59,816 bases of DNA from positions 1 to 59,816 of the forward strand of contig JAFYPF010000023.1 of assembly GCA_017547655.1 (NCBI GenBank), given 5' to 3'. Positions 1 through 59,816 of the stretch are shown piece by piece (positions within the stretch are counted from its first letter, which is position 1; every line of letters starts with the position of its first letter). The notes beneath the pieces were generated by a model. The model worked only from the letters and a program-made list of their open reading frames with translations, did no database searches and was not told the DNA's origin. The stretch comes from Clostridia bacterium. GTDB lineage: Bacteria > Bacillota > Clostridia > Oscillospirales > CAG-272. Position numbers and translations under genes: made by a program.

Positions 1-180
1 CTCCGTATATTTTGTGTGTAATGCGGTCGCCAAACCTTTACACTCATTATATCACGAAGGTTTTTTATTACATATACTAAAGTATTTTTTCGCCCCCAGT
101 AGAACTGGGGGTTGTTTTCCACGCCTAAAGGCACCAAAACATAGGGGATATGGACCTTCTCCCATATCCCCTTTATTTTA
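1..180 (-). mobile_element. IS200/IS605-like terminal hairpin region (partial, runs off the window)
   Basis: On the minus strand, downstream of trpS, come a hairpin with a GGGGATATGG stem (143-170), a short palindromic block with GCCTTTAGGC (122-131), a second hairpin CCCCCAGT/ACTGGGGG (93-111), then AT-rich DNA containing TATAAT and, at the window edge, an AGGAGG-type ribosome site reading outward (about 1-8 reads ATATACGGAG on the minus strand). This order resembles the left end of IS200/IS605-type elements, whose ends are subterminal hairpins. The transposase would lie outside the window, so this is inference. A related block lies at 28195-28256. The 143-170 hairpin probably also ends trpS transcription. 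Confidence 0.45.
143..177 (-). terminator. trpS terminator hairpin
   Basis: On the minus strand a ten-pair stem (GGGGATATGG with CCATATCCCC, 8-base loop) lies just after the trpS stop. There is no long U tract directly after it. The second hairpin at 93-111 is followed by an A-rich stretch, so termination efficiency is uncertain. Confidence 0.45.
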
Positions 181-1188
181 TCTTATTTTAGGAACAAAAC
201 CAACTTTCTTATATACCTTTGAAAGTGTTTTGCTTGCCATATAAGCCGCCTTATCGGCACCCTCTTTCATTACAGACTCAAGATAAGCTTTATCTGCCAT
301 AAGTTCGTTAAATCTGCTTCTGACAGGCTCAAGACCGTCTGCAACGGTTTCACCTACCGCCAACTTAAAGTCACCGTATCCCTTACCGCTGAATTCCTTT
401 TCTATTTCTTCCATAGCCTTACCGGTAAAGCAAGAATATATTGTCATAAGGTTGTTTATGCCGTCTTTTCCATCAGCATATCTAACCTCGGTATCAGAAT
501 CGGTTACAGCTCTCTTAAACTTGCGGAGTATAACGTCCTTCGTATCAAGTATGCCTACAGATGCGTTTTCGTTTTCGTCGGATTTACTCATCTTTCTCTT
601 GGGATCCTGCAGAGACATTATCTTCGTGCCGCTCTTTTCCATATACCCCTCGGGTATTGTAAATACGTCTCCGTATATCTGATTATATCTCATCGCAATG
701 TCACGAGCAAGCTCAATATGCTGCTTCTGGTCAACCCCAACGGGAACAATCGCTGTCTGATAAAGCAATATATCCGATGCCATAAGTACGGGATAATCAA
801 AAAGACCTGCGTTAACGTTACTTGCATTCTTTTGGCTCTTATCCTTGAACTGTGTCATTCTTAAAAGTTCGCCGTACATAGTATAGCAGTTTAATATCCA
901 CGAAAGCTCTGCGTGCGCGGGAACATGGCTCTGTACAAACATAGTATTCTTCTCGGGATCAAGTCCGCATGCAATATATAAAGCCAATATTTCATAAGTT
1001 CTTCTTCTCAAATCTGCCGGAACCTGCCTTACGGTAATTGCGTGCATATCAACAACACAATATATGGAATCAAACTCGTCCGCTTCAAACTTTTTCCAGT
1101 TTTTTATTGCTCCGAGATAGTTTCCTATAGTCAATACACCGCTTGGCTGTACCCCTGAAAATACTCTTTTAGGCTGTGCGTTTTCCAT
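178..1188 (-). CDS. trpS: tryptophan-tRNA ligase (TrpRS)
   Basis: This class I synthetase joins tryptophan to tRNA-Trp in the cytoplasm. The protein is 336 aa, normal for the family. It carries the HIGH-like signature as TIGN (residues 20-23, in GVLTIGNYLGA) and the KMSKS loop as KRKMSKSDEN near residue 200. The ATG start is supported by alignment of the N-terminal VFSGVQPSG to the family. It is monocistronic, divergent from the gene at 1342, with a consensus promoter at 1234-1262. The leader is only about 40 bases, so this synthetase has no T-box, unlike trpB at 16565. Confidence 0.97.
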   Translation of the reverse strand: MENAQPKRVFSGVQPSGVLTIGNYLGAIKNWKKFEADEFDSIYCVVDMHAITVRQVPADLRRRTYEILALYIACGLDPEKNTMFVQSHVPAHAELSWILNCYTMYGELLRMTQFKDKSQKNASNVNAGLFDYPVLMASDILLYQTAIVPVGVDQKQHIELARDIAMRYNQIYGDVFTIPEGYMEKSGTKIMSLQDPKRKMSKSDENENASVGILDTKDVILRKFKRAVTDSDTEVRYADGKDGINNLMTIYSCFTGKAMEEIEKEFSGKGYGDFKLAVGETVADGLEPVRSRFNELMADKAYLESVMKEGADKAAYMASKTLSKVYKKVGFVPKIR

Positions 1189-1233
1189 TTCTGTATCTGT
1201 ATCCTTTACTGTTATTTCGTTTCATTACCAATT

Positions 1234-1262
1234 ATTTTAACATATTAAAACTTTGTTTTCAA
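1234..1262 (-). promoter_or_regulatory. sigma-A promoter of trpS
   Basis: Minus strand: -35 TTGAAA (1257-1262), 17-base spacer, -10 TAAAAT (1234-1239). It lies back to back with the promoter at 1282-1310. Confidence 0.75.
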
Positions 1263-1281
1263 GTAGTTATGCAAAAAATAC

Positions 1282-1310
1282 TTGAATATTAACACTTTAT
1301 GTGGTACAAT
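1282..1310 (+). promoter_or_regulatory. sigma-A promoter for the 1342 gene
   Basis: -35 TTGAAT (1282-1287), 17-base spacer, -10 TACAAT (1305-1310), about 30 bases before the start codon. Confidence 0.75.
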
Positions 1311-1341
1311 AATTCCAATAATCCATGCGAGGTAAAAATCA

Positions 1342-2172
1342 ATGTCCGAATACCAAAATTTCGACGACTATAACGATAATAATGATGATAACGAATATAA
1401 TGCCTTAAGCGGCAAAAAAATAACTGTCGGTAAAATTATTAAAAAAACATTATTATATTCTTTGCGAATATCTGCATTTTTAGTTATTGCAATCCTTCTC
1501 TGGCGTATCTTCTCGGGAGAGCCCCCAAAAAACATGAAAGAGCTTATCTTTACAGAGGCTACCGCCCAAAGCATAACAGAAAATCCCGACAGCTTCATTG
1601 CATACCACTATATCCACGAAGACAATCTTACGCCGGACGGAAAGTTTGCAGTAAGTCACGTATATTATATTCCCTCCGAAAAACAGGTTCAGGTTACTGT
1701 TCGTTACAATAACAGCACTATAAAAAAGCTCGTTCAGGAATATTCACTTTCGGAAGAACCCGCATTTGAGCCATTTATATTTACGCTTACAGACGGACTC
1801 GGAAACACATATACGGAATATAAATATATTTCTGGCAAAAGGAATATGTACAACTACAGAAAACTCGTTTTTGACGGCGTTGATTTCAGCTCTCTTATTA
1901 TCGAAGAACCCGCATTTAACGCAACCGATGAAGAAGTTGAAGCTTTTGAAGAAATTGCAAAGGATAAGTATATTGTACTCAATGTTTATTACAAAAACGA
2001 CGTGCTTCTATCAAAACCGTACGGCTCACTTTCGGTTTTCGATTATTCGTACTACAGAGAACCGCTTGATATGAGCAAATACACGAAAAAGTCTCAAACT
2101 GTTACCCCAGGTCTTTCTGAACACACAGAATATACAGTAAAAGAAGAGCCTGCCGAAACCACGGAAAATTAA
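1342..2172 (+). CDS. single-pass membrane protein of unknown function
   Basis: I do not recognise this 276-aa protein. It has an acidic Asn/Asp-rich N-terminus (residues 1-20), one membrane segment at about 38-56 (SLRISAFLVIAILLWRIF) and an extracytoplasmic domain rich in beta-prone stretches and tyrosines, ending in a short Glu/Thr-rich tail. The basic residues before the helix suggest an N-in, C-out topology. It has a GAGG ribosome site and a consensus promoter. The zinc-ribbon gene at 2199 follows after 26 bases, so the two are probably co-transcribed. Confidence 0.8.
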   Translation: MSEYQNFDDYNDNNDDNEYNALSGKKITVGKIIKKTLLYSLRISAFLVIAILLWRIFSGEPPKNMKELIFTEATAQSITENPDSFIAYHYIHEDNLTPDGKFAVSHVYYIPSEKQVQVTVRYNNSTIKKLVQEYSLSEEPAFEPFIFTLTDGLGNTYTEYKYISGKRNMYNYRKLVFDGVDFSSLIIEEPAFNATDEEVEAFEEIAKDKYIVLNVYYKNDVLLSKPYGSLSVFDYSYYREPLDMSKYTKKSQTVTPGLSEHTEYTVKEEPAETTEN

Positions 2173-2198
2173 CCGTCATAAAGGAGATATATAACAAA

Positions 2199-2840
2199 AT
2201 GGTGCTTAAACCCAAAGAATCTATAGTAAGTTACAGATGCCCAAAGTGCGGTACTGCCGTAATGAGTATGGTCGGAACATTCGCACTCACCGGTGACCTC
2301 ATAAAATTAAAGTGCAGTTGCGGCGAAAGTGAGCTTACTATGGCTTACACGAAGGACAACAAAATCAGAATTACAGTTCCCTGCCTCGCTTGTGAAAATC
2401 CACACGTATTCCACATCAATTCCGCTACTTTTTTTGAAAAAGACCTGCTTGAACTTTCTTGCAAGGTGCTTGGAATCAATATTTGTTTTATTGGCAACAA
2501 GGATAAGGTTTTTGCGGCTGTCGAAAAAGCAAATAAAGAATTAGAAGAGCTTATGGGAGAATATTCTATCGACGATATCGGAAGAATAGGCAGCAGTCAC
2601 GAGGGAAGCATAACAGACGCACAGGTTTCTGACCTTGTACGCTTTATGCTTTGTGAAATGAAAGACGAAAATTCCATTCAGTGCAAATGCAAAAATAATG
2701 ACGGCGAATATGATTTCGAGTTAAAGAGCAATAACGTCGAAATCTTTTGCACAAAATGCGGAGCATCAAAAACTCTCGAGCTTAATTCCGTTCAAAAAGC
2801 CGCAGACTTCATCTATATTGATAACCTTGTTTTAGAATAA
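2199..2840 (+). CDS. multi-cysteine zinc-ribbon protein, unknown function
   Basis: The 213-aa soluble protein has five Cys pairs: CPKCG near the N-terminus, CSCGE, CLACENPH, CKCKNN and CTKCGAS near the C-terminus. Spacing of paired CxxC/CxC motifs suggests two or three zinc ribbons. The middle (about residues 90-150) looks alpha-helical. I cannot assign a function. An AAGGAG ribosome site lies 13 bases before the ATG. It follows the 1342 gene closely, and a candidate structured RNA with a terminator lies in its 3' region. Confidence 0.8.
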   Translation: MVLKPKESIVSYRCPKCGTAVMSMVGTFALTGDLIKLKCSCGESELTMAYTKDNKIRITVPCLACENPHVFHINSATFFEKDLLELSCKVLGINICFIGNKDKVFAAVEKANKELEELMGEYSIDDIGRIGSSHEGSITDAQVSDLVRFMLCEMKDENSIQCKCKNNDGEYDFELKSNNVEIFCTKCGASKTLELNSVQKAADFIYIDNLVLE

Positions 2841-2933
2841 TATCACCGACGTTACACGTATAAATATGAGTACAAGATAATCCTTGTTATTGTAAACAGA
2901 TTAGTGTAAAAGCTCATTTCCCACAACGGTGAT
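2841..2933 (+). ncRNA. candidate structured RNA with H-type pseudoknot
   Basis: Three pairings can be read directly. An outer 7-bp stem joins ATCACCG (2842-2848) to CGGTGAT (2927-2933). A 6-bp stem joins TTACAC (2852-2857) to GTGTAA (2904-2909). A third hairpin joins ACAAG (2872-2876) to CTTGT (2883-2887). ATGAG (2866-2870) can pair with CTCAT (2913-2917) and crosses the second stem, which makes a pseudoknot. A terminator follows at 2961-2986. The next gene has its own promoter at 3038-3066, so this looks like a 3' UTR or free-standing RNA. I matched it to no family I know. Confidence 0.4.
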
Positions 2934-2960
2934 GTTTACTCAATCGTTAGCGCTTTATAA

Positions 2961-2986
2961 AAGTCCGATTTTTCGGGCTTTTTCTT
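2961..2986 (+). terminator. intrinsic terminator after the zinc-ribbon gene/RNA
   Basis: Stem AAGTCCGA (2961-2968) with TCGGGCTT (2973-2980), followed by TTTTTC and more T's. Confidence 0.8.
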
Positions 2987-3010
2987 TTTATCGCATACAC
3001 TCATATATAT

Positions 3011-3039
3011 AATATACTAATATATTGCTTTAGTATATT
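3011..3039. promoter_or_regulatory. 10-bp inverted repeat overlapping a -35 box
   Basis: AATATACTAA (3011-3020) and TTAGTATATT (3030-3039) are perfect inverted copies 9 bases apart. The right arm runs into the -35 box at 3038. This is a possible operator for the DUF512-der-plsY operon. The bound protein is unknown. Confidence 0.4.
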
Positions 3040-3066
3040 GCAATTTATGTAAAATTGTGATATAAT
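3038..3066 (+). promoter_or_regulatory. sigma-A promoter of the DUF512-der-plsY operon
   Basis: -35 TTGCAA (3038-3043), 17-base spacer, -10 TATAAT (3061-3066). The predicted transcript start near 3073 leaves too little leader for a GTG at 3079, which supports the TTG start at 3130. Confidence 0.8.
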
Positions 3067-3129
3067 GTATATAATTGTGTGAATTATGCATTTTTTCAGA
3101 AACACTCTGTAGAAAGGAGAGAACAAGAA

Positions 3130-4437
3130 TTGGTTAAGATTGCCGACGTAATTAAAAACTCACATTCATTAAAATGCGGTATACACCCCAACGATACTCT
3201 TATTTCAATCAACGGAAATGAAATTAACGACGTTCTCGACTACAGATTTTATCTCACCGAAAGAAAGCTCGACTTAAGACTCTCAAGAAACGGACAAGAA
3301 TATTCGGCAATTATAAAAAAAGGCGAATATGACGATATTGGTCTTGAATTCGAAACGTATCTTATGGACAGTAAAAAAACTTGTAAAAACAAATGTGTAT
3401 TTTGCTTCATTGACCAGCTTCCCGAGGGTATGCGTGATACGCTTTATTTTAAGGACGACGATGCAAGACTTTCTTTTCTTATGGGTAACTACATTACCCT
3501 CACCGGCTTGAATGACTCGGACGTTGACAGAATTATAAAAATGCATATGAGCCCTGTCAACATTTCCGTTCACACAACCAACCCAGAGCTGCGTTGCGAA
3601 ATGATGAATAACCGTTTTGCAGGAAAATCTCTCGAATACTTAAAAAAATTTGCTGAAAACAATATAACTATGAACTGCCAGATAGTTTTGTGCAAGGGTT
3701 TAAACGACGGTGATGAGCTTATTAACACCATGCACGATTTGGCTACTCTGTATCCTGCTGTTAACAGTGTTTCAATCGTCCCCGCAGGACTCACAAAGCA
3801 CAGAGCCGGTTTATATCCTCTCGAGCCTTTTACCCCCAAAGAAACACAAAAGATTATTCAAAAAGTTCAAAACTTTGCTCTGCTCTGCAAAAAAGAATAC
3901 GGTAGCTCGATATTCTTCTGCGGAGATGAAATGTATCTTAAAGCGGGACTCAATATTCCCCCTCCCGAATATTACGAGGATTTTTCGCAAATTGAAAATG
4001 GTGTCGGTATGATAGCTTCCATGCTTGATGAATTCGACTACGCCTTTGAAGAATTAGACGAGACACCCGTTCTTCCCCGACACGTTTCTATAGCGACCGG
4101 AAATGCGGCATATCCTTTCATTTCTTCTCTTGCAGACAGACTGCAAAAAAGATTTGAGGGCTTGTCTATTGACGTATATAACATTACCAACAACTTTTTC
4201 GGAGAAAATATAACGGTAGCCGGTCTTATCACCGGAATCGACCTTTCAGAACAACTTAACGCTAAAGATTTAGGCTCAACGCTTTTTATACCGCGTGTTA
4301 TGCTCGAAAGCGAATGTAAAATGTTTCTTGACAGCATGGAGTTAACCGAGGTTTTAGAAAAGCTTAATACAGAAATATCAGTTGTCCCCAATGACGGAGA
4401 AATCTTCCTCCGAATGATATTGGGACTTGACGCATAA
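3130..4437 (+). CDS. PDZ-like/radical SAM DUF512 family protein
   Basis: This 435-aa protein belongs to the COG1625-type radical SAM proteins with a C-terminal DUF512 region. An N-terminal PDZ-like part (residues about 1-75, with HPNDTLISINGNEIND) precedes a radical SAM core whose cluster cysteines are C85, C89 and C92 (CKNKCVFC). The reaction is not established for this family. I chose the TTG start at 3130 because AGGAG lies at 3115-3119 and the promoter ends at 3066; an upstream in-frame GTG at 3079 is too near the transcript start. In Clostridia this family is typically found next to der, as here, which hints at a role linked to ribosome assembly or translation. Confidence 0.9.
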   Translation: MVKIADVIKNSHSLKCGIHPNDTLISINGNEINDVLDYRFYLTERKLDLRLSRNGQEYSAIIKKGEYDDIGLEFETYLMDSKKTCKNKCVFCFIDQLPEGMRDTLYFKDDDARLSFLMGNYITLTGLNDSDVDRIIKMHMSPVNISVHTTNPELRCEMMNNRFAGKSLEYLKKFAENNITMNCQIVLCKGLNDGDELINTMHDLATLYPAVNSVSIVPAGLTKHRAGLYPLEPFTPKETQKIIQKVQNFALLCKKEYGSSIFFCGDEMYLKAGLNIPPPEYYEDFSQIENGVGMIASMLDEFDYAFEELDETPVLPRHVSIATGNAAYPFISSLADRLQKRFEGLSIDVYNITNNFFGENITVAGLITGIDLSEQLNAKDLGSTLFIPRVMLESECKMFLDSMELTEVLEKLNTEISVVPNDGEIFLRMILGLDA

Positions 4438-4472
4438 AAAATACTAACATTTAATCAGGACGGTAAAGTATT

Positions 4473-5942
4473 ATGGAAAACAACACTAAAAAAGAACTGA
4501 AAATTGTGCTCAACCCCGAATTGTATGACGAATTACGATTCACCTTTAGACCTGAATTATTAGAAAATATTATTTATTTGCCCGAGACTCTCGAAAACAA
4601 TAAATGGCAGTGCTGTTGCGGCTCTACAAGCGACCTTGAAGTATGCCCTATCTGCGGAATGGATAAAAACACCGTTTTCTCTAAAGTTAACGCATTATAT
4701 CTTTCAAGACACAGAAAGGCACGTATCGCAAGAAAGAAAAAAGCCGTTCAAGACCAACAGGCTATGATGGCGGCTCAACTGCTGAAAAAAAACAAAAAAC
4801 AAAATCAACCCGACGAAAAAAACAAGAAGTTCGGTATATTGGTTGGAGTTATTATTCTTTGCGCTGCTGTAATAGCTTCTATCGCTATAATTTTTAACGA
4901 AAATGATAACCCTAAAAATCCGATTGATACGACTATCGGCGGTGTTGTGCAAACTACTGTTCCCGACACTACGCTTTTCGAAACCGAGGATATAACCTCG
5001 CCCGAATCTGAAGATACAACCGATATCCCCGAAACCCAACCCGAACCCGAAACTACCGCTCCGATAGTTCCGGTTCAAGTTCCTATTGCTAACAGCACGG
5101 ATGTTATTTCAACTGTGGCAGACGGAAAATGGCCCATAGGAGCATCAGGAAACGTTTCTGTCGGCGGACTTGTGTATACAAACGGCGAATATGATTATAT
5201 TGCCTTAAACGGTATCACCGTTCTTGACAAGTCGGGTAACACCGTAAGTACCCTCACTCCCAACAAGGCTCTCGGCATTACCGGAAGCGGTACTTATATA
5301 TTCTACATTGACGAGCAATACACTGTTCACCGAATAGATATAACCACCAAGGAAGATGTTTCTTTCTCGTTTAAAGCAAGAATGATTTGTGTGTTCTGCG
5401 ATGAGCTCTACTACGTTCCAAACGAAGGCCCCGGCTTCTATGCCTCCAACTTCTACGGAGACATTACCAAAATTATTACAACTACATTAAATATCTATGC
5501 TTTGAATAATACGGCTGACAAGCTTTACTTCTCTACAGACGAAAGTCTTGCTGTTATAACTTCTCAAGACGGAAGTGTTACAACATTCTGTCCCGACGGT
5601 GCTAAAACACAAAACATTATAGAGATTACCGAATGTATTTTCTATACAGACTCCAAAGGCGTTCTTAAGTTCTACAACCCCAAGCTCGGACCTAATCCCG
5701 GATTTGAATATCCAAAATACGGTATGAATATTACTTACGTTTCAGCCTATGAGAACAGAGTGTACGTCAGAGCAGTCAATCCGACAACGGGCGCTGTCAT
5801 TTGGTTGTACACCCGTTGGATTCCCGGAACACAGCTTTTTGCTTCCGCCAACTTTAAAACAACTGGAATAACCACTGACTCACTTTACATAACAGGAAGC
5901 GCAGTCTATGACGGAAACCTTAACCGTTTTGCCGTCAACTAA
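4473..5942 (+). CDS. zinc-ribbon membrane protein with beta-propeller-like outer domain
   Basis: Unrecognised 489-aa protein. A cytoplasmic CCC(G)...CPICG zinc ribbon (residues 47-62) is followed by a basic/Gln-rich helix (75-118), one membrane segment (about 120-141), a Thr/Glu/Pro linker (about 150-205) and a C-terminal domain of repeated beta-strand blades, for example GLVYTNGEYDYIALNGITV. The repeats suggest a beta-propeller outside the membrane. It lies in the operon between the DUF512 gene (35-base gap) and der (37-base gap). Its role is unknown. Confidence 0.8.
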   Translation: MENNTKKELKIVLNPELYDELRFTFRPELLENIIYLPETLENNKWQCCCGSTSDLEVCPICGMDKNTVFSKVNALYLSRHRKARIARKKKAVQDQQAMMAAQLLKKNKKQNQPDEKNKKFGILVGVIILCAAVIASIAIIFNENDNPKNPIDTTIGGVVQTTVPDTTLFETEDITSPESEDTTDIPETQPEPETTAPIVPVQVPIANSTDVISTVADGKWPIGASGNVSVGGLVYTNGEYDYIALNGITVLDKSGNTVSTLTPNKALGITGSGTYIFYIDEQYTVHRIDITTKEDVSFSFKARMICVFCDELYYVPNEGPGFYASNFYGDITKIITTTLNIYALNNTADKLYFSTDESLAVITSQDGSVTTFCPDGAKTQNIIEITECIFYTDSKGVLKFYNPKLGPNPGFEYPKYGMNITYVSAYENRVYVRAVNPTTGAVIWLYTRWIPGTQLFASANFKTTGITTDSLYITGSAVYDGNLNRFAVN

Positions 5943-5979
5943 ACTTTAATACCCCAAAATTAACCACAAGGAGAAAAAA

Positions 5980-7314
5980 ATGTCAAAACCTGTTATTGCC
6001 ATAGTAGGCAGACCTAATGTTGGAAAAAGTACTCTTTTCAACAAGCTGGCAGGCGAAAGAATTTCTATAGTCGAAGATACTCCCGGTGTTACACGAGATA
6101 GAATTTACCACGAAATAGAGTGGACCGGCAGAACCTTGATGATTATAGATACTGGCGGTATCGAGCCTAAAACCGATGACCTCATTTTGAAATATATGCG
6201 TCTACAAGCTGAAATAGCTATCGAAACGGCCGACGTTATAATATTTATGACTGACGTCAAAACCGGTCTTACGGCTGATGACAGAGAAATCGCAAGAATG
6301 CTTTTAAAAAGTAATAAGCCTGTAGTTCTCTGCGTCAACAAGGTCGACAAGATAGGCGACCTCCCCTATGAGTTCTACGAATTCTATGAACTTGGATTTA
6401 TTGGCGATCCCATTCCCGTTTCATCAATTCACGGAACAGGCTCGGGCGACCTTCTTGACAAGGTTCTCGAATACCTTCCCGAAGAAACCGAAGACGAAAA
6501 TGAAGATGATGATGCAATCAGCGTTGCAGTTATCGGAAAGCCTAACGCAGGAAAGAGCTCTATTATAAACAAAATACTCGGCGAAGACAGACTTATCGTT
6601 TCCAATATTCCGGGCACTACGAGAGATGCTATCAACACCCGTGTTGAAAATTCGCACGGCAAGTATATTTTCGTTGATACTGCAGGAATTAGAAGAAAGT
6701 CAAGAGTTGATGACAGAATAGAAAAATACTCTGTCTTACGCTCTAAAATGGCTGTCGAAAACGCCAACGTTTGCGTTCTTATGATTGACGCGTCCGAGGG
6801 TATAACCGAACAAGACGAGCATATCGCAGGTCTTGCTCACGAAGCCGGAAAGCCTACCATTATCGTTGTAAATAAGTGGGACCTTATTGAGAAAGACAAC
6901 AAGACGGTTACCGAGTTCACACAAAAAATACAGACCGCTCTTGCTTATATGCCTTATGCACCCATACTTTTTATTTCCGCTAAAACAGGTCAACGCATCG
7001 ACAAATTGTTTGAGTTTATAAACTACGTTTACGAACAGTCGGTTTTGCGTATTTCCACAGGTATGCTTAACGACGTGCTTAACGATGCAGTCACAAAAGT
7101 GCAACCTCCGTCCGATAAGGGACGCCGTTTGAAGATATATTATATGACTCAAGTCGGAATCGCACCTCCTACGTTTGTTATTTTCTGTAACGATGCGGAG
7201 CTCTTCCACTTCTCATATCAAAGATATATCGAAAACAGAATCAGAGAGGTTTTCGGATTTAAGGGAACGCCTATTAGGATTATAATCCGCCAGAAGGGAG
7301 ATAACAACGACTGA
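5980..7314 (+). CDS. der: ribosome biogenesis GTPase Der (EngA)
   Basis: Der is a double-G-domain GTPase needed for maturation of the 50S ribosomal subunit. The 444-aa protein shows the first P-loop GRPNVGKS (10-17) with switch DTPGVTRD and DTGG, then the second P-loop GKPNAGKSS near residue 186 with NIPGTTRD, NKWD and a C-terminal KH-like domain ending in a GTPIRIIIR stretch. An AAGGAG site precedes the ATG. It stops in TGA, showing that TGA is a normal stop in this genome, and plsY begins 2 bases later. Confidence 0.98.
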   Translation: MSKPVIAIVGRPNVGKSTLFNKLAGERISIVEDTPGVTRDRIYHEIEWTGRTLMIIDTGGIEPKTDDLILKYMRLQAEIAIETADVIIFMTDVKTGLTADDREIARMLLKSNKPVVLCVNKVDKIGDLPYEFYEFYELGFIGDPIPVSSIHGTGSGDLLDKVLEYLPEETEDENEDDDAISVAVIGKPNAGKSSIINKILGEDRLIVSNIPGTTRDAINTRVENSHGKYIFVDTAGIRRKSRVDDRIEKYSVLRSKMAVENANVCVLMIDASEGITEQDEHIAGLAHEAGKPTIIVVNKWDLIEKDNKTVTEFTQKIQTALAYMPYAPILFISAKTGQRIDKLFEFINYVYEQSVLRISTGMLNDVLNDAVTKVQPPSDKGRRLKIYYMTQVGIAPPTFVIFCNDAELFHFSYQRYIENRIREVFGFKGTPIRIIIRQKGDNND

Positions 7315-7316
7315 TC

Positions 7317-8030
7317 ATGGATACTTTAAGAGAAATATTTAAAGTTGGAATTGTTAACAAGCTTTTTGGCGCACAGTATATCTCCGAGGAAACAGGCGTT
7401 ATTCTTTATAATATTCCTTGGCTTTATGCAATTCCCGCATTTATTCTGCTTTTGCTTGTTGGATATTTATTTGGAAGCTTTAATTTCGCTACTTTTATTT
7501 CAAAAAGAAAATATAATGACGATATTCGCGAACACGGAAGCGGAAATGCGGGTATGACGAATATGATGAGAACCTACGGCACAAAAGCTGCGGCACTTAC
7601 TCTTATCGGTGATATTCTGAAAGCGGTTTTGGCTTGTCTTTTGGGTTACATCGTTTTAGGAAAAGCGGGCGCATACGTTGCAGGTCTTGGCTCTATTATT
7701 GGACACACATGGCCTCTCTACTATAATTTTAAGGGGGGAAAAGGTGTTGCAACAGCTCTTGCTGTAATTCTTTGCACCAATCCGGTGGTGGCGTTGCTTT
7801 TGCTGTGTATATTTGTTGCTATAGTAGCTGCCACTAAATTTATTTCCCTCGGCTCTATTATGTGCGCACTTGTATACCCCATTATACTCGCTAAATTCGG
7901 AACGCTTAATATTGTTGAGCTTATTTGTTGTTTTTCGTTGGTGTTCTTACTCGTATTTAACCACCGTTCAAACATAAAAAGACTTCTCAACAACGAAGAA
8001 AATAAGTTCTCATTTAAAAAAAGTAAATAA
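7317..8030 (+). CDS. plsY: acyl-phosphate:glycerol-3-phosphate acyltransferase
   Basis: PlsY moves an acyl group from acyl-phosphate to glycerol-3-phosphate, the first step of phospholipid synthesis in Gram-positives. This membrane protein is 237 aa with about five helices. It shows the family motifs GSFNFATFISKRK, HGSGNAGMTNMMRTYG and the glycine-rich GGKGVATALA. An N-terminal extension of about 35 residues precedes the first helix. It follows der by 2 bases and ends the operon at a strong terminator. Confidence 0.96.
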   Translation: MDTLREIFKVGIVNKLFGAQYISEETGVILYNIPWLYAIPAFILLLLVGYLFGSFNFATFISKRKYNDDIREHGSGNAGMTNMMRTYGTKAAALTLIGDILKAVLACLLGYIVLGKAGAYVAGLGSIIGHTWPLYYNFKGGKGVATALAVILCTNPVVALLLLCIFVAIVAATKFISLGSIMCALVYPIILAKFGTLNIVELICCFSLVFLLVFNHRSNIKRLLNNEENKFSFKKSK

Positions 8031-8076
8031 AAACAACAGATGTATGCGTATTTTTACGCATACATCTGTTGTTTTT
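8030..8076 (+). terminator. operon terminator after plsY
   Basis: Perfect long hairpin with stem ACAACAGATGTATGCGTA and its complement around a TTTT loop, flanked by A's and T's. It would also work on the other strand. Confidence 0.9.
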
Positions 8077-8121
8077 AAGCCTTTTGATATAATTATCTGT
8101 AATCCACTTCCCCTTTTCGGC

Positions 8122-8150
8122 TTGACAAAAAAATGAAAAAGAGGTATTAT
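8122..8150 (+). promoter_or_regulatory. sigma-A promoter for the 8236 gene
   Basis: -35 TTGACA (8122-8127), 17-base spacer, -10 TATTAT (8145-8150). The predicted start near 8157 rules against an ATG at 8158. Confidence 0.8.
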
Positions 8151-8235
8151 ATATATTATGCTTTTGCGTTATAAACCTAAAGCTTTTTCCCCCTTTGTAA
8201 GTTTATTATTTTTTACGAAAGGAATATTTGCACCT

Positions 8236-9747
8236 ATGAGTTTGAACAGCAAAAATAAAACTCTTCACAAGCTCTTACTATCCGTATTGTTAATCTTAAT
8301 TACATCGATATGCTGTATCTGTTTTGCATCTGCGGCGGTTATTGATGATGCTACTATACCTAACCTCGTCTTAACCCCAAACTATAATAACCTGAAAGAT
8401 AACAAACCGAGCAGCTATTCTTCTTTGAAATCGGTTTCATTTTCAAGCGATGAGCCTATTGATTCAATATATATTATTTTTTGGGATAATGCCGTAGGCT
8501 TTACCATATCCTCCGTCGATAAAAGCTTTGTTGTAGAAAACACTTTTCTCCACTCATTTACAACACTTCCCGAAGAATTTGCGGACTGTAAAGAATTAAC
8601 AGTTACATTTAACGAAAAAGCAAACATATCCGACGTTTCAGCTTTTAAGAAAGGTCAATTGCCCGATTGGGTTCAAACTTGGAATGCACCTCACGAAAAA
8701 GCCGACCTTTTGTTAAACGTTACACACTTCAGCAACGAACACACTTTCTTTGCAGGTATTATTCCCTACCACGTTGCTAACGGATACCGCACTCAAGTCG
8801 TCTTCTTTACCGAAAATACAAACTCAACCAAAAAACACGAGATGTTAGACGGACTTTGGTCAGTAGGTATTAAGAACTACCCCGTATTAAGCGGCTTTTC
8901 AGAATCTAACACAAAGACCTCTGCCGATGCTCTTAAAGCATTTGCAAAGGATAAAGTTACAGAGGATATGCTTATAGCTTTCCAGACGGAAAATATTAGA
9001 AGATTTCAGCCCCAAGTTATTGTTTCTCACGACCTAAACGGAGAAAACGGTAATGGGCAATACTTATTAAATGCTGAAACCTTAATTAAGGCTATAGAGT
9101 ACGCAAACGACACTTTGATGTATCCCGAATCATCTGCAAAATACGGTGTATGGAACACACCAAAGCTCTATTTACACTTATATACTGAAAACCAAATAAC
9201 CCTGAATCTTGATGAAACATTAGATTTGTTTAACGGAAAAACAGCTTTTCAGGTATCTCAAGAGGGATATAAAGCAAACAAATCACAGCAAAACACCTGG
9301 TTTACCAAGTGGCTTAACGGAAATGATAACAAAAATGATTCAGCATCAAAAATTGAAACTTATTCTCCATGCCTATTTGGTCTGTATCGCACAACGGTAG
9401 GCGAAGATATTCAGAAAAACAGTCTTTTTGAAAACCTCATAAGCTATGATGAACAAATCAGATTGGAACAAGAGTGGCTTGAACAAGAACGTTTAGAACA
9501 AGAAAGACTCGAGCAAGAAGAACAAATGCGACTTGAAGAAGAAAGCAAACGTCTTGAAAGCCTAAAACTTGAATCCATTAAAGAGGAATCAAGAGCTGCC
9601 GCTTCCGAGCAAAAACATCTCGAAGAACAAAAAATTCAAGCACAGGAACAGGCCGAAAGCGGTAAAAACAAAGGTATACTCGCAATTATAGTCTTCACAT
9701 GTTCAATTGCAGTATTAACAGTCATTCTCATAAAAAAATATAAATAA
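8236..9747 (+). CDS. exported protein with coiled coil and C-terminal membrane anchor
   Basis: Unrecognised 503-aa protein. An N-terminal signal sequence (residues about 8-34, ending CICFASAA) leads into a large extracellular domain of mixed alpha/beta character. A Glu/Gln/Leu-rich coiled coil follows (about 410-475, repeating EQERLEQERLEQ), then a single C-terminal membrane helix (IIVFTCSIAVLTVILI) and KKYK. I chose ATG 8236 because GAAAGGA lies upstream and the promoter makes an ATG at 8158 leaderless. It is flanked by terminators and so monocistronic. The layout suggests a surface-displayed or stalked protein. No enzyme motif was found. Confidence 0.75.
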   Translation: MSLNSKNKTLHKLLLSVLLILITSICCICFASAAVIDDATIPNLVLTPNYNNLKDNKPSSYSSLKSVSFSSDEPIDSIYIIFWDNAVGFTISSVDKSFVVENTFLHSFTTLPEEFADCKELTVTFNEKANISDVSAFKKGQLPDWVQTWNAPHEKADLLLNVTHFSNEHTFFAGIIPYHVANGYRTQVVFFTENTNSTKKHEMLDGLWSVGIKNYPVLSGFSESNTKTSADALKAFAKDKVTEDMLIAFQTENIRRFQPQVIVSHDLNGENGNGQYLLNAETLIKAIEYANDTLMYPESSAKYGVWNTPKLYLHLYTENQITLNLDETLDLFNGKTAFQVSQEGYKANKSQQNTWFTKWLNGNDNKNDSASKIETYSPCLFGLYRTTVGEDIQKNSLFENLISYDEQIRLEQEWLEQERLEQERLEQEEQMRLEEESKRLESLKLESIKEESRAAASEQKHLEEQKIQAQEQAESGKNKGILAIIVFTCSIAVLTVILIKKYK

Positions 9748-9777
9748 AAAAAGAATCGCTTTGCGGTTCTTTTTTTG
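9746..9777. terminator. bidirectional terminator
   Basis: Stem AAAGAATCGC (9750-9759) with GCGGTTCTTT (9763-9772) and T's on one side, A's on the other. It serves the 8236 gene and the converging lysR gene. Confidence 0.8.
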
Positions 9778-9797
9778 TTATATACTATTTCTATTTT

Positions 9798-10664
9798 TTA
9801 CACCTGTGTAGAAAAGAATTCCACCATAAAATCCAAGAATGTCTGACGTAATTTGTAATTCGCACTATTGTCATTCCAAAACACATACGTCGGACGATTT
9901 TCCTCCGGAACTGTAGGCACAAACACTACTGTGTCATTTTTCACACCTCGCCATGATGCTTCGGGTCCCAGCGTTACAGCTAACCCAGCGGATACATACT
10001 TTATCATACAGTGTAAATCTTCACAAATCATAGATATTTTAGGCTCAAACCCACACTGATGACATAAATGTATCGTATGATTCCACAAACTATTGTTTTT
10101 GTTGATTAACGCAAAGCACTCTTCCTTTAGGTCCTCAAAATTAACGTATTCTTTTGAGGCTAATGGATGTGTCGCAGATACAAGCAACTTTAGCTTTTCG
10201 GTAATCAGGCACTTTCCGTTACTGTATTTTTCGTTTGGAGGCGTACACGAAATACACATATCGTAATCTTCAAACTCATTTATATTTTTAGCATGGAATA
10301 TTCTAAAATTGACATTCTGATATATCTTTCTGAATTCTATAATACAGTTAATTATGGAATCTCTATGATTCTGCACCAGAAGCATTAACTCTCCGCTTAA
10401 CTCTCCTTCAAAGCTATTAACCCCCTGTATTGCTGAATCCAACTCTGAAACTGACATCGACACAGAACGAAAAAAATCCTCTCCTTTTCGGGTAAGCGTC
10501 AACTTGTTTTTGTACCTATCAAATAAAGGTGTACCCAATTCTTTTTCCAATCGGGAAATAGTTTGAGACATTGCCGGTTGCGGAATCATATGATATTCGG
10601 CTGCTCGCGAAATATTAAGCATTCTTGCAACTGTTAAAAAGTAACGTAATTGTAAAAGCTCCAT
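9798..10664 (-). CDS. LysR-family transcriptional regulator
   Basis: This 288-aa protein has an N-terminal winged helix-turn-helix (residues 1-60, with LNISRAAEYHMIPQPAMSQTISRLEKELG) and a C-terminal type 2 periplasmic-fold effector domain. LysR proteins usually control a divergent neighbour and themselves in response to a small ligand. The divergent gene here is a carboxylate-type permease at 10792, and their promoters share the same -35 region. The effector is probably the permease substrate, which is inference. Confidence 0.93.
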   Translation of the reverse strand: MELLQLRYFLTVARMLNISRAAEYHMIPQPAMSQTISRLEKELGTPLFDRYKNKLTLTRKGEDFFRSVSMSVSELDSAIQGVNSFEGELSGELMLLVQNHRDSIINCIIEFRKIYQNVNFRIFHAKNINEFEDYDMCISCTPPNEKYSNGKCLITEKLKLLVSATHPLASKEYVNFEDLKEECFALINKNNSLWNHTIHLCHQCGFEPKISMICEDLHCMIKYVSAGLAVTLGPEASWRGVKNDTVVFVPTVPEENRPTYVFWNDNSANYKLRQTFLDFMVEFFSTQV

Positions 10665-10686
10665 CTTTATCCCCTACTTCATTCTA

Positions 10687-10757
10687 AATATATGTTGTAT
10701 AGTATATTATATATACCAAATCATATATTTGTCAATAGTCATTTTAACAAGTATAAT
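10687..10757. promoter_or_regulatory. overlapping divergent promoters and dyads of lysR and the permease
   Basis: Plus strand: -35 TTGTCA (10729-10734), 17 bases, -10 TATAAT (10752-10757). Minus strand: -35 TTGACA (10730-10735), 18 bases, -10 TATAAT (10706-10711). The two -35 boxes overlap by five bases. ATATATG (10687-10693) and CATATAT (10722-10728) form an inverted repeat around the lysR -10, a plausible LysR site. Confidence 0.7.
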
Positions 10758-10791
10758 ATCATTTGGAAAAAAAATTACGGAGGTATGCTAT

Positions 10792-12045
10792 ATGGATCTC
10801 ATATCATTAATCGTTTTATGTCTCACGCTTGTTATAGCATTTGTCTTTAAACTAAACAGCGGACTTGTTGCAATTGCTGTTTCTATGATTCTTGCCTTAA
10901 TTGTGGGAATACCTGAAAAATTTCTAATATCATCTTTTAACAATTCCCTCTTTTTAATGTTGTTGGGCGTAATGTATTTATTTAGCATCGCTCAAGAAAA
11001 CAAAACGCTCGAACTGTTGTCAAAGAAAATGTTTTCCTTATGCAAAGGAAATGCAAAAGCTTTGCCTATAGTTATTTTCTTTGTTCCGGCAATAATTTCA
11101 GCAATTGGTCCCGGTCTCATATCTGTAACCGCATTAGTAAGTGTTTTGATCGTTTCATTGGCTAAAGAAATGGATACACCCGCAATACGCCTTGTTCCTT
11201 TCGGTATGCTCGGCGCATTCGCAGGTGGACTTTCAACTATCACTCCATCCGGAATTGTTGCATTAAATCTTGCAAAAGAAAACGGAATTGAGGGTTTGGG
11301 AAGCTCTATGCCTTGGAAAATGGCATTGACATGCTTTATTTACGCGGTAATTCTCTACTTCTTCGTATTCAAATGGCATAAAGTAAAGAAAAAATCCCTT
11401 CCTGTTAATAACGAAAACACTTCTGAAGCAATCCCCCCATTTTCTTCGAAACAAATTATCACCCTAATTGGAATTTTAGTCGTTGCAATAGTATCGTCAG
11501 TCTTTAAGCTCAACGTAGGGCTTACCTCATTCGTGGTTGCTGTTATATTAACTTTGCTTAAGGTAGCCGATGAAGGCGCAGCTCTTAAAAAAGCTCCTTG
11601 GAATACACTTATTATGATTACGGGTGTTGGAATACTCATTTCCTTGGTTACAGAGTTAGGTGGTATTGATTTACTTTCTTCTACTCTATCTAAACTTTCG
11701 ACAACAAAAACGGTTGCCGCAATGATGGCCCTTCTCAGTGGTGTAATGTCGTGGTTCTCTTCTGCCTCCGGCGTTGTAATGCCCACCTTAATCCCCACTG
11801 TACCTGATATGGTTCAGTCTGTTCAAGGAGCAAATGCAATTGAACTCGTAAACTGTATCGCTATAGGCTCGAATATGGCTGCTCTCAGTCCGCTTTCAAG
11901 TTGCGGCGCATTGATGCTGGCAGCATACTCCTCATCTGAAAACGTTACCGCAAAAGAAAGAAATAAAATGTTCTTAAATTTGTTTATACTCTCTGCGTGT
12001 GCATTAGCACTCACCGCCATTTGTGCTTTGATAGGTATTTACTAA
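10792..12045 (+). CDS. MatC/SLC13-like carboxylate permease
   Basis: The 417-aa protein has about 11-12 hydrophobic helices and the pattern of the ion-transporter superfamily, closest to MatC-type dicarboxylate carriers: FFVPAIISAIGPGLISVTALVSVL, a PFGMLGAFAGGLSTITPSG loop, a central charged loop (about 205-220), and a second half with SSASGVVMPTLIPTVPDM. The substrate is probably a di- or tricarboxylate, but the sequence does not settle this. ATG 10792 is chosen because ACGGAGG lies at 10777-10783, 8 bases upstream. It is controlled from the shared region with lysR. Confidence 0.85.
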   Translation: MDLISLIVLCLTLVIAFVFKLNSGLVAIAVSMILALIVGIPEKFLISSFNNSLFLMLLGVMYLFSIAQENKTLELLSKKMFSLCKGNAKALPIVIFFVPAIISAIGPGLISVTALVSVLIVSLAKEMDTPAIRLVPFGMLGAFAGGLSTITPSGIVALNLAKENGIEGLGSSMPWKMALTCFIYAVILYFFVFKWHKVKKKSLPVNNENTSEAIPPFSSKQIITLIGILVVAIVSSVFKLNVGLTSFVVAVILTLLKVADEGAALKKAPWNTLIMITGVGILISLVTELGGIDLLSSTLSKLSTTKTVAAMMALLSGVMSWFSSASGVVMPTLIPTVPDMVQSVQGANAIELVNCIAIGSNMAALSPLSSCGALMLAAYSSSENVTAKERNKMFLNLFILSACALALTAICALIGIY

Positions 12046-12078
12046 TAATTAAACATCTCTTGCATACATATCACAAAC

Positions 12079-12133
12079 AAAATCCCCTTATTGTAAGTCT
12101 TGTATTTCTCAAGCATTACATTAAGGGGATTTT
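12079..12133. terminator. bidirectional terminator between permease and glyS
   Basis: AAAATCCCCTTA (12079-12090) pairs with TAAGGGGATTTT (12122-12133). The 31-base interior also folds (TGTAA/TTACA and CTTG/CAAG). Confidence 0.8.
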
Positions 12134-12166
12134 AATTTATATGAGTATAGTCACGTCTTTTTCCTA

Positions 12167-13558
12167 TTAGAAGCTAATCTTGCTCTGGATATATTCTTCA
12201 AGGCTGTCAATAGAAACACGAACCTGTTCCATTGTATCACGGTCTCTTACAGTTACACAACCATCTTCCTTGGAATCAAAGTCATAGGTAATGCAGAGAG
12301 GTGTACCGATTTCGTCCTGACGGCGATATCTCTTACCAATAGAACCTGTTTCATCAAAGTCAACCATAAACTTCTTAGCCAACTTCTCATAAACCTCGCC
12401 CGCCTCCTCGGAAAGCTTCTTCGAAAGAGGAAGTACTGCGCACTTGAAGGGAGCAAGAGCAGGATGAAGTCTAAGTACGTTTCTTACGTCGCCTTCAGCA
12501 ATTTCTTCTTCGTCGTATGCATCAATGAGGAACGCCAAAACAACACGGTCAGCACCCAACGAAGGCTCAATACAGTAAGGAACATATCTTTCGTTTGTTT
12601 CGGGATCAAAGTAGCTGAGATCCTTGCCTGAATGCTCTGAATGTGCCTTAAGGTCAAAGTCAGTACGGTCTGCTATACCCCAAAGCTCACCCCAACCAAA
12701 CGGGAACAAGAACTCAAAGTCTGTAGTTGCATTTGAATAGTGAGAAAGTTCCTCGGGCTCGTGGTCACGAAGTTTGAGGTTTTCTTTCTTCATACCAAGT
12801 GAATAAAGGAATTCTGCGCAGAAATTCTTCCAATATGCAAACCATTCAAGGTCAGTACCGGGCTTACAGAAGAACTCGAGCTCCATCTGTTCAAATTCAC
12901 GTGTACGGAAAGTAAAGTTTCCGGGGGTAATTTCATTTCTGAAAGATTTACCGATCTGCGCTATGCCGAAAGGAATCTTCTTTCTTGTTGTTCTCTGTAC
13001 GTTTGCAAAGTTTACAAAAATACCTTGAGCGGTTTCGGGACGCATATAAATTTGAGACTGTGAATCCTCTGTTACACCCTGGAACGTCTTAAACATCATA
13101 TTGAATTTACGAATAGGTGTAAAATCACTCTTTCCGCAACCGGTACAAGCTACTCCGTTTTCAGCAATAAAGTTTGACATTTCTTCATTTGTCATACCCT
13201 CAACTTTAACGTCCTTGCCATTTTCCTTTGCCCATTCTTCAATAAGCTTGTCAGCTCTGTGTCTCATTTTACAAGACTTACAGTCAATAAGCGGATCGTT
13301 AAAGTTTACAACGTGTCCCGACGCAACCCATACTTCAGGGTTCATTAAAATTGCACTGTCAAGACCTACGTTAAGCTTAGATTCCTGAACAAACTTCTTC
13401 CACCAAGCTTTTTTTACATTGTTCTTTACTTCAACACCAAGAGGTCCGTAATCCCAAGAGTTCGCAAGTCCTCCGTATATTTCAGAACCGCTGAATACAA
13501 ATCCTCGATTCTTGCATAAAGCAACAATTTTCTCCATCGTCTTTTCTGTGTTATTCAT
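12167..13558 (-). CDS. glyS: glycine-tRNA ligase, single-chain homodimeric type
   Basis: This class II synthetase charges tRNA-Gly. The 463-aa protein is the alpha2 type, recognised by [23 protein letters not shown] at the N-terminus, motif 2 [25 protein letters not shown], motif 3 [14 protein letters not shown] and a C-terminal anticodon-binding domain. A Cys group ([11 protein letters not shown] and CTGCGKSD) lies in the insertion. It is 23 bases downstream of the LCP gene with no T-box leader between them, so it is probably transcribed with it. Confidence 0.97.
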
Positions 13559-13581
13559 GATGATTCTCCTATATATTGTTT

Positions 13582-14646
13582 TTATTTATATTCTTCATAA
13601 GCGCCAACGGCTTCGTAAATACTCGGTATAAATACCTCTTCTCCGTACACTTCGGTCGTGTATCCCGGATATGTAACTGTTTTGGTATCATATTTCGGAA
13701 ATGAGAAAAACAAATCCATATGTTCTTTAAAGTCATCTACAGTAAATTCGGTCTCGAAATACCCCACTATATCGGAAAATAACGAAACTGCAGTCCCTAT
13801 ATATGCGGGAGATGTCAGCTTATAAACCAATGACCTTGAAAAATCAACAATAAGTCTTTCGCGATTCAAATTTGAACCTACCGGAAAATCCGTAAACCTC
13901 AACATCGATACAGCCTGCTTCGGTGTCAGCTCTTGATACCCCGCCTTTAAATCAATTTCGTATTTTTCACTCTCGTCAACTTGAACCATATCACATGGTA
14001 CGTCATACGATATATTACCTATTTTTTTCAAAGCCTTAACGCCGTCTTCGATGCTGATAACCATCAAATGCTCGACCTTTATACCGGTCAATGCAAATAC
14101 ACAGTTCACCATATAAGAAGCGCCCTTTTCACTGTAAAGCTTGGCTATAGTCTTATTTGTCGATTTATTTACAACAGTGTTGGCGGGAATAGATGAAAAC
14201 ATAAACGTCTTGCTTGATCTATCAATTTTCACCAACAATAATGCGTCTGCTAAAATCTCTTTCTTTTTAACATACAAACCGTTTTCGTCATATCCCGACT
14301 CCTTGTAGTTAAACAAGCTCGGCTGATAGTCGGTACTTACAAACAAAAAAGTTGTGGACGACACCTCTCCATCAGGAAGCGCAATTTCAGGCTCCTCTTG
14401 GGGTTCTTCATTCTTTGCTGATTCCTTAACCGTATTATTATCAGCCCCTGACGACGTATCATTTTCTGACTGAGTAAGCGCCGAAAGAGTCTTTTTCGCA
14501 GTCTCCTCTTCCGCAACTGTACTATCCTCAAGTGTAGGAGTGGAAAAACTAAATGACATCGTCTTGTTCAATACAGTAAACATAAGCGCACCAAGTATAC
14601 ACAAGGACAACACGAATGATATTAAAAAATCCCTGATTGAACGCAT
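13582..14646 (-). CDS. LCP (LytR-CpsA-Psr)-like membrane protein, divergent
   Basis: LCP enzymes attach teichoic acid or polysaccharide to peptidoglycan outside the cell. This 354-aa protein has one N-terminal membrane helix (about 10-30), a Thr/Glu/Ser-rich linker (35-95) and an LCP-like domain: [18 protein letters not shown], the [16 protein letters not shown] stretch and [19 protein letters not shown] followed by NRERL. The usual arginine cluster is partly replaced, so activity is uncertain. ATG 14646 is preferred over a start 30 bases upstream because GGAGGGAG sits 5-12 bases before it. It may be read from the tRNA-Arg promoter. Confidence 0.75.
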
Positions 14647-14744
14647 ATTTCTCCCTCCTATCTCCTTATCTGTCAAACTATAATGTTTTATCTTTCAATT
14701 ATTTTTCGATATTATAACAATCAAATGCTAATAAATACACGTTT

Positions 14745-14819
14745 TGGCACCCGCAACAGGAATCGAACCTGTAACTAACCCTTAGGAGGGGTTTGTTATA
14801 TCCATTTAACTATGCAGGC
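14745..14819 (-). tRNA. tRNA-Arg(CCT)
   Basis: Minus strand. Cloverleaf with acceptor GCCTGCA/TGCGGGT (G-T pairs at 1-72 and 4-69), D arm, anticodon stem AACCC/GGGTT around CTCCTAA (anticodon CCT, reads AGG), T loop TTCGATT with ACAGG/CCTGT, discriminator G and encoded CCA. Confidence 0.93.
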
Positions 14820-14838
14820 ACAATAAATCCACCTTACT

Positions 14839-14867
14839 ATTATAACATATATACATATAAAATTCAA
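14839..14867 (-). promoter_or_regulatory. sigma-A promoter of tRNA-Arg
   Basis: Minus strand: -35 TTGAAT (14862-14867), 17 bases, -10 TATAAT (14839-14844). It may also drive the LCP gene and glyS, because no terminator is evident after the tRNA. Confidence 0.7.
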
Positions 14868-14958
14868 GGTGTTTTTCAATTTTGTTCCTACAATAAATTC
14901 ATTAAATACACTAAAAAAATCATTTATTCCTATAAAGTAAACCCTCAATATAAACAAA

Positions 14959-15346
14959 AATAAATAATCCTCGCAACGGAGACACTTCGTAAAGAAGTAG
15001 TCTCCGTTTTTCTATATGAAAAGAAAATGACACTTTCAATTTTTGAAAGTGTCATAGTGGGTTACATACTTTGAGATGGGTAAATACCTACCGAAAAAAG
15101 GAATGTATTATTTCGGCAGGTAAAATGATATATCTCTTACGAGATATGATATACGGCGAAAGCCGTATGATATATTTCCACTTCGTGAAAATATGATATA
15201 ATATCCGTTCCTCAATATGCCGCAGGCATATATCATCGCTCGCAGAGCGATATCATATCGAAGATATATCACCCGTTCCGCATAGGAACGGATATCATTG
15301 GTGCACCTTCCTTACGGAGGGTGCACCAAAGCGAGGATTATTTATT
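14959..15346. mobile_element. MITE-like element of tandem hairpins with 16-bp terminal inverted repeats
   Basis: Perfect 16-bp inverted ends AATAAATAATCCTCGC (14959-14974) and its complement (15331-15346) bound a 388-bp non-coding element. Inside are a terminator-like hairpin AACGGAGAC/GTCTCCGTT (14975-15008), a hairpin around 15027-15055 with stem TGACACTTTCAA, an imperfect one at 15088-15120, and an array of small hairpins (15125-15327) with loops such as TTAC, GAAA, GCA and GAA. The hairpins are separated by ATGATAT-type spacers. The right end overlaps two bases of the trpB stop codon. No ORF is present. Confidence 0.7.
15125..15327. repeat. array of about eight small hairpins
   Basis: Readable stems include TATCTC/GAGATA, ATACGGC/GCCGTAT, ATATGCC/GGCATAT, ATCGCTC/GAGCGAT, ATATC/GATAT, CCGTTCC/GGAACGG and GGTGCACC/GGTGCACC. 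An outer pairing ATATCCGTTCC (15201-15211) with GGAACGGATAT could enclose several. Stem sequences differ but the spacers are shared. Confidence 0.7.
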
Positions 15347-16565
15347 ATCTGATGCCGTAATTATCAATAACGTAATCCATATCCTTATCGCCTCTTCCCG
15401 AGAGGTTAATAAGAATTGAACCCTTATCCATCTTCTTTGCAAGCTTCATACCGTACGCAACGGCGTGAGCACTTTCAATGGCAGGAATAATACCTTCAAG
15501 TCTTGACAACGCAAAGAATGCATCTATCGTCTCTTCGTCGTCAATAACATCGTAAACTACTCTTCCGATGTCGTGCAAGAACGCATGTTCGGGACCTGAC
15601 GAAGGATAGTCGAGTCCGCTTGCTACGGAATATACGGGAGCAGGATCGCCATTTTCATCCTTTAGCATAATACTGTTGAATCCGTGCATAATTCCCTCTG
15701 TTCCGTATTTCAAGCTTGCTGCGTGGTCACCCAATTTAGGACCTCTTCCAAGAGGTTCAACGCCGTATATATCAACGGGATCGTTCAAAAAGCCTGCAAA
15801 AAGCCCTGCCGCATTACTTCCGCCACCGACACAAGCAACAATAGAGCTCGGCAAGTGTCCTGTCATTTCAACAAACTGTTCTCTTGCTTCAATACCTACA
15901 ATGCTCTGAAAATCACGAACCATCATCGGGAACGGATGCGGTCCCAACACAGAACCGATACAATAAATAGAATCCTTGTATTCCTTGCTGTATGCATCAA
16001 AAGCAGCATCAACAGCCTCTTTCAGCGTCTGAAGTCCGTGGGTTACTTCAACAACGTTTGCGCCGAGTATCTTCATTCTCGCAACGTTGGGAGCCTGTTT
16101 TTTAATATCAACAGAACCCATATATATATCACATTCAAGTCCGAAATACGCCGCCGCAGTTGCAAGCGCAACACCGTGCTGTCACGCACCCGTCTCTGCA
16201 ATCACTTTCTTCTTGCCCATATATTTTGCAAGCAAAGCTTCGCCCATACAGTGATTAAGCTTGTGTGCGCCGGAGTGGTTCAAATCTTCACGCTTCGCAT
16301 AAAGCTGTACCTTCCCCCCGAGCGCATCTGAAAGTCTTTCAAGATGTGTTACGGGTGTAGGTCTGCCCTGAAATTCTTTTCTGATTCGTCTGAGCTCTGC
16401 AATAAATTTTCTCGACTGACAAATGGAGTAATACGCCTCTGTAATTTCAGCCATTGCCGCCTTTAATTTATCGTCAATATATACACCGCCGTATTTTCCG
16501 AAGTAACCGTTCTCATCAGGATAGTTGTTAAAATAAGTATCAAAATCAATTCCGTTAAATTTCAT
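15345..16565 (-). pseudogene. trpB: tryptophan synthase beta chain, interrupted by in-frame TGA
   Basis: TrpB joins indole and serine to make tryptophan with PLP. The reading frame is intact over 406 codons except for TGA at 16182-16184 (codon 128). The first 127 residues include the PLP-lysine motif HSGAHKLN (K102). The remainder starts [22 protein letters not shown] and runs to the normal end [11 protein letters not shown]. The stop replaces the second glycine of the conserved ETGAGQHG loop, one base from GGA. It is probably a nonsense-mutated gene. A sequencing error or a strain variant is possible. No trpA or other trp gene is nearby. A tryptophan T-box lies upstream. Confidence 0.85.
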
Positions 16566-16620
16566 AATATGTTTCCTCCAATTTATATATAGTTGTTTTT
16601 ATTTACAAGTTATATGCGGC

Positions 16621-16659
16621 TCACTTCAAGCCCCGCCATCGTCTGTTTAAAAGCTTCAT
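16621..16659 (-). CDS. possible 12-codon leader ORF with one Trp codon
   Basis: Between the T-box terminator and trpB, GGGAGG (16668-16673) lies 8 bases before ATG (16657-16659) of a 12-codon frame, MKLLNRRWRGLK, ending in TGA. The good ribosome site and the single TGG codon are what make it noticeable. It could be chance, because a second frame here also reads like protein but lacks a start codon. Confidence 0.25.
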   Translation of the reverse strand: MKLLNRRWRGLK

Positions 16660-16690
16660 AAATAATTCCTCCCTTTTGTTCCTTAAAACA

Positions 16691-16725
16691 AAAAATCCCC
16701 GACAGAACACATATTCTGTCAAGGA
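16691..16725 (-). terminator. T-box terminator hairpin
   Basis: Minus strand: CTTGACAGAA pairs with TTCTGTCGGGG around TATGTG, followed by ATTTTTTG. Confidence 0.8.
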
Positions 16726-16983
16726 CGAATAAACATCTTATCCGCGTTGCCACCTTGATTCACGGTAAATACACCGCACACCTTTGCAAGATACAAACAT
16801 ATCTCCGACTTCTTACGGGAGTCATATTTCCGTCGCAGAATACTCGGCATATTAAATCGCTTTTGACTGCGCCCTCCGCGGTCCATTTAATGCTCTGTTT
16901 TTCATCGGGCTCTCATCCTTCCCCGACTCTCTGTGGAATCATAAACATTTTTATCTCCGCATCAACGGTTTATTTATAACTAT
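16691..16983 (-). promoter_or_regulatory. T-box leader, tryptophan type, upstream of trpB
   Basis: The leader has a Stem I with AGAGAGTCGG and GATGAGAGCCCGATG, a specifier region reading AAATGGACC (codon TGG, Trp), and the T-box AAGGTGGCAACGCGG (16742-16756). The TGGC in it would pair with a tRNA end whose discriminator is G, as in tRNA-Trp. A terminator hairpin (ACAGAA/TTCTGT, 16691-16725) with TTTTTT follows. Uncharged tRNA-Trp would allow read-through into trpB. Confidence 0.9.
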
Positions 16984-16989
16984 GTATGG

Positions 16990-17018
16990 ATTATAACATC
17001 ATTCTCTCCTCTTGTCAA
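16990..17018 (-). promoter_or_regulatory. sigma-A promoter of the T-box/trpB unit
   Basis: Minus strand: -35 TTGACA (17013-17018), 17 bases, -10 TATAAT (16990-16995), a perfect consensus promoter. Confidence 0.85.
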
Positions 17019-17032
17019 TAGCATTTAGCTAA

Positions 17033-17067
17033 AAAAAGAACTGCTGCATTTTTGCAACAGTTCCATC
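17033..17067 (-). terminator. terminator of the cobalamin operon
   Basis: Minus strand: GGAACTGTTGCA, loop AAAA, TGCAGCAGTTC, then seven T's. Confidence 0.9.
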
Positions 17068-17076
17068 TTTGTACTT

Positions 17077-17589
17077 TTAGCGCGAATAACGTTCTGCAAG
17101 TCTCATCGCCTTAATCAGAGGAACAATAAGTATTCCGCATATTAAATTGCTTAACCCGTGTATAGCATCAAACGGTATTCCCGATACAATCCAAGCTATC
17201 GTCTGTTCAAATGTAAATCCAAACATTATCGCTTGAGCCGGCGCATATAACGTTCCGTACAGAAAACCGTGCAATGCGCACACAACCATATAAACTACGG
17301 GCACTGCTTTTGACGGCATATTCTTCGGCAAAAGCATTACAGCCCCCCAAAGAACAGTCCATATATAAATATATGGCACCCACCATATATTAAACCCATA
17401 AAACAAACCGAATACAACCACAAATATGTATATCGGGTACAGTGCTTTTCTTCTGTAAACAACCGTTATAGCAACAATAAACACGCCTATAAGGTGGATA
17501 TTCGGAAACACTTCCATAGCAAGCTTCGATGCAAACATCAAGCTGCCAAGCATACCGAAAATCGCTATCTCTTTTATGTTCAGCTTCAT
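17077..17589 (-). CDS. ECF transporter S component, probably cobalamin (CbrT-like)
   Basis: S components are small membrane proteins that bind a vitamin and dock to a shared ECF ATPase/T module. This one is 170 aa with about six hydrophobic helices. It opens with MKLNIKEIAIFGMLGSLMFASKLAME, typical of S components. Co-transcription with a DUF4430 lipoprotein (its ATG overlaps that gene's TAA) behind a cobalamin riboswitch points to B12 or a corrinoid as substrate. EcfA, EcfA' and EcfT are not in the window and must come from elsewhere. Family membership is fairly sure. The substrate is inference from the riboswitch. Confidence 0.85.
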   Translation of the reverse strand: MKLNIKEIAIFGMLGSLMFASKLAMEVFPNIHLIGVFIVAITVVYRRKALYPIYIFVVVFGLFYGFNIWWVPYIYIWTVLWGAVMLLPKNMPSKAVPVVYMVVCALHGFLYGTLYAPAQAIMFGFTFEQTIAWIVSGIPFDAIHGLSNLICGILIVPLIKAMRLAERYSR

Positions 17590-18113
17590 TATTTGGAAAC
17601 CTTAAAAGAATATACCTTTCCGGCTTCAACATTCGTCATATCAACACCCGTCATCGCATACTCGCCGTCAACGTAAAAGCCCCAATACGTCTTATCTTTG
17701 TCGTAATCGGCAACTATTCCGTTAACCTCTTTTACGTACAAGCCGTAAGGTCCTGCGTCTCCCTTGATAAGTCCAAGCTCAAGCAACGCTTCGCCTACAA
17801 CATCTTTGTCGGTGTTAATAACAAACTGCGTTACGTTACCCTCAATGTCCACAACGTTAAAATCAAACCTGTTTTTACCTTCTCCGAGAACTCTCGCTCC
17901 CTCGTCAGCGTTTGATTCCGCAGAACCGCCGTTTTCATTCGACATTTCTCCGTCACCATTGTTTTCACCCATAGGGTTTTCGGTGAATTCGGCTTTCATC
18001 TCCTCGTTTCCGCCTGCATCATTGCTGCAACCGATTGTCATAAGTGCCATAGCCGCTATAAGCACTGCGCAAAGGATTACAGACAACGCTTTTTTTAACT
18101 GTCTTGTTGTCAT
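17589..18113 (-). CDS. DUF4430 (transcobalamin-like) lipoprotein
   Basis: The 174-aa protein has a signal peptide with TIGC ending at C29 as the probable lipidation site, a Glu/Asn/Gly-rich linker (about 30-75) and a C-terminal DUF4430 domain (about 80-172) with GEALLELGLI, GLYVKEVNGI, KTYWGFYVDGE and MTGVDMTNVEAG. DUF4430 is related to the C-terminal domain of transcobalamin and intrinsic factor. Lying directly under a cobalamin riboswitch, it probably captures B12 at the surface and passes it to the S component. ATG 18113 is chosen for the AAGGAG at 18121-18126. Confidence 0.85.
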   Translation of the reverse strand: MTTRQLKKALSVILCAVLIAAMALMTIGCSNDAGGNEEMKAEFTENPMGENNGDGEMSNENGGSAESNADEGARVLGEGKNRFDFNVVDIEGNVTQFVINTDKDVVGEALLELGLIKGDAGPYGLYVKEVNGIVADYDKDKTYWGFYVDGEYAMTGVDMTNVEAGKVYSFKVSK

Positions 18114-18189
18114 AATCTTTCTCCTTAAAAATATAATTTTTTCTTTACATTCCATCTGTTCCGGCCCTCGCGGAATCTTTTATGAAATG

Positions 18190-18358
18190 ATTTATGCAAA
18201 ATTCGGATATACCGACTTCGATGCATATTTTTCTGTCTTCTCAAGCATATTGCTCAATGACATTTTCTCCGAAAAGCGGCTTCGGATAAGAAAAATATCT
18301 CTTTCGCATCATACGGCGACGGGCTCGTGTAGGATTTTCACCTACTTCCCCAAATAAG
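18190..18358 (-). promoter_or_regulatory. cobalamin riboswitch
   Basis: On the minus strand the core GGGGAAGTAGGTGAAAATCC (18331-18350) is followed by TACACGAGCCCGTCGCCGT. Near the 3' end is the B12-box-like GAAGTCGGTATATCCGAA (about 18203-18220), then TTTTGCAT. A hairpin TTCCG/CGGAA with loop CGAGGGC follows near 18160-18178 and may be the kissing-loop partner. No clear terminator follows, so control of translation is possible. B12 would repress the operon. Confidence 0.9.
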
Positions 18359-18367
18359 CACACACTT

Positions 18368-18396
18368 ATAATACACCCATACAAATATTTTGTCAA
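18368..18396 (-). promoter_or_regulatory. sigma-A promoter of the cobalamin operon
   Basis: Minus strand: -35 TTGACA (18391-18396), 17 bases, -10 TATTAT (18368-18373). The riboswitch begins about 10 bases downstream. Confidence 0.85.
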
Positions 18397-18400
18397 TAAA

Positions 18401-18425
18401 AAAGGGTTGAATTACAACCCTTTTT
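18401..18425 (-). terminator. terminator of the helicase gene
   Basis: Minus strand: AAGGGTTG, loop TAATT, CAACCCTT, then T's. It begins inside the last codon region of the helicase gene. Confidence 0.85.
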
Positions 18426-20826
18426 AAATCTTTTTCAGCTTCGCATAAGTTGCCATAAGCTTCTTTGTACCCGCATTATCAAACGCAATTTCGTACAATA
18501 TATCAGCCCCCATAGGCTTTGCTGAAAGCAACGTTCCCTCACCAAAGGTAATATGTCTTACCCTATCACCCGTCGAAAGGGTGTTTGAAAACTGTACTGT
18601 CGCTCTTCGCGCCTCTTTAGGTTTACTTGTAAGCTCCTTTGATATTTCAATAGGTCTTCTCGGTTTAAAGGCGTTCCGTTGTTCATTTGCAGCCTTTTCT
18701 GCGTCGGACACCTCTCTGTTTATGTATTCGTCGGGTATTTCCTCAACAAAACGCGACATTCTGTTATATTGAGTCTGACCGAACACCATTCTTTCTCTTA
18801 CGTGTGTACACACAAGCGCCTCTCTCGCTCTTGTTATCGCAACGTAACAAAGTCTTCTTTCCTCCTCAACCTCTTCGTCAAGCACGTTCTGTCCACCGGG
18901 GAAAATCCCCTCTTCCATTCCGGGAATAAACACTACGGGAAACTCAAGCCCCTTTGCGCTGTGTATCGTCATAATCGTTACAGCTTCAGCATCCTTGTCA
19001 TAGTTGTCTATATCCGCTACCAACGACACTTCTTCAAGATAAGATGCAAGTGTTCCCTCGGGGTTATTTCCCATATATTCTTCAGCGTTCGAAATCATCT
19101 GAAGCACATTTTCAAGTCTGTCCTTCTCTTCTTCACCGGCAGACACAAGCATATTCTCATATCCAGAAAGTCTTATCGTCTTTTCTACCAATTCGTTCAA
19201 AGGTACTCTTTCGGAAAGCTCTCTTAAATGCTCTATAAGCAAAACGAAGTCACTTATCTTTGTACTTGCTTGCGATAACGCATTATATTTCCTACAGTTT
19301 TTCATAACCGTAAACACACTGCAGCCCTCTGCAGCAGCAATTTTTTCAATGGCGCTCATTGTAGTATCACCAAGCTTTCGCTTGGGCTCGTTTACTATTC
19401 GCCTTAACCTTAAATTATCGTCGGTATTATTTATAAGACATAAATAAGAAAGAATATCCTTTACCTCTTTACGCTCGTAAAACCGCTGTCCGCAAAGCAT
19501 ACGGAACGGTATACCGCTCTTTACAAATACATTTTCTATAGTACTTGATTGAACGTTCATTCTGCAAAGTATAGCAAAATCGGAATAGTTTCTCTTTTCT
19601 TTAATAACCAATTCCACTATCTTGTTTATTATATATTTTGCTTCATCAACCTGATTGTCACAACGGCGCAGAGTTATCTGCTCTCCTCCCTGTTTGTCAG
19701 TCCAGAGTTCCTTGCCTTTTCTGCCTATATTGTTTCTTATAACAGAGTTAGCCGCATCAAGTATATACTTTGTTGACCTGTAATTTTGCTCAAGTTTTAT
19801 AACCGATACGTTTTCAAACGTCTTGTCAAAATTCAATATATTCTCTATCGTCGCGCCCCTGAACTTATATATACTCTGGTCATCGTCGCCTACTGCCATA
19901 ATATTATTGTATCCACCGGCAAGTAATGATGCCAATACAAATTGAGAATAGTTTGTATCTTGATACTCATCTATACAAACGTACTTGAATTTCCTCTGAT
20001 AATATTTTCTTACCTCTTCATCAGTCTGCAAAAGCTCAACCGTCTTCATTATTATATCGTCAAAGTCAACAGCATTCGCCTCGGCCATTTTATTCTGATA
20101 TAAGCTATAAACGTTGGCTATCTTCATAAGTCTGAAGTTTGCCGTGCCGTTCTCGTCTACAGCATCCTTCGCATATAATTCGGGCGTAATAAGCTTGTCC
20201 TTTGCTCTGCTTATCTCATTTCTCACAAGTTTCGGATTCAAGTACTTCTCGTCAATATTTAATTCTTTCATACAAGAAGATAAAAGCTTCTTCGTATCAT
20301 CAGTATCGTATATTGTAAGATTACTCTTATTAAGCCCAATTCTGTCTCCAAACTTCCTAATCATTCTTAAGCAAACGGAATGAAAAGTTCCCGTCCATAT
20401 ATCGTTTACTTCTTCCTGCAAATCCCTTTCAAGTCGTTCGGCTATTTCCTTTGCCGCCTTATTGGTAAACGTAATCGCAAGAACGCCCCAAGGCGCACAC
20501 GGCTCAACGGCATATTCACGCAAAAGTCCTTCTATCTCTTCTTTGTCGGCAGTCTTTGCATCTTCCAGACGCTCAACATCAGCAAGTTCTAAATCCGGCG
20601 GTGTAATATCCGAATAATACGCATTACCGAATTTAATTATATATGCAATTCTGTTTACAAGCACAGTCGTCTTTCCGCTTCCCGCACCCGCCAATATCAA
20701 AAGCGGATTATTTACGGTAAAAACAGCCTTCCTCTGCATATCGTTCAAATGCCCGTAAAGAATATCAAAAAGGTCTCTTTTCGCCTTAATAAATCTCTCT
20801 TCCAAAGCCGTCATTTTTTTCTCCAT
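18424..20826 (-). CDS. pcrA: ATP-dependent DNA helicase, PcrA/UvrD family
   Basis: This superfamily 1 3'-5' helicase acts in excision repair, rolling-circle replication and removal of RecA or RNA polymerase. The 800-aa protein has Walker A GAGSGKTT (47-54), DEYQDTN (motif II), GDDDQSIYKFRGA (motif III), LEQNYRS (motif IV), TIHSAKGLEFPVVF (motif V) and CYVAITRAR (motif VI), with a Tudor-like tail (GDRVRHITFGEG). An additional acidic stretch (about 75-100) after the first GKT region departs from the usual PcrA spacing. It is monocistronic, with a promoter at 20901-20928. Confidence 0.95.
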   Translation of the reverse strand: MEKKMTALEERFIKAKRDLFDILYGHLNDMQRKAVFTVNNPLLILAGAGSGKTTVLVNRIAYIIKFGNAYYSDITPPDLELADVERLEDAKTADKEEIEGLLREYAVEPCAPWGVLAITFTNKAAKEIAERLERDLQEEVNDIWTGTFHSVCLRMIRKFGDRIGLNKSNLTIYDTDDTKKLLSSCMKELNIDEKYLNPKLVRNEISRAKDKLITPELYAKDAVDENGTANFRLMKIANVYSLYQNKMAEANAVDFDDIIMKTVELLQTDEEVRKYYQRKFKYVCIDEYQDTNYSQFVLASLLAGGYNNIMAVGDDDQSIYKFRGATIENILNFDKTFENVSVIKLEQNYRSTKYILDAANSVIRNNIGRKGKELWTDKQGGEQITLRRCDNQVDEAKYIINKIVELVIKEKRNYSDFAILCRMNVQSSTIENVFVKSGIPFRMLCGQRFYERKEVKDILSYLCLINNTDDNLRLRRIVNEPKRKLGDTTMSAIEKIAAAEGCSVFTVMKNCRKYNALSQASTKISDFVLLIEHLRELSERVPLNELVEKTIRLSGYENMLVSAGEEEKDRLENVLQMISNAEEYMGNNPEGTLASYLEEVSLVADIDNYDKDAEAVTIMTIHSAKGLEFPVVFIPGMEEGIFPGGQNVLDEEVEEERRLCYVAITRAREALVCTHVRERMVFGQTQYNRMSRFVEEIPDEYINREVSDAEKAANEQRNAFKPRRPIEISKELTSKPKEARRATVQFSNTLSTGDRVRHITFGEGTLLSAKPMGADILYEIAFDNAGTKKLMATYAKLKKI

Positions 20827-20900
20827 TATGTCCCCCTTGAGTCCCTGTGAAAAAGTTTATACGTCTATATTCCACTTCCGTCATATAATCCTCGGAAGCC

Positions 20901-20928
20901 ATTATATATTATAACATATTCCTTTCAA
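20901..20928 (-). promoter_or_regulatory. sigma-A promoter of the helicase gene
   Basis: Minus strand: -35 TTGAAA (20923-20928), 16 bases, -10 TATAAT (20901-20906). Confidence 0.65.
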
Positions 20929-20995
20929 AATTGGAATAAATTCCTTTAAATATTTTTTCATTTTTTTGATGCAACTTCACTCTTTATCCTTATCG

Positions 20996-21026
20996 GCATA
21001 TTATAATACCAAGGTATTCATACCTG
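20996..21026 (+). promoter_or_regulatory. weak sigma-E/K-like promoter before the heptacysteine gene
   Basis: GCATATT (20996-21002) fits the sigma-E -35 pattern fully. CATACCTG (21019-21026) matches five of eight -10 positions. The 16-base spacer is one longer than usual. No sigma-A promoter of comparable quality was found here. Confidence 0.3.
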
Positions 21027-21071
21027 ACTTTTGATATATTATTTTTAAACATATATGGAGGAATTATTATT

Positions 21072-21881
21072 ATGGCTGACAACAAATCAAGCTGTCTCGG
21101 TTCTCTCGGCAACAAGGAAAATGTTTGCATTGACACAAACCGTATCCTTGACTCCTGCAGAGATAAAGACTGCTTCGAAGATGTAAAAGTCTTTCTCAAT
21201 GCCTATGGCAGAGAAATTATCGAAAACGCAACAAGCGTTAGAGCAAAATCCACAAAAATCCTTGCCGCAAACATTAACGTCGAGCCCGTTCAGTTCAACA
21301 GAGGCTTCTATCAGATTTACATCAAATACTACGTAAAAGTAGTTTGCGAGGCTTGTATCGGCATGAGCAGAAGCCGTGAATTCGAGGGTCTTGCCGTTTG
21401 TGAAAAGAACGTTATACTCTACGGAAGCGAGGGTAACGTTAGTATTTTCAAAAGCGAAATGGGACTCGCAAACACCCTTTCTTGCGGCTGCAACACAACA
21501 ATGAGCACAAATCTGCCCACAGTTGCCGTTGAAGTTATCGATCCTGTTGTTTTAAACGCAAAAATCGCAGAGCCCAGCCAATGCTGCTGTTGTTGCTGCT
21601 GTACTGCCGACGACGTTCCCGAAGCTTTGAGTGAATTATTCGGCGGAGGCCTCGAAGAAACTAACGGCAATAAAAATCTTTACGTTTCGCTCGGCTTCTT
21701 CTCGGTTATACGAATCGAACGCCCCGGACAGTATATCGTATCCGCAACAGAGTTTAGCGTTCCCGACAAGGAATGTGTTATGACACAGCCCGACGACCCT
21801 TGTCAGGCATTTGCTAAAATGGCGTTCCCCATTAACGAATTCAGTCCCCCCTCGTTAACCGCCAACAAGCGCTGTCAGTAA
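21072..21881 (+). CDS. cysteine-rich protein with a run of seven cysteines
   Basis: Unrecognised 269-aa soluble protein with no signal peptide or membrane helix. It has about 20 cysteines, including CIDTNRILDSCRDKDCFEDV near the start, LSCGCN, and seven consecutive cysteines (171-177) in a short loop, then DEC and DDPCQ near the end. The two flanking halves look beta-rich. Cys-rich proteins of this kind are often cross-linked in spore coats, and a weak sporulation-type promoter lies upstream, but that role is inference. GGAGG at 21057-21061 supports the ATG. Its codon use looks like its neighbours'. Confidence 0.8.
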   Translation: MADNKSSCLGSLGNKENVCIDTNRILDSCRDKDCFEDVKVFLNAYGREIIENATSVRAKSTKILAANINVEPVQFNRGFYQIYIKYYVKVVCEACIGMSRSREFEGLAVCEKNVILYGSEGNVSIFKSEMGLANTLSCGCNTTMSTNLPTVAVEVIDPVVLNAKIAEPSQCCCCCCCTADDVPEALSELFGGGLEETNGNKNLYVSLGFFSVIRIERPGQYIVSATEFSVPDKECVMTQPDDPCQAFAKMAFPINEFSPPSLTANKRCQ

Positions 21882-21883
21882 CA

Positions 21884-21916
21884 TAAAAACGTGTGGCAAA
21901 AACCACACGTTTTTTT
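21884..21916. terminator. bidirectional terminator
   Basis: Stem AAAACGTGTGG with CCACACGTTTT around CAAAAA, T tract on the plus strand. It ends the heptacysteine gene and the converging exonuclease gene. Confidence 0.85.
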
Positions 21917-22832
21917 ATGCATTTCCTACAGCCGAAAGGCGCTTCTTTCTGCTTTCCTCTTTTTCGGCTACCTTCTTTTCGTAATACACCTTACGTTCCT
22001 TATCCATAACGTAAACCGTCCTGTTCGCGCGGTACGTCCTATCTTCATTTCTTCTGAAACGTACCTTTATAAAATATTCTTGCCCACATTCACACTTTAT
22101 AGCGGATAAATATCTGTCGGGCTTCTGCGCAATCCATTCGCTTAACTCTAATTTTGCGTTGCAATTGTTACACAAAAAAACGGTTATCGCCTTATCGCTC
22201 TTGGCATCCTTACAGTATTTATATTTATTCGGAGAATTAAAAGAGTCGGGCACAAGATTTCTCTTGCAATTCGTATAATTCTCAAGCCCCGTCTTCATAT
22301 CCAAATGTCTGCAAACAGCCGCAGTGCTTAATGCATCATTTAATGCGTCGTGAGCCTCAAACGGCGGCTCTCCCACAAGTTCCATCGCTGTTGACAGCGC
22401 ACACTGCTTTCCGTGTTTTGTAATCTGCGCATCGAATATAGGTTGGATATTGTAATTTTCGGGAATCCACGATTTATCAATGTTATAAATAACGAGGTTG
22501 TCCTCAAGCATTGGTATATCGTCCCACCCCCACGTCAATATACAAAAATCTTCGCCGCACCATTTTCGGAACCTGTCAAACGCCTTTTCAAACGGAATAC
22601 CGTTCTTCAAATCCTGATTGCTTATCATAGTAAGCTCGGCAACCTTTGAGTGCATCTTTGTATAATATTTAGGACAAATCATTGCATTGAACGTGTCTAA
22701 CGTTCTGAAATTCTCGTCAAGCTTTACTGCGCCTATCTGTATTATCTCGCCCTTTAAATGTATCGGCTCTTTTATGGCAACCGAAAAATGCTTCGGTTGA
22801 TTCCATTCCATATCAAGAACTATGTATCTCAT
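21915..22832 (-). CDS. DEDDh 3'-5' exonuclease domain protein
   Basis: The 305-aa protein begins with an RNase T/DnaQ-like exonuclease fold: ExoI YIVLDMEWN (Asp and Glu metal ligands), GEIIQIGAV, ILTWGWDD and the ExoIII segment HDALNDALSTA. The C-terminal third has Cys pairs (FLCNNC and CECGQE), a likely zinc ribbon. The substrate, DNA or RNA, cannot be told. ATG 22832 is chosen because MRYIVLDMEW aligns with family starts; the ribosome site is weak. The ychF terminator lies directly upstream, so expression may need read-through or a promoter inside ychF. Confidence 0.85.
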   Translation of the reverse strand: MRYIVLDMEWNQPKHFSVAIKEPIHLKGEIIQIGAVKLDENFRTLDTFNAMICPKYYTKMHSKVAELTMISNQDLKNGIPFEKAFDRFRKWCGEDFCILTWGWDDIPMLEDNLVIYNIDKSWIPENYNIQPIFDAQITKHGKQCALSTAMELVGEPPFEAHDALNDALSTAAVCRHLDMKTGLENYTNCKRNLVPDSFNSPNKYKYCKDAKSDKAITVFLCNNCNAKLELSEWIAQKPDRYLSAIKCECGQEYFIKVRFRRNEDRTYRANRTVYVMDKERKVYYEKKVAEKEESRKKRLSAVGNA

Positions 22833-22856
22833 TCTTCTGTTTCGTGCTCTTTTCTT

Positions 22857-22883
22857 CAAAAAAACCCCTTTTCTATCGGGGCT
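22857..22883 (-). terminator. terminator of ychF
   Basis: Minus strand: stem GCCCC/GGGGT around GATAGAAAA, followed by seven T's. It lies about 25 bases before the exonuclease start codon. Confidence 0.7.
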
Positions 22884-22888
22884 TTTTA

Positions 22889-23983
22889 TTAAACGTTAAA
22901 TCTGAAAAGTACAACGTCTCCGTCCTTCATTACGTATTCTTTACCTTCACTTCGTACCATGCCTTTTTCTTTAGCAACCGTCATACTTCCACATTCTATA
23001 AGCTCGTCATAACCTATAACTTCCGCTCTGATAAAGCCTCTCTCAAAGTCGGTGTGTATCTTTCCTGCCGCTTGAGGCGCTTTCGAACCCTTTGTTATCG
23101 TCCAAGCTCTAACCTCTTTCGGTCCCGCCGTCAAAAAACTGATGAGTCCAAGCAAAGAGTATCCCGCTTTAATAAGCTTGTCAAGTCCGCTTTCTTCAAG
23201 CCCCATTTCCTTGAGAAATTCCTCTTTCTCCTCGCCCTCAAGCTCTGCAATTTCAGCTTCAAGCTTTGTGCAAATAGGAAGCACCGCAGCTCCCTCGGCA
23301 TCGGCATACGCCTTTACCTTTGCAAAATGCTCGTTTTCGTTAATATCTGAAGCAATATCGTCTTCGCTTATGTTTGCAACATAAATAACGGGCTTCTTCG
23401 TAAGAAGAGGCATATCCTTAAGTATCTCAAGCTCGTCTTCTGTATATTCAAGCTTTCTTGCAGGCTGACCTTCGCTGAATGCCGCAAGTACTCTTTCGAG
23501 GAATGCTATCTCTTTTTCATACTTCTTGTCTCCCTTGAGCATCTTCTTTGCTCTGTCAAGACGTCTTTCAACAGCTTCCATATCCGAAAGAATAAGCTCA
23601 TATTCTATCGTCTCTATATCACGAAGAGGATCAACGTTACCCTCAACGTGAATAATGTTTGTGTCTTCGAATATTCTTACAACGTGGCATATAGCGTCAA
23701 CCTCTCTTATATGCGCCAAGAACTTATTTCCAAGTCCCTCGCCCTTTGACGCGCCCTTAACAAGTCCTGCTATATCAACAAATTCAACAACCGCAGGAGT
23801 ATACTTTTCAGGTGTATACATTTCAGCCAATACGTCAAGTCTGCTGTCGGGAACGGCAACAACTCCTACGTTGGGCTCTATCGTGCAGAACGGATAGTTT
23901 GCCGAGTCTGCCCCCGCGTTAGTAATAGCGTTAAAAAGTGTACTTTTTCCTACGTTTGGAAGTCCTACTATACCAAGTTTCAT
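22889..23983 (-). CDS. ychF: YchF/OLA1-family ATPase
   Basis: YchF is a universally conserved Obg-related P-loop ATPase that binds ribosomes and affects stress responses. The 364-aa protein carries GLPNVGKST (7-15), the switch region with VDIAGLVKGASKGEGLGN, an alpha-helical coiled-coil domain (about 130-200) and a C-terminal TGS domain (FLTAGPKEVRAWTITKG to KDGDVVLFRFNV). The usual GTP-specific NKxD motif is altered (YVANISEDD), consistent with ATP preference. GGAG precedes the ATG. Confidence 0.97.
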   Translation of the reverse strand: MKLGIVGLPNVGKSTLFNAITNAGADSANYPFCTIEPNVGVVAVPDSRLDVLAEMYTPEKYTPAVVEFVDIAGLVKGASKGEGLGNKFLAHIREVDAICHVVRIFEDTNIIHVEGNVDPLRDIETIEYELILSDMEAVERRLDRAKKMLKGDKKYEKEIAFLERVLAAFSEGQPARKLEYTEDELEILKDMPLLTKKPVIYVANISEDDIASDINENEHFAKVKAYADAEGAAVLPICTKLEAEIAELEGEEKEEFLKEMGLEESGLDKLIKAGYSLLGLISFLTAGPKEVRAWTITKGSKAPQAAGKIHTDFERGFIRAEVIGYDELIECGSMTVAKEKGMVRSEGKEYVMKDGDVVLFRFNV

Positions 23984-24017
23984 TATTCTTCTCCGTTTTC
24001 TTATATAATACTTTCTT

Positions 24018-24046
24018 ATTATATATCTTTTCTCTTCTTATATCAA
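24018..24046 (-). promoter_or_regulatory. sigma-A promoter of ychF
   Basis: Minus strand: -35 TTGATA (24041-24046), 17 bases, -10 TATAAT (24018-24023). Confidence 0.75.
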
Positions 24047-24127
24047 GTCTTTGACAAAAATTTTGTAAAAAAACAATATGATGAAACCATATTTTTACAT
24101 ATCATATAAAAAACAGCGTTATATCCC

Positions 24128-24156
24128 TTGACATTTAGTAATTTTTGTGATACTAT
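24128..24156 (+). promoter_or_regulatory. sigma-A promoter of the two-component operon
   Basis: -35 TTGACA (24128-24133), 17 bases, -10 TACTAT (24151-24156). Upstream, at 24065-24100, GTAAAAA and TTTTTAC flank ATATG/CATAT, a dyad that could bind a regulator. Confidence 0.75.
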
Positions 24157-24209
24157 GAATATAGTTAAAAAAATAACAATCTTAATATCTGACGCAAAGG
24201 AGTAATAAA

Positions 24210-24899
24210 ATGAGCACTACCATTCTTGTTATCGACGACGATATAAATATCTGCGAAATGCTTCGCGTATATTACGAAAATGAAGGCTATGAAGTAAAAA
24301 CCGCCAACGACGGCGCTGAAGGTCTTAACGCTTTTAAACTTTATGATCCCGACCTTGTGCTCCTCGATATTATGCTTCCAAAAAAAGACGGTTGGCAGGT
24401 TTGCCGCGAAATTCGCGAAATCTCTTCCAAACCCGTTATTATGATTACAGCTAAAGGCGAAGTTTTTGACAAAGTTTTGGGACTTGAGCTCGGTGCCGAT
24501 GACTTCGTAGTTAAACCCTTTGATATGAAAGAGCTTTCTGCGCGCGTTAAAGCCGTACTCAGAAGATATTCCGCAAAAGACAATAAAGAAGATGATGAGG
24601 TTATTAAATTTGACAATATTGAAGTCAGCCTCCAAAAATATGAGCTCAAAATAAAAGGTAAATCCGTTGATATTCCACCTAAAGAGCTCGAACTCTTCTA
24701 TTTCCTTGCCCAGAACTACAACAGAGTATTCACAAGAGATCAGCTTCTTGACAAGGTTTGGGGCTTCGACTATCTCGGCGACTCCAGAACTGTTGACGTT
24801 CACGTAAAGCGTTTGCGTGAAAAGCTTGAGGGCATTTCCGATAAATGGATACTTAAAACTGTATGGGGTGTCGGATACAAGTTTGAGATCCTTCAGTAA
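24210..24899 (+). CDS. OmpR/PhoB-family response regulator
   Basis: The 229-aa protein has a receiver domain (1-118) with acidic pocket DDD (9-11), phosphoacceptor D53 (LVLLDIMLPKKDG), conserved T/K in MITAKG and VKPFD, and a C-terminal winged-helix DNA-binding domain with SRTVDVHVKRLREKL and WGVGYKFE. It pairs with the kinase at 24972. The target genes are unknown. A strong terminator-like hairpin separates it from the kinase, so the regulator is probably made in excess. Confidence 0.95.
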   Translation: MSTTILVIDDDINICEMLRVYYENEGYEVKTANDGAEGLNAFKLYDPDLVLLDIMLPKKDGWQVCREIREISSKPVIMITAKGEVFDKVLGLELGADDFVVKPFDMKELSARVKAVLRRYSAKDNKEDDEVIKFDNIEVSLQKYELKIKGKSVDIPPKELELFYFLAQNYNRVFTRDQLLDKVWGFDYLGDSRTVDVHVKRLREKLEGISDKWILKTVWGVGYKFEILQ

Positions 24900-24926
24900 A
24901 CAATTTATACAAACTACTTAAAAATA

Positions 24927-24956
24927 TCCGCCCCGAAATCTTGGGGCGGATTTTTT
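24927..24956 (+). terminator. terminator-like hairpin between regulator and kinase
   Basis: TCCGCCCC (24927-24934) pairs with GGGGCGGA (24943-24950), followed by six T's. It looks like a full intrinsic terminator inside a two-gene operon and probably lowers kinase expression. Confidence 0.85.
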
Positions 24957-24971
24957 CGAGGTGTATTTTTT

Positions 24972-26417
24972 ATGATTAAGAGTATTTTTACAAGATACAT
25001 AGTTGCATTTATGAGCATTATAATCGTCAGCTTTGCCATACTTGCATTTATTGTCGGTTCGATGATTACCACCTACTCGAATGACGAAAAAAAGTCAATA
25101 ACTACCGAATCGGCTTTTACACTCAAGGAGTTCTTTGAAAAAGAGCTTTATCAATCCGATACATCGGATTTGCAGCATTTCATTTATTATAACTATGCAA
25201 ATTTGAGACGTACCCTTACACTGTTTACAACGTACGAAAAAGACCTCGTTCTCTTTCTTACCGACCTTAACGGCAAAGTTCTTATAACCGACCGACTCGC
25301 CGATTCGGAGTACGTAAATGCACAGGTTCCCAAAGAAATTATTAACCAGGTTCTTTCCGATGGTTCTTTAACCGACGTTTCAAATATGGGCGGACTTTTT
25401 GAAAAAGACCAGATATACCACGCAATTCCAATGTCAAACAATACGGCTTCTTACTGCGGTATTATCTTTGCAGTATCCACCGAAACCTCTCTGACTTCCC
25501 TCTCGGAAATAATGATAAGAACTGTTATTACGGCTATGCTTTGGGTTATGCTTGCGGCGCTCCTTACCGTTTACTTTATAAGCGAAAAAATAACTGCACC
25601 GTTGAAGAAAATAAGCAAGGCGGCTAAAGAGTTTGCAAAAGGAAACTTCAAAGTGCGAGTTCCCGTTAATGGCTATGACGAAATTTCACAGTTGGCAGAG
25701 TCATTTAACAATATGGCAGAAGAGCTTGAAAACCACGAAAAAACACGAAGCGCATTTATCGCCAACATTTCGCACGACTTAAGAACCCCTATGACGTCAA
25801 TATCAGGCTTTATCGACGGTATGCTTGACGGCGCAATTCCGCCCGAAAAATATAAGCATTATCTAAAAATCGTTGCAACAGAGGTGAAGAGACTCTCCCG
25901 TCTCGTATCTTCCTTGCTTGAAATTTCAAGATTTGAAGCAGGTGAAAAAAAACTTACCATTACTGAATTTGACATCTGCGAAATGGCGCGTCAAATCGTT
26001 CTTTCTTTCGAAAAGAATATTGATGAAAAATGCCTTGACGTTGATTTTGACTGCGCTGAATTTAATCTACTTGTTAAAGCAGACAAAGACTCTATTCACC
26101 AAATACTCTATAACATCTGCGATAATGGCGTAAAATTTTCAAGAGAAAACGGCAAATACAAAATTTCTATAAAACAAAAAGGAAAACAAGTCTTTATTTC
26201 TGTCTATAACGAAGGTCAAGGTATTTCTCCCGAGGACCTGCCCTTTATCTTTGACAGATTCTATAAGAGCGATAAAAGCCGCGGACTCGACAAAACGGGC
26301 GTTGGACTCGGACTCTATATTTCAAAAACCATTATAGAAGCTCACGGTCAAGAAATTTGGGCAAAAAGTACATACGGCGAATATTGCGAGTTTGTTTTCA
26401 CACTCGAAAAAGCATAA
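24972..26417 (+). CDS. sensor histidine kinase
   Basis: This membrane kinase phosphorylates the regulator encoded upstream. In the 481-aa protein, helix 1 (about 10-33) and helix 2 (about 182-203) flank an extracellular sensor domain of about 150 residues. A HAMP linker (about 204-257), dimerisation/phosphoacceptor domain with H268 (NISHDLRTPMTSI) and an ATPase domain with N, G1 (DRFYKSDKS) and G2 (GVGLGLYIS) boxes follow. The architecture is that of WalK/PhoR-like kinases without a PAS domain. Its signal is unknown. GAGGTG precedes the ATG. Confidence 0.95.
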   Translation: MIKSIFTRYIVAFMSIIIVSFAILAFIVGSMITTYSNDEKKSITTESAFTLKEFFEKELYQSDTSDLQHFIYYNYANLRRTLTLFTTYEKDLVLFLTDLNGKVLITDRLADSEYVNAQVPKEIINQVLSDGSLTDVSNMGGLFEKDQIYHAIPMSNNTASYCGIIFAVSTETSLTSLSEIMIRTVITAMLWVMLAALLTVYFISEKITAPLKKISKAAKEFAKGNFKVRVPVNGYDEISQLAESFNNMAEELENHEKTRSAFIANISHDLRTPMTSISGFIDGMLDGAIPPEKYKHYLKIVATEVKRLSRLVSSLLEISRFEAGEKKLTITEFDICEMARQIVLSFEKNIDEKCLDVDFDCAEFNLLVKADKDSIHQILYNICDNGVKFSRENGKYKISIKQKGKQVFISVYNEGQGISPEDLPFIFDRFYKSDKSRGLDKTGVGLGLYISKTIIEAHGQEIWAKSTYGEYCEFVFTLEKA

Positions 26418-26542
26418 AATAATCTTATTTACAAAGATATTAAAATAATTCAATAAAAAAGTCATTTTTTATTAAAACTTTACTGATATTATCATTTTAG
26501 TGATTGATTTTATGATTATTACATAAAAAGGAGGTATGAGAG

Positions 26543-27088
26543 TTGAATAAAGATACCACCCCAAAGGCGGACGCCGATTTGAATAAAAACATAAACGGCA
26601 CCTTAACAAGCAATTCTTTCCGAACGTATCTTAAGCTACACGAAAAAAAACACTATTTTAATATCAAATATTTTTCTCTTTACCTCGTTGTAATTATATT
26701 ACTTTTAGTATCAGTTTTGATTTTTGCATCAACTATAAAAAAAGCGTACTTCAACTCTGCCAGTGAAACAAAAGATACTTTCGATAACATTAACACTATA
26801 AAAACCAACTACCAAAATAATGACGCCATTAAGCTCGAACCCGTTAGCCAAGAGCTGTCAGGTCTTTTTGAAATACCCGTCGGTATGAAAATTGTTGAAC
26901 TCAATTCCAATAATCCGATTACAAACGGTCTAAAGGTTAATGATATTATAGTTTCTGTCTCGGGGAAAACAATAAAAAACTTCTCTGATTTCGAGGAAGC
27001 TATTGAGTCACTTGAAGAAGAAAACTTTTTAATCTATACTATTTACAGAAACGGAGTTTATCAAACAATTCCTACTTTAGGAGAATAA
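26543..27088 (+). CDS. membrane-anchored PDZ domain protein
   Basis: The 181-aa protein has a hydrophilic N-terminus, one membrane helix (about 50-72), and a C-terminal PDZ-like domain (about 105-175) with PVGMKIVELNSNNPITNGLKVNDIIVSVSGK. There is no protease domain, unlike HtrA or RseP, so it may be a regulator or adaptor for an envelope protease. The start is TTG (26543) with AAGGAGG at 26528-26534. It lies 125 bases after the kinase and may respond to it. That link is inference. Confidence 0.8.
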   Translation: MNKDTTPKADADLNKNINGTLTSNSFRTYLKLHEKKHYFNIKYFSLYLVVIILLLVSVLIFASTIKKAYFNSASETKDTFDNINTIKTNYQNNDAIKLEPVSQELSGLFEIPVGMKIVELNSNNPITNGLKVNDIIVSVSGKTIKNFSDFEEAIESLEEENFLIYTIYRNGVYQTIPTLGE

Positions 27089-27095
27089 AACCTCA

Positions 27096-27134
27096 AAATA
27101 GTGTACTTGGGATTAAACCCTACGTACACTATTT
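27096..27134 (+). terminator. terminator after the PDZ gene
   Basis: AATAGTGTAC pairs with GTACACTATT around an inner GGG/CCC pair, followed by T's. Confidence 0.8.
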
Positions 27135-27156
27135 TTTTAATCTCGATAATGCTCTA

Positions 27157-27185
27157 TTGACATATTAGTCAGCTAATGTTAAAAT
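27157..27185 (+). promoter_or_regulatory. sigma-A promoter of hprK with internal dyad
   Basis: -35 TTGACA (27157-27162), 17 bases, -10 TAAAAT (27180-27185). The spacer contains ATTAG-TCAG-CTAAT (27164-27177), a perfect 5-bp dyad where a repressor could sit. Confidence 0.8.
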
Positions 27186-27219
27186 AATACTACAGAATAA
27201 AAACAGGAGTGAAACTGCT

Positions 27220-28146
27220 ATGGCTGAAAAATACGTCGTTTCCCTTGAAAGTATAATAAAAGACTTCCAGCTTGAAGTCCTTAATATGCCCGAAGATAAA
27301 AATATAATGATTGAATCCTCGGACATTAGCCGTCCCGGACTTCCTCTATCGGGATATTTCGGTTACTTTGACAGCACACGAATTCAAATTCTTGGAAAAA
27401 CAGAATACGGTTATCTTGAAGATTTTCCAATCGAAGTACAGCTACAAAGACTCGACTCATTCTTTGAACAAAAGCCTGCGGCTGTAGTCGTTACATCAAG
27501 TCTCGAAATATCTACTCAAATGATTGATATAGCTAAAAAATATGACGTTCCACTTCTCCGCACAGAATGGAGAACGTCGGAATTCACCGCTAATATAATC
27601 TCTTCACTCAAGGTCAGCCTTGCTCCGCGTATAACAAGACACGGAGTGTTGGTCGACATCTACGGCGAGGGTATGCTTATCATAGGCGAAAGCGGTGTCG
27701 GCAAAAGTGAAACTGCAATTGAGCTCGTAAAAAGAGGTCACAGACTCGTAGCAGACGACGCTGTTGACATCAAAAAGGTATCCTCCAAAACCTTGGTCGG
27801 CTCTGCCCCTGAACTTATCAGACATTACGTCGAATTGCGTGGCATAGGCGTTATTGACGTATGCAGAATATTCGGCATGGGCGCTGTTAAGGATACAAAG
27901 AAGATTGATATGATTATTAACCTTGAACCTTGGGAAGACGGTAAAATGTACGACCGTCTTGGCGCAGACACTGAATATACAGATATTATGGGAATCAAAA
28001 TTCCTACCACCACTATCCCTGTCAATCCGGGCCGTAACCTTGCTATTATACTTGAAATTGCTGCTATGAACAACCATCAAAAGAAAATGGGATTTAATAC
28101 TGCTGAAGATTTAAACAACAGACTTATGAATATGATACCTCAATAA
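27220..28146 (+). CDS. hprK: HPr kinase/phosphorylase
   Basis: HprK phosphorylates HPr on serine 46 when glycolytic intermediates are plentiful and reverses this when phosphate is high, so it sets carbon catabolite repression in low-GC Gram-positives. The 308-aa protein has the HprK N-terminal domain, catalytic HGVLVDIYGEG with H141, the P-loop GESGVGKS (156-163), LVADDAVDI and the K3-like MNNHQKKMG stretch near the C-terminus. It is monocistronic, between its own promoter and terminator. HPr itself is not in the window. Confidence 0.97.
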   Translation: MAEKYVVSLESIIKDFQLEVLNMPEDKNIMIESSDISRPGLPLSGYFGYFDSTRIQILGKTEYGYLEDFPIEVQLQRLDSFFEQKPAAVVVTSSLEISTQMIDIAKKYDVPLLRTEWRTSEFTANIISSLKVSLAPRITRHGVLVDIYGEGMLIIGESGVGKSETAIELVKRGHRLVADDAVDIKKVSSKTLVGSAPELIRHYVELRGIGVIDVCRIFGMGAVKDTKKIDMIINLEPWEDGKMYDRLGADTEYTDIMGIKIPTTTIPVNPGRNLAIILEIAAMNNHQKKMGFNTAEDLNNRLMNMIPQ

Positions 28147-28181
28147 AAAAATACTCGGATTTTTTCCGAGTATTTTTTTAT
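28147..28181 (+). terminator. terminator of hprK
   Basis: AATACTCGGA, loop TTTTT, TCCGAGTATT, then a T tract. Confidence 0.9.
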
Positions 28182-28194
28182 TGTATATAATTTA

Positions 28195-28256
28195 GAGAAT
28201 ATCGGCCTTGCCCATATTCTCTTTGGTTTGGTGCCTTAAGGCGTGAAAAACAAAAA
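28195..28256 (+). repeat. second copy of the IS200/IS605-like hairpin block
   Basis: GAGAATAT (28195-28202) pairs with ATATTCTC (28214-28221), followed by TTTGGTGCCTTAAGGCGTG and AAAACAA. The same order lies at about 115-170 on the minus strand with a different but still paired stem and a nearly identical TTTGGTGCCTTTAGGCGTG. Paired changes in the stem indicate that the fold is what is kept. No transposase is present. Confidence 0.55.
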
Positions 28257-28648
28257 AAGATGCACGAAAGCTACGTACTCTTAAGGACAGTTTTAAAATT
28301 GAACAGAATACGATACCTACCGGCAGGAGGACAGAGGGCTATATGCTTTCTGTCCTTTTTGCTTGCTCTGTACAGAGTTATAAATAGCCTTCTCCTGTGG
28401 GAGAAGGTGGCAGCCGTAAGGCTGACGGATGAGGAGTCTTTGCTCGTGGGAACACCTCATCCACCGCTATCGCGGTCCTCCTTCCCCCACCGGGGAAGGC
28501 TTTTTTTATACCCTGAAAGTCCATCTGTTTTTCTTGACAAGCACTGCATTTGTGGACACAAATGCAAAATACGGCATACCTCTTTCGAGATATACCGTAT
28601 TCTTGAAGACTATCCTTTAGGGTACGCCCCTAAATTCGTGCATCTTTT
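28255..28648. mobile_element. MITE-like element with long imperfect inverted ends
   Basis: AAAAGATGCACGAA (28255-28268) and its exact complement (28635-28648) are the outer ends. Homology continues inward with a few mismatches to GAATACG (28306-28312) and CGTATTC (28596-28602). The interior is non-coding: a terminator-like GGACAGA/TCTGTCC hairpin with T's (28329-28360), a nested palindrome at 28387-28500 and hairpins at 28546-28565 and 28568-28601. No transposase gene is present. Confidence 0.7.
28387..28500. repeat. nested GCCTTC...GAAGGC imperfect palindrome
   Basis: Opens GCCTTCTCCTGTGGGAGAAGG and closes CCTTCCCCCACCGGGGAAGGC. GATGAGG and CCTCATC lie inside. This kind of palindrome is a recognised dispersed intergenic repeat in Clostridia. 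It seems to be inserted within the larger element. Confidence 0.6.
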
Positions 28649-28668
28649 AATTTTTATTGCAAATCAAA

Positions 28669-30138
28669 TTATTTTGCAGCCTTTTTCTTCTTAAGAACAA
28701 TTGCTACAACTACACCTGCAATAACAACTGCTACTACTGCTACAATGATAATTACAGCAGTGCTGCCGGAATTGTTGTCATCAACATCAGGAGCTGTTAC
28801 CTGTGTCTCGGGTGCTTTTTCATCAGCTACGGGATCCTGTGTTACTCCTTCAGTAGCGTCGGGAGTCTGGTCTTCTACGGGCGGCTGTGTTGCTTCTTCA
28901 GAATCTGCGGGTTCAGTAGCTGCAGATGCCTCTTCAAGAGCCTTCAAAAGTTTATCTGCAGTTACACCTGCGGGATATCTGATTTCTGTTATGTCTGAAA
29001 CAAGTACGTTTGCATAAGCGAGAGCAAGTGTATCACCCTTCCAACGAGAGAAGTCGATTGCAGCTCTTGCAGGCAAATTGTTTGTCATATTCATCGGCGC
29101 CTGGCAGATTGAATATGCGTTGCTGAAATCACCGCCGGAAATTGAAATAGATACAATACCGTCTTCATTCAACATACCTGTAGGACCTACGCCCCAGATG
29201 TCACCTTCAAAGTAACCGCCTTTAATTGTAATATTTACGTTACCGCTAAAATCTGATGTACCCTGAACTGTTCCGTATACGTTACCGAGAACTCTTGTTG
29301 TGCCTTCAATTGTAAGATATACGTTTGCATTTTCAGTGTTATAGTTCTTTGCTGTACCGAGCTGAGCTCCGCATACTCTGTTATATGTACCGGACTTTAC
29401 GAGAAGTGTGGGGTTCTGACCGTTACTACTTTCCCATCTGGTACCTGCTGCAATAGAAGGATAGTGAGATGCAACACCCTCAAATTCCCCATCTGAAGGA
29501 TAGCAATTAATACCTTCGCCTATAAGTGTACAGTAGTTTGCGAATGTGAGAGCACGTCCGGTGCCAACTGTTTCAATATCAAGGTTTTCCAAAATTGTGG
29601 ATCCACGGAAAGAAATCATCGCAGGTGATGCAATTGTAAGCTTTGCGCCTGCTTCTTTACGGTAGTCAACACCGTCATATACAGATGTAATCTTAATTAC
29701 GTTGTTTTTGTATTCTGCTGTGTAAGAATCACGCACAATAGAACCGTTGTCGTTACATTCCTCTTCACCGATATATACAGGTCCGCAAATAACGATTGTA
29801 CCGCCCTCTTCAGCAAGTATTTCAGTTGCCTGATACAATGCTGTCATAAAGCTCCATTTTTTTCTTTCTGCAGTGGGGTCAAAGCTTGCGTGGTCATAGG
29901 TCTGCAAGGGGTTGTCCGGATCCGAACCGGAGCCGTCGCCTTCGAGTTCGCCGATTACTTCGTGATTTTCATTTCTGGGAGCATCTTTAATATAGTAAAC
30001 CTTATCACTTCCGGGTTTAAGCGCGTTGGGATCAGCTCCCGCTTCTGTGTTAGGCTCTGCAGATGCGCTGAATGTAAACATAGATGCTAAAAGCGCAAGT
30101 ACGAGAGCAAAACTAAAAAGTACTTTTAATTTTTTCAT
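28669..30138 (-). CDS. secreted, membrane-anchored beta-helix-like surface protein
   Basis: The 489-aa protein has a cleavable signal peptide (1-27, ending SASA), then a large domain of repeated short beta strands and glycine turns (for example GTIVICGPVYIG, NVYLTIEGTTRVLGNVYG, NVNITIKGGYFEGDIWG, IVSISISGGDFSN) typical of right-handed parallel beta helices. An acidic Thr/Pro/Glu stalk (about 400-455), one C-terminal helix and a KKKKAAK tail follow. It may bind or cleave carbohydrate, but catalytic residues cannot be named. It starts 37 bases after the lipoprotein gene at 31438 and is probably transcribed with it. Confidence 0.8.
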   Translation of the reverse strand: MKKLKVLFSFALVLALLASMFTFSASAEPNTEAGADPNALKPGSDKVYYIKDAPRNENHEVIGELEGDGSGSDPDNPLQTYDHASFDPTAERKKWSFMTALYQATEILAEEGGTIVICGPVYIGEEECNDNGSIVRDSYTAEYKNNVIKITSVYDGVDYRKEAGAKLTIASPAMISFRGSTILENLDIETVGTGRALTFANYCTLIGEGINCYPSDGEFEGVASHYPSIAAGTRWESSNGQNPTLLVKSGTYNRVCGAQLGTAKNYNTENANVYLTIEGTTRVLGNVYGTVQGTSDFSGNVNITIKGGYFEGDIWGVGPTGMLNEDGIVSISISGGDFSNAYSICQAPMNMTNNLPARAAIDFSRWKGDTLALAYANVLVSDITEIRYPAGVTADKLLKALEEASAATEPADSEEATQPPVEDQTPDATEGVTQDPVADEKAPETQVTAPDVDDNNSGSTAVIIIVAVVAVVIAGVVVAIVLKKKKAAK

Positions 30139-30175
30139 TTGAAAAATCTCCTTTTAAATTTTTATAATTAAAGAA

Positions 30176-31438
30176 TTAATTACCGTATGTGAAATCAACT
30201 CTTGCGAGTTCAACGTTGCCATGCGACAAGCCGGTTTCCAATACAAACGTATATTCATTACCCTTTTCAAGCTTGTCAAACACAGAAACCATAGAATTTC
30301 TTACGCCCATCTTGTATATACTACTGAAACGATTGATCTTTTCAGTCATAGCAACTCTATTGCCGTCTTTGTCAAAAATTTCAGCTCTCAAGAACTGAAT
30401 CGGGAAATTAGATTTTACAGTACCTGTAAGTGCGCCCTTTGAAAGCAATGCAGCTGTAATCTCTTTATCAAGTCCGATATAAGGAATTTCCATTTCGCTC
30501 AAAGGCTTGTTGTATGCCGCAAACGTAATCGGAATATATCCGGCACTGAAAAGTTTTTCAAAAGTATATGTGTGGTCAACGTACCATGTCGTATTTACGC
30601 CGTCTGTTCTTGACTTGTCAAACGCATTTGTAGATTCAATGCACTTAACGTAGCTTCTTGAAGGAATAACCTTGCCCGCACCGTTTCTTACAACAGTTGC
30701 AGGTTCTACAACAACACGGCAGTGCATCAAATAGTTTGTAATTTCTGTTATATCGTAAATAACGTCGCCCCTCTGAAGATTTGAGTACGCTTCATACATT
30801 ACTTCTTTTCCGTTAAGTTCACAAATCTCGTGTGTAACGTCGGTCTGTTTTCCCTCATATTCACCAACAAGCTCCATCCACCAGTCAGTATTTCCGGGAA
30901 TCCATGACTGTACTCTACCGCTCTTATGAGGCTCAAACTGCTGATAAGCAATAATTATAGATGAATAACAGTTAAGTCCGGGAGCTTCTTCCCAACCAAA
31001 CTTATCGGGAATATATTCTCCGTCTTCAATTTTGTCTTCAAAGAACGAGAAGCTAACGGGAGTATCTGTATAAGGAACGCCGTGGTATACGGTTCCTTTT
31101 TTGTACGAAAGTCCAACATCCCAGTTGCCGTTGTCCTGAATCATACTAAAGTCTTCTTTTGCAACCCATTTAATAGATGCGCATTTGTACATATAGTCAA
31201 CAAGTGCATCTCTGAAGTTTTCGGGAAGATCGAACTCTTGTACCTTGTAATACTGCGCCTTCTCTTCTTCGGTGAGTCTCTTGGGCTCATTTTTCTTGTC
31301 ATCAACAACCGTTTCAACTCCGTCTCCGCCTGCGGTTTCACTCGAAGTCTCATTGGGTGTCTTCGTCGTTTCATTTCCGCACGATGCCATGCACAACACA
31401 AGCAACAACGCGGTTAACAAAAATAAAATCTTTTTCAT
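30176..31438 (-). CDS. lipoprotein with NlpC/P60-like Cys-His motifs (paralogue 1)
   Basis: The 420-aa protein has a lipoprotein signal with MASC (C20), an acidic linker (21-60) and a domain with KKGTVYHGVPY (113-123), GLNCYSS (C157), LQRGDVIY (221-228) and LMHCRVVV (H239). The GDVI...H order resembles NlpC/P60-like papain-fold amidases, with C157 and H239 as the possible catalytic pair, but overall similarity is low. A C-terminal beta domain has CIESTNAFDK and TTWYVDHTYTF. It shares its layout with the protein at 31591-32850, a tandem duplicate. Cell-wall or peptide hydrolysis is inference. Confidence 0.75.
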   Translation of the reverse strand: MKKILFLLTALLLVLCMASCGNETTKTPNETSSETAGGDGVETVVDDKKNEPKRLTEEEKAQYYKVQEFDLPENFRDALVDYMYKCASIKWVAKEDFSMIQDNGNWDVGLSYKKGTVYHGVPYTDTPVSFSFFEDKIEDGEYIPDKFGWEEAPGLNCYSSIIIAYQQFEPHKSGRVQSWIPGNTDWWMELVGEYEGKQTDVTHEICELNGKEVMYEAYSNLQRGDVIYDITEITNYLMHCRVVVEPATVVRNGAGKVIPSRSYVKCIESTNAFDKSRTDGVNTTWYVDHTYTFEKLFSAGYIPITFAAYNKPLSEMEIPYIGLDKEITAALLSKGALTGTVKSNFPIQFLRAEIFDKDGNRVAMTEKINRFSSIYKMGVRNSMVSVFDKLEKGNEYTFVLETGLSHGNVELARVDFTYGN

Positions 31439-31485
31439 AAGGGTACCTCTCTTCTTTGCTTAAAACAAGTAATTAGAATATTGTT

Positions 31486-31514
31486 ATTATACCACAAACC
31501 TAAATTACAGTCAA
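31486..31514 (-). promoter_or_regulatory. sigma-A promoter of lipoprotein paralogue 1
   Basis: Minus strand: -35 TTGACT (31509-31514), 17 bases, -10 TATAAT (31486-31491). It probably also drives the beta-helix gene. Confidence 0.75.
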
Positions 31515-31590
31515 GATTTTTTGTACACAAATTGATTATTTATGCACTATACACAAAAAGTATACTTTGTTTTTTTGCACAAAATCAATT

Positions 31591-32850
31591 TTATTTTCCG
31601 TATGTAAAATTAACTCTCGCAAGTTCAACGTTTCCCGGAACTATACCCGCTGTCAACACAAACGTATATTCCTTCCCCTTTTCAAGGGTGTCAAACATAT
31701 TAGTAAAGGTATTTCTTACCCCCATCTTCTTAACGTTATAAAGATCACACTTATCCTTTGATGCAACAACGTTGCCTGACTTGTCAAGTATATCTACTCT
31801 TCCAAATACAAGCGGGAAATTCGACCTAATCACCCCCGTAAACATTCCTTTTGAAAGCAGTGCGGGTGTAATCTCCATATCAAGACCAAGATAAGGAGCT
31901 TCCATTTCGCTTCTGGGTTGGCTGTACCCCTTGAGGGTTATAGGTACATAATTGGAGTTGAAAAGTTTATCAAACGAATAGGTGTGGTTAACGTACCACG
32001 TTGTTTTTACTCCGTCGGTTCTTGTCTTGTCAAACGCATTGGTAGACTCAATACAAGTAACGTAGCTTCTTGAGGGAATAATCTTACCCAAACCGTTCTT
32101 TACTATTGTAGGCTCATCTACTACAAGACGACAATGTATGTTACCGTCACCTATTATTTTTACGGTATAAATAATATCACCTTTTTGAAGAAGCGAGTAG
32201 CAATCGTAAATCTTATCTTTTCCGTTGAGCGTACATATCTCTTCCGTTTTGGTAGTCCCCTCTTTATATTCGTAATCCCCAACAATATCTAAACAGAATT
32301 TACTATCTCCGGGAAGCCAATGGTGAGATGTCATTTGAGTAGGTATAAACGTTTGATAAGCTTCCTGAATTGCAGTATAACAATTCAATCCCGGCTCGGT
32401 TTGATATCCTAATTCTCTGGGAAAATATTTGCCGTCAACAATCAAGCTGCTAAAATGATCCGCCCCGGAAGTACAGCTTGAATAAGGAACACCGTGATAT
32501 ACGGTTCCTTTTTTATACGAAAGATTTACCGACCACGAATTGTTATCACTTGTAGTCGAGTAATCCTCTTTCGGTTGCCATTTGATTTCAGCACACTTAT
32601 ACATATATTTTACAACAGCATCTCTGAAATCCTTGGGAAGATCGAATTCAACTACCTTGTAAAAAGCAGCCTTTTCTTCTTCGGTGAGCCTCTTGGGTTC
32701 ATCTTTATTGTCAGCCTCAACGGTTACGTCTCCGTTCTCAATCGTCGTTTCATTTGCACTTTCTGCAAGAATGTCTGTCGATTCGTTTCTACACGAAAAC
32801 AAAACACTCGATGTCAAAATCAACAAAAACAATACAATCGTCTTTTTCAT
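31591..32850 (-). CDS. lipoprotein with NlpC/P60-like Cys-His motifs (paralogue 2)
   Basis: The 419-aa lipoprotein (LFSC, C20) aligns along its whole length with the neighbour at 30176-31438. Shared blocks are the EPKRLTEEEKA stretch, KKGTVYHGVPYS, GLNCYTAI, LQKGDIIY, IHCRLVV, PSRSYVTCIESTNAFDKTRTDGV and TTWYVNHTY. Retention of the Cys (GLNC) and His (IHC) positions in both copies supports a catalytic role for them. It has its own promoter (32911-32939), with a 12-bp palindrome in the leader, so the two copies may be expressed under different conditions. Confidence 0.75.
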   Translation of the reverse strand: MKKTIVLFLLILTSSVLFSCRNESTDILAESANETTIENGDVTVEADNKDEPKRLTEEEKAAFYKVVEFDLPKDFRDAVVKYMYKCAEIKWQPKEDYSTTSDNNSWSVNLSYKKGTVYHGVPYSSCTSGADHFSSLIVDGKYFPRELGYQTEPGLNCYTAIQEAYQTFIPTQMTSHHWLPGDSKFCLDIVGDYEYKEGTTKTEEICTLNGKDKIYDCYSLLQKGDIIYTVKIIGDGNIHCRLVVDEPTIVKNGLGKIIPSRSYVTCIESTNAFDKTRTDGVKTTWYVNHTYSFDKLFNSNYVPITLKGYSQPRSEMEAPYLGLDMEITPALLSKGMFTGVIRSNFPLVFGRVDILDKSGNVVASKDKCDLYNVKKMGVRNTFTNMFDTLEKGKEYTFVLTAGIVPGNVELARVNFTYGK

Positions 32851-32890
32851 TTGATTTTCACCTCACATATTTTTATATACGGCAATCAGC

Positions 32891-32902
32891 ACGATATATC
32901 GT
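32891..32902. promoter_or_regulatory. ACGATATATCGT palindrome in the paralogue 2 leader
   Basis: Perfect 12-bp palindrome just downstream of the -10 box at 32911-32916. A repressor site is plausible but unproven. Confidence 0.35.
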
Positions 32903-32910
32903 ATATATTT

Positions 32911-32939
32911 ATTATACACGGCACTATTATTATATTCAA
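32911..32939 (-). promoter_or_regulatory. sigma-A promoter of lipoprotein paralogue 2
   Basis: Minus strand: -35 TTGAAT (32934-32939), 17 bases, -10 TATAAT (32911-32916). Confidence 0.75.
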
Positions 32940-32979
32940 TAGATAATACCCAAAATTTAGCATTTTTTCAACCTTTTCA

Positions 32980-33969
32980 TCAAAAGTTCCGAAGATAGTC
33001 GTTTACTATTTTTTCAAGGTCGTCGAGAGTCGATGCGTGGTTTACCTTTTCTCGTGCCGATGCCGCACCCTTTTGTCCCTGTATATACCACGCTAAATGC
33101 TTTCTTGCTTCCATAACGCCCGTATATTCACCCTTGTAGTCTATCATTAGCCTTATATGCTCCATAGCTACTTTCATTCGCTCTTCCATGTTAGGAACAC
33201 TGTACGCTCTGCCCTCTAAATACGCCGTTATCTCTTCAAACAAAAAAGGATTTCCCATAGCCCCTCTCGCTATCATAAGCCCGTCACAGCCTGTATATTC
33301 AAGCATTCGCTTCGCATCGTCGGCTGTGTTTATTCCGCCGTTTGCAATAACGGGTATATTTACAGACTCTTTAACGGATTTTATTATATCAATATTTACG
33401 GGATCACGGTACATCTGCGCTTTCGTTCGTCCGTGTACGCATATCGCTTTTGCGCCGTTCTCTTCTACAATTTTTGCAACCTCAACAGCATTTATATGTT
33501 CATCGTCCCACCCCGAACGTATCTTTACCGTTACGGGAATATCTACCACCGCCGAAACTGCCTTGACTATTTCTCCCGCAAGCTTGGGGTTCTTCATCAA
33601 TGCGCTTCCGTCGCCGTTACCCGCTATCTTCGGTACGGGGCACCCCATATTTATATCAATCCCCATCGGATAACACGTATTCTGACAAGCCTTGTAATTA
33701 TTGGTCGCAAGCTTCTTTGCCGACTCTGCCATTATCTCAGGATCGCTGCCGAATATCTGTACAAAAAAGGGAGCCTCATCTTCAGAAAATGCCGCAAGTA
33801 TTGCCGTCTTTGTATCGTTGTAGTGCAGTCCCTTTGCCGATATCATTTCCGATACGGTACATTCTGCGCCGAATTTTCGGCATACACTTCTAAACGCACG
33901 GTCGGATACTCCCGCCAACGGTGCTAAAAACAATCCGTGATTTAATTCAACATTACCGATTTTTAACAA
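32980..33969 (-). CDS. dusB: tRNA-dihydrouridine synthase
   Basis: Dus enzymes reduce uridines in tRNA D loops with FMN and NADPH. The 329-aa protein has LAPLAGVSDRAFR, the catalytic-cysteine region NMGCPVPKIAGNGDGSALM, VKIRSGWDD, HGRTKAQMY and the FMN phosphate-binding IANGGI and GLMIARGAMGNP. I prefer a TTG start at 33969, because MLKIGNVEL aligns with B. subtilis DusB and GGGTGG lies upstream; a GTG 12 bases earlier is possible. It sits just downstream of tRNA-Gln. Confidence 0.95.
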   Translation of the reverse strand: MLKIGNVELNHGLFLAPLAGVSDRAFRSVCRKFGAECTVSEMISAKGLHYNDTKTAILAAFSEDEAPFFVQIFGSDPEIMAESAKKLATNNYKACQNTCYPMGIDINMGCPVPKIAGNGDGSALMKNPKLAGEIVKAVSAVVDIPVTVKIRSGWDDEHINAVEVAKIVEENGAKAICVHGRTKAQMYRDPVNIDIIKSVKESVNIPVIANGGINTADDAKRMLEYTGCDGLMIARGAMGNPFLFEEITAYLEGRAYSVPNMEERMKVAMEHIRLMIDYKGEYTGVMEARKHLAWYIQGQKGAASAREKVNHASTLDDLEKIVNDYLRNF

Positions 33970-34027
33970 CTTTAACCCCACCCTTTCTTTTTATATTTGC
34001 AAATCGCATTACACTGTATAAACAAAA

Positions 34028-34050
34028 ATCCGTCCTCTTGCGAGAACGGA
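34028..34050 (-). terminator. tRNA-Gln terminator
   Basis: Minus strand: CCGTTCTC, loop GCAA, GAGGACGG, then ATTTTTG. Confidence 0.8.
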
Positions 34051-34057
34051 TTCGGTT

Positions 34058-34131
34058 TGGCTGCGGAACTAGGATTCGAACCCAGACAAACAGAGTCAGA
34101 GTCTGCCGTGCTACCGTTACACAATTCCGCA
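34058..34131 (-). tRNA. tRNA-Gln(CTG)
   Basis: Minus strand cloverleaf: acceptor TGCGGAA/TTCCGCA with the weak U1-A72 pair typical of tRNA-Gln, anticodon stem GCAGA/TCTGT around CTCTGAC (anticodon CTG, reads CAG), T loop TTCGAAT, discriminator G and encoded CCA. Confidence 0.93.
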
Positions 34132-34143
34132 TCAACGCCGTAT

Positions 34144-34172
34144 ATTATATCAAAACAAAAACGTTTTGTCAA
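34144..34172 (-). promoter_or_regulatory. sigma-A promoter of tRNA-Gln
   Basis: Minus strand: -35 TTGACA (34167-34172), 17 bases, -10 TATAAT (34144-34149). Confidence 0.85.
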
Positions 34173-34292
34173 TAGTATTTTTTAAAAATCTTTATTGATT
34201 TTTTGCATAATTATCATATCGTTTATTGTTCGATAAAAATATATTTCTATACCTAAAACACACCGATACATAATAATTTAATCGCTTTTCTC

Positions 34293-34320
34293 TTGAAATT
34301 TTCTTTTCCTATGCTATAAT
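34293..34320 (+). promoter_or_regulatory. sigma-A promoter of the esterase gene
   Basis: -35 TTGAAA (34293-34298), 16 bases, -10 TATAAT (34315-34320). Confidence 0.75.
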
Positions 34321-34347
34321 ACCCTTATGGAAAGGCGGTAAGTTTTT

Positions 34348-35127
34348 ATGGCTCTGTTTGAAATGCACTATTATTCAAAGGCTTTGGGGCAACACGTTAC
34401 GCTCAACGTTATACTCCCCGAAATTTCCAAATCACACGAGGGCGTCGGCTCACCTGAGGGCGAATACAAAACCCTCTACCTCTTGCACGGTCTTACCGAC
34501 GACTGCAACGCTTGGTTGCGTAACACCCCCATCGAACGATATGCAAAAAAATATAAAATTGCTGTTGTTATGCCGAGTGTCGCAAGAAGCTGGTATGCCA
34601 ACACACCTTACGGCGTAAACTATTTTACCTTTGTTGCAAAGGAATTGCCCGAGGTATGCCGCAGTTATTTTAAGGGCATATCGGCAAAGCGTAAGAATAA
34701 TTTTATTGCCGGTCTTTCAATGGGCGGTTACGGCGCACTCAAAACCGCCTTAACCTATCCCGAAGACTTTGCGGGTTGCGCTTCGCTCTCAGGTTCGCTC
34801 GATATTACACGCAAGGGTAGACCTACCAACATCAAGGAATGGCGCGGCAACTTCGGCTTCGATTTGCCCGACGCTTTGGCTCTTGAGGGCTCGGAAAACG
34901 ACATTTATGCACTCGCAAGAAAGCTTATTAAAAAAAATGCTTCTTTCCCCAAGCTGTTCTTGTGGTGCGGAAGTGATGACGTAATCATTAAGTTCAACAG
35001 AGATTACTCTCAATTTCTAACCGAGAACAATATCCCTCACGTATTCAAAGAATCAGAGGGAGACCACACTTGGAAATGGTGGGATTTACATATTCAAGAC
35101 GTACTTGAGTTCTTCTTCGGAGAATAA
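34348..35127 (+). CDS. alpha/beta-hydrolase, EstA/tributyrin-esterase (esterase D-like)
   Basis: The 259-aa serine hydrolase shows the nucleophile elbow GLSMGGYGA, LLHGLTDDCNAWLRNT near the oxyanion region, a probable acid in WCGSDD and the catalytic histidine in EGDHTWKWW. It resembles the short-chain ester hydrolases of the COG0627 family, which act on tributyrin, feruloyl esters or S-formylglutathione. It has no signal peptide, so the substrate is cytoplasmic. It has its own promoter, an AAGGCGG ribosome site and a terminator. Confidence 0.9.
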   Translation: MALFEMHYYSKALGQHVTLNVILPEISKSHEGVGSPEGEYKTLYLLHGLTDDCNAWLRNTPIERYAKKYKIAVVMPSVARSWYANTPYGVNYFTFVAKELPEVCRSYFKGISAKRKNNFIAGLSMGGYGALKTALTYPEDFAGCASLSGSLDITRKGRPTNIKEWRGNFGFDLPDALALEGSENDIYALARKLIKKNASFPKLFLWCGSDDVIIKFNRDYSQFLTENNIPHVFKESEGDHTWKWWDLHIQDVLEFFFGE

Positions 35128-35141
35128 TTTAAGCACTTTTT

Positions 35142-35171
35142 TGGGCGCAACCGCAATTATTGGGTTGCGCT
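35142..35171 (+). terminator. terminator of the esterase gene
   Basis: GCGCAACC pairs with GGGTTGCGC around GCAATTATT, then T-rich sequence. Confidence 0.8.
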
Positions 35172-35183
35172 TTATTTATTTGA

Positions 35184-35212
35184 TTGCAATTTGGGATATT
35201 ATATGTTATAAT
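35184..35212 (+). promoter_or_regulatory. sigma-A promoter of the MFS-GDPD operon
   Basis: -35 TTGCAA (35184-35189), 17 bases, -10 TATAAT (35207-35212). Confidence 0.8.
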
Positions 35213-35244
35213 AAAAGAAAATTTTTCTTGTGAGGCCTTTTTTT

Positions 35245-36642
35245 ATGAAACTTAATTACAAACGTACACTCCTTGTGGGTATGGCTTTCTTTCTTATCCT
35301 TGCCTTTTGGCAGGCCTATGACGCCATTATCCCCCTTATTCTCACAAATCACTTCGGTTTGACTCAAGCCGCTTCGGGCGCTGTTATGTCTATCGATAAC
35401 GTACTCGCTGTATTTATGCTCCCTATTTTCGGCGCTGTTTCCGACAGAACCAAAACAAAGTACGGCAAAAGAACACCTTTCATCTTTTTCGGTACTATCG
35501 CTTCGATAATATTCTTTATCGCTCTTACCTTTATAGACAACTATCAGCTTGCAAAAGTTGTCGCCGCAGGTATTCCCGATATTCAGCAAGGCACAATGAC
35601 GACGGCTGAATACTCGGAATACGTTAGACAGCTTACAGTTGATTTAACTATGCAAAATCCTCTTCCGTTGATTGGATTTATCGCAACTGTTCTCGTTGTG
35701 CTTATCGCTATGGCAACGTTCCGTTCGCCCGCAGTTGCGCTTATGCCCGACGTTACCGTTAAGCCTCTTCGTTCAAAGGCTAACGCAATCATCAACCTTA
35801 CGGGCACTGCCGGAGGTATTATTGTTCTCGTTCTTGGTATGGTATTCGCTACGTCTAAAAATTACTATATGGAATATACGGGTTACGTTATTGCCGTGTG
35901 CGCCGTAATGCTTGTCGGATTCATTATCTTTATTCTCTCCGTTAAAGAAAACAAATGGGCGGAAGAAATGGAAGAACAGTCAAAGCTCCTCGAAGACAAA
36001 CAACCAAGCGAATCGGATTCCTCTCGCAAACTATCTAAAGGCGAATTCACTTCCCTACTCCTTATCCTCGCTTCGGTTGCGCTTTGGTATATAGGCTATA
36101 ACTCGATTACAAGTAAATATTCTGTATACGCTACAAATATTCTCGGATTTGATTTTAACTTTACACTTATCATCGCTCAAGCAGCGGCTATCGTTTCATA
36201 TATCCCCCTTGGTATTCTTTCTTCTAAATTCGGCAGAAGAAAAACCATACTCGCAGGTGTCATTATTCTTGCTACGGCGTTTTTTATCGGTAACTTCGTT
36301 ACACCGACAACGCCCGAGGTTATAATGTACCCCGTATTCAGCCTTGCGGGTATCGGTTGGGCTACGATAAACGTTAACTCATTCCCCATGGTCGTTGAAC
36401 TCGCTAAAGGTGGCGACGTCGGTAAATATACCGGTTATTACTACACCGCTTCTATGGCGGCGCAAATCGTCGCTCCTATCCTCTCGGGATTCCTCTATGA
36501 CCTCATTGGTATGAGATATATGTTCTTCGCTTTCGGTACGGCTTTCGTGGCATTTTCGTTTGTTACAATGCTGTTCGTTAAGCACGGAGATTCTAAACCT
36601 TTGCCTAAAAAAAGCAAGCTTGAAGCTATGGACGTCGATTAA
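35245..36642 (+). CDS. MFS transporter, SLC45/GPH sugar-porter type
   Basis: The 465-aa protein has about 12 helices. It carries FWQAYDAIIPLILTNHFGL, then GAVSDRTKTKYGKRTPFI (the motif A region between helices 2 and 3, with the RTPFI typical of sucrose/GPH-type porters), and a similar loop LSSKFGRRKTIL in the second half. A sugar or glycoside is the likely substrate. The ATG at 35245 is favoured over an in-frame codon 15 bases upstream because GTGAGG precedes it. The GDPD gene follows by 3 bases. Confidence 0.88.
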   Translation: MKLNYKRTLLVGMAFFLILAFWQAYDAIIPLILTNHFGLTQAASGAVMSIDNVLAVFMLPIFGAVSDRTKTKYGKRTPFIFFGTIASIIFFIALTFIDNYQLAKVVAAGIPDIQQGTMTTAEYSEYVRQLTVDLTMQNPLPLIGFIATVLVVLIAMATFRSPAVALMPDVTVKPLRSKANAIINLTGTAGGIIVLVLGMVFATSKNYYMEYTGYVIAVCAVMLVGFIIFILSVKENKWAEEMEEQSKLLEDKQPSESDSSRKLSKGEFTSLLLILASVALWYIGYNSITSKYSVYATNILGFDFNFTLIIAQAAAIVSYIPLGILSSKFGRRKTILAGVIILATAFFIGNFVTPTTPEVIMYPVFSLAGIGWATINVNSFPMVVELAKGGDVGKYTGYYYTASMAAQIVAPILSGFLYDLIGMRYMFFAFGTAFVAFSFVTMLFVKHGDSKPLPKKSKLEAMDVD

Positions 36643-36645
36643 ACT

Positions 36646-37455
36646 ATGATTTACTTTTTGATTATATTGGCTTTTATATTATTCTGCATACTGTTGTATA
36701 CTTTTGTTTTGGTTAAACCGAAAAAGCATAACAGCTATAACAAAAATCTGCTTTGCAATTATGCACACCGCGGACTTCACAGCGATAATATCCCCGAAAA
36801 CTCCTTGGCAGCCTTTGGCGCTGCCATTCAAAACGGATACGGAATCGAGCTTGACGTTCAATTATCAAAAGACGGTGTGGTTATGGTATTCCACGATTAT
36901 ACGCTTAACCGTATGACAGGCGTTGAAAAAAAATTGTCGGATTTATCTGCCGATGAATTACAAAAGCTACACCTCAACGATACAAACCAACCTATACCCG
37001 CTTTCAGGCAGGTGCTTGAATTAGTCGACGGCAAGGTCCCATTGCTCGTTGAATTAAAGGGCGAAAACCTTGATACTGCTCTTTGCGAAAAGGTTGCCGA
37101 GCTTCTCTATGATTATAAAGGCGATTACTGCATCGAATCGTTTAATCCGCTGTTGATTAAAGCTATAAAAAAATATCTCCCGAACGTCTTCTGCGGTCAG
37201 CTCTTTACAAATGTTTGCAGAGATAAGAAAAAACATTCGGTTTTGAATATCGTTTTGACCTTTATGGCTTTGAATTTCATTGCAAAACCTAATTTTATTG
37301 CATTTAACCAAACAGACAGAAATGCACTTCCCGTTATACTTACAACTAAACTCTTTAAAGCGCCTAAATTCGTTTGGACCATTAACAACAAAGACGATTT
37401 TGATACGGCTTTGAAAAATAATGAGTACGCAATCTTTGAAAAAATAGCAGCATAA
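36646..37455 (+). CDS. glycerophosphodiester phosphodiesterase family protein
   Basis: GDPD enzymes cleave glycerophosphodiesters to glycerol-3-phosphate and an alcohol. The 269-aa protein has an N-terminal membrane helix (1-23), then the GDPD barrel with metal and catalytic residues in AHRGLHSDNIPENSLAAF (His-Arg and Glu), GIELDVQLSKDGVVMVFHDYTLNRMTG (E-D and the second His), LVELKG and FVWTINNKDD. It is membrane-anchored and probably faces outward. It forms an operon with the MFS gene, which suggests that an exported or imported glycerophosphodiester-type compound links the two. Confidence 0.9.
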   Translation: MIYFLIILAFILFCILLYTFVLVKPKKHNSYNKNLLCNYAHRGLHSDNIPENSLAAFGAAIQNGYGIELDVQLSKDGVVMVFHDYTLNRMTGVEKKLSDLSADELQKLHLNDTNQPIPAFRQVLELVDGKVPLLVELKGENLDTALCEKVAELLYDYKGDYCIESFNPLLIKAIKKYLPNVFCGQLFTNVCRDKKKHSVLNIVLTFMALNFIAKPNFIAFNQTDRNALPVILTTKLFKAPKFVWTINNKDDFDTALKNNEYAIFEKIAA

Positions 37456-37525
37456 GATTTAATTTCAAAAAAATCTTCCTTTTGTCTGTAAAATTTTTTT
37501 GTGAATGCATAGAGGATATATAAAT

Positions 37526-37560
37526 GAAAAACCACCGTTATTTTTTTAACGGTGGTTTTT
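37526..37560. terminator. bidirectional terminator
   Basis: AAAAACCACCGTTA pairs with TAACGGTGGTTTTT around TTTTTT. It ends the GDPD gene and the converging eight-gene operon. Confidence 0.9.
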
Positions 37561-37566
37561 CATTGT

Positions 37567-37767
37567 CTATTGTTTCTTCTTTACTTTTTCTTTTCTGCCG
37601 TCGGGATACTGTACGTAAGTATTGTCAAGTATGCCTCGCATTGATGCTCGAAATTGCTTTAAATACTCGGCGCGAAGTTGGTCTCGTTCCGCTTGTTCTT
37701 CAACTGTCAACCCTTTCTCTTTCGCCTTTTTCGCAAGTTCGTTTATTCTCCCAAGTAATTCGTCCAT
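37567..37767 (-). CDS. DUF896 family protein (YnzC-like)
   Basis: This small 66-aa helical protein (MDELLGRINELAKKAKEKGL, then QAERDQLRAEYLKQFRASMRGILDNT and a basic tail) matches the YnzC/DUF896 family in length and pattern. The family is a two-helix hairpin whose function is unknown; ynzC of B. subtilis lies near yneA in the SOS region. It is the last gene of the operon, 21 bases after mutS2. Confidence 0.9.
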   Translation of the reverse strand: MDELLGRINELAKKAKEKGLTVEEQAERDQLRAEYLKQFRASMRGILDNTYVQYPDGRKEKVKKKQ

Positions 37768-37788
37768 TTCTTTTTTCTTCTTTCTGTC

Positions 37789-40173
37789 TTATTTTAGGTC
37801 AACTATGGTTACGCCATAGTCGCCCTCTCCGTATTTTCCTGCCCTAAATGACTCAACACGGCTATCCTTCTTCAAATACTTCCAAATAGCTGTACGTAAC
37901 GCTCCCGTACCCTTACCGTGAAGTATCGTTACCGACTTAACCGAAGATATCTTCGCATCGTCAAAATACTTGTCTATCATAAACCACGCGTCGTCGCCTA
38001 TCTGTCCTCTTACGTCAATCGTCGGCTTGAAATCTCGCTTGAATGATGCAACCGCACTCACTCTCGCCTTCTCCTTCTTCGCCTCTATCTTCTTAACGCT
38101 TTCGTTCAGTACAAGGTTTGATATATTCGTCTTCGTCTTCAAATTGCCCGTCCGTACCTCAACCACACCGTTTGCATTCGGCAGTTTCGTTACCATTCCG
38201 AGCTTGTTTATGTTAACAAGCAGCACCTCATCGCCTATCTTTAATGGTCTCGGCAATGCATACCCCTCACTAACCTTACGTTCAATAACAGGATCAATCT
38301 CTTCGTCGGCAAACTTAAGTCTTGTTCGAATTATATTTCTCTGCTCCTCAAGTCTCTTCTCCGCATTTTCAGCATCCTTTTGCTTCTTCATCTTGTCAAG
38401 CTGTTCAAGCACAAAATCACTCGTATTTCGCGCACTTCCCAGAATTCTCGCCGCCTGCTCTCTTGCGTTTTTGAGTTCCCTTTCAGCCCTCTTTTCAGCC
38501 TCGAAAATACGGCTCTCGGCAGCCTTCTTATAGCTCTCAAATTCGGCTTTCATTCTCTCAACTTCTTCTGTCCTCGTCTCAAGTTCCATTCGGCTTTCGT
38601 CAAGTCTGCCTATAACCTCTTCAAACTTCTTGTTCTCTTTTGATACAAGCTGTCTTGCGTGGTCAACTATACCTCCGTCAAGTCCCAGTTTCGAAGAAAT
38701 CTCAAACGCATTCGATTTACCGGGCGCACCTATAATAAGTCTATACGTCGGCTTCAACGTATTAACGTCAAACTCGCACGAGCCGTTCGTTACTCCCGCA
38801 GTTTCAAGCGCATAAGCCTTTAATTCTGCATAGTGTGTCGTAGCCGCGCACAATGCGCCTCTATTTCTAACGTATTCAAGCACCGCCATAGCAAGTGCCG
38901 CTCCCTCAACGGGATCTGTTCCCGCGCCAAGCTCGTCAAACAGTACCAACGACTCCGATGACACGTTTTCGGTTATCTTAATTATGTTAACCATGTGCGC
39001 AGAAAACGTCGACAACGACTGCTCTATACTCTGCTCATCACCTATATCTGCGTGTATATCCGAGAAAACGCATATTGATGACGATTCCGAGCAAGGTATA
39101 TGAAGCCCCGACTGCGCCATAAGCGCAAGAAGTCCTATCGTCTTCAACGATACAGTCTTACCTCCCGTATTAGGGCCCGTTATCACAAGTGTATCAAAAT
39201 CTCCGCCGAGCGACACCGATATCGGCACAACGCTCTTCTTATCAAGCAACGGATGTCTTGCGCTAACGAGATTATATTCTCTTTTCTCGGTTATAGTCGG
39301 ACTACACGCCTTCATCGAAACCGACATCTCTGCTTTCGCAAAAATAAACGCAAGTAGAGTTATATTCTCATAATCGAGTGTTATCTCCTCTGCAAAATCG
39401 GCGCACGCCGACGAAAGCATATACAAAATACGCTCAATCTCAAGCTTCTCTTTGTTCTCAAGTTCGCGAAGCTCGTTGTTCGCATCAACAACCGGCATCG
39501 GCTCTATAAACAACGTCGAACCCGTTGACGACGTATCGTGTACAAGTCCCTTTACCTCGTTCTTGTATTCAACCTTTACGGGAATAACGTATCTGCCGTT
39601 TCTTATCGTTATAATATTCTCCTGCAAATACTTCGAATAAACAGGGCTGTTTATATACTTCTGCAAAGTATCTCTTATCTTCGTATTAGTGTTTCTTATC
39701 TTTCTTCTTATATCCCCCAAAGCAGGACTTGCTTCGTCTTCAACAGTATCCTCCGATGGTAACGCTCTGAATATCCTGTTCTCTAAATTCTTGTCCGTAT
39801 AAAGTCTGCCGAATATTTCCTTAAGCCCGTTATCTTCTCTTATATCACACTTCGAATACTCGAGAAGTCCCCTTGCCGTGCGTAATACGTTCGCTATCTC
39901 AAGCAACGTAATAGGTGACAAAACGCCCCCCTTTTTCGCATTGTCTATCGAATGCGATACGTCTGACACGTTACCAAAAGAGGGCATACCGTTCCTATTC
40001 AAATATTCCAACGCATCTGTCGTCTGGTTCTGTATATACTTTATCTCCCAAACGTCATTTGTCGGAACGAGCCTTTTAGCCATCTCCTTTGCGCCTTGTG
40101 TGTGCGCAAACGATGCTAAAATATCAAGAATCTCGCCATATTCTAAAGTTTTTATCGCTTTTTCAAATGCCAT
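37789..40173 (-). CDS. mutS2: endonuclease MutS2
   Basis: The 794-aa MutS2 protein has a lever/clamp region, the MutS ATPase domain with Walker A GPNTGGKT, DELGAGTDP and the STFSAHM motif, then a KOW-like region (GDEVLLVNINKLGMV) and a C-terminal Smr nuclease domain (DVRGQIGDDA, LHGKGTGALR). The LDLR nuclease motif is not clear in the linker. MutS2 limits recombination and can rescue collided ribosomes. It follows recO by 12 bases. Confidence 0.96.
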   Translation of the reverse strand: MAFEKAIKTLEYGEILDILASFAHTQGAKEMAKRLVPTNDVWEIKYIQNQTTDALEYLNRNGMPSFGNVSDVSHSIDNAKKGGVLSPITLLEIANVLRTARGLLEYSKCDIREDNGLKEIFGRLYTDKNLENRIFRALPSEDTVEDEASPALGDIRRKIRNTNTKIRDTLQKYINSPVYSKYLQENIITIRNGRYVIPVKVEYKNEVKGLVHDTSSTGSTLFIEPMPVVDANNELRELENKEKLEIERILYMLSSACADFAEEITLDYENITLLAFIFAKAEMSVSMKACSPTITEKREYNLVSARHPLLDKKSVVPISVSLGGDFDTLVITGPNTGGKTVSLKTIGLLALMAQSGLHIPCSESSSICVFSDIHADIGDEQSIEQSLSTFSAHMVNIIKITENVSSESLVLFDELGAGTDPVEGAALAMAVLEYVRNRGALCAATTHYAELKAYALETAGVTNGSCEFDVNTLKPTYRLIIGAPGKSNAFEISSKLGLDGGIVDHARQLVSKENKKFEEVIGRLDESRMELETRTEEVERMKAEFESYKKAAESRIFEAEKRAERELKNAREQAARILGSARNTSDFVLEQLDKMKKQKDAENAEKRLEEQRNIIRTRLKFADEEIDPVIERKVSEGYALPRPLKIGDEVLLVNINKLGMVTKLPNANGVVEVRTGNLKTKTNISNLVLNESVKKIEAKKEKARVSAVASFKRDFKPTIDVRGQIGDDAWFMIDKYFDDAKISSVKSVTILHGKGTGALRTAIWKYLKKDSRVESFRAGKYGEGDYGVTIVDLK

Positions 40174-40185
40174 TATTTTTTCTCT

Positions 40186-40983
40186 CTATTTTTTTATTTG
40201 TTCGTTATATAAATCAAGTGTAACAAATGATTTGCCTACCTGGTGAAGCAGATATTTCTCGCATATATTCGAAAAATCCCTGAAAGGCTCTTCGTTCAGC
40301 ATAAACGAAAACAGTCGCTCTATCTTCGAATTCGAAACGTATTGAATAGCTACAACCACCGACGGCACAACTGCTATATACGTTCCCATACTCTCTTTTT
40401 CATAAGCATACTTTTGTTCTTCCTCGTACGACATTAAGCAGACTTTGCATAGCATATCGCCGTTAACCAAATCAAAATAATATACTTCCTCGCCTACAAC
40501 TCCGCAGTTACGGCAATTAGACACGTTCGGCCCCACTCCCATCTCCACACAAGCACGTAATTCAAATGCGCTTTTTATCTTTGTAGGTGGAAATAAGTCT
40601 GCTGACAGCGCATAAAGCGAATTCAACAGCAATCGCAATACTCCGTCCTGTCTTTCGCCCTCAACGCATATCTCGTTTACTACCTCAAGGAAATACTGAC
40701 CTAAAAACAGCTTGTCAATACTGTTCACTATATCAAAAAACGCCTCTATGTAATCCGCCTCTTTTATATAGTAAAAGTCCTTCTTGCGATTCAATACGTA
40801 TTCCGAATAACAAAATAATCTTGTCGACGTAAGATATTTACTCTTGTTGCTTCTTGCGCCATGACAATACACGGATATAAGTCCGTATTCCGCAGTCAAT
40901 ACACTTATTATCTTGTCATTGTCCTTATACTGTGTAGACCTTGTTACTATTCCCTTTACCTTAATTAAATCATTCTCTGCCAT
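40186..40983 (-). CDS. recO: DNA repair protein RecO
   Basis: RecO helps load RecA on single-stranded DNA together with RecR. The 265-aa protein has an N-terminal OB fold (IKVKGIVTRSTQYKDNDKIISVLT) and a C-terminal helical domain with a four-Cys zinc site (CRNCG and CKVC). Its ATG overlaps the TGA of era, as in other Firmicutes. Confidence 0.95.
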   Translation of the reverse strand: MAENDLIKVKGIVTRSTQYKDNDKIISVLTAEYGLISVYCHGARSNKSKYLTSTRLFCYSEYVLNRKKDFYYIKEADYIEAFFDIVNSIDKLFLGQYFLEVVNEICVEGERQDGVLRLLLNSLYALSADLFPPTKIKSAFELRACVEMGVGPNVSNCRNCGVVGEEVYYFDLVNGDMLCKVCLMSYEEEQKYAYEKESMGTYIAVVPSVVVAIQYVSNSKIERLFSFMLNEEPFRDFSNICEKYLLHQVGKSFVTLDLYNEQIKK

Positions 40984-41867
40984 CAGTCAAGTTTAAAACC
41001 GAAATTGGATATTACAGACTGTGAATCTCTCCAATTTTCCTTTACCTTTACCCAAATATTCAAATATACTTTCGTATCGAAAAATGCTTCCATATCTTCT
41101 CTTGCATAACTGCCAATTTTCTTTAAAGTCTCACCGCGTTTGCCTATTATAATACCCTTGTGGCTTTCCTTCTCGCAGTAAATAGTCGCATTTATCTTGA
41201 GAAGCTTCTGTCCCTCTTCAAAAGACTCAACTATTACTGCTGTTCCGTGCGGAATCTCCTCGTCAAGCGTTCTTAAAAGCTTCTCTCTTATTATCTCGGC
41301 GGCAATCTGTCTTTCGGGTTGGTCTGTCAATGCGCTCTCGGGGAAAAACCAATCGCCCTCTTCCATAAAGCCTTCCGCTTCTTTCAATACTATATCGGTT
41401 CCGTCATTTTTAACTGCAGAAATCGGTATAATCGAATTGAAATCGTGCAACGCAGAGTACGCCTTTATGCACTCGCCTATCTGCTCGGGCTCTGCCTTGT
41501 CAGTCTTGTTTATTACAAGAATTGAGGGTAACTCATGCTTCTTTATTCTTTCAATAAAGCCCTCTTCAATTTGTCCGGGTTCATAAGTCGCATCAACAAC
41601 AAGAATCACCGCGTCCGATTCTCCTACAGTCTTGCGCACGTTCTTTACCATAATGTCGCCGAGCTTCGTCTTGGGCTTGTGCATACCGGGGGTATCAAGG
41701 AATACGTACTGGTCCTCGCCCTTTGTGAGAATACCCGTTATTCTGTTTCTTGTTGTCTGCGGTTTCTTTGATACTATCGCAATCTTCTCGCCCATAAGAG
41801 CGTTGAGTAACGTTGATTTTCCTACGTTCGGTCTTCCTACTATCGCTATAAATGCTGTTCTTTTCAT
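40983..41867 (-). CDS. era: GTPase Era
   Basis: Era binds the 3' end of 16S rRNA during 30S subunit assembly. The 294-aa protein has P-loop GRPNVGKS (11-18), switch region KPQTTRNRI, DTPG, NKTD and a C-terminal KH domain with IIGKRGETLKKIG. It sits between ybeY and recO. The stop is TGA, overlapping the recO start. Confidence 0.98.
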   Translation of the reverse strand: MKRTAFIAIVGRPNVGKSTLLNALMGEKIAIVSKKPQTTRNRITGILTKGEDQYVFLDTPGMHKPKTKLGDIMVKNVRKTVGESDAVILVVDATYEPGQIEEGFIERIKKHELPSILVINKTDKAEPEQIGECIKAYSALHDFNSIIPISAVKNDGTDIVLKEAEGFMEEGDWFFPESALTDQPERQIAAEIIREKLLRTLDEEIPHGTAVIVESFEEGQKLLKINATIYCEKESHKGIIIGKRGETLKKIGSYAREDMEAFFDTKVYLNIWVKVKENWRDSQSVISNFGFKLD

Positions 41868-41889
41868 TTCTACCTCTTAACTGTTTTAA

Positions 41890-42330
41890 TTATCTAATCT
41901 GTCCTATTTGTTTTAATACTTCTTCTTGCTTTTCAAACATTTCTTTTTCGTCTTCTTCGCTTGTTTCGTGGTCATAGCCAAGAAGATGCAAACAAGAGTG
42001 TACGCACAAAAATGATATTTCTCGCTCAAGCGAATGTCCGTATTCTTCCGCTTGTTCTTTTGCCTTTTCGAGCGAAATTACTATATCTCCCAACATATCG
42101 TCCTCGTCCATAGGGAAAGATAATACGTCGGTCTCTCGGTCTATTTCTCTGTATTCCTTGTTCAGTTCTCTTATATTCTCATTGTCGGTAAGGGTTATCG
42201 ATATTTCGCAGTCGTTGTCAACCCCCTCATATGCCAACGTTCCCTCTACCGCTTTCTTTACAAGCTCCTCGTATTCGGGAACAAACTCAATTTTTTCTTG
42301 CTCGTTCGTTATATAGTAAGTTACTTTCAT
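41890..42330 (-). CDS. ybeY: endoribonuclease YbeY
   Basis: YbeY is a metal-dependent RNase for 16S rRNA 3' maturation and ribosome quality control. The 146-aa protein has the zinc motif HSCLHLLGYDH (H111, H115, H121) and the upstream DVLSFP stretch typical of the family. It lies 2 bases after phoH, the standard arrangement. Confidence 0.97.
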   Translation of the reverse strand: MKVTYYITNEQEKIEFVPEYEELVKKAVEGTLAYEGVDNDCEISITLTDNENIRELNKEYREIDRETDVLSFPMDEDDMLGDIVISLEKAKEQAEEYGHSLEREISFLCVHSCLHLLGYDHETSEEDEKEMFEKQEEVLKQIGQIR

Positions 42331-42332
42331 AT

Positions 42333-43352
42333 TCAGTTAACCGTCCTCTTTATAATTTTTTGAGTCTTCGCCTTTTCCATATTATCTTTTTCGTACTTGT
42401 CGTATGCATTGATTATACGTTGTACAAGCTTGTGTCTTACAACGTCTCTCGACGAAAAGCTGTGGATATATATCCCCTCAACGTCTTTCAATATCTTCAT
42501 AGCCTCAACAAGTCCGCTCTTCTTACCAAACGGCAAGTCAGTCTGCGTTATATCGCCCGTTACAACCGCCTTCGTGTTAAAGCCGAGTCTTGTCAAAAAC
42601 ATCTTCATCTGCTCGGGGGTGGTATTCTGCGCTTCATCAAGTATTATAAACGAATCATCAAGCGTTCTTCCTCGCATATATGCCAAAGGCGCTATCTCGA
42701 TTACGCCCTTTTCAAGATTGCGTAAATAGTTCTCTCCGCCCATCATCTCATACATAGCGTCATAAAGTGGTCTCAAATACGGATCAATCTTGTTCTGCAA
42801 ATCGCCCGGTAAATAGCCTAACTTCTCTCCCGCTTCTACCGCAGGGCGAGTCAATATAATTCGGCTGACTTCTTTATTACGAAGTGCGGTAACCGCCATA
42901 GCAACCGCCAAAAACGTCTTACCCGTTCCCGCAGGTCCTATACCCATAACAACCATATTATTCCTGATAGCATCAACATAGTGCTTCTGCCCCACCGTCT
43001 TCGCCTTAATCGGCTTACCTCTCGACGTAATGCATATACAGTCGTCGCCGTAATCTTCAAGCTCGTCTGCTCTGCCGTCCTTTATCATACTTATAACGTA
43101 ATCAACGTTTTGTTCGCTTACGTTGTCGTCAAGCACCGACAGCTTTTTCAAATAAGACAATGCCGCGTGCGCCTTTTCAACGTTTTCCTGCTCTCCCGAC
43201 ACAACAATCGCATTTCCCGCCGTTCTCTCGGTATCTCTGTTCGTTATACGAACGCCAAATGCATTCTCAATCATCTGCACGTTTGAATCAAAATTGCCAA
43301 ATATTATCGACGTCTGCTCAAACGTATCGGTCAGCAATACTTTTTCTGACAT
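42333..43352 (-). CDS. phoH: PhoH-family ATPase (YbeZ-like)
   Basis: PhoH-like proteins are P-loop ATPases thought to act with YbeY in RNA metabolism. The 339-aa protein has an N-terminal KH-like domain, Walker A GPAGTGKT (139-146), RPAVEAGEKLGYLPGD, Walker B FIILDEAQNTTP and VTGDITQTDLP. It is encoded between yqfD and ybeY, the order known from B. subtilis. An AAAGG site precedes its ATG. Confidence 0.96.
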   Translation of the reverse strand: MSEKVLLTDTFEQTSIIFGNFDSNVQMIENAFGVRITNRDTERTAGNAIVVSGEQENVEKAHAALSYLKKLSVLDDNVSEQNVDYVISMIKDGRADELEDYGDDCICITSRGKPIKAKTVGQKHYVDAIRNNMVVMGIGPAGTGKTFLAVAMAVTALRNKEVSRIILTRPAVEAGEKLGYLPGDLQNKIDPYLRPLYDAMYEMMGGENYLRNLEKGVIEIAPLAYMRGRTLDDSFIILDEAQNTTPEQMKMFLTRLGFNTKAVVTGDITQTDLPFGKKSGLVEAMKILKDVEGIYIHSFSSRDVVRHKLVQRIINAYDKYEKDNMEKAKTQKIIKRTVN

Positions 43353-43374
43353 CTATTCTTTTCCTTTCGAATTA

Positions 43375-44559
43375 TTACGTATTGTTCTTTTCTGTCTGTA
43401 TCTCTTTTTCAAGCGCTATATCTGTTATGCAATACACCTTGCATTTCAGCTTATACCCTTTGTCCGTTACAGTCTCCTCAACGCTTCTTTCAAGCACCTC
43501 GGAGTCCTTTAATTCCTCCGTGAGTATTTTACTTAACTGTAATTCAGCTTCTTTTCTTGCGCCGTCTTCATCTAATTTTATCGTTTCTTCGGTATATTCA
43601 AGTCGGCTCGTCTTCGTTAATACAAGCGGAAGTCTTACTCTGTCAAACAACACAAGTCTTTCTCGGTCAATTACTTCGTCATACTTTTCAAAATTATTCT
43701 TTATATCAGAATATATGTCTATATCTCTGCCGAAAAAGCTGACAACACTCTTCGTCTGTCGGTTGTTTGTATATGTCTTAACTGTCTTTTCAAAGGGAAC
43801 GTATACCTCAAACTCTCTCGTCACGTACGCATAAACGCACCCCGTTGAGCGAATTATATCAAACCCGTAAGCCTTTTCGTAAAAACCGCTTACAAGCAAG
43901 TCTCCCTCTTTGACTACCGATTCCTTTTCAACAACCGTCTTTCCCGAATATACGGTCATACTCTCAATCTGTCCGCTGTATTTCGCAACAAGGTTTGATG
44001 CAAAATATCCCTTATCTTCATTCCGCTTCTTTCGTTCGCGAAGCTCAACCTTTGCTGTCGTTCCCTCCATATTTACGGATATAAAAGAAAAGTCCTCCGA
44101 CCTCTGCAAAAAGCTGTTACATAAATCGTAATAGTCAACACTCGGTATATAGGTTCCAACACCAAAACCAATATCCAAAAGCTCTTTTTCAACTGCACTG
44201 TCGGATATATTTTCATTCCCCGAAAAGGTTATCTGCCATACATAATTTTTCGACGTATAAAGAAGTACGCAAAAAACTAATGCGCCGACAATCACACCGT
44301 ATCTTTTTTTATAGCGCATCAGGAAAAATGGCAAACCTTCCCCTCTTATACTATAAACTTTTATCCCCGATTTGTCAAGCAAACTTCTCACTTTCTTGTA
44401 TTTTGAAAGCCTTATAAAAAAAGAAAATTTTTCATTCTCTCGTTTCATTTTTTTAGCAAGTATTCCGTTTCGGTGCAGCTCGTTTATGCAGCTCTCGGTA
44501 TCGGACTCGTTGCACTCAAAGTTCACACGCCCAAACACAAAATCAAGTAACATTCCCAT
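43375..44559 (-). CDS. yqfD: sporulation protein YqfD
   Basis: YqfD is a membrane protein of the sigma-E regulon needed for full sporulation in Bacillus. The 394-aa protein has a cytoplasmic N-terminal region, one clear helix (about 85-103, VIVGALVFCVLLYT) and a long extracytoplasmic part with repeated GTYIP, MEGTTAKVELRER and GDLLVSG motifs. ATG 44559 is chosen for the GGAGGG just upstream, inside the end of yqfC, which it overlaps by 17 bases. This suggests translational coupling. Confidence 0.92.
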   Translation of the reverse strand: MGMLLDFVFGRVNFECNESDTESCINELHRNGILAKKMKRENEKFSFFIRLSKYKKVRSLLDKSGIKVYSIRGEGLPFFLMRYKKRYGVIVGALVFCVLLYTSKNYVWQITFSGNENISDSAVEKELLDIGFGVGTYIPSVDYYDLCNSFLQRSEDFSFISVNMEGTTAKVELRERKKRNEDKGYFASNLVAKYSGQIESMTVYSGKTVVEKESVVKEGDLLVSGFYEKAYGFDIIRSTGCVYAYVTREFEVYVPFEKTVKTYTNNRQTKSVVSFFGRDIDIYSDIKNNFEKYDEVIDRERLVLFDRVRLPLVLTKTSRLEYTEETIKLDEDGARKEAELQLSKILTEELKDSEVLERSVEETVTDKGYKLKCKVYCITDIALEKEIQTEKNNT

Positions 44560-44839
44560 TATTCCCTCCAAACGCAACTTGGTCTATATTACCCGATATG
44601 CACAAGGTTGCGTGATAATAGTTTTTTAACGTTAAGTTTTTCCCAAATATATGAATTTTATCTCCGCATACTTCAAGTGCTATATGATCATTTTCGTATT
44701 TTTTTATGCTTAAAACGCCGTCAACCGTTATTTCTCGTCTGCCCGAAAGCGTTGCAGAAAATTCACGGCACATTTCAGTTAACGGCAATTCCGTCAATTC
44801 CGATAACCCCGACATCATTCGGTAAATACCCCTTTTCAT
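44543..44839 (-). CDS. yqfC: sporulation protein YqfC (YabP family)
   Basis: The 98-aa protein has the YabP/YqfC beta-rich fold: ITVDGVLSIKKYENDHIALEVCGDKIHIFGKNLTLKNY. YqfC is co-transcribed with yqfD in spore formers. ATG 44839 follows GGGGGA by about 6 bases; an in-frame codon 36 bases upstream lacks a ribosome site. It is the first gene of the eight-gene operon and has a possible sigma-E promoter at 44879-44907. Confidence 0.9.
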   Translation of the reverse strand: MKRGIYRMMSGLSELTELPLTEMCREFSATLSGRREITVDGVLSIKKYENDHIALEVCGDKIHIFGKNLTLKNYYHATLCISGNIDQVAFGGNNGNVT

Positions 44840-44878
44840 GTATATTCCCCCGTTTCCTCTAATAATATTTATCAAGAC

Positions 44879-44907
44879 ATCTTATGCGGAGGTGCAATTT
44901 TAAATGA
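44879..44907 (-). promoter_or_regulatory. possible sigma-E promoter of yqfC
   Basis: Minus strand: TCATTTA (44901-44907), 14 bases, CATAAGAT (44879-44886). It matches about 5 of 7 and 6 of 8 sigma-E positions and overlaps the start codon of the divergent ylbJ-like gene. Confidence 0.4.
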
Positions 44908-45851
44908 CTATTACAAAAGGCTTCACACTGTTTAATATATTCTCATTTTTAACCGTATTTCTGTTCTTTTTTCTGCTGAAATCCCCTGTCCTTGCCTCTG
45001 AATCGGTAAAGATTGGAATTTCCGTCTGCCTGACAAAAGCAATCCCCTCCCTCTTTCCTTTCCTCGTCTTAAATGAGCTTATGCTGTCTTGGAAAATTTT
45101 CGATAACCTCGGAATAATTTTCGGCACGCCTTTTAGCAAAGCGTTAAAAATAAAAAGACACAGCTTTGCTGCCTTTTTGTCGGGCTGTCTTTTCGGGTTC
45201 CCTTTGGGTACGAAAACTGCGGTTTCGCTGTACGAAAAAAAACTTATATCCAAAGAAGAGGCAGAAAATCTTATTTGCTTTTGCTCGAATACGGGACCGG
45301 CTTTTATCATCGGTATTGTCGGCACTGCCCTTTGCAGTAAAAAAATTGCTCTCGCTATCTATGTCAGTCAGATAATTTCGGCGTTGATTATAGGACTGCT
45401 TTTGCGAAAAAAAGGAGATTATCAGCAATCGCCCTTTTTCGATACAAAAACATGTTTCTCTCTGTCGGATATTCCTAAAGCCGTTACCGACAGCGTAATG
45501 CCAATACTAAATATATGCGCTTTTATTTGCTTCTTTTCGTGTATTTCCGCCTCTTTTGAAAATATACTTACCGCTATCGGTGCAAATGAATATATTTCAG
45601 TTTTTATTATCGGTCTTTTTGAAATTACCAAAGGCATATCTCTGCTCGAAAACTATGGAACTGATTTTGCTTCGATCTTTTGCGCTGCTTTTATTTTGGG
45701 GTGGTCGGGGCTGTCGGTTATATTACAAAGTATAAGTATTACATCAAAGGCCGGACTCGGTTGCAAAAAATTCGTCATTTCAAAAGCCTTGCAAGGTCTT
45801 ATTTGCGCCATTATTTGTATTATTATTTGCAAAATCTTCAAATTGTATTGA
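44904..45851 (+). CDS. ylbJ: sporulation integral membrane protein, YlbJ-like
   Basis: The 315-aa protein has about eight helices with the nucleoside-recognition/gate pattern: CLTKAIPSLFPFLVLNELML, LSGCLFGFPLGTKTAVSLY, EEAENLICFCSNTGPAFIIGIVG and a second-half repeat with ILGWSGLSVILQSISI. YlbJ of Bacillus is a sigma-E-controlled protein important for spore cortex and heat resistance. GGAGGTG precedes the ATG. It is divergent from yqfC, and both belong to the sporulation programme. Confidence 0.88.
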   Translation: MTITKGFTLFNIFSFLTVFLFFFLLKSPVLASESVKIGISVCLTKAIPSLFPFLVLNELMLSWKIFDNLGIIFGTPFSKALKIKRHSFAAFLSGCLFGFPLGTKTAVSLYEKKLISKEEAENLICFCSNTGPAFIIGIVGTALCSKKIALAIYVSQIISALIIGLLLRKKGDYQQSPFFDTKTCFSLSDIPKAVTDSVMPILNICAFICFFSCISASFENILTAIGANEYISVFIIGLFEITKGISLLENYGTDFASIFCAAFILGWSGLSVILQSISITSKAGLGCKKFVISKALQGLICAIICIIICKIFKLY

Positions 45852-45876
45852 AAAATGCACCCATTTTGTTTATAAT
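45848..45876 (+). promoter_or_regulatory. sigma-A promoter for the 45909 gene
   Basis: -35 TTGAAA (45848-45853, overlapping the ylbJ stop), 17 bases, -10 TATAAT (45871-45876). Confidence 0.8.
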
Positions 45877-45908
45877 AGGTGTAGTATAATGAAAAAGAGG
45901 TTTTTGTT

Positions 45909-46118
45909 ATGGCTAAACGTAAGGATATAGACTATGTGAAAATGTGCCTTTTCTGCGAAAATGCAACTATTCTTAAAAGCGATACCGATTTGCTATGTAA
46001 ATATAAAGGAATTGTCAGCGAGGATTACGTTTGCCGTAAGTTCGTTTATGACCCTCTCAAAAGAGAGCCGAAACCTATTCCTAAACTCCCTACTATTGAC
46101 AAAGATGATTTGCTTTAA
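45909..46118 (+). CDS. small four-cysteine protein, unknown function
   Basis: The 69-aa protein has CLFCENAT (CxxC), a third Cys in LLCKYKG and a fourth in DYVCRKFVYDPLKR, a probable zinc-binding site, then a Pro-rich tail ending in DKDDLL. It looks like a conserved Clostridia small protein, but I cannot name a function. It has its own consensus promoter, a GAGG site and a terminator, so it is independently expressed. Confidence 0.85.
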   Translation: MAKRKDIDYVKMCLFCENATILKSDTDLLCKYKGIVSEDYVCRKFVYDPLKREPKPIPKLPTIDKDDLL

Positions 46119-46126
46119 TTGTATAT

Positions 46127-46157
46127 CAAAAAACACCGACTTCATCGGTGTTTTTTT
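46127..46157. terminator. bidirectional terminator
   Basis: AAAACACCGA, loop CTTCA, TCGGTGTTTT with T tract. It lies between the 45909 gene and the converging kinase gene. Confidence 0.9.
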
Positions 46158-46165
46158 GTTATACT

Positions 46166-48187
46166 TCATATATTTACTGTTACTTTGAAGAGGTCGCCGT
46201 CTATTTGAACGTCAAAGCTGCCGCCCTGCAGTTCTGTTAAACTCTTTGCTATCGACAGTCCAAGACCGCTTCCCTCTGTATTTCTTGCTCTGTCTCCTCT
46301 CACAAACCTTTCTGTCAATTCTTCGGGTTCAATGTTCAGCGGCTCTTTTGATATGTTCCTGAATATTACCGAAATTCCTTCTTCTGCTCTCATTGCCGAT
46401 ATATATACTCTTGTATGCGGTTGGGCATATTTGCAGATATTATTCAGTAAATTGTCAAACACGCGCCACATCCTCCGTCCGTCTGCCTCTGCAACAAGTT
46501 CTTCTTCACTTACGTCGGTTACCAAAGTCAATTCTCTTTCTTTCATTTTCTCTTCATATTCGGCTACTGCCTGTGACAAAAGCACACCTATATCCGTCTT
46601 TTCAAGAGTTATCTGTATATTCCCCGTCGATGCCTTTGACGCTTCAACCAAATCCTCCGTCAGCCTCTTCAGTCTGCCTGACTGCCTTTCAAGAACCTCT
46701 AAATATTCTTCTGAATTCTCGCCGTTCAACCCCTCTCGTTTAAGTAATTCAACGTAGTTTATTATTGATGTCAAGGGTGTTTTTATATCGTGTGAAACGT
46801 TGGTTATAAGTTCAGCTTTCATTCTCTCACTTCGTACGCTTTCGGCAACTGCAACTTTTAAACCGTCGCCTATCCCGTTTAAGTTTTCTCCGTGCTCCTT
46901 GAAATCCAATATCATAAATTGTGTATCCACCTTATGCTCGGTATCCCCGGCCGCTATTCTTTTTGCCGACATCTTCAAGATTCTCATACATAAAGCAAAA
47001 TACAATATTAACGGAACAATAAATATCTTTTCGAGGAACCACAGAATTATATAATCCTCTATTCCCATTGCTATAAACAATACTTCAACAAGTGTCAGTC
47101 CCAATACCGTTAAAACCGTCTTGGCTATCAAAGGAAGTCTTGATACCGCACATATAAATCCCTTAAAAAACGTCTTTGTTATTTTATATATACATTTAAA
47201 GCAAAAGTAAATTACCGTATTCTTGTACCAACCGTCTGTTTTTACTCTTGCTGCAAACGTCATACACATTCCGATTGCCATAGATGCAAACAGTATAACT
47301 CCTAAACCTAACAATACTAAAACACTAAAATCTGAGTATCCATAGTCATATATTATTTCTAAAACAAAGTAAACAACTACCAAATTCACAAAACAGTACA
47401 AATCAAACGGTATCTTGTTGAATTTGCAAATGTGTATTCCATCAACGCCTTTCTTGTGTCCTGCACCGAGCATAAGAATTACAAACAAAAATATACAAAT
47501 CAATAATGCTGCTACTGCATAAACAAAGATGGCATCCTTAAACGCTATTCCTATATTAGCTAACTTCAAATTTAGATATAAACCGTCTTTCGTTACAGGC
47601 TCTCTCAATGCACCGAAAGTAATGTCTATCTTTCTCTGTTCCCCCGTTCTGTATACCAGCTTTAACAAAATTTGGTTATCGCCCATTTCTTTCAAATCGG
47701 TCGAAACTACAAGTCTTCCCTCGTTTTCAAAATCCGCTATATACGTTCTGACATTTGAATATCCCGACAATGTTGCATAGTGGGTATTCACCGAGCTTCC
47801 GTCGGATACAAAACAGTTTATCGCTGTATGTTCTGTCTTATACAACTCATCCGTTTCAGCCAAATTAGAAGCTTGTATGGTCCCCTCGCTGTCTATTGCC
47901 TTATATCTGAAATTGGTATTTCCAGGTGCTAAATGTCCTTCCATTACATAGGTATCATATCCGTTTAACTTGTCGTTTAAATAATCTTCAACCATAGATA
48001 TTCCATTATAACTATACACGTATGACTCATATATCTTGTCTTTCAAACTCACACCGTTATCAACGTATACATCATACGATATTAATCCACATATTCCAAC
48101 TACAGAAACATAAAGCGAAAATATTAAAAACACAAGCAATATAAACGATACAATCTTTACTGCCAAATTTTGCGTAAATGCTCTCAT
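46166..48187 (-). CDS. sensor histidine kinase with multi-helix sensor region
   Basis: The 673-aa kinase has helix 1 (9-31), an extracellular domain (about 32-215), then five more helices (about 217-241, 263-281, 288-312, 352-376, 385-405), a HAMP-like linker, H467 (NVSHDIKTPLTSI) and an ATPase domain ending GSGLGLSIAKSL. This VanS/BceS-like kinase with an expanded membrane region probably senses an envelope stress. Its start overlaps the regulator's stop by 4 bases. Confidence 0.94.
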   Translation of the reverse strand: MRAFTQNLAVKIVSFILLVFLIFSLYVSVVGICGLISYDVYVDNGVSLKDKIYESYVYSYNGISMVEDYLNDKLNGYDTYVMEGHLAPGNTNFRYKAIDSEGTIQASNLAETDELYKTEHTAINCFVSDGSSVNTHYATLSGYSNVRTYIADFENEGRLVVSTDLKEMGDNQILLKLVYRTGEQRKIDITFGALREPVTKDGLYLNLKLANIGIAFKDAIFVYAVAALLICIFLFVILMLGAGHKKGVDGIHICKFNKIPFDLYCFVNLVVVYFVLEIIYDYGYSDFSVLVLLGLGVILFASMAIGMCMTFAARVKTDGWYKNTVIYFCFKCIYKITKTFFKGFICAVSRLPLIAKTVLTVLGLTLVEVLFIAMGIEDYIILWFLEKIFIVPLILYFALCMRILKMSAKRIAAGDTEHKVDTQFMILDFKEHGENLNGIGDGLKVAVAESVRSERMKAELITNVSHDIKTPLTSIINYVELLKREGLNGENSEEYLEVLERQSGRLKRLTEDLVEASKASTGNIQITLEKTDIGVLLSQAVAEYEEKMKERELTLVTDVSEEELVAEADGRRMWRVFDNLLNNICKYAQPHTRVYISAMRAEEGISVIFRNISKEPLNIEPEELTERFVRGDRARNTEGSGLGLSIAKSLTELQGGSFDVQIDGDLFKVTVNI

Positions 48188-48879
48188 TTTTCTCTGTCCT
48201 CCATTTTATAACCTTGTCCCCAAACCACCTTTATATATCGCGGATTCTTGGGGTCTATCTCCGTCTTTTCCCTTAAATGCCTTATGTGTACCGCTACGGC
48301 ATTTTCAGCACCTATGGGGTCTTCTTTCCAAACTTTTCTATATATTTCTTTTGGGGAAAACACCTTTCCCTTATTCTGCATTAGAAATTTCAATATATCG
48401 AACTCGCGCGGAGTCAAAGCTACCTCTTCGCCGTCAACGGTTACTCTCTTTGCACCGTCGTCTATATATAACCCGCCTAAAGTTAAGTCAGTTTCTTTTA
48501 CACTTCCTCCGCCTAAGGAAAAATATCTTCGCAAAGCCGATTTTACCCTTGCTATTACTTCAACGGGATTAAACGGTTTTGTTATATAATCGTCAGCACC
48601 AACGTTCAGCCCGAGTATCTTGTCGGTATCTTCGGACTTGGCTGTTAAAAATATAACGGGAATATTTGAAATCTCCCTTATTCTTGTTAATGCCTCCATT
48701 CCGTCAAGCTTCGGCATCATTATATCAAGCAAAACTAAATGTATATCATTATTCCTAACACAGTCTAAAGCCTGTTTACCGTCATAGCTTTCAAAACAAT
48801 TATAGCCCTCCGACGTCAGATATATTTTTAATGCGGATACAATATCCTTTTCATCGTCGCAGATAAGAACGTTGTACAT
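48184..48879 (-). CDS. OmpR/VanR-family response regulator
   Basis: The 231-aa protein has a receiver domain with DDE (8-10), phosphoacceptor D52 (LVLLDIMMPKLDG), FLTAKSED and TKPF, then a winged-helix domain with NAVAVHIRHLREK and WGQGYKME. It is translationally coupled to the kinase. Three TTAAGAT repeats lie upstream of its promoter and may be its own binding sites. Confidence 0.94.
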   Translation of the reverse strand: MYNVLICDDEKDIVSALKIYLTSEGYNCFESYDGKQALDCVRNNDIHLVLLDIMMPKLDGMEALTRIREISNIPVIFLTAKSEDTDKILGLNVGADDYITKPFNPVEVIARVKSALRRYFSLGGGSVKETDLTLGGLYIDDGAKRVTVDGEEVALTPREFDILKFLMQNKGKVFSPKEIYRKVWKEDPIGAENAVAVHIRHLREKTEIDPKNPRYIKVVWGQGYKMEDREK

Positions 48880-48914
48880 TGTTTATCCCTCTTCCATTTG
48901 TTTTTCTTGCCTTA

Positions 48915-48943
48915 ATTATAGCACTTTATATTTTAAGATACAA
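48915..48943 (-). promoter_or_regulatory. sigma-A promoter of the regulator-kinase operon
   Basis: Minus strand: -35 TTGTAT (48938-48943), 17 bases, -10 TATAAT (48915-48920). Confidence 0.75.
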
Positions 48944-48973
48944 TACGGAAACCCTTTAAGATTTTATTAAGAT
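48933..48973 (-). promoter_or_regulatory. three ATCTTAA direct repeats (possible regulator box)
   Basis: ATCTTAA on the minus strand at 48933-48939, 48956-48962 and 48967-48973, spaced 23 and 11 bases, about two and one helical turns. They are placed over and upstream of the -35 box, the usual position for OmpR-family activators. Confidence 0.5.
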
Positions 48974-49157
48974 AGTGTTTTCACCTGTGCATAGAGATAA
49001 AGATACCAAGCTTTAAAGTTTTTCTCTCCATCCTCAGATGGAGGTAAGACAAAGTGACTGCTTATTTTATGTAAATGCATAGAGGTAAGGTTTCTTTGCT
49101 TGCTTTCATTAAAGGGTAGCGGGAGGGGACACCCCTCCCCTACAATATAGTGATAAT

Positions 49158-49320
49158 GTTTGTGCAAACAACATTAAGTGGTCATTCTGAGTGGAGCGAC
49201 TGAAAAGTCGCGGAATCGAAGAATCCCATTATCGTTTTATATAATTTTATGGGATCCTTCGACTACGTCGGTATAAACCGCCTTCGCTCAGGATGACCAT
49301 ATAATGAAGTTCGCACAAAC
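49158..49320. mobile_element. 163-bp MITE-like inverted-repeat element
   Basis: Ends GTTTGTGC (49158-49165) and GCACAAAC (49313-49320) continue inward as imperfect arms to GGTCATTCTGAG (49180-49191) and CTCAGGATGACC (49287-49298), about 34 bp in all. The GTCATTCTGAG type is a familiar dispersed repeat of Clostridia. It has no coding capacity. Confidence 0.65.
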
Positions 49321-49444
49321 TCGATATTCAAAGGTTCATTGCCAAGCTTTCTACGAAAAATGGACAGTCGAGGACACCTGTCCCTACAATATACCAATTT
49401 TGTTCGTGCAAATAATATTAAGTGGCACAAACCAAGCAAAGCAA

Positions 49445-49553
49445 GGTTCTTTGCCAAGCTTTCTTCCTTAAAGAAAGCGGGGTTCTTTGCCAAGCTTTCT
49501 TCCTCAAAGAAAGCGGAGGTTCTTTGCCTACTTTCTTCCTTAAAGAAAGTAGG
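49445..49553 (+). repeat. three tandem GGTTCTTTGCC palindromic units
   Basis: Units start at 49445, 49481 and 49518. Each has GGTTCTTTGCC followed by a CTTTCTT-CCTTAAAGAAAG-type hairpin. The third unit differs in its stem flanks (CTAC/GTAG instead of AAGC/GCGG). Inverted copies lie at 59741-59816. Confidence 0.8.
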
Positions 49554-49566
49554 GGCAAAAAAATAT

Positions 49567-49593
49567 CTCCTTCATAAACTGTAGTGAAGGAGG
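49567..49593 (+). promoter_or_regulatory. hairpin that pairs the DUF3343 ribosome site
   Basis: CTCCTTCA (49567-49574) pairs with TGAAGGAG (49585-49592). The right arm contains AAGGAGG (49587-49593), the ribosome site for ATG 49607, 13 bases away. Translation may therefore depend on opening this stem. Confidence 0.45.
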
Positions 49594-49606
49594 TTTAAAG
49601 AAAATT

Positions 49607-49825
49607 ATGAAAAAATGTATAATCGCTATCAGCTCCGTCAATCACGCTATACGGAGCGAAAAGTTCCTTTCAAGCAATGGTATTAAATCTAAAATCGTTA
49701 AGTTACAGCCTAATCTCACAAAAAAAGGCTGTGCCTACGGTCTTGAGCTAAACTGCAAAGACCTTCCCGCCGCTATATCATTTCTCGATAATGCCGGTAT
49801 TCCCTATTCAGAAATATTGAGGTGA
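49607..49825 (+). CDS. DUF3343 family protein (putative Se/S carrier)
   Basis: The 72-aa protein matches the DUF3343 pattern: CIIAISSVNHAIRSEKFLSSNGIKSKIVKLQP, then KKGCAYGLEL with the conserved Gly-Cys and DLPAAISFLDNAGIPYSEI. The family is described as a putative selenium or sulfur carrier and is often next to selD, yedF or NifS-like genes. Here the neighbour 7 bases downstream is a NifS-like enzyme. No selD is in the window. The ribosome site lies in a hairpin. Confidence 0.88.
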   Translation: MKKCIIAISSVNHAIRSEKFLSSNGIKSKIVKLQPNLTKKGCAYGLELNCKDLPAAISFLDNAGIPYSEILR

Positions 49826-49832
49826 TTTATTT

Positions 49833-50987
49833 TTGATATACTTCGACAATGCCGCTACCACATTTCCAAAGCCCCCTGCCGTCGTTAACGAAATCATAAG
49901 CTGTATGTCCTCCTACTGCGGTAATCCCGGCAGAAGCGGTCATTCTCTTTCTATAAAATCCGCTGAAAAAATCTATGAGTGCCGTGAGCTTATTTCAAAA
50001 ATGTTCGGTATTGATAACCCGACCAACGTCGTCTTAACGCAAAACACCACCTATGCTATCAACATCGCCCTAAACGCCTTTGCAAAAAGAAAAACGCATA
50101 TTCTTATCAGCGATATTGAGCACAATTCGGTATATCGCACGGTTGCATCTCTTTATAAATTCGGTATCGACTACGATATTTTTACAGTCGACCCGTTTAA
50201 TATTAACAACACTCTTCATTCGATAAAACAAAAAATGCGCCAAAACACTTCTATACTCATCTGCGCACACGTCTCAAACGTATGCGGCATTACTCTTCCC
50301 ATCTTCGAAATAGGAACGCTATGCAAAAAATACGGTATTTACTTCATTGTAGACGGCGCACAAAGTGCGGGTACTCACTCTATAAATATACAAAACTGTA
50401 ATATTGATGCACTATGCTGTCCCGGTCACAAGGGACTTTACGGACCGCAAGGAACGGGCTTTGTTGTTTTCAATGACAAATACGCAACCGAAAAGCAACT
50501 AAAAAAGCTTTCGCCGTTTATCTACGGCGGCAACGGCTTTAATTCAGCCGACAAAAATATGCCCGATATTTTACCCGAGCGTTTCGAGGGCGGTACCCTT
50601 AACACCCCCGGTATTGCAGGTCTTGCCGAGGGAATTAAGTTTGTCAATGCAAGAACCGAATCTGTTATCTTTGAGCACACGTGCGCTCTTTATAACAGTG
50701 CGGTCGATATTGTAAAAAGTCTGCCCGATACGGTGGTATATTATCCCGAATTAAATGAAAGCTCAACGCTTCTTTTCAATATAAATAATATCGACTCGGA
50801 TACTGTTGCCGACAAGTTAAATGACAGCGGTATTTGTGTCCGTGCAGGGCTTCACTGCTCTCCTCTTGTCCACCAAAAACTTAACACCCACAATGGCGCT
50901 GTCAGAGTATCTTTCTCATATTTCAACACATTTTCCGAGCTTAACGTATTCTATAACGCTTTAAAAAACATCGTTTTAAATAGATAA
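49833..50987 (+). CDS. class V aminotransferase, NifS/cysteine desulfurase-like
   Basis: This PLP enzyme would remove sulfur or selenium from cysteine or selenocysteine. The 384-aa protein starts IYFDNAATTFPKPPAVV and has the PLP-lysine motif CCPGHKGLYGPQGTGF, VDGAQSAGTHSI and a C-terminal active-site loop with GICVRAGLHCSPLVHQ, where the Cys probably receives the persulfide. This short-loop form resembles group II desulfurases and selenocysteine lyases. The start is TTG (49833) with AGGTGAT overlapping the DUF3343 stop, so the pair is translationally coupled. Confidence 0.92.
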   Translation: MIYFDNAATTFPKPPAVVNEIISCMSSYCGNPGRSGHSLSIKSAEKIYECRELISKMFGIDNPTNVVLTQNTTYAINIALNAFAKRKTHILISDIEHNSVYRTVASLYKFGIDYDIFTVDPFNINNTLHSIKQKMRQNTSILICAHVSNVCGITLPIFEIGTLCKKYGIYFIVDGAQSAGTHSINIQNCNIDALCCPGHKGLYGPQGTGFVVFNDKYATEKQLKKLSPFIYGGNGFNSADKNMPDILPERFEGGTLNTPGIAGLAEGIKFVNARTESVIFEHTCALYNSAVDIVKSLPDTVVYYPELNESSTLLFNINNIDSDTVADKLNDSGICVRAGLHCSPLVHQKLNTHNGAVRVSFSYFNTFSELNVFYNALKNIVLNR

Positions 50988-51024
50988 GAGCTTTCCCGTT
51001 TATTTTACGGGAAAGCTCTTATCT
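50987..51024. terminator. hairpin after the NifS-like gene
   Basis: AGAGCTTTCCCGT pairs with ACGGGAAAGCTCT around TTATTTT. The following T run is short. Confidence 0.65.
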
Positions 51025-51107
51025 TAATCGTAGAAAAAATGTTTCAAAACAATTCTCCACCTCAAAAATGATATTGTTTGACTCGGCAGCAAAATAAACA
51101 ATAAATT

Positions 51108-51140
51108 GAGGCTGAGTTAATAACTCAACCTCTTTTTGTT
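51108..51140 (-). terminator. terminator of metY
   Basis: Minus strand: GAGGTTGAGTTA pairs imperfectly with TAACTCAGCCTC, followed by a weak T-rich stretch. Confidence 0.6.
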
Positions 51141-51161
51141 TTATTCTTTTACTGTTATTGA

Positions 51162-52442
51162 TTATACCTGCGCCAATGCCTGTTCTATATCTTCAATTAT
51201 ATCAGCCGCATCTTCAATTCCAACAGAAAATCTGATAAGGTCTGAACCTACACCTGCCTCTTCAAGCTGCTTGTCCGAAAGCTGACGGTGTGTTGTACTT
51301 GCGGGGTGAAGTACGCATGTTCTTGCATCTGCAACGTGTGTAACAATTGCAGCTAACTTCAAGCTGTCCATAAACTTCGTCGCCGCTTCTCTTCCGCCCT
51401 TTATACCGAAAGATACAACGCCGCAAGTTCCGTCGGGCATATATTTTTTAGCCAAGTCATAATACTTGTTGCCCTCAAGTCCGGGATAATTTACCCATGT
51501 AATCTTATCATGCACTTCAAGATACTTTGCAACCTTAAGAGCATTTTCACAATGTCTCTTTACTCGCAAAAATACTGTTTCGAGTCCGAGGTTAAGCAAA
51601 AATGCGTTGTTGGGAGACTGCATCGAACCAAGGTCTCTCATAAGATGCGCTGTCGCCTTTGTTATATATGCCACATTTCCGCAGTCCTTCGCATATACCA
51701 TACCGTGATATGATTCGTCGGGCTGTGTAAGTCCGGGGAATTTGTCTGCATTTGCAAGCCAGTCAAACTTACCGCCGTCAACAACTACACCACCGAGAGC
51801 TGTCGCATGTCCGTCAAGATATTTTGTAGTCGAGTGAACAACAATATCTGCGCCGTGCTCAAGAGGACGGCAGTTAACGGGTGTCGGGAATGTATTGTCA
51901 ATTATAAGCGGTACGCCGTTTGTGTGCGCGCACTTTGCAAAAAGCTCAATATCAAGAACAACGAGCGAGGGGTTTGAAAGGCTTTCTGCAAATACTGCCT
52001 TTGTGTTAGGCTTAAACGCCGCCATAAGCTCCTCTTCCGTCGCATCGGGAGATACAAACGTTACGTCTATTCCCATCTGTCTCAAGGTTACGTCGAAAAG
52101 GTTAAACGTTCCTCCGTATATCGCAGATGTGCTTATCAAATGGTCGCCGCATCTGCAGATATTAAATACCGAATAAAAGCTTGCCGCCTGTCCCGACGAC
52201 GTAAGCATAGCGCCTACTCCGCCCTCAAGCTGCGCTATCTTTCCTGCCGTATAGTCGCAGGTCGGATTCGCAAGTCTTGTATAAAAATATCCCGTCTCTT
52301 CAAGGTCAAACAGTTTACCCATCTGTTCGCTTGATTCGTATTTATACGTCGTGCTCTGTACTATTGGCATTACTCTCGGTTCGCCGTTCTTCGGTTCGTA
52401 TACGCCCTGTATGCATTTCGTGTTAAATCTGTAATCTTTCAT
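51162..52442 (-). CDS. metY: O-acetylhomoserine sulfhydrylase (MetY-like)
   Basis: The 426-aa PLP enzyme of the Cys/Met metabolism family makes homocysteine or cysteine from O-acetylated precursors and sulfide. It shows STTYKYESSEQMGKLFDLEETGYFYTRLANPT, SSGQAASFYSVFNI, the substrate-loop DNTFPTPVNCRPLEHGADI and the PLP lysine in VHSTTKYLDGHATALGG. It is the last gene of the trmL-gltX operon, 18 bases after glnS. No SAM riboswitch or T-box precedes it. Confidence 0.95.
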   Translation of the reverse strand: MKDYRFNTKCIQGVYEPKNGEPRVMPIVQSTTYKYESSEQMGKLFDLEETGYFYTRLANPTCDYTAGKIAQLEGGVGAMLTSSGQAASFYSVFNICRCGDHLISTSAIYGGTFNLFDVTLRQMGIDVTFVSPDATEEELMAAFKPNTKAVFAESLSNPSLVVLDIELFAKCAHTNGVPLIIDNTFPTPVNCRPLEHGADIVVHSTTKYLDGHATALGGVVVDGGKFDWLANADKFPGLTQPDESYHGMVYAKDCGNVAYITKATAHLMRDLGSMQSPNNAFLLNLGLETVFLRVKRHCENALKVAKYLEVHDKITWVNYPGLEGNKYYDLAKKYMPDGTCGVVSFGIKGGREAATKFMDSLKLAAIVTHVADARTCVLHPASTTHRQLSDKQLEEAGVGSDLIRFSVGIEDAADIIEDIEQALAQV

Positions 52443-52460
52443 ATTCTTGCACCACCTTTT

Positions 52461-54116
52461 TTACTTTACCTTGTAGCTGTCCTTTAAGGATACAATTCTG
52501 TTAAACGTATTTTCATGCTTTGAGTCAAGTGTGTAATATCCCATTCTTACAAACTGGAACTTGTCGCCTATCTTTGCCTCTTTAAGCGCAGGTTCTGCCT
52601 TACAGCCCGTCAGCTTCTTTACAGAATCGGGATTAAGATAATCGTCATAAGTCTTGTCCTCGGGCATATTGTTCATATCTGCCTCGGTAAACAATCTGTC
52701 ATAAAACATTATATCGGTATCCATAGCATACTTCGCAGATACCCAATGGATTGTTCCCTTTACCTTTCTTCCGTCAACGGGATTTCCGTTGCCCGTCTCA
52801 AGGTCCGCCGTACACCTGATTTCCTTTACATCACCGTTTTCGTCCTTGATTATCTCGTTGCACTTAACGATATATCCGCCCATGAGTCTTACTTCCCCGT
52901 CGGGCTTCATTCTGAAAAACTTTGGAGGAGGAACTTCAGCAAAGTCGCTCTTCTCTATATAAAGCTCTCTTGTAAACGGTACTTTTCTTGTTCCCGCATT
53001 TTCGTCGTTGGGGTTGTTTGGCAGTTCAAAATACTCAACCTTGTCTTCGGGATAGTTCGAAATAACTACCTTTACGGGTTCGGTTACGCATATTCTTCTC
53101 TGTGCTGTCATATTAAGCTCTTCTCTCAAGCAATATTCGAGAAGCTCTATATCAACCAAGCTATACGCCTTTGCAACACCCGCGCGCTTAACAAACTCAA
53201 TTATCGACGAGGGTGTAAAGCCCCTTCTTCTGAGCGCGCAAAGTGTAGGCAGTCTCGGATCGTCCCAACCGTCTGCTATGCCCGTCTCTACAAGCTTACG
53301 AAGATAACGTTTACTCATAACTGTATAAGTTACGTTAAGTCTTGCAAACTCTCTCTGCTTCGGCTTTTGTTCAAAGCCTATATTGTCTATAACCCACTCA
53401 TATAAAGGTCTGTGATTTTCAAACTCAATCGAGCAAAGTGAATGTGTTATCCCCTCGAGCGCGTCCTGTATCGGGTGCGCATAATCGTAAAGAGGATATA
53501 TGCACCACTTGTCGCCCTGTCTGTGGTGGCTTGTATGAACTATACGGTAGATAGCGGGATCCCTCATATTCATATTGGGCGATGCCATATCTATCTTCGC
53601 TCTTAACGTTCTTGTTCCGTCTTCAAATTCGCCATTTCTCATTCTTTCGAACAAATCGAGGTTCTCCTCAGGCGTTCTGTCTCTGTATGGGCTGTTTTTA
53701 CCCGGAGTCGTCAACGTGCCTCTGTATTCACGCATCTCATCAGCAGAAAGGTCGCATACGTATGCCTTACCCTCTTTTATAAGCTTAACAGCAAATTCAT
53801 AGCACTTGTCAAAATAATCCGAGCCGTAGTATATACCTCCGTCGGGTTCTGCTCCAAGCCACTTCAAGTCCTCCAAAATGGAAACAACGTATTCGTTGTC
53901 CTCCTTTGCGGGGTTTGTGTCGTCATATCGCAAGTTAAACTGTCCGCCGAATTTTCTTGCCGCAGAGTGATTTATCCATATAGCCTTCGCGCTTCCTATG
54001 TGAAGATACCCGTTAGGCTCCGGCGGAAATCTCGTGTGTACGTGTGTATAGCCGCCCTCGCGAAGGTCTGTTTCAATTATTTCTTCTATAAAATTACCAT
54101 TCGTAATCTCGTCCAT
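52461..54116 (-). CDS. glnS: glutamine-tRNA ligase
   Basis: GlnRS charges tRNA-Gln directly. The 551-aa protein has the HIGH motif as PPEPNGYLHIGSAKA, DDTNPAKED, the KMSKS equivalent MSKRYLRKLV and a C-terminal beta-barrel anticodon region (KVKGTIHWVSAKYA). Many Clostridia rely on GatCAB and a non-discriminating GluRS, so glnS beside gltX is notable. A tRNA-Gln(CTG) is encoded at 34058-34131. It starts 13 bases after gltX. Confidence 0.97.
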   Translation of the reverse strand: MDEITNGNFIEEIIETDLREGGYTHVHTRFPPEPNGYLHIGSAKAIWINHSAARKFGGQFNLRYDDTNPAKEDNEYVVSILEDLKWLGAEPDGGIYYGSDYFDKCYEFAVKLIKEGKAYVCDLSADEMREYRGTLTTPGKNSPYRDRTPEENLDLFERMRNGEFEDGTRTLRAKIDMASPNMNMRDPAIYRIVHTSHHRQGDKWCIYPLYDYAHPIQDALEGITHSLCSIEFENHRPLYEWVIDNIGFEQKPKQREFARLNVTYTVMSKRYLRKLVETGIADGWDDPRLPTLCALRRRGFTPSSIIEFVKRAGVAKAYSLVDIELLEYCLREELNMTAQRRICVTEPVKVVISNYPEDKVEYFELPNNPNDENAGTRKVPFTRELYIEKSDFAEVPPPKFFRMKPDGEVRLMGGYIVKCNEIIKDENGDVKEIRCTADLETGNGNPVDGRKVKGTIHWVSAKYAMDTDIMFYDRLFTEADMNNMPEDKTYDDYLNPDSVKKLTGCKAEPALKEAKIGDKFQFVRMGYYTLDSKHENTFNRIVSLKDSYKVK

Positions 54117-54128
54117 CTTTATACCTCA

Positions 54129-55799
54129 TCAAAACGCATTTGCTGCCTTTTCCAAACGGCTGAGCACTCTTTCTTTTCCAAGTATTCTCATAATCTCGTG
54201 CATATCGGGTGAATTAGTTCTGCCTGTTACTGCTATACGCAGAAGCATACTTACGTCGGCTACGCTACCCTTAAAGTTCTCGGGGTTTGCCTTGTATTCT
54301 TTCATATCAGATGCAAAACCGTATTTCTCGCTTATCGCCTTTACCTTGTCAAACCAAACGCCGTTGTCGTCGTTTTCGTCATAGTTTGCCGCAAATTCGG
54401 TAAAGATATTCTTTACGTCTTCACGTGCAAACTGTGTCGGAATTTCAGCCTCTGCCTCAAACAAACTGTCGTAAAAATACGACATATAAGGCTTAACATC
54501 TTTCCATACCGCAAAGTCTTTTCTCGGCTTCTTGCCGCCTCTGCCCATCGCAAGTATTCTCTTTGCGTATTCGGGGTTAGTTTCAAGCAACTCTGCAAAA
54601 TCCTTGTCGTATTCGTCTGCCCACTCGGTTACTCCCTCGTAAACCTCGTCTGCAGTCATTCTTGAAATCGCATTCTTACTTACGTCATTCAGCTTATCAA
54701 AGTCAAACAAAGCTCCCGACGTACTCATCTTCTTTATCGAGAACGGAAAATCAAGATATGACTTGTCGGGGTTAGCCATTCTCCACTCCTCAAAGTTTGA
54801 GTTGAGAAGTGTCATAACGTATTCGTTTACGCTTACGGGCGGATAACCGTTCTCTCTGTAATCGGATACCGCGGCTCCGTTATCTCTCTTTGAAAGTTTC
54901 TTCTTGGAGTTGCCCTCCATCTTCATAAGCTGCGCTATATGCATATATTTAGGCAACTTGAAGTTCAAATATCTGAAAAGCATTATGTGCTTCGCCAAAG
55001 ACGGAAGCCACTCTTCACCTCTGATAACGTGTGTCGTGCCCATAAGATGATCGTCTACTGCGTGCGCAAAGTGATACGTCGGTATACCGTCGCTCTTAAG
55101 CAATACAAAGTCTTCATCATTTTCGGGTACTTCAAGCTTACCCTTTATCAAATCAACAAAAGGTGTCTTTTTCTCATTATCGCCGTCGGAAAGTATACGA
55201 AGTACAAAGGGGTTACCTTTCTTTATCTGCTCCTCCGCTTCTTCGTAAGTAATATTACGGAGCTTCTTTATCTCTTCTTTTTCCGTATCGGGGTTATTGT
55301 GCCAGTCCTTGTTCTTTATCTCTGCTTTCTTGTCGGTCGCATGAAGCGCTTCAAGCTCCTCTTCGGTGGTAAAACAAGGATATGCCTTTCTCTCTCTTAC
55401 AAGCTGCTTTGCAAAAGTCTGATATATCTCGCCTCTCTGACTCTGTCTGTAAGGTCCGTATATACCAAACTCCTTTTCGTCTGCCAGTGCGCCCTCGTCA
55501 AAGTGTATCTGATAATAAGCCAAAGTCTCGATTATGTCCTTTTCTGCTCCCTTAACCTCTCTCTTCGAGTCGGTATCCTCTATACGAAGATAAAATACTC
55601 CATCGCTCTGATGTGCAAGTCTCTCTGCGATTCTTGCAGGAAACAACGTTCCGAAATGCATAAAACCTGTAGGCGACGGAGCAATTCTCGTTACCTTTGC
55701 GCCCTCGGGCAAGTTTCTCCTCGGAAATCTCGCCTCAATATCCTCGGGGCTTCCTGTTATATGAGGAAATAAAAGTTCTGCTAACTTGTTGTAATCCAT
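54129..55799 (-). CDS. gltX: glutamate-tRNA ligase
   Basis: GluRS charges tRNA-Glu. The 556-aa protein has RIAPSPTGFMHFGTLFPARI (the HIGH region as HFGT), EDTDSKREV, the zinc-less variant of the middle domain, the KMSKS loop as KKLSKRDNGAA and a C-terminal helical anticodon domain. It is longer than the usual ~490 aa, with an insertion in the catalytic domain. ATG 55799 is chosen because GAGGTG lies just upstream; a GTG 9 bases earlier overlaps the MBL stop. Confidence 0.96.
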   Translation of the reverse strand: MDYNKLAELLFPHITGSPEDIEARFPRRNLPEGAKVTRIAPSPTGFMHFGTLFPARIAERLAHQSDGVFYLRIEDTDSKREVKGAEKDIIETLAYYQIHFDEGALADEKEFGIYGPYRQSQRGEIYQTFAKQLVRERKAYPCFTTEEELEALHATDKKAEIKNKDWHNNPDTEKEEIKKLRNITYEEAEEQIKKGNPFVLRILSDGDNEKKTPFVDLIKGKLEVPENDEDFVLLKSDGIPTYHFAHAVDDHLMGTTHVIRGEEWLPSLAKHIMLFRYLNFKLPKYMHIAQLMKMEGNSKKKLSKRDNGAAVSDYRENGYPPVSVNEYVMTLLNSNFEEWRMANPDKSYLDFPFSIKKMSTSGALFDFDKLNDVSKNAISRMTADEVYEGVTEWADEYDKDFAELLETNPEYAKRILAMGRGGKKPRKDFAVWKDVKPYMSYFYDSLFEAEAEIPTQFAREDVKNIFTEFAANYDENDDNGVWFDKVKAISEKYGFASDMKEYKANPENFKGSVADVSMLLRIAVTGRTNSPDMHEIMRILGKERVLSRLEKAANAF

Positions 55800-55804
55800 C
55801 GTCT

Positions 55805-56428
55805 TCACCTCAAAGTTTTCATATATATGTTGTTATTCTTTTCGTAATTTAAAGTCGTACTTTCGCCGTGTCCGGGATATACCGCATAGTCCTTTTCGAG
55901 CGCTCTGATCTTCTTCATCGAACCCAACATAGCATCAAAACTGCCTCCGTACAGGTCCGTTCTGCCCACAGTCTCTTTGAACAACGTATCTCCCGATACT
56001 ATCCAGCTGTCTGAAATATAGCATACAGAGCCCTGTGTGTGCCCCGGTGTATGAAGCACCCTTAACTCTTCTCCGCCAATCTCTATTATGTCGCCGTCAG
56101 CAAGTAAATGCTCAACGTTTTCAAACTCAATCTCTTTTCCCGTCGCACCTAACATATGATTTAAATTCGGATCGTTAAGCATCTTCAGGTCTTCTTTGTG
56201 AATATATAATTCCGCACCGCTCTTTCTCAAATCATCAACCGCCATTATGTGGTCAAAATGCGCGTGTGTCAAAAGTATCTTGTCTAATTTAAGTCCAAGC
56301 TCATTCAGCTTATCCTCTATTATATCGGCATTTGCCGCAGGATCAATAACAGCCGCCTTGTTGTCTTTGCCGTATACTATATAGCAATTCGTCTTTAACG
56401 GTCCCAAAATAAGTTGTGTTATATTCAT
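55805..56428 (-). CDS. metallo-beta-lactamase fold hydrolase (GloB-like)
   Basis: The 207-aa protein has the binuclear metal motif THAHFDH, TPGHTQGSVCYI, SGDTLFKETVGRTDL and the final PGHGESTTL of the glyoxalase II-like group. It may hydrolyse S-acylglutathione-like or other thioesters; the true substrate is unknown. ATG 56428 follows AGGGTGA by 5 bases; a GTG 9 bases upstream is also possible. The gene overlaps the trmL-gltX operon frame. Confidence 0.88.
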   Translation of the reverse strand: MNITQLILGPLKTNCYIVYGKDNKAAVIDPAANADIIEDKLNELGLKLDKILLTHAHFDHIMAVDDLRKSGAELYIHKEDLKMLNDPNLNHMLGATGKEIEFENVEHLLADGDIIEIGGEELRVLHTPGHTQGSVCYISDSWIVSGDTLFKETVGRTDLYGGSFDAMLGSMKKIRALEKDYAVYPGHGESTTLNYEKNNNIYMKTLR

Positions 56429-56449
56429 AAAAATCACCCTGTTCCTTTT

Positions 56450-56941
56450 TTAGTTATTCGGAAATACTCCCTCTTCAAGCATTCCGTCAAAATTACGTTG
56501 GCGAAGCACCTCATATACCGCTATTGCAGCCGAGTTTGATAAATTTAAACTGCGAAGCCCGTTTCTCATAGGTATTCTGACGCACCTATCTATATTTGCC
56601 TTAAGCAGCTCCTCGGGCAGTCCCTTTGTCTCCTTGCCAAACACAAGAAACACCCGCTTTGGATATATCGCCGTTACGTGAGAAACCGGCGCTTTGGTAG
56701 AAAAGAAAAACATTTGTTCATCTTTGTTCTTCTCAAAAAACTCGTCTGAATTCTCGTAATACGTTATGTCAAGCTGATGCCAATAATCAAGCCCCGCCCT
56801 CTTCAGTTTCGCATTGTCTATCTCAAAGCCCATAGGCTTTACCAAGTGTAATGCCGCGCCCGTCGCCGCACACGTTCTTGCTATATTCCCCGTGTTCTGC
56901 GGTATCTCGGGTTCAATAAGCACTATGTTTATGTCTGCCAT
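56450..56941 (-). CDS. trmL: tRNA (cytidine(34)-2'-O)-methyltransferase
   Basis: TrmL methylates the wobble nucleotide of tRNA-Leu with SAM. The 163-aa SPOUT protein has IVLIEPEIPQNTGNIARTCAATGA, FGKETKGLP and the knot end IPMRNGLRSLNLSNSAAIAVYE. It is the first gene of the operon, 33-40 bases from its promoter region, and precedes the MBL gene. Confidence 0.96.
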   Translation of the reverse strand: MADINIVLIEPEIPQNTGNIARTCAATGAALHLVKPMGFEIDNAKLKRAGLDYWHQLDITYYENSDEFFEKNKDEQMFFFSTKAPVSHVTAIYPKRVFLVFGKETKGLPEELLKANIDRCVRIPMRNGLRSLNLSNSAAIAVYEVLRQRNFDGMLEEGVFPNN

Positions 56942-56980
56942 CTTTTCACCTATTATCCCAAAGTATATTTAATTTTATAT

Positions 56981-57009
56981 ATTATAATACATATATTGCC
57001 TTTTTTCAA
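56981..57009 (-). promoter_or_regulatory. sigma-A promoter of the trmL-gltX-glnS-metY operon
   Basis: Minus strand: -35 TTGAAA (57004-57009), 17 bases, -10 TATAAT (56981-56986). Confidence 0.85.
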
Positions 57010-57018
57010 GGGATATAA

Positions 57019-57066
57019 CAAAAAAACAACAGAGCGCACTATAAAAACGTGTACTCTGCTGTTTAT
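57019..57066 (-). terminator. terminator of the DUF436 gene
   Basis: Minus strand: AACAGCAGAG pairs with CTCTGTTGTT around an AT-rich interior, then seven T's. Confidence 0.75.
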
Positions 57067-57194
57067 TTTTTTAAATTCTATCGTACGTAACTCAAAAAAA
57101 ACGAAAAAAGGAATTTCCCAACGATGTCTCACACAAACACAAAAACACGTCGGATTACCAATGTGCAATTAAATTATGTAAGGTCCACAAAAAA

Positions 57195-57743
57195 TCACAT
57201 AAGGTTATCGTCGTATTTCGCGCGTTCTCCACCAATATATTTAGCTCTCGTTCTTGCGCACACAACGTATGCCGAGCCGATAGACTTTCTTTCTACTCTC
57301 AAGGGCACGGCTACCTCTTTCAAATGCATACCTATAAGTGTCGAGCCTATATCTATTCCCGCATCAGCCTTGATGTGTTCAACGGCTACAGGATCCTTGA
57401 AAGTCTTATATGCAGTCATTGCAAACGCTCCGCCCGCATGAAGCTGCGGTACAGCGTTAACTATCTCTTCCCAAGGCTTCAACGCCGCTCTTTCAACTAT
57501 CAACGCTCTGTTTAAATGCTCACAGCACTGTACTGCCAGATATACTCCCTTTTCACAAAGAACCTTATATATCTCACCAAATACTGCCTCTGCAACATCA
57601 ACGCTTGAATCGCTTCCAATCTTCGAGCCTCTTACCTCACTTGAAGAGCTGCCCATTACTACAAGCATTCCACTCTTAAGCTTTGCCGCCTCGCAAAACT
57701 GCTCTGCCAACTCTCTCGCTTCACTTCTAATTTTCTCTATCAT
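57195..57743 (-). CDS. DUF436/UPF0340 family protein (YwlG-like)
   Basis: The 182-aa protein matches the TIGR01440/UPF0340 family: VVMGSSSSEVRGSKIGSDSSVDVAEAVF, QCCEHLNRALIVER, LHAGGAFA and ADAGIDIGSTLIGMHLKEVAVPLR. The function of the family is unknown. ATG 57743 is chosen for AAGGGAG upstream. A promoter (57782-57810) and two terminators isolate it as a single-gene unit. Confidence 0.93.
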   Translation of the reverse strand: MIEKIRSEARELAEQFCEAAKLKSGMLVVMGSSSSEVRGSKIGSDSSVDVAEAVFGEIYKVLCEKGVYLAVQCCEHLNRALIVERAALKPWEEIVNAVPQLHAGGAFAMTAYKTFKDPVAVEHIKADAGIDIGSTLIGMHLKEVAVPLRVERKSIGSAYVVCARTRAKYIGGERAKYDDNLM

Positions 57744-57781
57744 ATTCTTATCTCCCTTCAAGGATACGTCTTTCTAACGCA

Positions 57782-57810
57782 ATTATACCACCAAAGCCGA
57801 CAAAACTCAA
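57782..57810 (-). promoter_or_regulatory. sigma-A promoter of the DUF436 gene
   Basis: Minus strand: -35 TTGAGT (57805-57810), 17 bases, -10 TATAAT (57782-57787). Confidence 0.75.
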
Positions 57811-57819
57811 GTGTTTACA

Positions 57820-57858
57820 AAAAAAAGACAGTATATTTTCAAAACACACTGTCTTTTT
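57820..57858 (-). terminator. terminator of the spoIVA-ylmC unit
   Basis: Minus strand: AAAAAGACAGT pairs with ACTGTCTTTTT around a partly paired interior, then T's. Confidence 0.85.
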
Positions 57859-57864
57859 AGCCGT

Positions 57865-58149
57865 TTATCTGTGTCTGCAATTATCTCTACCCGGCTCGTA
57901 TAATTCCCCTACGTTTACAAGTATTATATCGTCTCCTATCTTATCTATTTTACACCACGGTATATTAAATCCGTCAACCTTGCCAAACAAGCTCACCTTT
58001 TCGTCTTTAGGTACTACGAGTGACATTATCTTTCCGTCGCAAACGTTAAATTCCACGTCTATAACGCATCCCAACCGCCTGCCGTCGCATATATTTATAA
58101 CTTCTTTGTTACGTAAATCTGTTATACAACATTTCTCAAACATACGCAT
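57865..58149 (-). CDS. ylmC: YlmC/YmxH-family sporulation protein
   Basis: The 94-aa protein has the PRC-barrel-like pattern of the YlmC/YmxH family: RNKEVINICDGRRLGCVIDVEFNV, GKIMSLVVP and the FNIPWCKIDKIGDDIILV stretch. ylmC/ymxH genes are in the spore regulon in Bacillus and Clostridia. It lies 12 bases after spoIVA and is probably controlled by the same sigma-E promoter. Confidence 0.9.
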   Translation of the reverse strand: MRMFEKCCITDLRNKEVINICDGRRLGCVIDVEFNVCDGKIMSLVVPKDEKVSLFGKVDGFNIPWCKIDKIGDDIILVNVGELYEPGRDNCRHR

Positions 58150-58161
58150 TATCCTTTTTCT

Positions 58162-59640
58162 TTAGAGAATAATGCAGATAAGTCCGCCCGAGCCTTCGTT
58201 TATTAACCTCTGCAAGGTATCGCCGAACTTTAGTCTTGCTTCGTGCGGAATTTGCGCCAATTTGCTGTTCAGTCCCTCATTTATCAGCTCGTACAGAGAT
58301 GTGCCGAACATATTTGATTCCCATATTTTTTTCGGATCTTCTTCAAACTCTCGAAGCATAAATTTTATCAACTCCTCCGACTGCTGTTCCGTTCCCACAA
58401 TCGGGTTAAGCTCGGTCTGTATCGTCGCCTTTATCATATGAACAGAGGGCGCCGAGGCCTTTAGTTTTACACCGTAAGAGCCCTGCTGCTTTGTTATTTC
58501 GGGCTCCTCAAGTTTTAAGTCCTCAAGGCGGGGCGTTACTATTCCATATCCCATTTCCTCAACATCACGTAACGCCTGCTCTACCTTTTCATACTCCCTC
58601 TTTATCCGCGACAATTCAATCATCTGCGATATAAGCTGTTCTTCGTTTTCTATCTCAAGCTCGGTCATTTCCCCAACTGTCTTATAAAATAATCCCTCGG
58701 CAAACTCTGCCAATACCTCGGCATTTCCTTTACCTAAATCAATGTTAGCCGTATTAACGCCCGTTACGTATTCATTCTTGCCGAGCGCTTCAAACTCACT
58801 TTTTATATCACCGATTTTTCTTATGTTTTCAGCACTCTCAAATATGCTGTCGGTTATGCTCTTTCTTATCTTGTGTTCGCCGTCCAATGCATAAACCCAC
58901 TCGGGAAGCTTTACCGATATTTCTCTTACTGGAAACTCTAACAGCACCATTTCAAGTATGCTTTCAATATCCGCTCGGTCAAGCTCAAGGCAGTTTACCA
59001 ACGCAACCGGTGCTCCGTATTTTTCTTCAAGCTCATAAGCAAGTCGCTCGCTTTCGGGGGCATCGGGTGTAGCTGAATTGAGTACTATAACGTAAGGCTT
59101 ATTTATTCTGTTTAACTCACCCGCAACTCTTTCCTCGGCTTCTATATACGCATTTCGACCTATCTCGCCTATTGTTCCGTCAGTCGTAACCAATACGCCT
59201 ATCGTCGAATGGTCGTTTATTACCTTTCTCGTTCCAAGCTCCGCCGCCTCTCCGAACGGCATCGGCTGTTCGCTCCACGGGGTGTTTACCATTCGAGGAT
59301 TTCCCTCCTCTATCGCCCCCAACGCATCGGGAACAATATAGCCTACACAGTCAACCATCTTTACACGCATTGTCGATTTGCCCCCCAAGGTTACGCTAAC
59401 CGCCTCGTCGGGAACAAATTTCGGCTCGGTCGTCATCACCGTCTTCCCCGCCGCACTCTGCGGCATCTCATCACGCGCCCGTTTTTCTTCGTATTCCTCC
59501 GTTATATTCGGCAATACCGCCGTCTCCATAAATTTTCTTATAAATGTTGATTTACCCGTTCTTACAGGACCTACAACGCCTATGTATATATCGCCACCCG
59601 TTCTGGCAGATATATCTTTGTAAATGCTCGTATCTGTCAT
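58162..59640 (-). CDS. spoIVA: stage IV sporulation protein A
   Basis: SpoIVA is an ATPase that polymerises on the forespore surface and forms the base layer of the coat. The 492-aa protein has Walker A GPVRTGKS (24-31), the VDCVGYIVPDALG stretch, GTIGEIGRNAY, an NSATPD motif where NKxD is expected (as in the family) and a C-terminal end NEGSGGLICIIL. GAGGT precedes the ATG. A sigma-E-type promoter lies at 59678-59706, agreeing with the known control in spore formers. Confidence 0.97.
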   Translation of the reverse strand: MTDTSIYKDISARTGGDIYIGVVGPVRTGKSTFIRKFMETAVLPNITEEYEEKRARDEMPQSAAGKTVMTTEPKFVPDEAVSVTLGGKSTMRVKMVDCVGYIVPDALGAIEEGNPRMVNTPWSEQPMPFGEAAELGTRKVINDHSTIGVLVTTDGTIGEIGRNAYIEAEERVAGELNRINKPYVIVLNSATPDAPESERLAYELEEKYGAPVALVNCLELDRADIESILEMVLLEFPVREISVKLPEWVYALDGEHKIRKSITDSIFESAENIRKIGDIKSEFEALGKNEYVTGVNTANIDLGKGNAEVLAEFAEGLFYKTVGEMTELEIENEEQLISQMIELSRIKREYEKVEQALRDVEEMGYGIVTPRLEDLKLEEPEITKQQGSYGVKLKASAPSVHMIKATIQTELNPIVGTEQQSEELIKFMLREFEEDPKKIWESNMFGTSLYELINEGLNSKLAQIPHEARLKFGDTLQRLINEGSGGLICIIL

Positions 59641-59677
59641 ACAATTTTACCTCTTTTTTAGTTTTTTCTTTTGGTAA

Positions 59678-59706
59678 ACTGTATGAGTCGGGCTATAATT
59701 TTATGA
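59678..59706 (-). promoter_or_regulatory. sigma-E-type promoter of spoIVA
   Basis: Minus strand: -35 TCATAAA (59700-59706), 14 bases, -10 CATACAGT (59678-59685), which matches seven of eight positions of the sigma-E -10. Confidence 0.7.
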
Positions 59707-59740
59707 CAAAAAGCACATAAAAACTTACTTTCTTCCCCCC

Positions 59741-59816
59741 CTCCGCTTTCTTTAAGGAAGAAAGCTTGGCACCTACTTTCTTTAAGGAAGAAAGTAGGCA
59801 AAGAACCTTGCTTCGC
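59741..59816 (-). repeat. inverted copies of the 49445-type repeat (runs off the window)
   Basis: On the minus strand this reads GCGAAGCAAGGTTCTTTGCC, a CTAC/GTAG unit, then an AAGC/GCGG unit, each with a CTTTCTTCCTTAAAGAAAG core. The units match those at 49445-49553 but in the opposite orientation and order. Confidence 0.8.

Follow-up and report, generated by a model that had tools for sequence, protein, structure and literature searches.

The minus strand of the window, as we call the whole stretch of 59,816 nucleotides analyzed here, carries a B12-type unit, flanked on one side by trpB and on the other by a gene for what is, by eye, a UvrD/PcrA-like helicase. Computation shows that this unit joins a cobalamin riboswitch to a DUF4430-domain lipoprotein and an S component homologous to CbrT, that the two genes are widely paired in other genomes of gut Clostridia, and that the pair stands in a B12 context. 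It is probably a two-gene, B12-regulated corrinoid-uptake operon, in which the lipoprotein would catch corrinoid for the CbrT-type S component. The riboswitch and pairing surveys reported below support the preliminary description of this DNA in its reading of the unit as a B12-regulated, corrinoid-related pair.

Organization of the locus

The unit comprises the following features.

18368..18396, minus strand: promoter-like site TTGACA-17-TATTAT (11/12 consensus match; weak alone)
18185..18390, minus strand: cobalamin riboswitch aptamer RF00174 (45.1 bits, gathering 31.5, E 4e-8)
18159..18175, minus strand: hairpin UUCCG-CGAGGGC-CGGAA, just 3' of the aptamer
18121..18126, minus strand: ribosome-binding site AAGGAG, read from the sequence, seven bases before the ATG at 18113
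17589..18113, minus strand: lipoprotein gene, 174 aa, lipobox TIGC with Cys29 (open reading frame, profiles, alignment)
17601-17798, minus strand: DUF4430 domain (PF14478), C-terminal in the lipoprotein
17077..17589, minus strand: CbrT-like ECF S-component gene, 170 aa (open reading frame and homology)
17037..17064, minus strand: terminator-like hairpin of 12 pairs with T run, after the S-component gene

The lipoprotein gene probably starts at the ATG at 18113, with AAGGAG upstream; the longest frame would begin at 18155. Its stop and the start of the S-component gene form TAATG, with one base (17589) common to both, an overlap that the preliminary description had read correctly. The same description had set the limits of the unit at 17589..18396, a range that holds the lipoprotein side and leaves the S component (17589-17077) outside. 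Because the terminator-like hairpin (17064-17037) comes after the S-component gene, the unit seems to consist of two genes. The promoter, described earlier as a consensus one, does match at 11/12 positions (18396-18368), but promoter-like sites were no commoner in the scan than in shuffled sequences (4 vs 4.8), so its position is what backs it.

The adjoining DNA offers several observations of its own. An in-frame TGA interrupts trpB (15345-16565, minus strand) at a conserved glycine in the AETGAGQHG region and may be a sequencing error, a polymorphism or the mark of a broken gene. Upstream of trpB, behind a promoter-like site matching at 12/12 positions, lies a T-box leader (16718-16974, minus strand) that scores 90.1 bits, just under the gathering threshold of 93. 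A Gut-1 RNA (RF01706; 15225-15300, minus strand) stands between trpB and tRNA-Arg; two related loci (L042, L046) also have Gut-1 RNA right after the S component, in both orientations, with one of the two copies below gathering in each. On the plus strand, a 269-aa protein (21072-21881) contains a seven-cysteine run and gave no Pfam match at E<=1e-5.

The riboswitch and its leader

The cobalamin riboswitch of the preliminary description is borne out by a score well above the gathering threshold of RF00174, and the element at 18185-18390 is the sole RF00174 match of the assembled own genome. The hairpin that follows the aptamer belongs to a motif (stem CYG/CGG, loop CGAGNGC) present in 36 of 107 upstream regions and found once on the reverse strand. 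Its two outer stem pairs covary beyond shuffles (31/35 vs 22 and 25/35 vs 15), both these values and the motif counts being uncorrected for kinship. The position of the hairpin at 18159-18175 fits the P13/L13 regulatory hairpin of cobalamin riboswitches, in which a hairpin so placed supplies L13 for the kissing loop with L5. Folded alone, the leader showed nothing beyond shuffles (z -0.87). Since the scan found no minus-strand terminator-like site between the aptamer and the start codon, control of translation appears more plausible than termination.

The S component is homologous to CbrT

A Pfam search of the S component of the window returned zero matches up to E 1, and the NCBIfam search yielded a noise-level match only (17.9 bits vs a cut-off of 162). 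Searched alone against the PDB with phmmer, the divergent protein matched 6fnp_A (E 1.7e-4). Profile A1, built from 30 S-component members including that of the window, matched the same chain over profile positions 4-174 (E 1.7e-19) and no other PDB sequence at E<=1. The homology thus covers most of the length of the protein and points to CbrT alone among S components of known structure, in agreement with the earlier suggestion of a CbrT-type S component. Since length and match fit, we identify 6fnp chain A (182 aa) as CbrT; the 6FNP entry is deposited as ECF-CbrT, a transporter of cobalamin and cobinamide (PMC5997447). It is on this match that the label "ECF-type" rests, as the S component is without a Pfam match. 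The family-invariant residues D141, H144 and N148 are also present in CbrT in the A1 alignment, and Type II S components bear only a distant likeness to A1. An S component for another vitamin was considered and rejected, CbrT being the only PDB match of the family profile at E<=1.

Scanning one genome per species gave at least 588 matches to the family. The members searched carry no family name, either in Pfam (n=2: the window and the plasmid locus L160) or in NCBIfam (n=3: these two and L072).

The lipoprotein carries a DUF4430 domain

As the preliminary description had proposed, the first gene encodes a lipoprotein with a DUF4430 domain: the lipobox TIGC precedes PF14478, which scores 33.5 bits against a curated cut-off of 23.8 (E 6e-8). 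DUF4430 is the only Pfam domain of the protein, in which the signal peptide and linker leave no further room. The lipobox rule was passed by 72 of the 77 lipoproteins of the named loci introduced below, among the matches listed.

The earlier claim of kinship with transcobalamin was upheld in part. Profile A2, made from 21 lipoproteins including that of the window, found 3u7z (RUMGNA_00854) as its best PDB match (E 1e-25), an entry titled "putative metal binding protein". The next match was a weak one to transcobalamin-1 (4kki, presumably the human protein; E 0.0027, i-Evalue 0.0093), whose alignment spans a segment with G-x-Y, YW, GE and G common to both. A second DUF4430 profile, A7, which drew on 17 domains from the same order, chosen among those with stronger scores, did not recover transcobalamin from the PDB. 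The two kinds of profile are themselves alike (A4 vs A7, hhalign E 8e-6). By sequence, then, the link between the lipoprotein and transcobalamin is weak; it rests also on a published fold analysis (PMC1796856). In the part of the open literature covered, we found no corrinoid-binding test of a bacterial DUF4430 lipoprotein.

The pair is conserved in other genomes

The neighborhood of the pair was surveyed in two sets of genomes, which overlap by at least one locus (L063, G001:C17), and both surveys recovered the arrangement that the preliminary description had proposed to look for. The relatives' survey covered 59 genomes (the own genome and 58 relatives) and gave 32 S matches in 31 genomes and 64 DUF4430 matches in 46. 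A same-strand DUF4430 gene lies upstream of 26 of the 32 S matches, within 72 bases in 25 of them and at 489 bases in G010. Among the rest, L042 and L052 have upstream a DUF4430-like lipoprotein that falls below the family cut-off and aligns with the others, and the upstream protein of L059 resembles a DUF4430 lipoprotein by eye. In L043 and L051 the S gene stands without an adjacent lipoprotein; for the remaining unpaired match (G058:C11) the flanking DNA was left out.

In the one-genome-per-species scan, 80 named loci were taken from the at least 588 S matches (profiles A3 and A4 used 65 and 64 of them, respectively, plus the window). Among the matches listed, a lipoprotein is encoded directly upstream in 77 of the 80, or in 77 of the 78 that have upstream sequence, since L103 and L126, two of the three exceptions, start right at the end of a contig. 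The third, L095, has an S gene without a lipoprotein beside it and a RACo-type gene upstream. The spacing is tight: 69 of the 77 lipoproteins lie within five bases either way of the S gene, among the matches listed. Clustering of open reading frames of at least 100 aa in the flanks (up to 4 kb on each side) of the 80 loci revealed no other neighbor family in more than 5/80 among the matches listed, the commonest being metH (5/80), with metF among several at 4.

Plasmids yielded a single instance. Across 72,556 plasmid records searched at E<=0.01, we obtained one S match and one lipoprotein match, adjacent in one record (L160; Subdoligranulum variabile, OY725838.1). An AdoCbl riboswitch (RF01482, scoring 55.3 bits against a gathering threshold of 50) precedes this pair; a RACo-type corrinoid activator is encoded upstream and, on the other strand, a PocR-domain regulator downstream.

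DUF4430 proteins also occur in a second kind of locus. Of the 38 DUF4430 matches unpaired with this S component, 12 lie directly upstream of a CbiQ-family gene. In G043, G048 and G034, RF00174 heads a cluster encoding a DUF4430 protein, EcfT and fused ATPases, the last checked with Pfam in G043 and G034. The DUF4430 protein is a lipoprotein by eye in G043 and G048 and N-terminally anchored in G034. The clusters of G043 and G034 also hold another S component (PF12822). In G048 and G034 there are, besides, genes for large surface proteins in which Big_2 or SLH domains occur together with toroid-like stretches that score below the Pfam cut-off. Together with one in G018, these make up four larger B12-type loci with DUF4430 proteins and an ECF module (L147-L150, for G043, G048, G034 and G018).

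Cobalamin-class riboswitches precede most related pairs

RF00174 was found upstream of 17 of the 32 S matches in the relatives' survey, 16 of them above gathering. Of the 80 named loci, 50 were tested, with matches assigned by genome, strand and contig coordinates. Among the matches listed, RF00174 lies upstream in 40/50, above gathering in 34 and below it in six, at 379-906 bases from the S start.

Of 14 relative loci in which RF00174 was missing, nine carry instead a strongly conserved, AdoCbl-II-like element. Six of the nine elements match AdoCbl-II (RF01689) below gathering (26.4-32.5 vs 36.5 bits), and the other three align with these six. In the alignment of nine sequences, 99% of cells are paired, compared with at most 47% in slid versions, and the covariation score is 0.33 vs <=0.11, the structure scored being one that this alignment itself had yielded. 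R1, a model built of the element, adds one named locus (L101) among the matches listed and also has a match ahead of the separate DUF4430 gene in G031 (L153); its match in L028 is the same element as in L049. The riboswitch class assignment is not clean in G012 (L006) and G007 (L022), because R1 and RF00174 match the same stretches there. Weak R1 matches to L098 (21 bits, E 0.035) and to the riboswitch of the window (13.4 bits, E 0.9) were left uncounted. At L037-L040, L042, L046, L047, L049, L052, L101 and L153, the AdoCbl-II-like variant, below gathering where scored, precedes either the pair or its lipoprotein.

Nine of the 50 named loci showed no cobalamin-class riboswitch, among the matches listed. 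Two of these (L064, L072) have the pair directly behind metH, one (L095) stands behind the RACo-type gene, and for six we found no B12 link of any kind. Seven of the 50 are therefore without an RF00174, AdoCbl-II-like or AdoCbl riboswitch or metH, again among the matches listed. In the relatives' survey, a cobalamin-class riboswitch was not found for 6 of the 32 S matches, one of the six being G058:C11, which was left out.

The preliminary description had held that association with unrelated riboswitches would tell against it. Most homologues lie behind cobalamin-class riboswitches, and a scan of 14 loci without RF00174 (10 named, 4 relative) found only tRNA and GA-cis at gathering level and no other riboswitch family, so an unrelated riboswitch was rejected. 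A more permissive scan (E<=1) of eight of these named loci returned no member of the cobalamin clan; for L095 the scan was the one at gathering level.

B12 economy and ECF module of the host genomes

The own assembly is 84.6% complete and 1.39 Mb in size. It encodes a MetH-type protein, as a fragment below the curated cut-off, and the glutamate-mutase genes for methylaspartate mutase S and GlmL, above their cut-offs. Searches of the assembled genome found no CbiC and no BtuF-type Peripla_BP_2 protein (PF01497) that would mark a BtuFCD system. CbiC matches occurred in 0/31 genomes that have the S component and in 5/28 that do not (p 0.02, uncorrected for kinship).

An EcfT match is present in 53 of the 59 genomes and in 26 of the 31 with the S component, among them G002 and G004 of the same genus; two of four congeners have one, and G034 has its match only through its other, dedicated locus. 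The five S-component genomes in which no EcfT was found are the own genome, G001, G003 (97% complete), G014 and G046, listed as 70-97% complete drafts. Nor was an EcfA2 orthologue found in the own genome, where the best match reached 37%. In G002 and G004 the module genes form a block, ecfA-ecfA-ecfT-truA, with the ATPases and truA named by eye. A search with this block and its neighbors returned no match in G001, and in G000 and G003 nothing longer than stretches of 43-60 bases. We regard missing assembly as a likelier cause of this result than loss.

Proposed mechanism and alternative explanations

In the proposed mechanism, the riboswitch would permit expression of the pair when corrinoid is scarce. 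The lipid-anchored lone transcobalamin-beta-type domain would then probably bind corrinoid at the outer membrane face, and either raise its local concentration for the S component or pass it on. The membrane S component, being of the CbrT type, would bind cobalamin or cobinamide and, as in known families, import B12, powered by an ECF module (EcfA-EcfA'-EcfT) that is shared and has its genes elsewhere. We tentatively extend this reading to a minimal intrinsic-factor-like relay in gut Clostridia, a proposal that we hold with some doubt: corrinoid might pass from a lone anchored domain without a toroid to a CbrT-type S component, and this might be a main way in which many uncultured gut bacteria obtain B12, under three cobalamin riboswitch families. 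If so, the S side of that route would be one that the Pfam and NCBIfam models searched do not name.

The CbrT relative has no obligatory need of a lipoprotein, for transport of B12 by ECF-CbrT alone was seen in E. coli and in liposomes (PMC5997447). The lipoprotein might serve a corrinoid-importing S component as a docking, stabilizing or regulatory partner and not as a ligand receptor, a role that would suit the high affinity with which the solitary S component CbrT binds cobalamin (PMC5997447), and likewise a beta-type domain that stands alone, missing the alpha/alpha toroid by which transcobalamin sandwiches B12 (PMC1796856). We consider this unlikely, as the residues common with transcobalamin-1 fall in the domain that contacts B12 in transcobalamin (PMC1796856); moreover, the two cleaved fragments of intrinsic factor are reported still to bind cobalamin and form a complex, a statement on both fragments with no word on the beta fragment by itself (PMC6257451). 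A little less likely still is the same architecture with another main ligand, such as cobinamide, another cobamide or a cobalt species. ECF-CbrT does import cobinamide as well as cobalamin (PMC5997447), and the title of 3u7z speaks of metal binding, but cobalamin-class riboswitches of three Rfam families (one below gathering) point to B12 coenzymes, as do the metH, metF and RACo neighbors in a few loci, and free cobalt would be of little use in genomes without CbiC.

It seems improbable that the S component transports by itself and dispenses with an ECF module, as is predicted for BtuM, a solitary transporter. The 5/31 S-component genomes without an EcfT match, the own genome included, and the failure to find an EcfA2 orthologue in the latter would agree with it; however, EcfT is present in the other 26, G002 and G004 among them, the five are incomplete drafts, and solitary CbrT gave no growth of an E. 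coli transport mutant (PMC5997447). Hardly credible is a chance neighborhood of two genes with a common promoter and no common function, for which we found no supporting point, and against which stands the retention of the pair in 77/78 named loci beside other neighbor families at no more than 5/80 (among the matches listed). Capture of corrinoid by the lipoprotein for the CbrT-type S component remains the reading we prefer, and the pair is small enough for direct testing. Gut organisms compete for B12, which many of these Clostridia apparently cannot synthesize (CbiC in 5/59 genomes).

Comparison with known systems

The preliminary description had found no match to a fully described system; that view is not supported. 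Burroughs et al. predicted in 2007 that bacterial transcobalamin-like domains scavenge B12 (PMC1796856), CbrT is described (PMC5997447), and a Lacticaseibacillus lipoprotein has been annotated as part of a putative cobalamin ECF transporter (PMC9963975). The idea is thus not new, and the operon is a further member of a largely predicted kind, in which the role of the lipoprotein is putative.

A B12-binding surface lipoprotein of gut Bacteroides goes by the name BtuG. The lipoprotein described here would resemble such proteins, which bind B12 for an importer, in function only; unlike it, they belong to Gram-negative outer-membrane systems (PMC6143338, PMC8941943). BtuFCD or CbrT orthologues are reported for nearly half of the B12 auxotroph variants among gut genomes (PMC6593275).

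On the side of the S component, the nearest system is ECF-CbrT of Lactobacillus delbrueckii (6FNP), to whose S component ours is homologous over nearly the full length (PMC5997447). In L. delbrueckii several S components use one common ECF module, and the gene cluster reads nrdJ-cbrS-cbrT-pduO (PMC5997447), in which cbrS may encode the same lipoprotein. Unlike ECF-CbrT, the unit described here consists of two genes behind a riboswitch, its transport function is predicted and its S component is divergent. A lipoprotein of Lacticaseibacillus rhamnosus is likewise assigned to a cobalamin ECF transporter, by an annotation name alone in the part of that source cited ("Additional lipoprotein component of putative cobalamin ECF transporter"); a DUF4430 gene near rtpR is a separate entry there (PMC9963975).

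On the side of the lipoprotein, the closest counterparts are the bacterial transcobalamin-like SLBB proteins, which also have a secreted domain of the transcobalamin-beta type (PMC1796856). These belong to CbiO/CbiQ operons and often carry an alpha/alpha toroid (PMC1796856), whereas here a lone domain stands beside a solitary S component. The predicted scavengers were found in organisms usually without key steps of B12 synthesis and in operons with CbiO and CbiQ (PMC1796856), an arrangement that our CbiQ-type loci resemble. The same analysis predicted that animals took the transcobalamin domain from low-GC Gram-positives (PMC1796856). If the lipoprotein binds corrinoid, bacteria and animals would have in common both the domain and its use as a catcher of B12 outside the cell, as Burroughs et al. 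envisaged.
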